IMG/VR virus record: IMGVR_UViG_3300043411_001777
Location: 1 to 25,967 of that record
Strand: one strand, 5' to 3'
DNA: 25,967 bases
Source of the DNA: a virus
A program made the translations under genes and the position numbers. Shown one piece after another: positions 1 to 25,967 of this stretch (position 1 is the first letter of the stretch; each line of letters starts with the position of its first letter). The notes beneath the pieces were generated by a model that saw only the letters and a list, made by a program, of their open reading frames with translations, did not search any database and had not been told where the DNA came from.

Positions 1-586
1 CGTCCAGAAGGGGGAATTTTTTATCGTCTTTCAGAGCTAGACATAAGGTTTCTACATCTAGACCAGGGTGCTCAAGAAGCTCTTGTGCCCAAGTGGTGTA
101 TTCCGACACCGAACGCCAGGAATGACGTGCCTGTTCCAGCTTAAGCAGGGCTTCGTGAGTCTCGGGGGAAATATCGTACTTCTCCCATTTCTCGTTTCGG
201 ACTTGACAGGTGCTCCCGAACCCAGAGAAAATCAGCTTGTTGGGTCGGGGTTGCCGATATCTAAGCTTATGAAGAACCTCGTTCTCCATAACTTCTGGAA
301 GACACGGGAAAGCATGCGGGCTGAGGTTAGCCACCGCCTCCGGTAAAAGCTGCTCGGTCTGCCCCCAAAGGAAGTCTAGATCCATATCCGCCGGAACCTC
401 AAAGAGGTAACGGTTGGATTCCGCCCCACCCTCTGCAATGATGATCTCCATCAACTTGGTTTCGGGTTCCAGCTCAACAGCGGCGAGCTTTTGCTTTACG
501 TGCTCATAAAGCGCTCCGTATCCACCTGGGACCGCGCCACTATTGATGAGGATTTCCCAAATGGTGTCAATGTTCTTGCTGTTCAA
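1..586 (-). CDS. hypothetical protein, 3' end off the window
   Basis: An open frame on the minus strand runs from a TTG start at 586 to the left edge, about 195 codons without a stop, so the C-terminus is missing. The TTG is preceded by GAGG six bases upstream, and an in-frame TGA at 599-601 limits the N-terminus. The protein would begin MNSKNIDTIWEILINSGAV. The frame overlaps the end of the SprT-like gene by 20 bases, as other junctions here do. I see no known catalytic motif, signal peptide or membrane segment. The coding call is firm because the frame is long and collinear with its neighbours; the function is unknown. Confidence 0.75.
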   Translation of the reverse strand, partial: MNSKNIDTIWEILINSGAVPGGYGALYEHVKQKLAAVELEPETKLMEIIIAEGGAESNRYLFEVPADMDLDFLWGQTEQLLPEAVANLSPHAFPCLPEVMENEVLHKLRYRQPRPNKLIFSGFGSTCQVRNEKWEKYDISPETHEALLKLEQARHSWRSVSEYTTWAQELLEHPGLDVETLCLALKDDKKFPLLD

Positions 587-1298
587 GCAATGCCTCAATC
601 AGATCGGTGACCGCGTACCCCTCCCAAGAAGAGGGGTCCCCCACCTTAATACCCCAAATCCGGTTTGCCGCATTCGCCAGACACATATTGTAATGTGCGT
701 CATGGTGGTGATGAACGCCAACAGCGAGGTGGCAAAGCTCATGCAGGAGCGTAACCCGACAAGCCTTTGCGTTATGGTGCAGGCTGACGGTTACCCGATG
801 AAGAAGGAAGCACGCCTCCCCAAACAGCACGTTCCCCTTATCCAGGCGGCGACCCTTCTTAATGAAAGAAACCATCGGGCACTTGACGGTGTTGGGCAGG
901 CCCACTACGTCAAGCAGAACTTGCCAGTAGCGTTCGGCGAGCGCATCCGAATCCTCACCTAGGAGCTGGTCCGCAAGTGCCTTATTGGTGCGGCTACGGC
1001 GTCCGTGGCGTTGCTCATCCTCGGTCAGGGTGTAGCTGTAGAACTGCGGCCGGGTCCCCATCCGCTGCTTGATTTCATCGGCCAGCTTATCGAGCCAGGG
1101 CTTGTGGCCGGGCTCAGGGATGTAAACGTGCTCCTTGCCGAAGTAAGCGGCAGAGACGTAGTTCCAAAACTTGGAATACGTCTCGCGCATATCGTTCGGA
1201 TATGCCTCGGGGGCGTCTTCCATCTTCTCTACGATACGACCAACGTAGTCGAAGAGAAACGAAGACCACTTTCCAGCGATGTTTACAGCGCGTTCCAT
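567..1298 (-). CDS. SprT-like zinc metalloprotease (zincin)
   Basis: This 243-residue protein carries a zincin motif HELCH at residues 186-190, followed by His-rich sequence (HHHHDAHYN) that supplies a third ligand, probably H199, in an H-x3-Y-N arrangement. The same arrangement, HExxH then H-x3-Y-N, recurs in the second zincin at 12516-12962. SprT/Spartan-type proteases have HExxH and a downstream His, and some cut DNA-protein crosslinks; that activity here is inference. The first 180 residues match nothing I know. It sits at the 3' end of the leftward block, between an unknown gene and a small unknown gene. No signal peptide is visible, so it probably acts in the cytoplasm. Confidence 0.75.
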   Translation of the reverse strand: MERAVNIAGKWSSFLFDYVGRIVEKMEDAPEAYPNDMRETYSKFWNYVSAAYFGKEHVYIPEPGHKPWLDKLADEIKQRMGTRPQFYSYTLTEDEQRHGRRSRTNKALADQLLGEDSDALAERYWQVLLDVVGLPNTVKCPMVSFIKKGRRLDKGNVLFGEACFLLHRVTVSLHHNAKACRVTLLHELCHLAVGVHHHHDAHYNMCLANAANRIWGIKVGDPSSWEGYAVTDLIEALLEQQEH

Positions 1299-1331
1299 AC
1301 AGAACGTACCCGTAGGGATGGGGAAGTTAGG

Positions 1332-1607
1332 TCAGCAAAGGCCCAATCCTCTCATCTCGGCAATAGTTAGGAGCGCAGTTGTGAGGTTCACGTTCATGCT
1401 TTCCATTTCAAGGAAAGAACCTTCGTCAGGACAGGTTATCATAATCCCTGGAATTCGGTTTGTCTTGAAAGACACCCAAACGTCCTTCACATAGAGTTTA
1501 ACTTCTGCCCTCCCCCCAACTTCCATATGGGAGACCTTAAATCCTAACAGTTCCAAATGCTTGCGGATTTTCTGTAGGTCCTCGTTAGACAGATCATTTT
1601 CGTTCAT
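1332..1607 (-). CDS. hypothetical protein, 91 aa
   Basis: The frame stays open further upstream, but the real start is most likely the ATG at 1605-1607 (MNENDLSNEDLQKIRKHLE). It has a GGGGA ribosome-binding site, and the upstream part lies inside the well-supported gene at 1594-2028. The two genes then overlap by 14 bases, as is usual here. The protein is a small alpha/beta polypeptide with a helical N-terminus and alternating strands (VKLYVKDVWVSFKTNR). I recognise no family. It follows the Cys-rich coiled-coil gene and precedes the SprT-like gene. Confidence 0.7.
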   Translation of the reverse strand: MNENDLSNEDLQKIRKHLELLGFKVSHMEVGGRAEVKLYVKDVWVSFKTNRIPGIMITCPDEGSFLEMESMNVNLTTALLTIAEMRGLGLC

Positions 1608-2028
1608 AGGGGTCCCCGCAGTAAAGACAGAAATCCCAACTGGGATCGTTTTCGACATCGTAAACACAGCCTTGGGTGGGGCTGGTTGGGCAATCCCACC
1701 CCATCTCCATGAAGTGGAAGTCCGCCACTTCGGGGTGGTCACGGCGTGCTTTCTCATGCTGCCCCGCAATTCGATCAAACCCCTCGTAATGGACACATTC
1801 TTTGCAAAGATAATGCCCATCACCACGGCAGCCGCCACCCCTGGCAGGTGGTTGCCCGGGGTCGAATTCTTCACATTCGTTTTCAGGGTCGCGAATGCCG
1901 GGCTCACCGAGCCCCCCAGGGATCTTTGGTGCCTTAAGCTGTTCAACCTCCGCATTGAGCTGTTCAAACGCAGCCGTGAGCTTTTGGAGTCGTAGTTCTA
2001 GGTCCATGCATTTTGCAGTCAGGTCCAT
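1594..2028 (-). CDS. Cys-rich coiled-coil protein
   Basis: A 144-residue protein. Residues about 5-33 have heptad-like spacing of leucines (LELRLQKLTAAFEQLNAEVE), so a short coiled coil is likely. The rest is Cys- and His-rich: LCKECVHY in the middle and FCLYCGDPY at the end give two CxxC pairs, with further cysteines between, consistent with one or two zinc-binding knuckles. The ATG at 2028 overlaps the preceding gene's TGA region by 10 bases. A second Met at residue 8 is an alternative start. No enzyme family is recognised; a coiled coil plus zinc knuckles suggests a nucleic-acid- or protein-binding role, which is inference. Confidence 0.75.
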   Translation of the reverse strand: MDLTAKCMDLELRLQKLTAAFEQLNAEVEQLKAPKIPGGLGEPGIRDPENECEEFDPGQPPARGGGCRGDGHYLCKECVHYEGFDRIAGQHEKARRDHPEVADFHFMEMGWDCPTSPTQGCVYDVENDPSWDFCLYCGDPYERK

Positions 2029-2459
2029 AGGTATTCACGCTCCTTCACCAAGCGCTCCAGCATTTCTTGGTCTTCCTTGTCCAGCTTGGAGATTCTTTCC
2101 TGCAAGTCCAGCATATCAGCAGCCCTATTGATGAGGCAAAGAGATTCCCGCTTTGCTATGCGGGCACTCATTTCCGAAATTTCCGAGACTTTGCGGGGCC
2201 GATCCACCATCCACCAATTGTAAAGCTGGTAAATGGTGTCAAACCGTGCGGTCTCTCGTTCCGGCTTTTCCAGCTCGACGAAGTCCCGCAGGATGACAAA
2301 GCAGGCATAAAGCATGACTTCTGAGCGGTCCAGGAAACCATAAGAATACGTGATACCCGGACCGGGACGGCTCAACTTCAACCGATGCCATTTGTGGCTC
2401 GGCAAGGTATGGCACTTGAGCCAATACCAAGCGTCACTGAGACGTTTCCCTACAGCCAT
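2019..2459 (-). CDS. hypothetical protein, 146 aa
   Basis: A 146-residue protein rich in Trp and Tyr at its N-terminus (WYWLKCHTLPSHKWHRLK), with a predominantly helical, charged C-terminus (LQERISKLDKEDQEMLERL) that could be a short coiled coil. The ATG at 2459 overlaps the end of the exported lysozyme-like gene by 10 bases. I see no signal peptide and recognise no family. The adjacency to a lysozyme-like gene does not by itself make it a holin: I see no convincing transmembrane segment. Confidence 0.75.
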   Translation of the reverse strand: MAVGKRLSDAWYWLKCHTLPSHKWHRLKLSRPGPGITYSYGFLDRSEVMLYACFVILRDFVELEKPERETARFDTIYQLYNWWMVDRPRKVSEISEMSARIAKRESLCLINRAADMLDLQERISKLDKEDQEMLERLVKEREYLWT

Positions 2460-3178
2460 TTAAGCAACCCAACCTTTCCCGTCACCCGGAAAAGCTCCCA
2501 GCTTTCCAATTCCTGGACGTGCTTGGAACGAGCATCACACTTCATATGCGAATATCGCTTGAAATTGGACACCAACGCCTCAGCCACCACGAACTTGTCC
2601 GAACACCCTTCCGCGTACTTCCAAACTCGATTGTAGTGCTCTGCCCAACACCGGGCCGACCACAAGACATCGTCCTGTGCCATTCGAGCCGAGCCGCCAC
2701 ACCAACTCCACATCCACTCGTGCATTTGCAATGGTCCGTAAGCCCTCCACACCTTGGCGACGGGGTCCCAGTCCCCCATGACAGGGGAGCCGTCATGCTT
2801 TTTAAGGCGCATCGCAGCTTCAACACACCACGTAGCAGCGAAGATCCCCTGATACTTCGCAGGCAACCCGTACATGCGCTCCAGCCGCAAGAGCGCTAGA
2901 AGCATGAACGGGTCGGCGACGTCCTTCGTGGTCCGCTTACACCCGTCAATCATGGCCGTAACAAGCCCGGATTCCCTCGCAGAGGCGGGCTTGTTGATCA
3001 GCACACCCAGAAGGGTGGGTGGGGTGTGCCATACTTCCTTTGGAAGGCACATACCTCCGTCCGCCTGCTCGACGCGTGGGGCCTCAGCCTTCGCACGAAC
3101 GATGGGGCTAATTACAGGGGGTGGCTCGGCAAAGGCCGAACCACAGGTCAAAAGCACAAACAAGACAACAAGTTTCAT
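2450..3178 (-). CDS. exported lysozyme-like / lytic transglycosylase-like protein
   Basis: A 242-residue protein with a clear signal peptide: K2, a hydrophobic stretch and a signal-peptidase I site after SAFA, residues 14-17 (AFA before E18). The mature part has hallmarks of the lysozyme/SLT fold: a helix ending WCVEAAM, where E120 is the best candidate catalytic acid, then YGPLQM at 147-152, which resembles the G-L-M-Q-I motif of soluble lytic transglycosylases. Such enzymes cleave the MurNAc-GlcNAc glycan in the periplasm. Its role could be lysis or local wall remodelling. Several cysteines (C43, C80, C118, C160, C177, C192, C214) could form disulfides outside the cytoplasm. AGGAAG precedes the ATG. 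The family call is moderate because overall similarity is weak. Confidence 0.65.
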   Translation of the reverse strand: MKLVVLFVLLTCGSAFAEPPPVISPIVRAKAEAPRVEQADGGMCLPKEVWHTPPTLLGVLINKPASARESGLVTAMIDGCKRTTKDVADPFMLLALLRLERMYGLPAKYQGIFAATWCVEAAMRLKKHDGSPVMGDWDPVAKVWRAYGPLQMHEWMWSWCGGSARMAQDDVLWSARCWAEHYNRVWKYAEGCSDKFVVAEALVSNFKRYSHMKCDARSKHVQELESWELFRVTGKVGLLKWL

Positions 3179-3186
3179 CCAACTTC

Positions 3187-3468
3187 CTAAAGTTTACCCG
3201 ACTTGATATTGTCGGGGTTGTAGCGGATCCCCCACAGCTCTGTCACAGCCCAAAATTTGGCTGCTTCAGCGGTGGGGAACACCTGAGCGTGAGTGAATTC
3301 CCTATCATTGATAGTTGCCCAAAAACAGGCTTTCACTCCTTCCAGCTTACCTTTTGTGTAGATGGGGAGAAGTCGAATGACTTCGGATTCCCCGGGAAAT
3401 CTGGCCCGGGTAACCCCAATGCCGTCCGTGTCCCAGGACAGCATTTTCTCGAAAGCCTTAAACTTCAT
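3187..3468 (-). CDS. hypothetical protein, 93 aa
   Basis: The ATG at 3466-3468 (MKFKAFEKMLSWDTDG) is chosen because a strong GGAGGGGA site lies just upstream, and the longer frame would run inside the neighbouring gene. The protein is a mixed alpha/beta polypeptide with no signal peptide. The C-terminal part (FTHAQVFPTAEAAKFWAV) looks like a small single domain. I recognise no family. It overlaps the upstream gene by 11 bases and ends eight bases before the exported lysozyme-like gene starts. Confidence 0.7.
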   Translation of the reverse strand: MKFKAFEKMLSWDTDGIGVTRARFPGESEVIRLLPIYTKGKLEGVKACFWATINDREFTHAQVFPTAEAAKFWAVTELWGIRYNPDNIKSGKL

Positions 3469-3778
3469 CGGTCCCCTCCAATTCTGCCCAAGTGCCGGGC
3501 ATCCGGTTGTCCACATCCTGAGCCCAGGTTGCGGCTTCCTCGTTGTCCCCATCGAAGAGAACGAACACCTCAAGATAGGTGCCGTAATCGTGGGCACATT
3601 CGATGATTTCGAGCACTGCCCTAAAGGGCGGCGGGCCGAAGAAGCTCAAGATCCCCTTGACATAACGCTCGCATTCCTCGCGAGCATATTCGAGGTATTG
3701 GTCCTGATACCCAGTGAGCAATTGAACGCACTCTTCACAAGCCGGGGCTGCCCCCAAAGAAATCTTACCCGTGTACAT
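3458..3778 (-). CDS. acidic hypothetical protein, 106 aa
   Basis: A 106-residue acidic protein starting MYTGKISLGAAPACEECVQL, with one CxxC (C14-C17), a helical middle and an acidic C-terminal third (FDGDNEEAATWAQDVDNR). The start has a good GGAGGTT ribosome-binding site. No family is recognised. A single CxxC could be redox-active or a half zinc site, but nothing else supports a function. Confidence 0.7.
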   Translation of the reverse strand: MYTGKISLGAAPACEECVQLLTGYQDQYLEYAREECERYVKGILSFFGPPPFRAVLEIIECAHDYGTYLEVFVLFDGDNEEAATWAQDVDNRMPGTWAELEGTDEV

Positions 3779-3807
3779 ATCTAACCTCCGATGTTAATAC
3801 CCGAAGG

Positions 3808-3861
3808 TCAGGAGAACTTAGCCCTCAATGCCGTAACCCAACGCGGAATATCGATCTTCAT
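3808..3861 (-). CDS. possible 17-residue mini-ORF
   Basis: In the 79-base gap between two genes a short frame encodes MKIDIPRWVTALRAKFS. Its ATG overlaps the TGA of the upstream gene as ATGA, the same coupling used throughout this block. It could be a leader peptide, a degenerate gene remnant or chance. The amphipathic helix-like composition is compatible with a real small peptide, but length alone gives little support. Confidence 0.25.
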   Translation of the reverse strand: MKIDIPRWVTALRAKFS

Positions 3862-4430
3862 GGGGTGTCCAGATCGGAACAGATCCCTTCCTTCGGAGGA
3901 CCGTAAATTTTCAGGACTTCTGTGATGACTTCCATCTTAAAGTTCACCTGCCGTACGTACACGTCCAACACCTTTTTGAGGCGTTGGGTCTCGTCCTCCA
4001 TTTTTTGGAGATTGAACGCTTTGAAAGCTTCAAACGTTTGCGGGCACTTAAACGAAGGCGGGGTTCTGTCGGCACAGCTCAAAAGAAAGACCCGAAACTC
4101 ACCAAGTTTGGCCGGAGCTTCCCAAGCCTCCACCCCATCGTGGAGAACCGCAGTTGCTTGTGCAACCCTCTTCTCATTTTCAAATCGGTGCGTTTCTTGC
4201 ATTATATCAGCTTGCCAAAGCTTAAACCATTCCTCATCGGGAAGGGCTTTGGCGGCTTTTAGCTTGGTTTCCGCATCATCGAAGTTCCGTACCATTTGCG
4301 TCGGGACTGTGGGCAGAGTGAACGGCCCACTATCAGAATCACCGAGGAGGAGGTAAGCCCGTAGACCACGCCAGATAAAGTCGTGTAGGGACAGGTCCCC
4401 TTCTTCGTAGAGTGGGCTGAGAACGCTCAT
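3858..4430 (-). CDS. hypothetical protein, 190 aa
   Basis: The ATG at 4428-4430 (MSVLSPLYEEGDLSLHDF) is chosen over an upstream one because it forms an ATGA overlap with the preceding gene and has AAGGG upstream. The protein appears mostly helical, with charged helices in the second half (KMEDETQRLKKVLDVYVR). No catalytic motif, signal peptide or membrane segment is seen and I do not recognise a family. Confidence 0.75.
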   Translation of the reverse strand: MSVLSPLYEEGDLSLHDFIWRGLRAYLLLGDSDSGPFTLPTVPTQMVRNFDDAETKLKAAKALPDEEWFKLWQADIMQETHRFENEKRVAQATAVLHDGVEAWEAPAKLGEFRVFLLSCADRTPPSFKCPQTFEAFKAFNLQKMEDETQRLKKVLDVYVRQVNFKMEVITEVLKIYGPPKEGICSDLDTP

Positions 4431-4615
4431 GAACAAACCCTTAGTAGTTGAGACAGGCCGATGCAACACAAGCTTACAGCTTGAAGCAATACCAACTTCC
4501 GTAAGAACCGGACCCGGTCATAGACCGTGGTGAATGAGTCGATTGTCTTATCCCGAAGCTCTGCGTAAGCCTTACGCAGAGCTTCCAGCTCTTCTTGGAC
4601 ATCTTCCGGTTTCAT
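4427..4615 (-). CDS. small protein with coiled coil and possible membrane segment
   Basis: The ATG at 4613-4615 gives a 62-residue protein starting MKPEDVQEELEALRKAYAEL and forms ATGA with the stop of the RNA ligase gene upstream. Residues 1-30 are a charged amphipathic helix; residues about 37-58 (LVLLQAVSLCCIGLSQLL) are hydrophobic and could be one transmembrane helix. A coiled coil followed by a C-terminal hydrophobic helix is typical of small phage spanin- or tail-anchor-like proteins, but no specific family is recognised. Confidence 0.65.
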   Translation of the reverse strand: MKPEDVQEELEALRKAYAELRDKTIDSFTTVYDRVRFLRKLVLLQAVSLCCIGLSQLLRVCS

Positions 4616-5592
4616 GACTTCGCCAAATACCCATTGCCCACACACTTCAATGCGAGCCGGCCGATTTCAGGGTTGTAGCCCTCATTTACGGCTGTGATGA
4701 CGCACCCCTCTCGCACCTGAGTCGGGAACAGGACGGACTTGCCCTCAGCAAGCGCCTCCACATTCGCATCGCCAAGCCGCCCCTTGTAAAGCAAGGGCAC
4801 GCGACGGTCCTCAGGGACCAAAGCCGTGAATTCATCGTAATTCAAATACGCAAGCCGGTCGAGAGAGAACCCGTAGAACAGCCGCAACTGAGGCTTAGCC
4901 GCATTCAAACCATACTGGAACTTCTTCTGCGTACCGTAAACCTCGCCGTAGAAGACCACATCCGGGTTTGCCTTGCAAAGCTCGACAATCCAGGGGTTGT
5001 TCTTGGCAAAGAGCCACCACTCTCCCGCCCCTTCCTTAAGCCACTGGGTGCGGCTGCCGCACCACATCTTGCCGTCTCGAAAGGCGAAAGCACCCGACTT
5101 GCCGTTGATCTTTTCGGTGATCTGAACCTCAAGGTCTGGAGAGACCTTGTTCTTGTTCTTCTGCCAATTCTCCAGGTTGGAACGTGGTGCCAAGCCAAGC
5201 TTTAGCTCGGGATCTGGCACAATTTCATCAGGATTGGGTGGCCCGTCATCCACATATCGGATGATTCCGAGGCGCTCCATTACGTCATCGCCCTCGGCAA
5301 CACCCGTCAACTCGGGAATGTCCGAGAGCGGGATTAGGCACCCAGGAGAAAAGACCCCCCGCAGCTTCTTTACCCGGACCTTTCGATCGGGCTCAAGCGC
5401 AGGCATCCACGAAACGCCCTCAGGGATGATGTAATCAGGCTCGACGAAAACCGCAAGGTCGCCGGGTTTCCAATGGGCCAAGCCCACAACGAGGGTATAG
5501 CCGCTGACGACAGTTAGTCCGAGGCTAACAGTCTCGGGGTCAGGATGGGGGGAAATCTCACCGATTCGAACAACTCGTACTTCATGCTTCAT
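4612..5592 (-). CDS. RNA ligase, Rnl5 (Deinococcus DRB0094-like) type
   Basis: A 326-residue ATP-dependent RNA ligase. The N-terminal ~110 residues (VRVVRIGEISPHPDPE, then WKPGDLAVFVEPDYIIPEG) match the OB-like module typical of the Deinococcus radiodurans Rnl family. The nucleotidyltransferase domain follows: motif I K161-I-N-G with the adenylated lysine, RTQ after CGS near 181, a motif III-like FYGEVYG with E217, motif IV REGCVI at 294-299, and motif V LALKCVG with K316. Enzymes of this family seal 3'-OH/5'-phosphate nicks in RNA duplexes or RNA-DNA hybrids. All catalytic elements appear intact. It is translated from the same coupled string as a 57-residue Cys-rich protein and a release-factor-like protein, suggesting repair of cleaved tRNA or rRNA; that substrate is inference. 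Confidence 0.88.
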   Translation of the reverse strand: MKHEVRVVRIGEISPHPDPETVSLGLTVVSGYTLVVGLAHWKPGDLAVFVEPDYIIPEGVSWMPALEPDRKVRVKKLRGVFSPGCLIPLSDIPELTGVAEGDDVMERLGIIRYVDDGPPNPDEIVPDPELKLGLAPRSNLENWQKNKNKVSPDLEVQITEKINGKSGAFAFRDGKMWCGSRTQWLKEGAGEWWLFAKNNPWIVELCKANPDVVFYGEVYGTQKKFQYGLNAAKPQLRLFYGFSLDRLAYLNYDEFTALVPEDRRVPLLYKGRLGDANVEALAEGKSVLFPTQVREGCVITAVNEGYNPEIGRLALKCVGNGYLAKS

Positions 5593-5755
5593 CTATCAAG
5601 TCCTTTAGCATCCAACGAGGCCACACAATACGATGGCCGTAGCAATCGCTACGATCGCAGAACCCGCAGTTGCCACCAGTAAAGGGGCCATTGTACAGCT
5701 TGCGAAGCTTTGCGCTATCCTTTTCGGATAGGAGAACCTGTTCCTCAGTGCTCAT
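5582..5755 (-). CDS. small Cys-rich protein, 57 aa
   Basis: A short frame that fills the 159-base gap between the release-factor-like gene and the RNA ligase. The ATG at 5753-5755 overlaps the upstream stop as ATGA, and the TGA at 5582-5584 lies 11 bases inside the ligase gene. The protein starts MSTEEQVLLSEKDSAKLRKL and continues with a charged N-terminal helix, then GGNCGFCDRSDCYGH, giving CxxC plus a further Cys and His that could hold one zinc, and ends WPRWMLKDLIDEA. Coupling on both sides strongly supports translation. No family is recognised; a partner or adaptor of its neighbours is a guess. Confidence 0.75.
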   Translation of the reverse strand: MSTEEQVLLSEKDSAKLRKLYNGPFTGGNCGFCDRSDCYGHRIVWPRWMLKDLIDEA

Positions 5756-6297
5756 GGTGTCTCCGAGTTAGGGAAAACCCCGAGGTGGGTTAGCAAATCC
5801 TCCGTTTCGACACAATCGAAATTGTGACTGGCCATCAGCTCAATCCAGTTGACAAGCACAGGATCCATGTTCTGGGCGTTCAGCTTGGCGGAAAGGTTTT
5901 CGAGAGTCTTGTTCTTAACAAGAACACCCAACGTCTTAGTTTCCAAGTAAGCCCGGATATCGGGCTCCAGGACCCGGTCGGCATCAGCGTCTTCCACTTC
6001 CGCCAAACGGGGCTTGAAACTCCTGGCCACAACCTTTTGGATTACGTCAAACGTAACTGGTTTGGGAGCCTCTGGCGAGGCCCACATAATGGGAACCTCA
6101 GGCGGAATGAGTTGTTCCGCTAACCGGACTTGCAGTGCTGCCAAAGCCTTTTCACGGTTTTGACGGGCCGTGCGCTCATCGTGAGATGAGCTTACCAGTC
6201 CTGTTGGCTTGTGTACCACACGCACACCGCGACCATTCTGGTTTACACCCTGGCCCGGCGCGCGGTAACTTGTGAAAAGTAGGTCTTCCTCGTTCAT
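5752..6297 (-). CDS. release-factor-like protein (RF-1 domain) with PGQ in place of GGQ
   Basis: Residues about 5-62 match the class I release factor catalytic domain: SYRAPGQGVNQNGRGVRVVH, then PTGLVSSSHDERTARQNREK and ALAALQVRLAE, compared with the family pattern G-G-Q-x-V-N...AVR-x-x-H-x-P-T-G...eRsq..N...A...L..rL. The catalytic GGQ that reaches the peptidyl transferase centre reads P-G-Q here, and the loop before it is shorter by about three residues. The stop-codon recognition domains are absent, as in ArfB and PrfH ribosome-rescue factors. Residues 63-181 form an unrecognised C-terminal domain instead of the short basic tail of ArfB. The ATG forms ATGA with the upstream gene, fixing the start. 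It lies two genes upstream of the Rnl5-type RNA ligase. The domain assignment is strong; peptide-release activity is doubtful. Confidence 0.8.
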   Translation of the reverse strand: MNEEDLLFTSYRAPGQGVNQNGRGVRVVHKPTGLVSSSHDERTARQNREKALAALQVRLAEQLIPPEVPIMWASPEAPKPVTFDVIQKVVARSFKPRLAEVEDADADRVLEPDIRAYLETKTLGVLVKNKTLENLSAKLNAQNMDPVLVNWIELMASHNFDCVETEDLLTHLGVFPNSETP

Positions 6298-6647
6298 CGA
6301 CAGATCCTCTTATAGAGGGCCAGCACATTTTCCAATGTGGCTTCCTCAACAGTGAGCCAATTATTGTGCCCACCCACGTAATCTTTGATTCCGTTACAGG
6401 AACGGACTAGCACTCCCAGCTCACTACCCGGGGTCTGGTCGAAATTAGCACTGACGTACATCTTATCCGTATGGAAAGAGGCTTCGCCCCAATCCCCGCA
6501 CGGGTTGTAATGCAGTGTGTACTGCGACTTTTCGAGCCCCAGCTCTTTGGCTAGGGCTCGAAAAAACTTGAAAGCGGCCGCCTTGCATCCATTGGGCTGG
6601 ACGGAAGACTTGGTTGGAACACCACCAAAAGGGAGTGTCAGCGCCAA
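6294..6647 (-). CDS. hypothetical protein, 117 aa
   Basis: A 117-residue protein that starts at a TTG with GAGG seven bases upstream and ends in an ATGA overlap with the release-factor-like gene. The sequence (SQYTLHYNPCGDWGEASFHTD, split over strands) suggests a small alpha/beta domain. I recognise no motif. It is the first gene of the tightly coupled set that runs into the RNA ligase, so it may work with them, but the sequence does not show how. Confidence 0.7.
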   Translation of the reverse strand: MALTLPFGGVPTKSSVQPNGCKAAAFKFFRALAKELGLEKSQYTLHYNPCGDWGEASFHTDKMYVSANFDQTPGSELGVLVRSCNGIKDYVGGHNNWLTVEEATLENVLALYKRICR

Positions 6648-6687
6648 AAGATAGCCTCAAGAAGGTCTAGGAGACGATCGATGCTCT

Positions 6688-6993
6688 TCACTGCTCAGCC
6701 CCCACAATCTGACCCTCTTCAACGAGGACGGTGTTTCCGAACACCAGGATTCCCTTGGGAATCCCCAGATAGGTCTTGGCGCCCGTATCGGAAATGTAGG
6801 TGATGTCACAGGAGTCACCCACCTTCTTGACGGAGATAGCGGACCCATGGACAGGGCCGAAAGGCCACCCGGACCCGCGAAGCTTGTCCCCCTTGCGGAA
6901 GGGGTTTTCCCGCACAAAGCCATCATCCTCGAATCGGACAGTGCAGGTGTAATCGCTCAAAAAGGTCACTTCACTCACGAAGGTTTCACGCAT
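6688..6993 (-). CDS. hypothetical beta-rich protein, 101 aa
   Basis: A 101-residue protein beginning MRETFVSEVTFLSDYTCTV, predicted by eye to be mostly beta strands with turns at Gly/Asp positions (KGDKLRGSGW, ISDTGAKTYLG). It could be a small barrel, such as an SH3-like or OB-like fold, but no family is recognised. AGGAG precedes the ATG. A 50-base gap upstream holds nothing more than this ribosome-binding site. Confidence 0.72.
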   Translation of the reverse strand: MRETFVSEVTFLSDYTCTVRFEDDGFVRENPFRKGDKLRGSGWPFGPVHGSAISVKKVGDSCDITYISDTGAKTYLGIPKGILVFGNTVLVEEGQIVGAEQ

Positions 6994-7043
6994 TGTTTGT
7001 CTCCTAGCTGCTTACGGCTAGAGGACCCCCTCTATCAGCAAAG

Positions 7044-7694
7044 TTAGCGGATATCTTTGGGGCGGCTTGACATTTCTGGTTCCCAGTAATTACCCGTGTT
7101 GCTAACATCCCACCCGAGCTTGAAAAAGCTCTGGCATTCCGCAGGAATGTAGTCAAACGGCACTTCCACATAATGGAGGGGTCGGACAGGCCCTAAGTAG
7201 TCACCCCCACGAAAGCCTTCCTTACTCGCAAGTAAGGTTCCTGCCAGGCAATCCTCTAGGTTTCTGTAGAAGAAATACCCTTCTGGCCTTGAACCCCATC
7301 CGGACTCCACCTCGATCCAAGGAACCGCATAGACAAGTTTCGGCACGTCAACAGGAGCACGGAAAGTCCGTGCGAGCCAGCTTACTGGCCGATTGATGCC
7401 ATCTTTTAACGGAGCTTCTAGAACCTTGAAGGTTTCAGCCTCCAAATCGGTTGGGGCATGGGGTGCCTTTTCGTTATTATGAAGGTCTTGCCCGCCAAGC
7501 TCGGCGAGGAATTGCAGCACCACGGATTTGGTGGCTGTCCATCCCCGGAGCTGGAAGCGCCCGACTTTAGCCAGTTGTCGGACTGTTACCTTTTCAGGTG
7601 AGTCGACCCCCAGATCGGATAGGTCTTCCTTGGAAAGGGAGTTGAGTCCTTCCTCAAGCACTTTTGCCGCCTCAGCGAGGATTTCAGCACTCAT
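7044..7694 (-). CDS. hypothetical protein, 216 aa, with a helical N-terminal domain
   Basis: The ATG at 7692-7694 is preferred to the TTG six bases upstream, because GAGG is well spaced for the ATG and too close to the TTG. Residues about 20-65 (LSDLGVDSPEKVTVRQLAKV ... KSVVLQFLAELGG) look like a small helix-hairpin-helix bundle reminiscent of the RNA polymerase alpha C-terminal domain, but the match is weak and only by eye. The remaining 150 residues, rich in Tyr, Trp and Phe, are not recognised. It overlaps the upstream 77-residue gene by 11 bases. Confidence 0.7.
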   Translation of the reverse strand: MSAEILAEAAKVLEEGLNSLSKEDLSDLGVDSPEKVTVRQLAKVGRFQLRGWTATKSVVLQFLAELGGQDLHNNEKAPHAPTDLEAETFKVLEAPLKDGINRPVSWLARTFRAPVDVPKLVYAVPWIEVESGWGSRPEGYFFYRNLEDCLAGTLLASKEGFRGGDYLGPVRPLHYVEVPFDYIPAECQSFFKLGWDVSNTGNYWEPEMSSRPKDIR

Positions 7695-7917
7695 TGTCAA
7701 TTACCTCAAGCACTTTGGCTTTGTTTGCGTTAATCCAGACGTATACTTCATCCCTAAAGGGAGTGTCGCTCAACCCCCAACTGAATGCGATCCCGCGAAT
7801 GTCAAGGGGAAGAAGGGTGAAAATCTTTTCGAGGGTGGGGCGCTCATAGTGTCCGAGCACTTCGATCACTACATCGTGGAAATTGGCCCATTCTAACTCA
7901 TCGAATTCAATAGTCAC
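7684..7917 (-). CDS. small acidic hypothetical protein, 77 aa
   Basis: A 77-residue acidic protein starting MTIEFDELEWANFHDVVIEV, with an alternating helix/strand appearance and no recognised motif. It overlaps both neighbours by about 11 bases (7907-7917 upstream, 7684-7694 downstream), which supports translation as part of the polycistron. Confidence 0.65.
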   Translation of the reverse strand: MTIEFDELEWANFHDVVIEVLGHYERPTLEKIFTLLPLDIRGIAFSWGLSDTPFRDEVYVWINANKAKVLEVIDNEC

Positions 7918-8383
7918 CCAGGCCTCCTAAAAGGTCTGACGGGTCCTCATTAGCTTCAACTAGAAGCTTGTGAAGGTCCTGCAAAAGCCAACGCCTATTG
8001 CGTAGGCGGGACATTGCAGGGAGGGTGATCATTGCCAAAGAAGGACCCAAGTCCAGCAAGCGTTTTGGCCTATTAGCCAAAACCCATGCAATGAAGTGAT
8101 CCACCTCAGCAAAGCGGCCGTTCGTCATGAAGGTGTCAACCCTATCCATTAGGGCAATGGAATTCTCATGAGACTGAGGCTCCACTAATTCAGGGGCATA
8201 GTAGATCCGGTCGTCGATGACGATGTGCTTTCCGATTCGGGTCACCCACGACCTATGCACCTTATACGCCTGCAAGCCTACACGGAAGGCTACAAACTCC
8301 TCAAAGAATGAGCCTACTTGAAAGCCTACGAAGATCCCTTTACGAGGAAAGTAGCTGCTCGTCTGTTCTAGATCGAAGTTCAC
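7907..8383 (-). CDS. hypothetical protein, 158 aa
   Basis: The GTG at 8381-8383 is chosen because it forms a GTGA overlap with the upstream stop and has GGAAGAG eight bases upstream; an in-frame TTG seven codons earlier is less likely. The N-terminal half is beta-rich (RKGIFVGFQVGSFFEEFVAF), and the C-terminal part is helical and basic (MSRLRNRRWLLQDLHKLL). I recognise no family. Confidence 0.7.
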   Translation of the reverse strand: MNFDLEQTSSYFPRKGIFVGFQVGSFFEEFVAFRVGLQAYKVHRSWVTRIGKHIVIDDRIYYAPELVEPQSHENSIALMDRVDTFMTNGRFAEVDHFIAWVLANRPKRLLDLGPSLAMITLPAMSRLRNRRWLLQDLHKLLVEANEDPSDLLGGLGDY

Positions 8384-8823
8384 AGGTAAAACTCTTCCCA
8401 ACAAATGGTCACATCGTGCCCATTTCCTCGTGGCACGGCGGGGGCCGCATCAATGATGAGCCCATTGGCTGTAGCCCACCCAAGGATTTCTCTCAGAGAA
8501 ATCGGCGAAAAATAGTCCTTTGTTACCCCAGCGGTCCTAAAGGAACAAGTCCCCGACCCTTCGCGAACGGCGTTCCGCATCTTCTCGCTGATTAGCGCCT
8601 TCACCTTGGGGACAGCGGCAACCAACTCTAGGTCATAAGTAGCTTTTACTGCGCGAAGCTCCTCTAGGAGGGGAGGAGCACTATCTTCCTTAAGAAGGAT
8701 ATCCAGTTCGTGAACCACGTTCCGAGCGGTTACGTCAAGCATCGGGGGGTGCATCTTCAACCTCATTTGAATGCCAAATTCAAGATCCTCCCGTAGCTTA
8801 ATCACACCTTCGCGCAAACCCAT
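8380..8823 (-). CDS. hypothetical protein, 147 aa
   Basis: A 147-residue mostly helical protein starting MGLREGVIKLREDLEFGIQM, with GAGG six bases before the ATG. Helical segments dominate residues 1-90, followed by a compact C-terminal segment (ISLREILGWATANGLIID) that resembles a small winged region; this is not a confident fold call. Function unknown. Confidence 0.7.
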   Translation of the reverse strand: MGLREGVIKLREDLEFGIQMRLKMHPPMLDVTARNVVHELDILLKEDSAPPLLEELRAVKATYDLELVAAVPKVKALISEKMRNAVREGSGTCSFRTAGVTKDYFSPISLREILGWATANGLIIDAAPAVPRGNGHDVTICWEEFYL

Positions 8824-8855
8824 ACAAACCTCTCACCCAAAGAACCGAAGTTGAC

Positions 8856-9299
8856 CTAGGAGTTAGCCGCTAAAAGCACATTCCGTACCGTTTCCAGCTC
8901 ATCCGCCAACTGCCGAAGATTCTCCGGAGTTAGGGTGGCCCCAATCAAATTGTAGGTCACGGAATTGGAATAGGACTGCAATTCCAATTCCTGATGGATG
9001 TAAATCCCCTTCGGGATCCCATCCCCATTGTCGTAAAAGACAGTCTTGAGGGTGAGGGCTTCACCCCCGTTATCCTTCGGGTTGAAAATGAAGCTGTGAG
9101 TCGCTAGAACAAGGTCCGCAGAATCCTTGTCCCTCATAGGGACACGCCAATATATCCGGTCCTGGAATCCGTGATCGAAATCGTCGTAGACGCCAAAGTC
9201 CTCCGTAATGAGGAATTCCTCATGGGTTTCCTTCCACCCACACTTATGGATCATAACACTGGCTGCCTTCCACCCCTCCAGATACCGTTGAGACTTCAT
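8856..9299 (-). CDS. hypothetical protein, 147 aa
   Basis: The ATG at 9297-9299 (MKSQRYLEGWKAASVMIH) lies four bases after the stop of the DNA ligase gene, and an extension further upstream would overlap the ligase. The body looks beta-rich (DRIYWRVPMRDKDSADLV), with a C-terminal helix (TPENLRQLADELETVRNVLL). No family is recognised. The position directly after the ligase suggests co-expression only. Confidence 0.72.
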   Translation of the reverse strand: MKSQRYLEGWKAASVMIHKCGWKETHEEFLITEDFGVYDDFDHGFQDRIYWRVPMRDKDSADLVLATHSFIFNPKDNGGEALTLKTVFYDNGDGIPKGIYIHQELELQSYSNSVTYNLIGATLTPENLRQLADELETVRNVLLAANS

Positions 9300-9303
9300 C
9301 GAA

Positions 9304-11274
9304 TCACCCCAAACTGTCAAGCTCACTCGTCAGCGACGGAACTTCAACCAATTCCACCGGAGCCGCAGCCTTTGCGATCACCGGATACTGTGCCAAGATT
9401 TCGTCCAGCTCCGCAATCGAAATCACGTTGGCCCCATCCTTACGGGCTTTGTCAAGCTTGGCACTCGACCCCGCCGTGGACTTCGCCACAAGATGCGTGA
9501 CCGACTTCGTATAGGAATCCTTGATTTCCGCACCCAAAGCGACCAGTGCATCCTGCTTCGCCTTGTCGCGGAAACCCGTGAAACAGAATACCTTGCCGAC
9601 CAGAGCCCCATCCGAAGACTTCGATACGATTGAAACCCCCACAGCCAGCAGCTCTTCAATCTGCGCCTTCGCCTTTTCCAGGCCTTCCACCAGAGCTTGT
9701 GCTTTCCTCTCCTGAATACCCTCAAAGCCACACAGTTCCTTAACCGTCAGGGCGCGGAAACCCTCCAAGGTCGGGTTCTTCATCTGCCCAGCCAGAATGG
9801 CGAACATCGAATTGCCCCACAGAGGGATTGACAGGGACCCAAGGAATTCCGAAACCGTCAGCGCTTTCTTGGCGTGTAGGTTGTCGCACAGCCGCTTGGC
9901 CGCACTAGCACCCAACACCCGACCAGAGAGCTTCAGCGAAGCCAGGGTTTCGGGCGTGAGACGATAGAGGTCCGGAATGTCCGAAACCAGTCCGGTTTCA
10001 ACCAGCGTCGCCAGAACGGCGTCACCCCAATCGAGAATGTTGAGCTTCTTGATCCAGGCCCCCAGGCGTCCAGCAGTCTGCGCAGGGCACTCCGCCGTGT
10101 TGGTGCACACGAGGTATTCCCCAACCATCGTCGTGGCCCCAGAGCACACAGGACACTGCTCAGGGGCGTTCAGAAAGGCTCCCGTTCCCTGCTCCAGCAT
10201 CTTTTCAATGGCGGGGATGACGTCGTTCCGACGAACTGCCAGAACCTTAGCGCCCACCTGAAAACCTGTACCCCCAGTCATGTTGAAGATATTGCTGAGG
10301 TTGTAAACGCTGGCGTTAGTGCACGTGGCCCCAGCGAGCTGGACAGGCTCAAAAATGGCCACGGGAGTGAGGCGACCCTGAGATCCAACCTGCCAAACGA
10401 TGTCCCGCAGCGTGGTTTCAGCCTGCATATGCGGGAACTTGTAGGCAACAGCCCCAGCGGGCCGCCCACCCAGCTCGCCCGCCTCTTCCGCTCGGGAAAT
10501 GTCATTGAGCGCAATGACCATCCCATCCGTGTCCATATCGAACTCGTCACGGATCTTCTGGAGATTGAGATAGAAATCCTGGATTTCAGTCAGAGACCCA
10601 ACCTTCGTGATGTCCGCAACCAAAAACCCTTGCGTCTTCAGATATTGGTGAACCGCTTCCCGAGTGGTGAGATCATGACCCTTAAGGTCATAAGCGACAA
10701 CTTCCAAGGAATCACAATTCGCGCCATCATAACGCTTTGACGTTCCGCTGGCAAAGTTGCGCGGGTTGGCTGAGGTGTCTGCGAAGCGGTCCCGGAAGAT
10801 GGAGCGGCGGCAGACGATTTCCCCGCGAACGTGAACCGTAGCCGTGTCTGAAATGCGGTGGGGGACCCCACGCATCTTCAACACGTTAGTGGTGATATCT
10901 TCCCCGATTTCACCATCCCCACGCGTGGAAGCCCGAACGAGATTTCCGTCCTTGTACAAAATCGACAAAGATACGCCATCATATTTCCACATCAGGATGA
11001 ATTCGGCGTTGGGGAAACGGTTGCCCCAGACACGCATTTCATCTTCGGTTTGAGCCTTGTTCAGGCTCAACATGGGGTAATCGTGCGAGACTTTAGCCCA
11101 TCCGGAAACCTTTACCGGAGCACCCACGGTCTTGAAGTAAGGGTTTTGCGGGTCGAGCCGCTTAAGCTCAGCTTCCAGAGCATCGAATTCGGCATCTGAG
11201 ATCAGAGCCTCGCCATTGTGATAGGCGTCAGCGGAGGCCCGGAGCTTAGCAAGTAGGGTGTCGATTTGTGACAT
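9304..11274 (-). CDS. ligA: NAD-dependent DNA ligase
   Basis: A full-length 656-residue bacterial-type ligase (the E. coli enzyme has 671). It seals DNA nicks using NAD+. Domains in order: Ia NAD-binding helices with Y18-H19 and SDAEFDAL; the adenylation domain with K97-Y-D-G, followed by RASTRGDGEIGEDIT; an OB fold (KFPHMQAETTLRDI, then QVGSQGRLTPVA); a Cys4 zinc finger C374-x2-C377...C390...C396; helix-hairpin-helix repeats at about 410-550; and a C-terminal BRCT domain at about 559-640 (KVFCFTGFRD, THLVAKST). GAGAG precedes the ATG. All key residues appear intact. A phage-borne copy would support replication or repair independent of the host ligase. Confidence 0.97.
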   Translation of the reverse strand: MSQIDTLLAKLRASADAYHNGEALISDAEFDALEAELKRLDPQNPYFKTVGAPVKVSGWAKVSHDYPMLSLNKAQTEDEMRVWGNRFPNAEFILMWKYDGVSLSILYKDGNLVRASTRGDGEIGEDITTNVLKMRGVPHRISDTATVHVRGEIVCRRSIFRDRFADTSANPRNFASGTSKRYDGANCDSLEVVAYDLKGHDLTTREAVHQYLKTQGFLVADITKVGSLTEIQDFYLNLQKIRDEFDMDTDGMVIALNDISRAEEAGELGGRPAGAVAYKFPHMQAETTLRDIVWQVGSQGRLTPVAIFEPVQLAGATCTNASVYNLSNIFNMTGGTGFQVGAKVLAVRRNDVIPAIEKMLEQGTGAFLNAPEQCPVCSGATTMVGEYLVCTNTAECPAQTAGRLGAWIKKLNILDWGDAVLATLVETGLVSDIPDLYRLTPETLASLKLSGRVLGASAAKRLCDNLHAKKALTVSEFLGSLSIPLWGNSMFAILAGQMKNPTLEGFRALTVKELCGFEGIQERKAQALVEGLEKAKAQIEELLAVGVSIVSKSSDGALVGKVFCFTGFRDKAKQDALVALGAEIKDSYTKSVTHLVAKSTAGSSAKLDKARKDGANVISIAELDEILAQYPVIAKAAAPVELVEVPSLTSELDSLG

Positions 11275-11282
11275 AGGTTCTC

Positions 11283-12443
11283 TCAGGAATGGGTAACTCG
11301 AACCTCGTCGAGCGACAATTCGCGCGCGATGAGGACGACGGGCTTTGTAAAGCCGCCAGTATATTCGTGGATTGGGACGATCGTGCGAGCACGAGCGCAG
11401 GACATTTCGTTGACTTCTGCGTCGGTGAGGCTGCTCCGCCAGGTGGGGTCAATCTGCTTCCAGATTTCGGCGCGACGCTCTTCGTATGCGGCGTGGTCCG
11501 CGATATAGACGTGATTTGCACGGTTGGGGGTCACGCGCAGCAATCCCCTATCGGCATATCTCGGCCAAGTCCCAGGCACCTCCACAGATTCGGCTGGCGT
11601 GTTGGGGTCAATTACTCCAACACCACACCACACGAAACCCTCATAGGCGATTTCAGGAATCGGGCCATTACCATCCCGCACACCCAAAGGCAGAAGGCGC
11701 AGGCCAGGCGCCTTCCCGTACCTATCCGCCGGATCATCTCCATCTCCCTGAATCCGGTTCAGATCGCTGTTATTTGCATAACAGTATAGCGGTCCGATGG
11801 TTGAGGGGAACGGGATCGGCACTTCGGTGAAGAGATCCACGGGCTCGGTTGCCACGTCATGCTCCACGATCATCGGGAGTACGATGTCGCACAGGTACGC
11901 TTGGAACTCCGCCATCACAGCCCCGGTGTTATAACTCACCGGCTCGCCCTCAGGATCATATTGACGACCAAGGTCATTCGTATGTGCAAGTTGGGTAGGG
12001 CGCCGGCCAGAGTACGTGCGATTGCCGCTGTATTCGAGATACATGCGCGGCTCGCCACGGAGCTTGGCGTTTACTTTTAACGAGGTTCGGAACGCCTCGC
12101 GCTCATCCTCGTAGTTGGTGCCTACATAGGTGTAGAGTGTCGGCCCGGACTCGTCATTGTAGACGCGAAGAATCGTCTTGGGGATTTGCAGTTCCGTGAC
12201 GGCGGCCGTGTCGTTCCACCGTCCCAGACGCCTCTGAGGTCGGCCGAAGTAGAGTGAAAACTCTGTACTGCGAACCCTGCTCACCATTCGATACTTCTGG
12301 TCCCCGGAACCATAGGTTCGGAATTCAACCTCGATACCGGGTACGGCCCAATTGCGGGCTTCAAGCGCCCGCACGATCTGCTCACAGGCAGCATCAAAAG
12401 GGAATTGCCGGGAAGTTGGGTATAGAAATTGCGCGGCGTTCAT
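11283..12443 (-). CDS. hypothetical protein, 386 aa
   Basis: The second longest gene in the window, 386 residues starting MNAAQFLYPTSRQFPFDAA. It is soluble, without signal peptide or membrane segments, and rich in Arg, Pro and Tyr with many short strands (KYRMVSRVRSTEFSLYFGR). No catalytic signature is evident. It ends nine bases before the DNA ligase gene, so the two are probably co-transcribed. I do not recognise a family and offer no function. Confidence 0.8.
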   Translation of the reverse strand: MNAAQFLYPTSRQFPFDAACEQIVRALEARNWAVPGIEVEFRTYGSGDQKYRMVSRVRSTEFSLYFGRPQRRLGRWNDTAAVTELQIPKTILRVYNDESGPTLYTYVGTNYEDEREAFRTSLKVNAKLRGEPRMYLEYSGNRTYSGRRPTQLAHTNDLGRQYDPEGEPVSYNTGAVMAEFQAYLCDIVLPMIVEHDVATEPVDLFTEVPIPFPSTIGPLYCYANNSDLNRIQGDGDDPADRYGKAPGLRLLPLGVRDGNGPIPEIAYEGFVWCGVGVIDPNTPAESVEVPGTWPRYADRGLLRVTPNRANHVYIADHAAYEERRAEIWKQIDPTWRSSLTDAEVNEMSCARARTIVPIHEYTGGFTKPVVLIARELSLDEVRVTHS

Positions 12444-12515
12444 GAATGCTCACACCTAAGGTTTCAACTGTCGAACAGGCTTTGGAGTAGCGGTCCCCCA
12501 CTTTGGGTTCCGTCC

Positions 12516-12962
12516 CTATCGAAGAGGGAACCAAGGATGGAAGCTTATTGAGCCCCGAAAATAGAGCCTCTCATACAAATCGTCTGTCGGCCCGTACCCG
12601 CTCCGAAGCGGGCAAAAAATCCCCCATAGCGCTTGGGCTCCCGTAATTAACATTTTGTTATAGGTGCGGCAGTGCCCAGTATCTCTTGGTGAGCGTTCGT
12701 CTGGCCAATAGAAAAGGTGTGTCAATTCATGATGAATGGTGTTCGCAACTTCAAAGGGGTCAGTTAGGGATGTTCCGATAGCCACCACCCCATTGTACTC
12801 AGCCCAACCTCCCTTCAACTTTTGCTGAAACAGAACCTCTTTTAGAGGATATTTGGGCGCACCCAGGACTCGCGTTAAGAACGCGTACATGCCCCAGGCG
12901 TACGTTTGGGGGTCCCTCCTCAGGATCATCCGAGCACGAGCGTTTTCCTTGTCTGGGGTCAT
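12516..12962 (-). CDS. SprT-like zinc metalloprotease (zincin), second copy
   Basis: A 148-residue protein with HHELTH at 77-82 (zinc motif H78-E79-x2-H82), followed 14 residues later by GHCRTYN, in which H97 is the likely third ligand. The H-x3-Y-N spacing after the motif is shared with the 243-residue zincin at 567-1298. The order helix, strand (YNGVVAIGTSL), HExxH helix and third His is the layout of SprT-like domains. In bacteria and phages such proteins are mostly uncharacterised; eukaryotic Spartan cuts DNA-protein crosslinks. This is close to a minimal domain. It is separated by three bases from the 104-residue gene upstream. Confidence 0.78.
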   Translation of the reverse strand: MTPDKENARARMILRRDPQTYAWGMYAFLTRVLGAPKYPLKEVLFQQKLKGGWAEYNGVVAIGTSLTDPFEVANTIHHELTHLFYWPDERSPRDTGHCRTYNKMLITGAQALWGIFCPLRSGYGPTDDLYERLYFRGSISFHPWFPLR

Positions 12963-12965
12963 GGC

Positions 12966-13280
12966 TCACCTTGAGGGTTGCCCGAACATTTCAAACAAGG
13001 ACAACTCCTCTTCATCCGATATCGTATTGAAGTCTAATTTGGCCTCCACCCCCAGCCGAACCAATTCCACATTGGACTGTGGGGTGTTAAACGGCAACTT
13101 CAACTTCCCTGTCAGGATTGCACGCTCTTCGATGTCCAGCAGAATCCCCAATTCAATGGCTTGTTGTAACAAGGCAATGCGGTTTCCGTTTACTGGCTTC
13201 ACGCCTTTAAATAGAAGGATCCCCTGTTCCAGCTCATCTTTTTTGGCGCTGGAGGATTCGCGTTTGGGAGTGCGGCTCAT
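12966..13280 (-). CDS. hypothetical protein, 104 aa
   Basis: A 104-residue protein with a basic, Ser-rich N-terminus (MSRTPKRESSSAKKDELEQG) likely to be disordered, then two or three helices (RIALLQQAIELGILLDIEER). AAGGAGGACT precedes the ATG and is nearly identical to the site in front of the mini-ORF at 13439. No family is recognised; a basic tail plus a helical domain could bind nucleic acid, as inference only. Confidence 0.7.
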   Translation of the reverse strand: MSRTPKRESSSAKKDELEQGILLFKGVKPVNGNRIALLQQAIELGILLDIEERAILTGKLKLPFNTPQSNVELVRLGVEAKLDFNTISDEEELSLFEMFGQPSR

Positions 13281-13361
13281 TAGTCCTCCTTAGTTGTCTT
13301 ACATGCAACCCACAGCACGGAATGCGAGCGTCGAGCGCGTTCTTGGCGTTTCCACGCACCA

Positions 13362-13439
13362 CTACTGAGATTCGGTGTGTTTATTCTGGTGGCCGTAGCC
13401 AGGATTGACGCCGATGGTCAGGGTAAACTTGTGCGGCAT
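13362..13439 (-). CDS. possible 25-residue ORF
   Basis: Within the 158-base gap between two genes, a frame starts at 13439 behind a strong GGGGAGGACTA site, overlapping the upstream TAA as TAATG, and encodes MPHKFTLTIGVNPGYGHQ plus seven residues before a TAG. After the TAG the same frame stays open for 21 more codons, to a TAA just before the next ribosome-binding site. This could be a small peptide, a truncated gene or a stop-codon event. The rest of the gap (13281-13361) holds only this extension and the next gene's ribosome-binding site. Confidence 0.4.
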   Translation of the reverse strand: MPHKFTLTIGVNPGYGHQNKHTESQ

Positions 13440-14008
13440 TAGTCCTCCCCGTACGGATACTTAATCGGAGGTGGGGACCCCTTAGATCGCTCAGGCCCAA
13501 GTACGCAATCTATTGCGCGGTCCAGCAATTCAGACTGAATAGCGGAGTCCTCGGCTTCCTTTAGCGCTTCAATTTTCAAGAAGCCGTATTGTGCACGCAA
13601 ACATTGCACCGCAGCTTCAATGTCCATGGACACATGGCAAGCTACAACCGCAATCTTGTTAGGGATTAGCGTGCTTGCTTTGAATAACCCGGAATCTGGG
13701 GCGCCCCCAGCCATAAGCAAAGAGGCATCAATGAATCGCTGGGCTTCCGCTTCTAGACGGCCGGGCATCTTTGCCATTGGGGTTTCCCTGGGAGCGGGAG
13801 GATCCCTGGGAGCGGGTTCGTTGGGAGTGATCTTGGGCGACGAACCCCATGTTAAGGGGCGGGCCATTGACGGCGGGGCCTTCAAGACTGCCTTTAGTCC
13901 GTCACAGGCTTTAGTAAACGCTTCACTAAAGTCCTCGCTTAAGGCAAGCCCACAGGAACAATCGTCGTACCTAAGACCGCATCTCTTACAGCAGTAGTGG
14001 TCCCCCAT
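13439..14008 (-). CDS. hypothetical protein with N-terminal Cys cluster, 189 aa
   Basis: The ATG at 14006-14008 (MGDHYCCKRCGLRYDDCSCG) has GAGGTGA upstream and follows the deformylase stop closely. The first 20 residues carry CCKRC and CSC, a zinc-ribbon-like cluster. A Pro-rich linker (PNEPAPRDPPAPRETP) follows, then a helical C-terminal domain (LDRAIDCVLGPE near the end). A zinc knuckle, flexible linker and helical domain suggest an adaptor or nucleic-acid-binding protein, but no family is recognised. Confidence 0.7.
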   Translation of the reverse strand: MGDHYCCKRCGLRYDDCSCGLALSEDFSEAFTKACDGLKAVLKAPPSMARPLTWGSSPKITPNEPAPRDPPAPRETPMAKMPGRLEAEAQRFIDASLLMAGGAPDSGLFKASTLIPNKIAVVACHVSMDIEAAVQCLRAQYGFLKIEALKEAEDSAIQSELLDRAIDCVLGPERSKGSPPPIKYPYGED

Positions 14009-14012
14009 ATCG

Positions 14013-14480
14013 TCACCTCGGCAGTAGGTCAAAGAGGGTCAAACCTGAAAGGTGATGTATTTCGTGTTGTAGCACAACCCCCAGGATGTTGTTGAACCGC
14101 TGGTCTACAAACCGACCGTCAAGATCATAAGCCTGTAGACGAACATCGGTGAACCGACGAATACGAAACGTTTTGTTCGGAAACGACAAACACCCTTCTG
14201 TCGTATATGCCCGGCCTTTCTTCTCAGAAAGCTTGGGGTTCACATACACCCGGAGCCCGTCTCCTACATCCACAACGATCAACTGCTTGGAGACCCCGAC
14301 CTGAGGTGCCGCGAGGCCAACCCCGCCATGGAAATACATGGTTTTAGCCATGCTTTCCGCCAACTCCCGGATCTCATCGTTGATCTCAACAACAGGTTCC
14401 GCTGCTTTACTCAAAATCGGATGGGGGTAATGGAGGATTTCCAACAGGCCCTTGTTCGCCATCTGTTCAAATTCAGACAT
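14013..14480 (-). CDS. def: peptide deformylase
   Basis: A 155-residue protein with all three deformylase motifs: GVGLAAPQ at 53-60, EGCLS at 95-99 with the metal ligand C97, and QHEIHH at 138-143 supplying H139, E140 and H143. The enzyme removes the formyl group from the N-terminal methionine of new proteins at the ribosome exit. Length is slightly short (E. coli has 169), and the basic ribosome-binding C-terminal helix is missing, as in known phage-borne deformylases. The start at 14480 forms a TGATG junction with the upstream 66-residue gene and has GGGTGG upstream; a start three codons earlier is possible. Confidence 0.95.
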   Translation of the reverse strand: MSEFEQMANKGLLEILHYPHPILSKAAEPVVEINDEIRELAESMAKTMYFHGGVGLAAPQVGVSKQLIVVDVGDGLRVYVNPKLSEKKGRAYTTEGCLSFPNKTFRIRRFTDVRLQAYDLDGRFVDQRFNNILGVVLQHEIHHLSGLTLFDLLPR

Positions 14481-14680
14481 CAGAACCACCCGTTATCCTT
14501 TGCTTCTCCCATGTGGTCGGAGATAATGGAGAGCAACTGCTCGCCAATTGCAAATGCGGTGTGGGGCTCAGAGAGGAACCTCTGCACATCACGCTTGGTG
14601 AAAGGCTTTTCACGACCCTCGTTCACCGAAACGAGCATCTGATCGACTTCTTCGTCCATTACAGAAATTGACAGTTTCAT
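14480..14680 (-). CDS. small hypothetical protein, 66 aa
   Basis: A 66-residue protein starting MKLSISVMDEEVDQMLVSVN that looks like a strand plus helices and ends DHMGEAKDNGWF. It is coupled by ATGA to the gene before it and by TGATG to the deformylase after it. No family is recognised. Confidence 0.65.
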   Translation of the reverse strand: MKLSISVMDEEVDQMLVSVNEGREKPFTKRDVQRFLSEPHTAFAIGEQLLSIISDHMGEAKDNGWF

Positions 14681-14913
14681 TGTGCTTTCTCCTGTTCAAA
14701 ACAAGACCCTAGAATCTCGACGAGATTCTTCGCGATGTGAGGCGGTATGCCGATATTGACCCACGTCTCCAGGCGACCCTCAACACGGAGTGGTGTCGCG
14801 ACGATGTAGGCTCCAACGGACCGGAAGCACCGCGCGATCTCAGCTTGTTCTGGGGTGAATCGAGATTCACCCGCGCGTAAGGCGCTCATTATTTCCTCCC
14901 TATTGTCACTCAT
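14677..14913 (-). CDS. small hypothetical protein, 78 aa
   Basis: A 78-residue protein starting MSDNREEIMSALRAGESRFT, with a helical N-terminus, a middle strand pair (GAYIVATPLRVEGRLETWV) and a C-terminal helix. It is coupled by ATGA on both sides. Function unknown. Confidence 0.65.
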   Translation of the reverse strand: MSDNREEIMSALRAGESRFTPEQAEIARCFRSVGAYIVATPLRVEGRLETWVNIGIPPHIAKNLVEILGSCFEQEKAQ

Positions 14914-15194
14914 GGTGCTTTTCCTTTCAACAGCTCTAATTCAGCCTTGAGAGCCTTATTCTCTTTGAGTAAGACTTTCACCCTCGCCGGCTCCAATTGC
15001 AAGTCCGGAAACCCCATGAATTCCGCCAGCTTGTTACCCATATCCGCCGCCTGTGAGCAAGCTTCAACGGTTGCACCCCAAGTGACAAAATAGTTGCGGT
15101 TGTCGGATTGATCGAAGCCCAAAAGCACGGCATGCGTGAGCTTCTGAGATTTTGCCAAATCCGCAAGAGAGGAAACTGGGATGCGTTTAGCCAT
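14910..15194 (-). CDS. small hypothetical protein with C-terminal coiled coil, 94 aa
   Basis: The ATG at 15192-15194 (MAKRIPVSSLADLAKSQK) is preferred to an upstream TTG because GGGGGCG is placed for it. Residues 30-60 form a small domain with strands (HAVLLGFDQSDNRNYFVTWG), a phrase common in small phage proteins that act on or beside nucleotides, though no family is assigned. The last 25 residues (VKVLLKENKALKAELELLK) are a clear leucine-zipper-like coiled coil, implying an oligomer. Confidence 0.68.
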   Translation of the reverse strand: MAKRIPVSSLADLAKSQKLTHAVLLGFDQSDNRNYFVTWGATVEACSQAADMGNKLAEFMGFPDLQLEPARVKVLLKENKALKAELELLKGKAP

Positions 15195-15381
15195 ATGTCG
15201 CCCCCACAACTACCCCGTTCTCAACCTCCAACAGAACTCGAAATGGGTCCTTTTCCGGAGGAGTTTGGGAAAGCCCGTCAATGCGGATGATTTCAACAGC
15301 AAAACCTGTTTCCTCAACCAAAAGGATAGCCTTTTGGTATGGGAGGCCTAAGGTATGGGCCAGCAGTTCCCGACCCCTCAT
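15187..15381 (-). CDS. small protein resembling the I78 / potato-inhibitor-I fold, 64 aa
   Basis: A 64-residue protein starting MRGRELLAHTLGLPYQKAIL. The layout, a helix (PYQKAILLVEETG), strand (FAVEIIRID), loop and two strands ending NGVVVGATYG, resembles bacterial I78-type protease inhibitors, which end with a similar V-x-V-x-NGVV segment. The resemblance is by eye and weak. It overlaps the downstream gene by 8 bases and the upstream one by ATGA. Confidence 0.6.
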   Translation of the reverse strand: MRGRELLAHTLGLPYQKAILLVEETGFAVEIIRIDGLSQTPPEKDPFRVLLEVENGVVVGATYG

Positions 15382-15731
15382 TCGAGGCCATTATTGACTA
15401 CGGCTTTGGCTAAGGCCCATCCCTTGTCAGTTGCTGGAAATATAGCGAGGGGACTAGGGGCTTCGGAAGAAGAACGCGGCCTATCAGAGAAACTGGGGTC
15501 AACCCTGCGCCATCGGATAAGGTCAGCCTCAGTTACCCCCGAAAAGATCAAAACCTTAGTTCCTTCGTAGGAAGGAAGATTAGTGTAGCGCACCTTTAGT
15601 GCGATATTCAATCCGGTACGGTAAAAGTCAAGGACTTCATACTGATCCGCATTCGGGCCCACGCCCGCATAGTACGCTGGTGCTCTAGTGCTCCCGCAAT
15701 TCGGGTCGCCGGGTGCATGTTTACAAACCAT
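15378..15731 (-). CDS. hypothetical protein, tandem paralogue A (117 aa)
   Basis: A 117-residue protein starting MVCKHAPGDPNCGS. It is a clear paralogue of the next gene upstream (15754-16167). The two share MVC[KR]H-x-PGD-x-NC at the N-terminus, a core of YEV[LI]DFYR-x-GLN[IV]ALKVRY, then YEGTKVL, [IL]IRW-x-R[IV]DP, and an APSP[LI]A-x-FPA-x-D-x-GW-x-[LM]AKA C-terminus. The N-terminal Cys/His residues could bind metal. AGGAG precedes the ATG. No characterised family is recognised. Confidence 0.72.
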   Translation of the reverse strand: MVCKHAPGDPNCGSTRAPAYYAGVGPNADQYEVLDFYRTGLNIALKVRYTNLPSYEGTKVLIFSGVTEADLIRWRRVDPSFSDRPRSSSEAPSPLAIFPATDKGWALAKAVVNNGLE

Positions 15732-15753
15732 TCAAATCTCCTGGTCGGAAGGT

Positions 15754-16167
15754 TCAGCCTAAAGCGCCATCAACCATCGCCTTAGCCATTCTCCAGCCCG
15801 TGTCACTGGCGGGGAACCGGGCGATGGGGCTTGGGGCTTCACGTGGACCACGTGGCTTGTCTGCGAAATGCGGGTCAATCCTCACCCACCGGATGATCAT
15901 CTCTTCAGAGACACCCTGGCACACCAAGACTTTAGTCCCCTCATAGGAGCACTTCGCGCAATTGGGATATCGCACCTTAAGTGCAACATTCAGCCCATTG
16001 CGGTAAAAGTCGATGACTTCGTACTTTTCCGAATCAGGAGATTCCACCGCCACAGTAGTCCGAGTCCATGGGGGTGTTGCTGGCGGGCTATAAGGTGGGT
16101 TGTAGGGGGCAACATAATGCTTGTTGGACGAGCAATTGTGATCACCGGGGTCATGTCGACAAACCAT
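15754..16167 (-). CDS. hypothetical protein, tandem paralogue B (137 aa)
   Basis: A 137-residue protein starting MVCRHDPGDHNCSS, paralogous to the adjacent downstream gene. It differs mainly by a Pro-rich linker (YVAPYNPPYSPPATPPW) after the Cys/His start and by an extra Cys pair (CAKC) in the middle. A strong GGAGG lies just before the ATG, inside the end of the hydrolase gene; the hydrolase TGA directly abuts the ATG. Function unknown. Confidence 0.72.
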   Translation of the reverse strand: MVCRHDPGDHNCSSNKHYVAPYNPPYSPPATPPWTRTTVAVESPDSEKYEVIDFYRNGLNVALKVRYPNCAKCSYEGTKVLVCQGVSEEMIIRWVRIDPHFADKPRGPREAPSPIARFPASDTGWRMAKAMVDGALG

Positions 16168-16782
16168 TCATTCCTCCAATTCGCGAGCCAAACCTCGCAA
16201 TTCTACCGAGATCAGGTCGGCCAGGTATTTGGACTGCATAGTTTCGCTTCCAGTGGAAGCCTTAATTTGGGCCAACTCCAGAAACAAATGACGATGCCCC
16301 ACCGTCTCATCGTACTGCTTCTTTTTGAAGGCCATAGTCGCCTGGTGTAGGGTCCGCAGGTTATGCAGTCGGTCAGCTCCCTTAACCAAGAGAGCACCGA
16401 ACGTCCCGAACTTGATCAGACGATCGTAAAACCCTTCCTTGGGAAGCTTGGACACGAGCTTCGTATCGCGAACCACATTCGCGCCGAAAAGGTGCTCGAT
16501 CATCTCCGGCGAGACCCGAGTATCCTCCAGCGTATCGTGCAGCAGTGCAGCGATAATCAGGTCCGCATTCTGGACACACAGCTCGTCCAACAGAATGATC
16601 GCAACCGCACGCGGATGGTCGAAATAGCGAATCGGATTACCCGACTCATCCACTTCAGATCGAGTCTGATAGCGATGAGCGCTCTTTGCGAGCTGATAGG
16701 CGATTCGGACTCGCATTAGGTCCGAAGGAGCCATCCACGGCTCAATTCGAGCAAAGAAGGTGTTGTGGGTTTCAGTAGTCAT
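16168..16782 (-). CDS. Mesh1/SpoT-type HD hydrolase (alarmone hydrolase-like)
   Basis: A 204-residue stand-alone HD hydrolase of the RelA/SpoT type. Visible residues in family order: AHRYQTR at 35-41 (H36), YFDHPRAV at 53-60 (H56), ALLHDTLEDT at 79-88 (H82, D83, E86, D87) and GADRLHNLRTL at 135-145 (D137, N141). These are the manganese ligands and catalytic pair of (p)ppGpp 3'-pyrophosphohydrolases such as Mesh1. The synthetase and regulatory domains of SpoT are absent. In a phage it could remove (p)ppGpp or related pyrophosphorylated nucleotides made by starvation or toxSAS-type defence; the substrate is inference. It may alternatively act on NADPH, as reported for Mesh1. It is followed without gap by the tandem paralogue pair. 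Confidence 0.9.
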   Translation of the reverse strand: MTTETHNTFFARIEPWMAPSDLMRVRIAYQLAKSAHRYQTRSEVDESGNPIRYFDHPRAVAIILLDELCVQNADLIIAALLHDTLEDTRVSPEMIEHLFGANVVRDTKLVSKLPKEGFYDRLIKFGTFGALLVKGADRLHNLRTLHQATMAFKKKQYDETVGHRHLFLELAQIKASTGSETMQSKYLADLISVELRGLARELEE

Positions 16783-16810
16783 ACAAGGTATACCCTAACC
16801 ACTACCCAAC

Positions 16811-17398
16811 TTAGGTCTTCCGTACGCGAGACGCACCGATCCAACCATCCCCATCAGCCTTTGGGTAATCATACCAAGCTCGTGCCGACCAATTATCGAC
16901 CTTGTGGCAGAAAGCCGCCAATTCGTTCATCACGCGCTTTTGGCTGGAATAGTCGGCCAACTCACCCTCAACATAGGTGAGGCCGTTCAGCAAATACGGT
17001 GTCAGGACCAAGCCGTAGCTCACCAACTTAGCCTGGCGAAAAGCCTTGAAGGCCTCTTTTGTGTCCAAACCGGGACGGTTGCGGACTTCGCCGCTGGGAA
17101 GCACTTCAATCCGCCACGGCTTTTCTAGGTCGTGGAGGAAGAAAATGAGCAGTGCGTCCGATAGGCTAAACGGCAGTTTACGCCCAAACCCAGCATCGAA
17201 ATGATACAGGTGATAGGCGTAGTTCATCCCATCGGTCACGTGATCAATGTAGCCGCCCTCCCAGGTTTGGTGGTTGTGGGTGGATCCTCGTGTCCGCTCA
17301 AAAAGCGCTCGATTACTTTCCAGAATCGAGAGGCAAGCGGAACGATAGGGCTCTTCAATGAAGCCTATCAGCTTTTCGATGGTGAAGTATCGGGGCAT
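16811..17398 (-). CDS. HD-superfamily phosphohydrolase-like protein
   Basis: A 195-residue protein starting MPRYFTIEKLIGFIEEPY. HD-fold features visible are THNHQTWEGGYIDHV at 40-54 (H41, H43, H53), FFLHDLEKPWR at 86-96 with the HD pair at 89-90 followed by K93, and FCHKVDNWSARAW near the C-terminus, where the Asp could be the last ligand. Members include nucleotide phosphohydrolases and RNA 2',3'-phosphatases; the substrate cannot be read from the sequence. The ATG at 17396-17398 lies in a TAATG junction with no clear ribosome-binding site, and the region is a tandem duplication. It sits between the alarmone-type hydrolase and, two genes upstream, the second RNA ligase. Confidence 0.75.
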   Translation of the reverse strand: MPRYFTIEKLIGFIEEPYRSACLSILESNRALFERTRGSTHNHQTWEGGYIDHVTDGMNYAYHLYHFDAGFGRKLPFSLSDALLIFFLHDLEKPWRIEVLPSGEVRNRPGLDTKEAFKAFRQAKLVSYGLVLTPYLLNGLTYVEGELADYSSQKRVMNELAAFCHKVDNWSARAWYDYPKADGDGWIGASRVRKT

Positions 17399-17455
17399 TA
17401 ACGTCGGGAGCCTATCAGCTCTTCGATGGTGAAGTATTGGGGCATTAACGTCGGG
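17362..17455. repeat. 47-bp tandem direct duplication across a gene start
   Basis: Two head-to-tail 47-base copies, 17362-17408 and 17409-17455, differ at only two positions. Each copy contains the junction CGACGTTAATG, that is, a stop overlapping a start, plus the first codons of the HD-like gene. The upstream copy therefore yields a 15-residue mini-ORF that is a near copy of the HD protein's N-terminus. Confidence 0.95.
17398..17445 (-). CDS. 15-residue mini-ORF created by the tandem duplication
   Basis: This frame encodes MPQYFTIEELIGSRR and stops at a TAA overlapping the ATG of the full HD-like gene. It starts at an ATG that overlaps the TAA of the 76-residue gene upstream. It is best explained as a by-product of the 47-base duplication. 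It may still matter, as ribosomes would have to terminate and restart twice to reach the HD gene. Confidence 0.35.
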   Translation of the reverse strand: MPQYFTIEELIGSRR

Positions 17456-17675
17456 GGCTAGCGGTGTTGTACTTGCGGAACAGGTCGTTTTTGAAACAAA
17501 CGCCCAAGACAATCTGTTCGGCTAACGCGGCAATCTCCGCTGGTGGAATGGTGGTTGCACCATCCTCATGCATCAGGTGCCTCTCAATCCAAGCCTCTAG
17601 CGCTGGAACGAGGGCTTCCGCCAGAGGAACACCCTTTGGTGCGATTGAAGTGTTATCCCAAAACGTCTTCTTCAT
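17445..17675 (-). CDS. small hypothetical protein, 76 aa
   Basis: A 76-residue protein starting MKKTFWDNTSIAPKGVPLAE, with two helices (EALVPALEAWIERHL and IAALAEQIVLGVCF). It is coupled by ATGA to the gene upstream, and its stop lies in the first TAATG junction of the duplicated segment. No family is recognised. Confidence 0.65.
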   Translation of the reverse strand: MKKTFWDNTSIAPKGVPLAEALVPALEAWIERHLMHEDGATTIPPAEIAALAEQIVLGVCFKNDLFRKYNTASPRR

Positions 17676-17992
17676 GGGTCCAGCTTTGCCTTAAGCTCCA
17701 GGATATCCAGGAGCGCCCGATTGAGCACAACGAGACGGTTGTAGGCAATCGCCCCAGCCGTTGCGTGCCTCACAGCTTCCTCGTATTCCTTGTCGGCCAC
17801 CTTGAACGCAAGCCACTTGTCCGCGTGGGTCAAGTTCTCCTTAGCGGAAAACATATCGGTAAGAATGCTTCCGACGGCCTGAACCCAGGCCATCTTGCCC
17901 GCCGCCATCCACTCGTTGCGGAGAAGGCTCGTGCTGTGAAGCCGCTCTATGATCGACTCAACCGTTCTTTGCTCATGGCTCATTTCACTCAT
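17672..17992 (-). CDS. hypothetical helical protein, 106 aa
   Basis: A 106-residue, almost entirely helical protein starting MSEMSHEQRTVESIIERLHS, with a good GGAGG site. The helices are amphipathic rather than hydrophobic, so it is probably soluble. A second Met at residue 4 is an alternative start. No family is recognised. Confidence 0.7.
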   Translation of the reverse strand: MSEMSHEQRTVESIIERLHSTSLLRNEWMAAGKMAWVQAVGSILTDMFSAKENLTHADKWLAFKVADKEYEEAVRHATAGAIAYNRLVVLNRALLDILELKAKLDP

Positions 17993-18039
17993 TTCATACC
18001 TCCAAACAAAGAACCACTCAGAGGGGATTTCTTAGCCCA

Positions 18040-18660
18040 TCATTCCCATTTGGAAGCAAAACTGTCCGGGAACCCAGCTCTCAGCCGCTCATAATAAGAG
18101 AGGGTTTTCACCTTACACATCCACGGTGAGCGCCCCTTACCCTTACAAATGACCCCCTCGTCCAGGGAGAGGTCACCGTCCCCCACTACAGAAGCACGGA
18201 CCCGATCGATAAACGACTGGTTGAGGTTGCCCTCATAGACAACTTCGGCAACTGGGAGGTGGCCAAAGTGCTCAAGGAACTGTTGTGGAGCGAGGAGCGT
18301 GCCTTTCACGCATACGTCAAAAACGGTTACCGTGAAGTCATCACCAGGCTTGTGAATGCCTGCAAAGGAGTTTGGCCCGTAAAATTCACCGAACACAGTG
18401 AACCGGTCAAATCCTCGAAAGGCTTTTGTGTCGGTAAAGACACGGGCTAAGGAGTCTCCGTACTTAGCCAGGAAGACCGGGATCGCGGGGCCGAAAATGG
18501 AGTCGGTTTGATCGAACAGGCGTTCGCGGGTGCCGTATTTGTGCCAGCCCTTGGCTTTGGACCATTCGAAACGTAGATTCGAGCCGTCATACTTGACGAA
18601 AGCTAGACAGGGCTCACGAGGGGCTTTAGAGGCCCCGGGGATTGAGGGGTATGCGTACAT
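18040..18660 (-). CDS. RNA ligase, compact Rnl2-like nucleotidyltransferase
   Basis: A 206-residue minimal nucleotidyltransferase. Motif I is FVKYDGSNLRF with adenylation lysine K23; motif III FGEFYGPNSF at 90-99 with E92; motif IV LDEGVICKGKG with E168; and motif V MCKVKT at 181-186 with K183 and K185. The KYDGSNL start and the FGE motif are typical of the T4 Rnl2-like RNA ligase family (Pfam RNA_ligase). The protein lacks the N-terminal OB module of the ligase at 4612-5592 and any C-terminal domain, so the two are from different families. T4 Rnl2-like enzymes seal nicked duplex RNA. The start follows three bases downstream of a small gene's end region. Nick sealing is inferred from family membership. 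Confidence 0.85.
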   Translation of the reverse strand: MYAYPSIPGASKAPREPCLAFVKYDGSNLRFEWSKAKGWHKYGTRERLFDQTDSIFGPAIPVFLAKYGDSLARVFTDTKAFRGFDRFTVFGEFYGPNSFAGIHKPGDDFTVTVFDVCVKGTLLAPQQFLEHFGHLPVAEVVYEGNLNQSFIDRVRASVVGDGDLSLDEGVICKGKGRSPWMCKVKTLSYYERLRAGFPDSFASKWE

Positions 18661-18669
18661 TACTCAGGC

Positions 18670-18870
18670 TTAGTAAGCCAACCTCAAGCAGGATTTTGGA
18701 GCCCCATGCTCCGTGAGTAGAGCGTCTAGCTTATCGTAAACCTCAGCCCTTATATCTGTAAGGAATTGAAGTTCCGTAATAAGCGTGGCGAATTCGGGAG
18801 GGCACTTTTCCGGGTCGGGAATGAGGCCCATCTCAAACACTAAACGACGTAGCTGTTCAGGGGTTATCAA
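18670..18870 (-). CDS. small hypothetical protein, 66 aa
   Basis: A 66-residue helical protein beginning (TTG start) MITPEQLRRLVFEMGLIPDP. The start overlaps the MqsA-like gene by 14 bases, with AAGGTG upstream. Because the preceding gene loses its HTH, I asked whether this is the detached HTH: the opening resembles an XRE helix but the rest does not. No toxin family is recognised. Confidence 0.6.
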   Translation of the reverse strand: MITPEQLRRLVFEMGLIPDPEKCPPEFATLITELQFLTDIRAEVYDKLDALLTEHGAPKSCLRLAY

Positions 18871-19105
18871 TTTCCAACACCTTTTGAAGGAAGACCTTCT
18901 CCTCTGGAGAAAGTTGTTGTCGTTCGGTTAACGACCGCAGGATTGTTCGGTCTAGTTGGGCAATGGAATCGTACGTTACGAAGGACTCCCCGCAGGACGG
19001 GCATTCCTCGTAGAGGACTTTGACAACGACACCCGGCAAGTTGTTGTAGGGTATGTCACGATAACTTGCTGTCAATTCAGCCTGTTTGCACAGTGGACAC
19101 GTCAT
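18857..19105 (-). CDS. MqsA/YgiT-type zinc-finger protein lacking the HTH domain
   Basis: An 82-residue protein with the N-terminal zinc domain of MqsA-type antitoxins: MTCPLC (C3-x2-C6), then RDIPYNNLPGVVVKV and EECPSCGESF with the second CxxC, and a helical tail LSPEEKVFLQKVLEIDNP. In E. coli MqsA the residues after this point form the XRE DNA-binding domain; here the gene stops where it would begin. MqsA-type proteins pair with MqsR-type toxins, which I do not see next to it. It may be an orphan antitoxin, a decoy or a general zinc-ribbon protein. Confidence 0.8.
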   Translation of the reverse strand: MTCPLCKQAELTASYRDIPYNNLPGVVVKVLYEECPSCGESFVTYDSIAQLDRTILRSLTERQQLSPEEKVFLQKVLEIDNP

Positions 19106-19497
19106 TGTTCGGTCCTATCGTAGGCACAATAGCCGCTGGGCATAACTGTTCGCGTCAACTCACCATTAGGGTCTTCGACAACATCCCCTTCTTTGGTATA
19201 GCTGTACCGTGTACGTACGTCAGGCTTTGGGGTCATATACTTCTTTTTCGTTTCCAATTCTTCGGCTTCAGCCTCTTTCCGTTTAGCCTCATCCACAACC
19301 CACGTTGCATGAATCAGCAACCAAATAGGCCCTACGACCGGAGCCAACAACAGGGTTAGGAACTTGCCCAGGCTCAACGGCTTAGGCCCCTCTTGGAATA
19401 GACTCGGCTTGTGGCCTAGCCACAGGGTTTGAATTATCAATGTAATCACAGCCTGGATTCCCCAGAGCACCAGGAAAATGATCCAACCCCATTCCAT
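19102..19497 (-). CDS. membrane protein with two hydrophobic segments, 131 aa
   Basis: The ATG at 19495-19497 (MEWGWIIFLVLWGIQAVI) has AAGGGTGTG upstream. Residues about 4-24 and 45-65 (FLTLLLAPVVGPIWLLI) are strongly hydrophobic and look like two transmembrane helices, followed by a charged coiled-coil-like stretch (DEAKRKEAEAEELETKKKY) and a soluble tail. Two transmembrane helices with a short loop fit several phage families, including holins and inhibitors of host enzymes, but no specific match is made. Confidence 0.7.
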   Translation of the reverse strand: MEWGWIIFLVLWGIQAVITLIIQTLWLGHKPSLFQEGPKPLSLGKFLTLLLAPVVGPIWLLIHATWVVDEAKRKEAEAEELETKKKYMTPKPDVRTRYSYTKEGDVVEDPNGELTRTVMPSGYCAYDRTEQ

Positions 19498-19498
19498 A

Positions 19499-20380
19499 TC
19501 ACACACCCTTTGTTAAGAACTTTTCGACCAACCGGTCATTCAATCGTGTCAAGAATTCCGGACCAAAGGCCCCATTGGTCTCCAGTCCCTCTATAGACCA
19601 CGGGGGCAGGGTATCCTTAGCCCTCGGGGCGAGAATTCCTAACGTGATAGCAGCTACACTGTCTGTATCCCCACCCCAAGCGATGATCTGCCACAAGGCA
19701 TCCAACGTATCGGGTTCATCTTTGATGATGTTCCACACGGCCTGTACGGTTTTGAACCCAACCCGAGGCCCCACAACGGGGGGCCACACAGGGTCTAGTA
19801 TCTCACCCACCCATTCTGGGTGCAGATGCTTGTAGAGGAAATAGGGCAGGTTGTAGAACGGCTCTGAGGTGTGTATGGCGAAATGAGCCATCAACGCAAC
19901 AGTCTGTGCGGACAGAATCCCGTCCCGAGTATCGTGCGTGATCTTTGCGTGCTCTTCGGACACGCGTAGGATTTGGGCTGGGTCTGATAAAAACCCAACT
20001 GGCACTGAGCGCATGGCGGCGCCGTTCTTGTCTGAATGGGGCTTTAGAGCCGCGATAAGTCCCGCTCCAGAGCGGACTCCCTCCAAGACCTTTTGGAAAC
20101 CACGAGAATACCCTTTACGAGGATCACGGTGAAAGCAGCGCACGAAACTGTCCGCAAAAGCAGCTTTTGACCAATCGTCTCCAAGTAGGACTTCAGCGAC
20201 GGAAATTGACATTTGAGTATCGTCACTGTAAGCTCCTGGCTTGAGAGGGTATTTCGGATGGGCTAGATAGCCCTTAAAAAGCAAAGCATCCCGAATCAGG
20301 TCGGGATCGTCAGAAACGTATTCCGTAGCAAGGGCTATTGCATCACCAATAGCGATCCGCAACAGGATTTCAGAATTCAA
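19499..20380 (-). CDS. ADP-ribosylglycohydrolase (DraG/ARH family)
   Basis: A 293-residue protein with the family's motifs: IAIGDAIAL at the start (typical G-D-A-x-G), YSDDTQMS at 51-58 with the metal-binding D53-D54-T55, NGAAMRSVPVGF at 119-130, THDTRDGI and WGGDTDS at 235-241 with D238 and D240. Family enzymes remove ADP-ribose from proteins or nucleic acids, releasing it with the help of two magnesium ions. The start is a TTG in a TTGA overlap with the upstream gene, and the core motif begins a few residues later as expected. A phage copy could reverse host ADP-ribosylation or counter an ADP-ribosylating defence toxin; target unknown. Confidence 0.93.
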   Translation of the reverse strand: MNSEILLRIAIGDAIALATEYVSDDPDLIRDALLFKGYLAHPKYPLKPGAYSDDTQMSISVAEVLLGDDWSKAAFADSFVRCFHRDPRKGYSRGFQKVLEGVRSGAGLIAALKPHSDKNGAAMRSVPVGFLSDPAQILRVSEEHAKITHDTRDGILSAQTVALMAHFAIHTSEPFYNLPYFLYKHLHPEWVGEILDPVWPPVVGPRVGFKTVQAVWNIIKDEPDTLDALWQIIAWGGDTDSVAAITLGILAPRAKDTLPPWSIEGLETNGAFGPEFLTRLNDRLVEKFLTKGV

Positions 20381-20898
20381 GGTAACGCCTTTCGGATGGA
20401 CGGGAACTCGGAGGCCCCCTCTTGGAGGCGCTCAAACTCGGTAATAAGGCCCGATTCTTTGAGTCCAAGAAGGGTGGCTTCGAGCACCGTAGCAACCCCT
20501 GGGGTCTCGAAATGGACGAAACCGACAATCCGGTCTTTCGTAATGTACGCTGGATACCAAACTGAGGGGCTAAAGACGAGGTCCATGAGAGCCAAAGTGT
20601 CAGACAGAGCTTGTGCGTCTTTCGACCAACGCTCAAAGAACTCCATATCCGTGCTTGAGGGCAGCTTTAGTCGTGTTACCCGTGTTTCAAGCTCACCCCA
20701 AGGGCGAATTGAAAAGCGGGCTACTTCTTCCAAAAGAGTAAGCTGGTCGAGAGTTTGACGGAAAAGGATTGCACCATATTCCCCGTGCCGTTCATCCTCG
20801 TACGAGATGAAGGCCCAACCATCCGCTTGTGCGTGATCCAAGGCTAGTAAAAGAGCTTCTTCCGAAGTGAAGATCGTTACGGGCACGGTTTCTTCCAT
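20377..20898 (-). CDS. hypothetical protein, 173 aa
   Basis: A 173-residue protein starting MEETVPVTIFTSEEALLLAL, an alpha/beta mix with a conspicuous beta region (GWAFISYEDERHGEYGAILF). It overlaps the glycohydrolase start by 4 bases. I see no signature residues and recognise no family, so it could be an unknown partner of the glycohydrolase. Confidence 0.7.
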   Translation of the reverse strand: MEETVPVTIFTSEEALLLALDHAQADGWAFISYEDERHGEYGAILFRQTLDQLTLLEEVARFSIRPWGELETRVTRLKLPSSTDMEFFERWSKDAQALSDTLALMDLVFSPSVWYPAYITKDRIVGFVHFETPGVATVLEATLLGLKESGLITEFERLQEGASEFPSIRKALP

Positions 20899-20913
20899 AC
20901 CCCATTCTACCCG

Positions 20914-21624
20914 CTAATCTCCCGGGACTACTTTCCCTTTAATGAAGCTGATTTCAGCAATGCCACCAGGCGGAACCCACTTGTTTTTCGTGCCCTTTGC
21001 CTGAATAGTGTAGCCACATTCCTTTCCCGCCTCATAAATCGCTGTGATTCGCTTGGTTTCGATTTGTGCCGAATAGGCATAAGCCAGATAAAGGTGTCGT
21101 TTCCCGTTTGTGTGGAGTAGACAGGTATCCGTTTTAGACGCCAAATGGCGAAGCTTGTTCATGCCATGAAACAATAGCTTATGGCTGAGCCCACTTTTAG
21201 GATGAATCCATTGGCCTAACTCATCTCGCTCGTCCAGATTTTCTGGCTCGGGCTCTGGCTCTGGCTCTGTGGACGGCAATTGATGGATGCTGTCGATGAC
21301 AATAAGACTCACCCCGCCCATGCCGGTGAGGAATTCCGCGGTATCAAAAGCTTCCTCAAGCGAGTTGGGGGTAATGACGGCCAGCTTTTCTATATCCACG
21401 CCGAGCTGGCGGGCATAGGCGGGATCGAAGGAGTGGCTCCCGTCGATATAGGCAGCCGTTTTCCCCAGACGTTGCAATTCGACAATCGCGTGAAAAGAGA
21501 TTGTGGTTTTGCCTGAGGCCTCACCCCCATACAATTCAACCATATGCCCAAAAGGCATACCCCCGACACCGAGCACGTCATTCAATCGCTTAGAACCACT
21601 GGAAAAGACTTTAGGGGATGTCAT
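20914..21624 (-). CDS. RecA-like ATPase core protein
   Basis: A 236-residue RecA-family protein. Walker A reads GGEASGKT at 33-40 (RecA: GPESSGKT), Walker B reads LIVIDSIHQL at 107-116 (D111), and the strand before them, YIDGSHSFDPAYARQLGVD, aligns with the RecA segment IDAEHALDP. In RecA the glutamate there activates the water for ATP hydrolysis; here the position is S63. The N-terminal alpha/beta oligomerisation domain is missing, as is the C-terminal domain. The first DNA-binding loop is replaced by an EP repeat (EPEPEPEPE, 120-128). The L2 region is HTNGKRHLYLAYAY rather than the RecA sequence. It could be a strand-exchange protein, a RadA/KaiC-like relative or a regulator. Family assignment is secure; strand exchange is uncertain. 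Confidence 0.88.
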   Translation of the reverse strand: MTSPKVFSSGSKRLNDVLGVGGMPFGHMVELYGGEASGKTTISFHAIVELQRLGKTAAYIDGSHSFDPAYARQLGVDIEKLAVITPNSLEEAFDTAEFLTGMGGVSLIVIDSIHQLPSTEPEPEPEPENLDERDELGQWIHPKSGLSHKLLFHGMNKLRHLASKTDTCLLHTNGKRHLYLAYAYSAQIETKRITAIYEAGKECGYTIQAKGTKNKWVPPGGIAEISFIKGKVVPGD

Positions 21625-21869
21625 TAGTTTTGCTCCAGTAACAGCCTCAGCCGTTCAGAATGGCTGAGGCCTGGGTGGTTCACGGGTGCATCCGTGAAAT
21701 CCTGACGGGTAAGCGGTCGGCCTAGCCTCTCGGCCAGGCACCCAATGCAGAGCATCCCGTTGGGATCTGGCGTTGCGGCTTCCCATATATGGTCGTGTAC
21801 CATATAGTATTCGTTCAGCACATTCGTGTCTTGGGCACAGACGAGGCACTTCCATGCATGATCGCTCAC
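21624..21869 (-). CDS. small zinc-binding protein, 81 aa
   Basis: An 81-residue protein with two CxxC pairs: KCLVCAQDT and LCIGCLAERLGR. Between them is a hydrophobic/aromatic stretch (EYYMVHDHIWEAATPDPNG), and after them LTRQDFTDAPVNHP. The pattern with a trailing LGR...DF...PVN is familiar from many phage hypothetical proteins with one zinc-binding site, but no function is known to me. The start is a GTG in a GTGA overlap with the upstream gene. The RecA-like gene follows at a TAATG junction. Confidence 0.75.
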   Translation of the reverse strand: MSDHAWKCLVCAQDTNVLNEYYMVHDHIWEAATPDPNGMLCIGCLAERLGRPLTRQDFTDAPVNHPGLSHSERLRLLLEQN

Positions 21870-22135
21870 GGAAAGCTGGTCTCTACGGTGGGGTATCGAG
21901 TCTCTACAGTAGGAAATTGGAGGTGGCCAACTATCGCTTTGTTAAGCAAGTCGAAGAGCCAGAAATCCTGGAAAGCTAAAGCTGCTCGTTCAATATCGGG
22001 GTATGTGATAACCTTTTCCCCCGTTTCGTCTGAAATGCGGACACACGCATTTCCGGACGGACGTTCCCGGTACAGGGAATACTCCACACCCTCGTAGGAT
22101 TCAAACCGGTCAATGAAGCCTTCCATCATTCCCAT
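21866..22135 (-). CDS. small hypothetical protein, 89 aa
   Basis: An 89-residue protein starting MGMMEGFIDRFESYEGVEYS. The ATG two codons later gives an ATGA overlap with the upstream stop and is an equally good start. The C-terminus contains a 7-residue repeat, PTVETRY and PTVETSF, encoded by two similar 21-base units. No family is recognised. Confidence 0.62.
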   Translation of the reverse strand: MGMMEGFIDRFESYEGVEYSLYRERPSGNACVRISDETGEKVITYPDIERAALAFQDFWLFDLLNKAIVGHLQFPTVETRYPTVETSFP

Positions 22136-22353
22136 CCGAATTCCACCTTGTACGGAGAGTACGGCACACTGCTTGCCTTAGGGTCCAGCTCCGTCAGCAT
22201 CGACTCCAGATCCTCACGAGCCATTTCGAGGGCAGCTTCTGCTTGCGTGTAGGCATCCACGAGGGGGAGGATCTCGTCAGGAATCAGCTCCCGTCGGGGA
22301 ACAAGCCCGTGGTGAAAAACCGCTAGATAGATGTCGGACACGGAAAGTTTCAT
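22126..22353 (-). CDS. small hypothetical protein, 75 aa
   Basis: The ATG at 22351-22353 (MKLSVSDIYLAVFHHGLVPR) is preferred because the longer frame would run into the preceding gene and AGG lies upstream. The middle is a charged helix (AYTQAEAALEMAREDLESML) that may form a coiled coil. No family is recognised. Confidence 0.65.
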   Translation of the reverse strand: MKLSVSDIYLAVFHHGLVPRRELIPDEILPLVDAYTQAEAALEMAREDLESMLTELDPKASSVPYSPYKVEFGWE

Positions 22354-22381
22354 GCGTGGAGTACCTAGTGGCAAGTTGGGC

Positions 22382-22825
22382 TTAGCCTTCCGAAGGAAGG
22401 AAGCGCGGCGCAAGGGCGGGTTCGTATTTAGCGCTAATGTCAGGCCAATAGGTATTGGGCACATCCTCATGTTTTATGCTGATTGCCCGGTAAACATACC
22501 GATCATCCCAATCGTCATCGGGCTCCCATTCCTTGGCTAATCCACCATCGATGAGGAAATACACTCCATTGGAGTGGTTCGTTAGGAGCGCGTACAGGGT
22601 AAGCTCCCCCTTTAGGTATGCCTCGATATCCGCTGCGGACGACTTTGCAGCCATCGTACGTGAGAAGCGGTCATCCATATCGCACCACTTTTCAACGTAT
22701 ACATCATCCCCGACCCTGATTTCGGTAAGAAGGTCGCCTTCGTATTCCTCTAGGCACCGAACGTAGGTTCGGGTAAAGGATACTGAGTCTCCAGGGACCT
22801 TTTCCATATCATCGCGATGATACAT
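22382..22825 (-). CDS. hypothetical protein, 147 aa
   Basis: A 147-residue acidic protein starting MYHRDDMEKVPGDSVSFTRT. A GTG six bases upstream forms a GTGA overlap and is an alternative start; the ATG is favoured by GGGGTGA. The region YVEKWCDMDDRFSRTMAAKS, followed by IEAYLKGELTLYALL, resembles a domain found in several bacterial proteins of unknown function (DUF6575-like, by eye). It is not close to any enzyme. Confidence 0.68.
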   Translation of the reverse strand: MYHRDDMEKVPGDSVSFTRTYVRCLEEYEGDLLTEIRVGDDVYVEKWCDMDDRFSRTMAAKSSAADIEAYLKGELTLYALLTNHSNGVYFLIDGGLAKEWEPDDDWDDRYVYRAISIKHEDVPNTYWPDISAKYEPALAPRFLPSEG

Positions 22826-22827
22826 AA

Positions 22828-23256
22828 TCACCCCACCAGTGTCAAAAGGACCCCGTCATCATCTCGAAGTGCCGTCACCCCAGGAACCAAGTTCGGATAG
22901 GATTTAGCAGTATCGACGATCCATGCGATCAGGGAATTGGCTTCTTCAACGGAAAGCCCGGCCATTGTACGGACGAAAGGAATCGCGCTGAATAGCGGGT
23001 CACCATCACGGGCTCGTAGAAAATCCCCCAGTGAGGTAAGGATTAGCTGCCCTCCCGTATTGCCAAGGCACATCCGAAGTGTGTCAAGTGCGGAGAAGAG
23101 CGCAAGTGGCGATATGTTCAGCGCCTGGAAAGACTCTTGGTCCTTCAAGGAAAGTGTCGAAAGAACCCTCCCCATCTCCGGGATGCGACTGCCCTCTTCC
23201 TGAACTGCCTTTATGAGACGGGCGATTTCGTCGGCTTGCATTATCTGCTCCATCAT
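22828..23256 (-). CDS. hypothetical helical protein, 142 aa
   Basis: A 142-residue mostly helical protein starting MMEQIMQADEIARLIKAVQE. The ATG forms ATGA with the stop of the 64-residue gene upstream. No membrane segment is convincing, although LVPGVTALRDDDGVLLTLVG closes the chain with a strand pair. Function unknown. Confidence 0.68.
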   Translation of the reverse strand: MMEQIMQADEIARLIKAVQEEGSRIPEMGRVLSTLSLKDQESFQALNISPLALFSALDTLRMCLGNTGGQLILTSLGDFLRARDGDPLFSAIPFVRTMAGLSVEEANSLIAWIVDTAKSYPNLVPGVTALRDDDGVLLTLVG

Positions 23257-23447
23257 CCTAGGTGCATGTTGAGCTTGAAAGCAGCCCGATCGAATACCTT
23301 ATGAAGGTCCCGTTTGGCTTCCTCGTTTTCTTCATCTTCGCTGAGAGAATCCGGGTTCTCTAGCCAAGACGGGCTGATTGTCCCATAATGGGCCGACTTC
23401 AGCTCTTCCAACAGAGCTTTACGCAACAATGCTCCGGTGAGCTTCAT
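23253..23447 (-). CDS. small acidic hypothetical protein, 64 aa
   Basis: A 64-residue protein starting MKLTGALLRKALLEELKSAH, with an acidic centre (SLSEDEENEEAKRDL) and a C-terminal helix. It is coupled by ATGA to the downstream gene. The 45-base gap before its start shows nothing beyond ribosome-binding sequence. No family is recognised. Confidence 0.6.
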   Translation of the reverse strand: MKLTGALLRKALLEELKSAHYGTISPSWLENPDSLSEDEENEEAKRDLHKVFDRAAFKLNMHLG

Positions 23448-23492
23448 TTCGAACGGTCCCCTGTCTACGTTGATCCTGTGTACATCCTCGCC

Positions 23493-23780
23493 TTAGACAT
23501 CAAACCAGCCGCTGATGGTAAAAGTGGTGTTCTCGCTTATTGGCCGTTGGAGAAGGGTGAAGTCTGAAATAACATGCAAGCCAGCTTCCGAAATCCACTC
23601 GCATATCGCGAAGTTCTCATCCGCCTGTAGAACCCAGTGTTTGACTTGGGTGCTGCTCAGGTTAGAGCTTATGGATGCCTGAATGTCATCAGCCAGCTTT
23701 TGCTGTAGAGTTTCCGGAACCAAGTTCACTTGGCGTTCCCTCTTCGCGGCTTCGACCACTGCCCTTAAATCAACCGTCAT
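23493..23780 (-). CDS. hypothetical protein, 95 aa, paralogue of 24379-24687
   Basis: A 95-residue protein starting MTVDLRAVVEAAKRERQVNL. The C-terminal half (VLQADENFAICEWISEAGLH, then TFTISGW) mirrors the gene at 24379-24687, which reads QLDADENLVLAAWVTKAAN and TYTYHISGW at the same positions. Both have a charged helical N-terminal half, so the two genes are probably an old duplication separated by two other genes. It overlaps its upstream neighbour by one base. No function is recognised. Confidence 0.7.
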   Translation of the reverse strand: MTVDLRAVVEAAKRERQVNLVPETLQQKLADDIQASISSNLSSTQVKHWVLQADENFAICEWISEAGLHVISDFTLLQRPISENTTFTISGWFDV

Positions 23781-24253
23781 TACTGCGAACCTCCAGGCGG
23801 GAAATCAATACGGTCGGGAAACTGAGCCCAAACCAATCCGGGGCCTTGACCCGAGGAAAACAGGATGAACCACCCGCAAATCCCATTGCGGCCCAGCCCC
23901 AAACCGACGGGATCATCTTCTATGTAGATCCGGCCTTCTTCTGGCATTAGTGGGATGTGTTCTGTCCACTTGTCAGGAGGAATGAGGTCTCGTTCCATCT
24001 CAAACAGAGTCGTCCTCATCGATTGATGCTCTTTCTCCCGCTCCATTAGCGAGAACATATGCTGGAATACGGCATCCGCACGCAAATGCGTCTGGTATCC
24101 CTCCAGCACGTTAGCTGGTAGGCGCACGTATAGCCGTTTGTGGTCCTGGGTAAGGACGTCGTATTCCGTGTGGCTGATGATCTGTTGGATGAAATACCGG
24201 CCATCCATCCAATCGAGCCGCACATAAGGAACTTCTGGAATTGTGCCGATCAT
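23780..24253 (-). CDS. hypothetical protein, 157 aa
   Basis: A 157-residue protein starting MIGTIPEVPYVRLDWMDGRY. The ATG at 24251-24253 is chosen because it forms ATGA with the stop of the 41-residue gene upstream and has GGGGGAA in front. A central helical stretch (AVFQHMFSLMEREKEHQSM) is flanked by strands (YDVLTQDHKRLYVRL; GRIYIEDDPVGLGLGRNG). No family is recognised. Confidence 0.7.
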   Translation of the reverse strand: MIGTIPEVPYVRLDWMDGRYFIQQIISHTEYDVLTQDHKRLYVRLPANVLEGYQTHLRADAVFQHMFSLMEREKEHQSMRTTLFEMERDLIPPDKWTEHIPLMPEEGRIYIEDDPVGLGLGRNGICGWFILFSSGQGPGLVWAQFPDRIDFPPGGSQ

Positions 24254-24375
24254 CCTAGCATTCCCCCAAAGCAAGGAGAGCAGTACCGCAGAGTCTTTAC
24301 GTCACTGTTGACGGACCCGAACAGGAAATCTGGCACCGTTGCACGGCGCTTGCGGCACTTTTTACAGAGTTTCAT
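24250..24375 (-). CDS. 41-residue zinc-ribbon protein
   Basis: A short frame between two larger genes starting MKLCKKCRKRRATVPDFLFG and ending RYCSPCFGGMLG. It holds two CxxC pairs (C4-x2-C7 and C33-x2-C36), the classic single zinc-ribbon layout, and is strongly basic between them. Its ATG lies three bases after the previous stop, and its TGA overlaps the next ATG as ATGA. Both features support translation. Small zinc ribbons of this size often modulate RNA polymerase, nucleases or ribosomes, but no specific family is recognised. Confidence 0.8.
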   Translation of the reverse strand: MKLCKKCRKRRATVPDFLFGSVNSDVKTLRYCSPCFGGMLG

Positions 24376-24378
24376 GGC

Positions 24379-24687
24379 TCACCAACCTGAGATGTGATAG
24401 GTGTACGTGTTGTTGTGGCTGTGCTTTACAGTTACGTTGGCTGCCTTAGTTACCCAGGCAGCCAACACCAAATTCTCATCCGCGTCAAGTTGAAAGCTAC
24501 GGGAGATATGTGCGTTCCCCAGCTTTCCAGCTTCCTTAATTAGGAAGAGGATCTGGTTTTTCGCCTCCTTAACCCGAGGGGAACGTTGCGCCCAGCCCAG
24601 CCTATCAACAAGAGCATCCTGTTCCCGTTTCGCGAGCTTTTTAAGCTCTTCTCGTGCCTTTGCGACAACCTCTTCGAGGTCTTCCAT
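24379..24687 (-). CDS. hypothetical protein, 102 aa, paralogue of 23493-23780
   Basis: A 102-residue protein starting MEDLEEVVAKAREELKKLAK, with a long charged N-terminal helix that may be a coiled coil, then SFQLDADENLVLAAWV and a beta end TYTYHISGW. The second half matches the gene at 23493-23780. It is separated by three bases from the downstream zinc-ribbon gene and from its upstream gene by a similar gap. No function is recognised. Confidence 0.7.
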   Translation of the reverse strand: MEDLEEVVAKAREELKKLAKREQDALVDRLGWAQRSPRVKEAKNQILFLIKEAGKLGNAHISRSFQLDADENLVLAAWVTKAANVTVKHSHNNTYTYHISGW

Positions 24688-24690
24688 GGC

Positions 24691-24891
24691 TCAAAACTCC
24701 AAGTCAAGATCGACATCGGGCCGGTACATGCTAAGGAACTGTCCCTCAGCAACAGTTGAGAGGTCCCCGTTTGACTTTTTGAAATGCACGGATTGCCCTT
24801 CAAACTCCAAGAGGACACGCAACACGATTGCGTGCTTGCCTGTGGCTTTATTGATCCAACGGGATCCTGGTTCGATGGGAAATACCTGCAT
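24691..24891 (-). CDS. small SH3-like hypothetical protein, 66 aa
   Basis: A 66-residue beta-rich protein starting MQVFPIEPGSRWINKATGKH, with strands HAIVLRVLLEF and QSVHFKKSNG and a tail FLSMYRP. The G-x-x-W...tG...V layout resembles small SH3-like domains (DUF1653-like) found in phages, by eye only. The ATG at 24889-24891 has no free ribosome-binding site: the nearest G-rich stretch is in the 3' arm of the hairpin just upstream. Confidence 0.65.
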   Translation of the reverse strand: MQVFPIEPGSRWINKATGKHAIVLRVLLEFEGQSVHFKKSNGDLSTVAEGQFLSMYRPDVDLDLEF

Positions 24892-24898
24892 ATTGCGC

Positions 24899-24931
24899 AG
24901 AACCCCCGAGATTTTGGGTCTCGGGGGTTCT
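24899..24931. promoter_or_regulatory. strong 13-bp hairpin ahead of the 66-residue gene
   Basis: Arms 24899-24911 and 24919-24931 are perfectly complementary over 13 bases, with a 7-base loop. On the plus strand a T4 run follows, which would suit a rightward intrinsic terminator, but no rightward gene precedes it. On the minus strand, the direction of the genes, no U-run follows. There its 3' arm (TCTCGGGGGTT) contains the only G-rich sequence ahead of the downstream ATG, so it may block or time translation. It could also end or protect transcripts of the 104-residue gene. Confidence 0.7.
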
Positions 24932-24939
24932 TTTGAACC

Positions 24940-25254
24940 TTAGTCCGTGTGGACTCGCTCAGCGGGAGTCGAACGAATCGCTGGGAACGCCGCACGAAGT
25001 GCGTTCAGCACCTGATAGAGCACACCCCCGCCCTCCGGGGCGATGGTCACGCTCAACTTGAGCGGCCTCTTCTTCAAGCGACCGAGCGCGATCTCGCGCC
25101 CACGCGCCCGAGACGGCTTGTCCTTGGGATTGGCGATGGCCAGACCCACTGCGACGGTACGCGTGGACGCGTCTCGGTTGCCGTCAAGCTCAAACGCAAT
25201 GGTGGCACGGTTCTCGACGAGATGATGGAAATGAGTAGTGGGCTGCTTATTCAA
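24940..25254 (-). CDS. conserved phage hypothetical protein, 104 aa
   Basis: A 104-residue protein starting (TTG) MNKQPTTHFHHLVENRATIA. The central segment VGLAIANPKDKPSRARGREI with LGRLKKRP resembles a conserved phage motif (V-x-[IL]-A-x-x-x-PKD-x-x-x-[RK]-x-x-[GR]-x-x-[IL]A-x-x-[RK]) familiar from many tailed-phage proteins of unknown function; this is from memory. Base composition is richer in G+C than in neighbouring genes. AAGG lies seven bases upstream of the TTG. It is the first leftward gene after the strand switch. Confidence 0.72.
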   Translation of the reverse strand: MNKQPTTHFHHLVENRATIAFELDGNRDASTRTVAVGLAIANPKDKPSRARGREIALGRLKKRPLKLSVTIAPEGGGVLYQVLNALRAAFPAIRSTPAERVHTD

Positions 25255-25411
25255 AACTGTACCTTTTGTTCAAGTTGAGGATAGCCCGAGGCATCTTGCC
25301 TCGGACTTCTAGACTGTAAGAGCTACCCGGACCCCAACAAAGGTTAGCCCGGTATCATGCTGGACGGTGGATTTTCGATCAAACCAAACAGCTCAGAGAA
25401 TTTGACGGACG
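25255..25411. other. divergent intergenic region, probable promoters
   Basis: The longest gene-free stretch in the window (157 bases), and the only place where genes diverge, so promoters for both directions should lie here. I see no strong consensus promoter: on the plus strand a TTGACG at 25402-25407 lacks a good -10 element, and on the minus strand a TTGTTG/TACAGT pair about 16 bases apart near 25306-25333 is weak. The stretch contains the hairpin and the first copy of the 13-base repeat. Confidence 0.5.
25286..25304. promoter_or_regulatory. 8-bp hairpin in the divergent intergenic region
   Basis: Arms CCGAGGCA and TGCCTCGG flank a 3-base loop. It lies between the leftward and rightward transcription units, so it may be an operator, a 5'-UTR structure of the leftward transcript or a factor-dependent terminator. 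No U-run follows on either strand. Confidence 0.6.
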
Positions 25412-25419
25412 GTGGATTT
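25362..25419 (+). repeat. 13-base direct repeat pair (GGACGGTGGATTT)
   Basis: Identical copies lie at 25362-25374 and 25407-25419, 45 bases apart start to start. The second copy contains the GTG start codon of the GIY-YIG gene, and the first copy heads an in-frame 12-codon mini-ORF (GTG to TGA, 25367-25405). They could be a regulatory-protein site, a late-promoter element or a small duplication. Confidence 0.75.
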
Positions 25420-25702
25420 ATATCTGATCCAGAGCAACATCACAGGCGCCTTCAAGGTTGGACGCTCTGACGACCCTTATACAAGGGTCAGGACCCTCCA
25501 AACCGGAAGCCCCTACGAACTTCGAATCATCCTCATCCTGCCAAACCGCGGACACCAGGAACGCGATTTGCACGAGAAACTACGGAAATACCACACGACT
25601 GGCGAATGGTTTAGTTACGAAGGTCTCGCCGAACTGCCCTCGGATATCTATGAGAGCTTGGACCTGGAAATCGTAGATTGGTGGTGGGTTCCTCAGAATT
25701 AG
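25412..25702 (+). CDS. GIY-YIG nuclease-domain protein (T5orf172/Mug113-like)
   Basis: A 96-residue single-domain protein on the opposite strand to the main block, starting at GTG. It has the compact GIY-YIG pattern of the T5orf172 type: LYLIQS, then FKVGRSDD, R25 and LQTGSPYELRI, with the acidic catalytic residue in HQERDLHEKL and GEWFSYEGL near the end. Family members include phage and virus-borne nucleases and homing-type enzymes. No DNA-recognition domain is attached, so targeting would need a partner, or it acts on structured DNA. No convincing ribosome-binding site is visible ahead of the GTG. Confidence 0.85.
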   Translation: MDLYLIQSNITGAFKVGRSDDPYTRVRTLQTGSPYELRIILILPNRGHQERDLHEKLRKYHTTGEWFSYEGLAELPSDIYESLDLEIVDWWWVPQN

Positions 25703-25763
25703 CGGGCTAAGGTAAATCGTTGCCTTGGTAATCCATCCGTAGTTCCTAGAACGGAGTAAGACA

Positions 25764-25967
25764 ATGACCGAGCGCAACGATTTCGCATGCCCCAAGGGGC
25801 TTTCTGAGAAGGGCATGGCCGCGTACCGTGCGATCATGACCGTGCTGGCTGAAAATGACGCCCTCCACGCAGGAGGCTGCAAGGTTTTCTACTCGCCCAA
25901 GGAATGGCGGGCGCGTGGGGAACTCTACGGCCGTGAGTCGGAGCTGATCATCGTCTATGACGGCGGC
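25764..25967 (+). CDS. conserved mobile-element protein, 5' part only
   Basis: The frame starts at ATG 25764 with GGAG upstream and runs off the right edge after 68 codons (MTERNDFACPKGLSEKGMAA at the start). The segment VFYSPKEWRARGELYGRESE followed by LIIVYDGG resembles the N-terminal part of a small protein family often found in phages and plasmids. The family has no known function that I can name. The 61 bases between it and the GIY-YIG gene hold only this ribosome-binding site, so the two may be co-transcribed. Confidence 0.82.
   Translation, partial: MTERNDFACPKGLSEKGMAAYRAIMTVLAENDALHAGGCKVFYSPKEWRARGELYGRESELIIVYDGG

Follow-up and report, generated by a model that had tools for sequence, protein, structure and literature searches.

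A release-factor-like phage protein with a broken catalytic loop, and the recurrent absence of GGQ from phage RF-1 domains

The window analysed here (25,967 nucleotides, the first 26 kb of the 206,089-bp IMG/VR virus record IMGVR_UViG_3300043411_001777) contains, at the position first assigned to it and on the minus strand, a complete open reading frame (5752..6297), uninterrupted from its ATG to its TGA, for a release-factor-like protein of 181 amino acids, P0001. An AGAGGA resembling a ribosome-binding site can be read upstream of its ATG (6305..6310, minus strand), and the gene lies within a string of overlapping minus-strand genes. Its start forms an ATGA overlap with an upstream ORF of 117 amino acids (6294..6647), and its end forms another with a 57-aa Cys-rich ORF (5582..5755) that carries a CxxCx4CxxH motif and has no Pfam match. 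This small ORF overlaps by 11 nt the start of a downstream gene (4612..5592) whose product combines an RNA ligase domain (PF09414; RNA_ligase E = 2.6e-14) with a PHA02142 OB-fold (E = 4.9e-6).

The class I release-factor domain that had been proposed from the letters of this gene was recovered by profile and structural comparisons. Residues 3-62 match Pfam PF00472 (RF-1) with E = 4.2e-11 and 43.2 bits, exceeding the gathering cut-off of 35, and by this standard P0001 is an RF-1-domain protein; the match spans positions 9-72 of the 116 in the model, and nothing else in the 206,089-bp record matches RF-1. P0001 also matches PHROG 20323 (E = 4.6e-10), and a search of PDB sequences returned RF1, RF2 and PrfH chains. 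An AlphaFold2 model built with 34 sequences from the window and IMG/VR has a confident RF core, except for the loop (pLDDT of 91-97 for most of residues 1-60), and superimposes on domain 3 of ribosome-bound RF1, RF2 and PrfH at about 2 Å over about 65 residues; residues 1-65 (6103..6297, minus strand) are predicted to form the strand-loop-two strands-helix core. In the 34-sequence alignment, the H, P, T and G of the HKPTG motif (H29-G33; 6199..6213, minus strand) are invariant, as are R42 and N47 of RTARQNR (6154..6174, minus strand), the counterpart of RSQxxNK; P0001 has the residues common to all RF domains (H29, P31, T32, G33, R42 and N47), with RTA in place of the near-universal RSQ (SQ to TA).

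The GGQ motif is considered a universal feature of functional release factors. The catalytic loop of P0001 reads RAPGQGVN (6241..6264, minus strand), three residues shorter than RxSGxGGQxVN, and has PGQ at 6250-6258. The GGQ columns of the 34-sequence alignment are occupied by Pro, Gly and Gln in P0001; an alternative alignment has a gap at the first GGQ glycine, with PGG deleted and Ser changed to Pro. As judged from these alignments, Gln and the Gly preceding it are retained, and what has been lost is the first glycine together with three loop residues. The distance from the conserved Asp to HxPTG is 23 residues in P0001, versus 26 in 54 of the 69 GGQ-bearing domains of the census described below, in which the shortest spacing for any complete GGQ domain is 25. 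A check for an intact GGQ at another place in the protein, which would have spoken against the earlier note, found none in the 181 residues. The note was therefore correct in describing PGQ for GGQ within a shortened loop, with the nuance that Gly-Gln survives.

Beyond the RF-1 domain, residues 66-181 (5755..6102, minus strand) form an acidic extension (pI 4.6; 11 K/R vs. 19 D/E) that is predicted to be mostly helical; its single-sequence model, at a pLDDT of 42, is too poor to use. Searches of Pfam, PDB sequences and structures returned no match to it, and neither a codon-recognition domain nor an ArfB-like basic tail was detected, in keeping with the suggestion that a domain of about 120 residues and no detectable relative stands where these elements would usually be. 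No whole-protein relative was found by tblastn in INPHARED, nor any homologue when IMG/VR was scanned with patterns for the full length, the N terminus, the loop and the RTA motif, or in GTDB genomes, all of these searches possibly omitting near-identical records; P0001 is thus a singleton, from one assembled record. The only match to the loop pattern (L008) was attributed to chance, as it runs antisense to a portal-like gene.

If P0001 belonged to one of the known release-factor families, the features that define that family should be present, and this is not what we find: by those features, P0001 is not RF1/RF2, PrfH or ArfB. It resembles domain 3 of RF1/RF2 in its core fold and in the HxPTG and R..N motifs, and its best NCBIfam scores are to these two factors (prfA, 40.5 bits vs. 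a cut-off of 423; prfB, 39.3 vs. 370), but it differs from them in lacking GGQ, the codon-recognition domain and the N-terminal domain, and in having a shorter loop and a different C-terminal domain. With PrfH (29.8 bits vs. a cut-off of 166.65) it shares the RF domain and a gene string that includes an RNA ligase; however, PrfH has both GGQ and an N-terminal domain, P0001 has neither, and the partner of PrfH is RtcB (in the RtcB2 operon), whereas the ligase near P0001 belongs to PF09414. ArfB/YaeJ likewise has an RF domain without a codon-recognition domain, but it bears GGQ and a basic C-terminal tail where P0001 is GGQ-less and ends in a part with a pI of 4.6. In architecture P0001 is also like the small phage RF-1 proteins (PHROG 20323 and 3122), which have the same short core, covering about the first 70 of the 116 Pfam positions, in which GGQ is similarly lost or replaced, and which have an extra C-terminal part or none. 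The C-terminal domain of P0001 is unrelated to theirs, and in most of them Gln has become Met, Trp, Phe or Leu, or a Trp lies adjacent, whereas P0001 keeps Gln and has its loop cut.

Loss of GGQ is not peculiar to P0001, as alignments of other phage RF-1-domain proteins indicate, a point that the earlier note did not make. In a census that was blind to the loop, in which IMG/VR was scanned for HxPTG, eight residues, and R[ST]Q-xx-NK, GGQ was found in 71 of 80 loci and was absent from the other nine, which represent seven distinct sequences. Among phage genome records, GGQ-less versions occurred in most of the phage groups examined: RF-1 proteins of Acinetobacter Straboviridae have RRW, SNW, TCM or TTW where GGQ belongs; Septimatrevirus 73 (Pseudomonas phage 73) has SAW; three Vibrio phages (L022, L030 and L032) have LGQWSMQ or LGNWSMQ loops; Agrobacterium phage OLIVR5 has SGL; Skulduggery has GGF, this protein and that of Acj9 falling under the Pfam cut-off; and all nine Otagovirus-type sequences have GGM. 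Across the census and the genome records, TGM was a further replacement, alongside GGM. GGQ is kept in Mycobacterium phages, in Boevelstad and in a 485-kb phage. Of 21 aligned GGQ-less domains, 20, the exception being P0001, have Met, Trp, Phe or Leu in the place of Gln or beside it. The core H, P, T/S, G, R/K, S/T, N and K/R are largely retained. Trp at or next to this position recurs across several phage lineages. In Acinetobacter Straboviridae (L006, L023, L025 and L031), the RF-1-domain genes adjoin phage tRNA genes.

With its RF-1 core, its lack of GGQ and its place in a phage genome, P0001 belongs to a grouping proposed here, the GGQ-less phage RF-1-domain proteins, which probably do not form a single clade. 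A tree inferred without the loop (90 domains, 56 columns) requires seven changes of GGQ state (bootstrap 6-8), but with so few columns the strongly supported branches force just two of these changes, which leaves the count of losses uncertain. The tree places P0001, with weak support, near full-length GGQ release factors and apart from the larger GGQ-less groups. That a GGQ-less phage RF domain can be maintained for function is indicated by the Otagovirus lineage, whose RF domain is under clear purifying selection, with dN/dS values of about 0.05-0.31 in those comparisons that allowed measurement. A segment corresponding to the L7/L12 C-terminal domain scored above the Pfam cut-off in the three Otagovirus-type proteins tested, pointing to a link between the GGM proteins and the ribosome. 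These proteins, from Otagovirus and Pyxpy phages (L019:798-1277, L020:795-1271 and L002:1501-1989), are annotated as 'peptide chain release factor 1'.

Non-catalytic relatives of release factors have been described outside this setting. For the archaeo-eukaryotic type, Burroughs and Aravind (PMC6514570) describe inactive proteins that bind the A site, a role accepted for Dom34 and proposed for baeRF-1, and they also treat MRPS35 as an inactive relative of the bacterial type. All three lack the catalytic Gln and are reported or suggested to be parts or ligands of the ribosome with no catalytic role; however, Dom34 and baeRF-1 have the archaeo-eukaryotic fold, which is unrelated to that of P0001, MRPS35 is mitochondrial, and the word 'phage' is absent from the text of that article. 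Our search of the open-access literature turned up no paper that describes phage release factors lacking GGQ.

The consequences of breaking the loop can be anticipated from published mutants. Both glycines of GGQ adopt torsion angles that are open only to glycine, and any mutation of either is stated to abolish release (PMC5799190); GAQ release factors remain locked on ribosomes, according to work cited in PMC6742477; and, in our structural comparison, structures were available of RF1 GGD and GGS mutants in the ribosomal A site. Given the glycine-mutant data, the locking of GAQ factors and the retention of the residues shared by RF domains, binding without release is the most likely property of P0001, which would be hydrolysis-dead and able to dock on the ribosome. 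The earlier suggestion of A-site binding without release is in this way partly supported by the broken loop and the conserved RF core, its second half, the failure to release, being drawn from mutants of other proteins.

Because P0001 has neither a codon-recognition domain nor a basic tail, its targeting must come from its C-terminal part or from a partner. In the model that we favor, P0001 would be a class I catalytic domain, equivalent to RF domain 3, whose fold and rRNA-facing residues are kept but whose ability to hydrolyze peptidyl-tRNA is gone. Its acidic C-terminal domain, and not a stop codon or contacts in the mRNA channel, would steer it to the A site of the 50S subunit, close to the peptidyl-transferase center (PTC), where it would leave the peptidyl-tRNA uncut and retain or occupy the ribosomes of the infected host. 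Where ribosomes have stalled or been damaged, it might serve as a placeholder that does not release the peptide, working with the RNA ligase encoded in its gene string; alternatively, it might slow host translation. A decoy or blocker, as first envisaged, is one of several possible uses. That a phage protein can bind the host 50S early in infection is established for phiKZ014, at another site (PMC10914614). For the best explanation, that P0001 is a hydrolysis-dead RF domain predicted to bind the 50S A site or PTC and to act on host ribosomes, we regard the case as evenly balanced: hydrolysis loss, ribosome binding and biological role are what we infer for P0001, and several observations weigh against them, namely that P0001 still has its Gln and one Gly, in contrast to almost every other GGQ-less phage version, that RSQ has become RTA, that the protein is a singleton with a low-confidence C-terminal model, and that the ligase neighborhood is absent from the other phages tested.

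An alternative that we consider unlikely, though deserving of attention, is that the RF fold now serves to bind RNA without entering the PTC. It might, for instance, deliver fragments of rRNA or tRNA to the ligase of the gene string, after the manner of the PrfH/RtcB2 repair pair with a ligase of another family. The overlapping gene string with its ligase is consistent with this, as are a second RNA ligase, a P-loop kinase-like protein and a CCA/poly(A)-polymerase-like protein elsewhere in the phage; prfH-rtcB2 operons repair cleaved 16S rRNA (PMC9223846), and an RF-1 gene adjoins an RtcB-like ligase in a mycobacterial prophage. Yet the neighboring ligase is not RtcB, the PrfH N-terminal domain is absent and the PrfH score far below its cut-off, and the RF-1/ligase pairing was not found in other phage records tested. 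In those phages the ligases lie far from RF-1, and adjacency of the two genes was rejected as a general rule; a search with the RNA ligase identified one 298-kb phage that has a related ligase and is without any RF-1 gene, and no kin phages were found via DNA polymerase.

Because P0001 retains Gln and one Gly, some residual activity is possible, and in a further alternative it would still be a peptidyl-tRNA hydrolase, presenting Gly-Gln from a shorter loop with altered geometry, perhaps on an altered or damaged ribosome. The surviving GQ, unlike the loops of most GGQ-less phage versions, and the weakly supported place of P0001 near full-length GGQ factors speak for this, but the loop is shorter than in every complete GGQ domain of the census, Pro cannot meet the glycine geometry of published structures (PMC5799190), and there is no codon-recognition domain or basic tail for positioning, making such activity quite improbable. 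Least probable is a recent accident, whether gene decay or an assembly or sequencing error that removed nine bases from a normal GGQ loop: for all that a single record is known and no independent copy was found in INPHARED, IMG/VR or GTDB, the change is in frame with the reading frame open on both sides, the gene has ATGA overlaps with its neighbors and a third-position GC (0.58) like that of other genes of the window (0.54-0.66 in neighboring genes), and GGQ has been lost repeatedly elsewhere in phages, one of the lineages concerned being under purifying selection.

Returning to a hydrolysis-dead ribosome ligand as the preferred reading, its plausible setting, from gene context, is RNA repair and translation maintenance, since the record encodes a peptide deformylase, the two RNA ligases, and the kinase-like and CCA/poly(A)-polymerase-like proteins; RecA and an HD_4 protein are also encoded. 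The genes for the P-loop (AAA_33) kinase-like protein and the tRNA nucleotidyltransferase (CCA)/poly(A)-polymerase-like enzyme lie near one another (G000:C1:194617-195099 and 195538-196764, minus strand), and with the two ligases their products suggest an RNA-repair set. No tRNA genes were found in the 206,089-bp record, and a role for P0001 with phage tRNAs was rejected on this account.

More broadly, phages may repeatedly have turned RF catalytic domains into hydrolysis-dead ribosome ligands, keeping the core and adding lineage-specific domains, with P0001 an independently derived case that has a new C-terminal domain and an RNA-repair string; we advance this view tentatively and think it somewhat more apt to fail than to hold. 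Many of these GGQ-less proteins carry the annotation 'peptide chain release factor', which is misleading if phage RF domains bind the PTC without release. If true, phages would also be a source of natural, separately evolved dead-RF ligands for studies of termination, ribosome rescue and host take-over, and the recurrent loss of GGQ from a maintained core can be addressed in cultured Acinetobacter Lazarusvirus, Pseudomonas Otagovirus and phage 73.

Two further features of the phage lie apart from P0001. Genes for an HD_4 domain protein, an ADP-ribosylglycohydrolase and a NADAR protein (window positions 16168-16782 and 19499-20380, and G000:C1:73602-74354) possibly serve counter-defence involving nucleotide signals and ADP-ribose. 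The phage also encodes a TnpB/OrfB_IS605-type protein (G000:C1:42983-44248, minus strand; L009:17984-19249) that combines OrfB_IS605 with a Cas12f1-like TNB domain.
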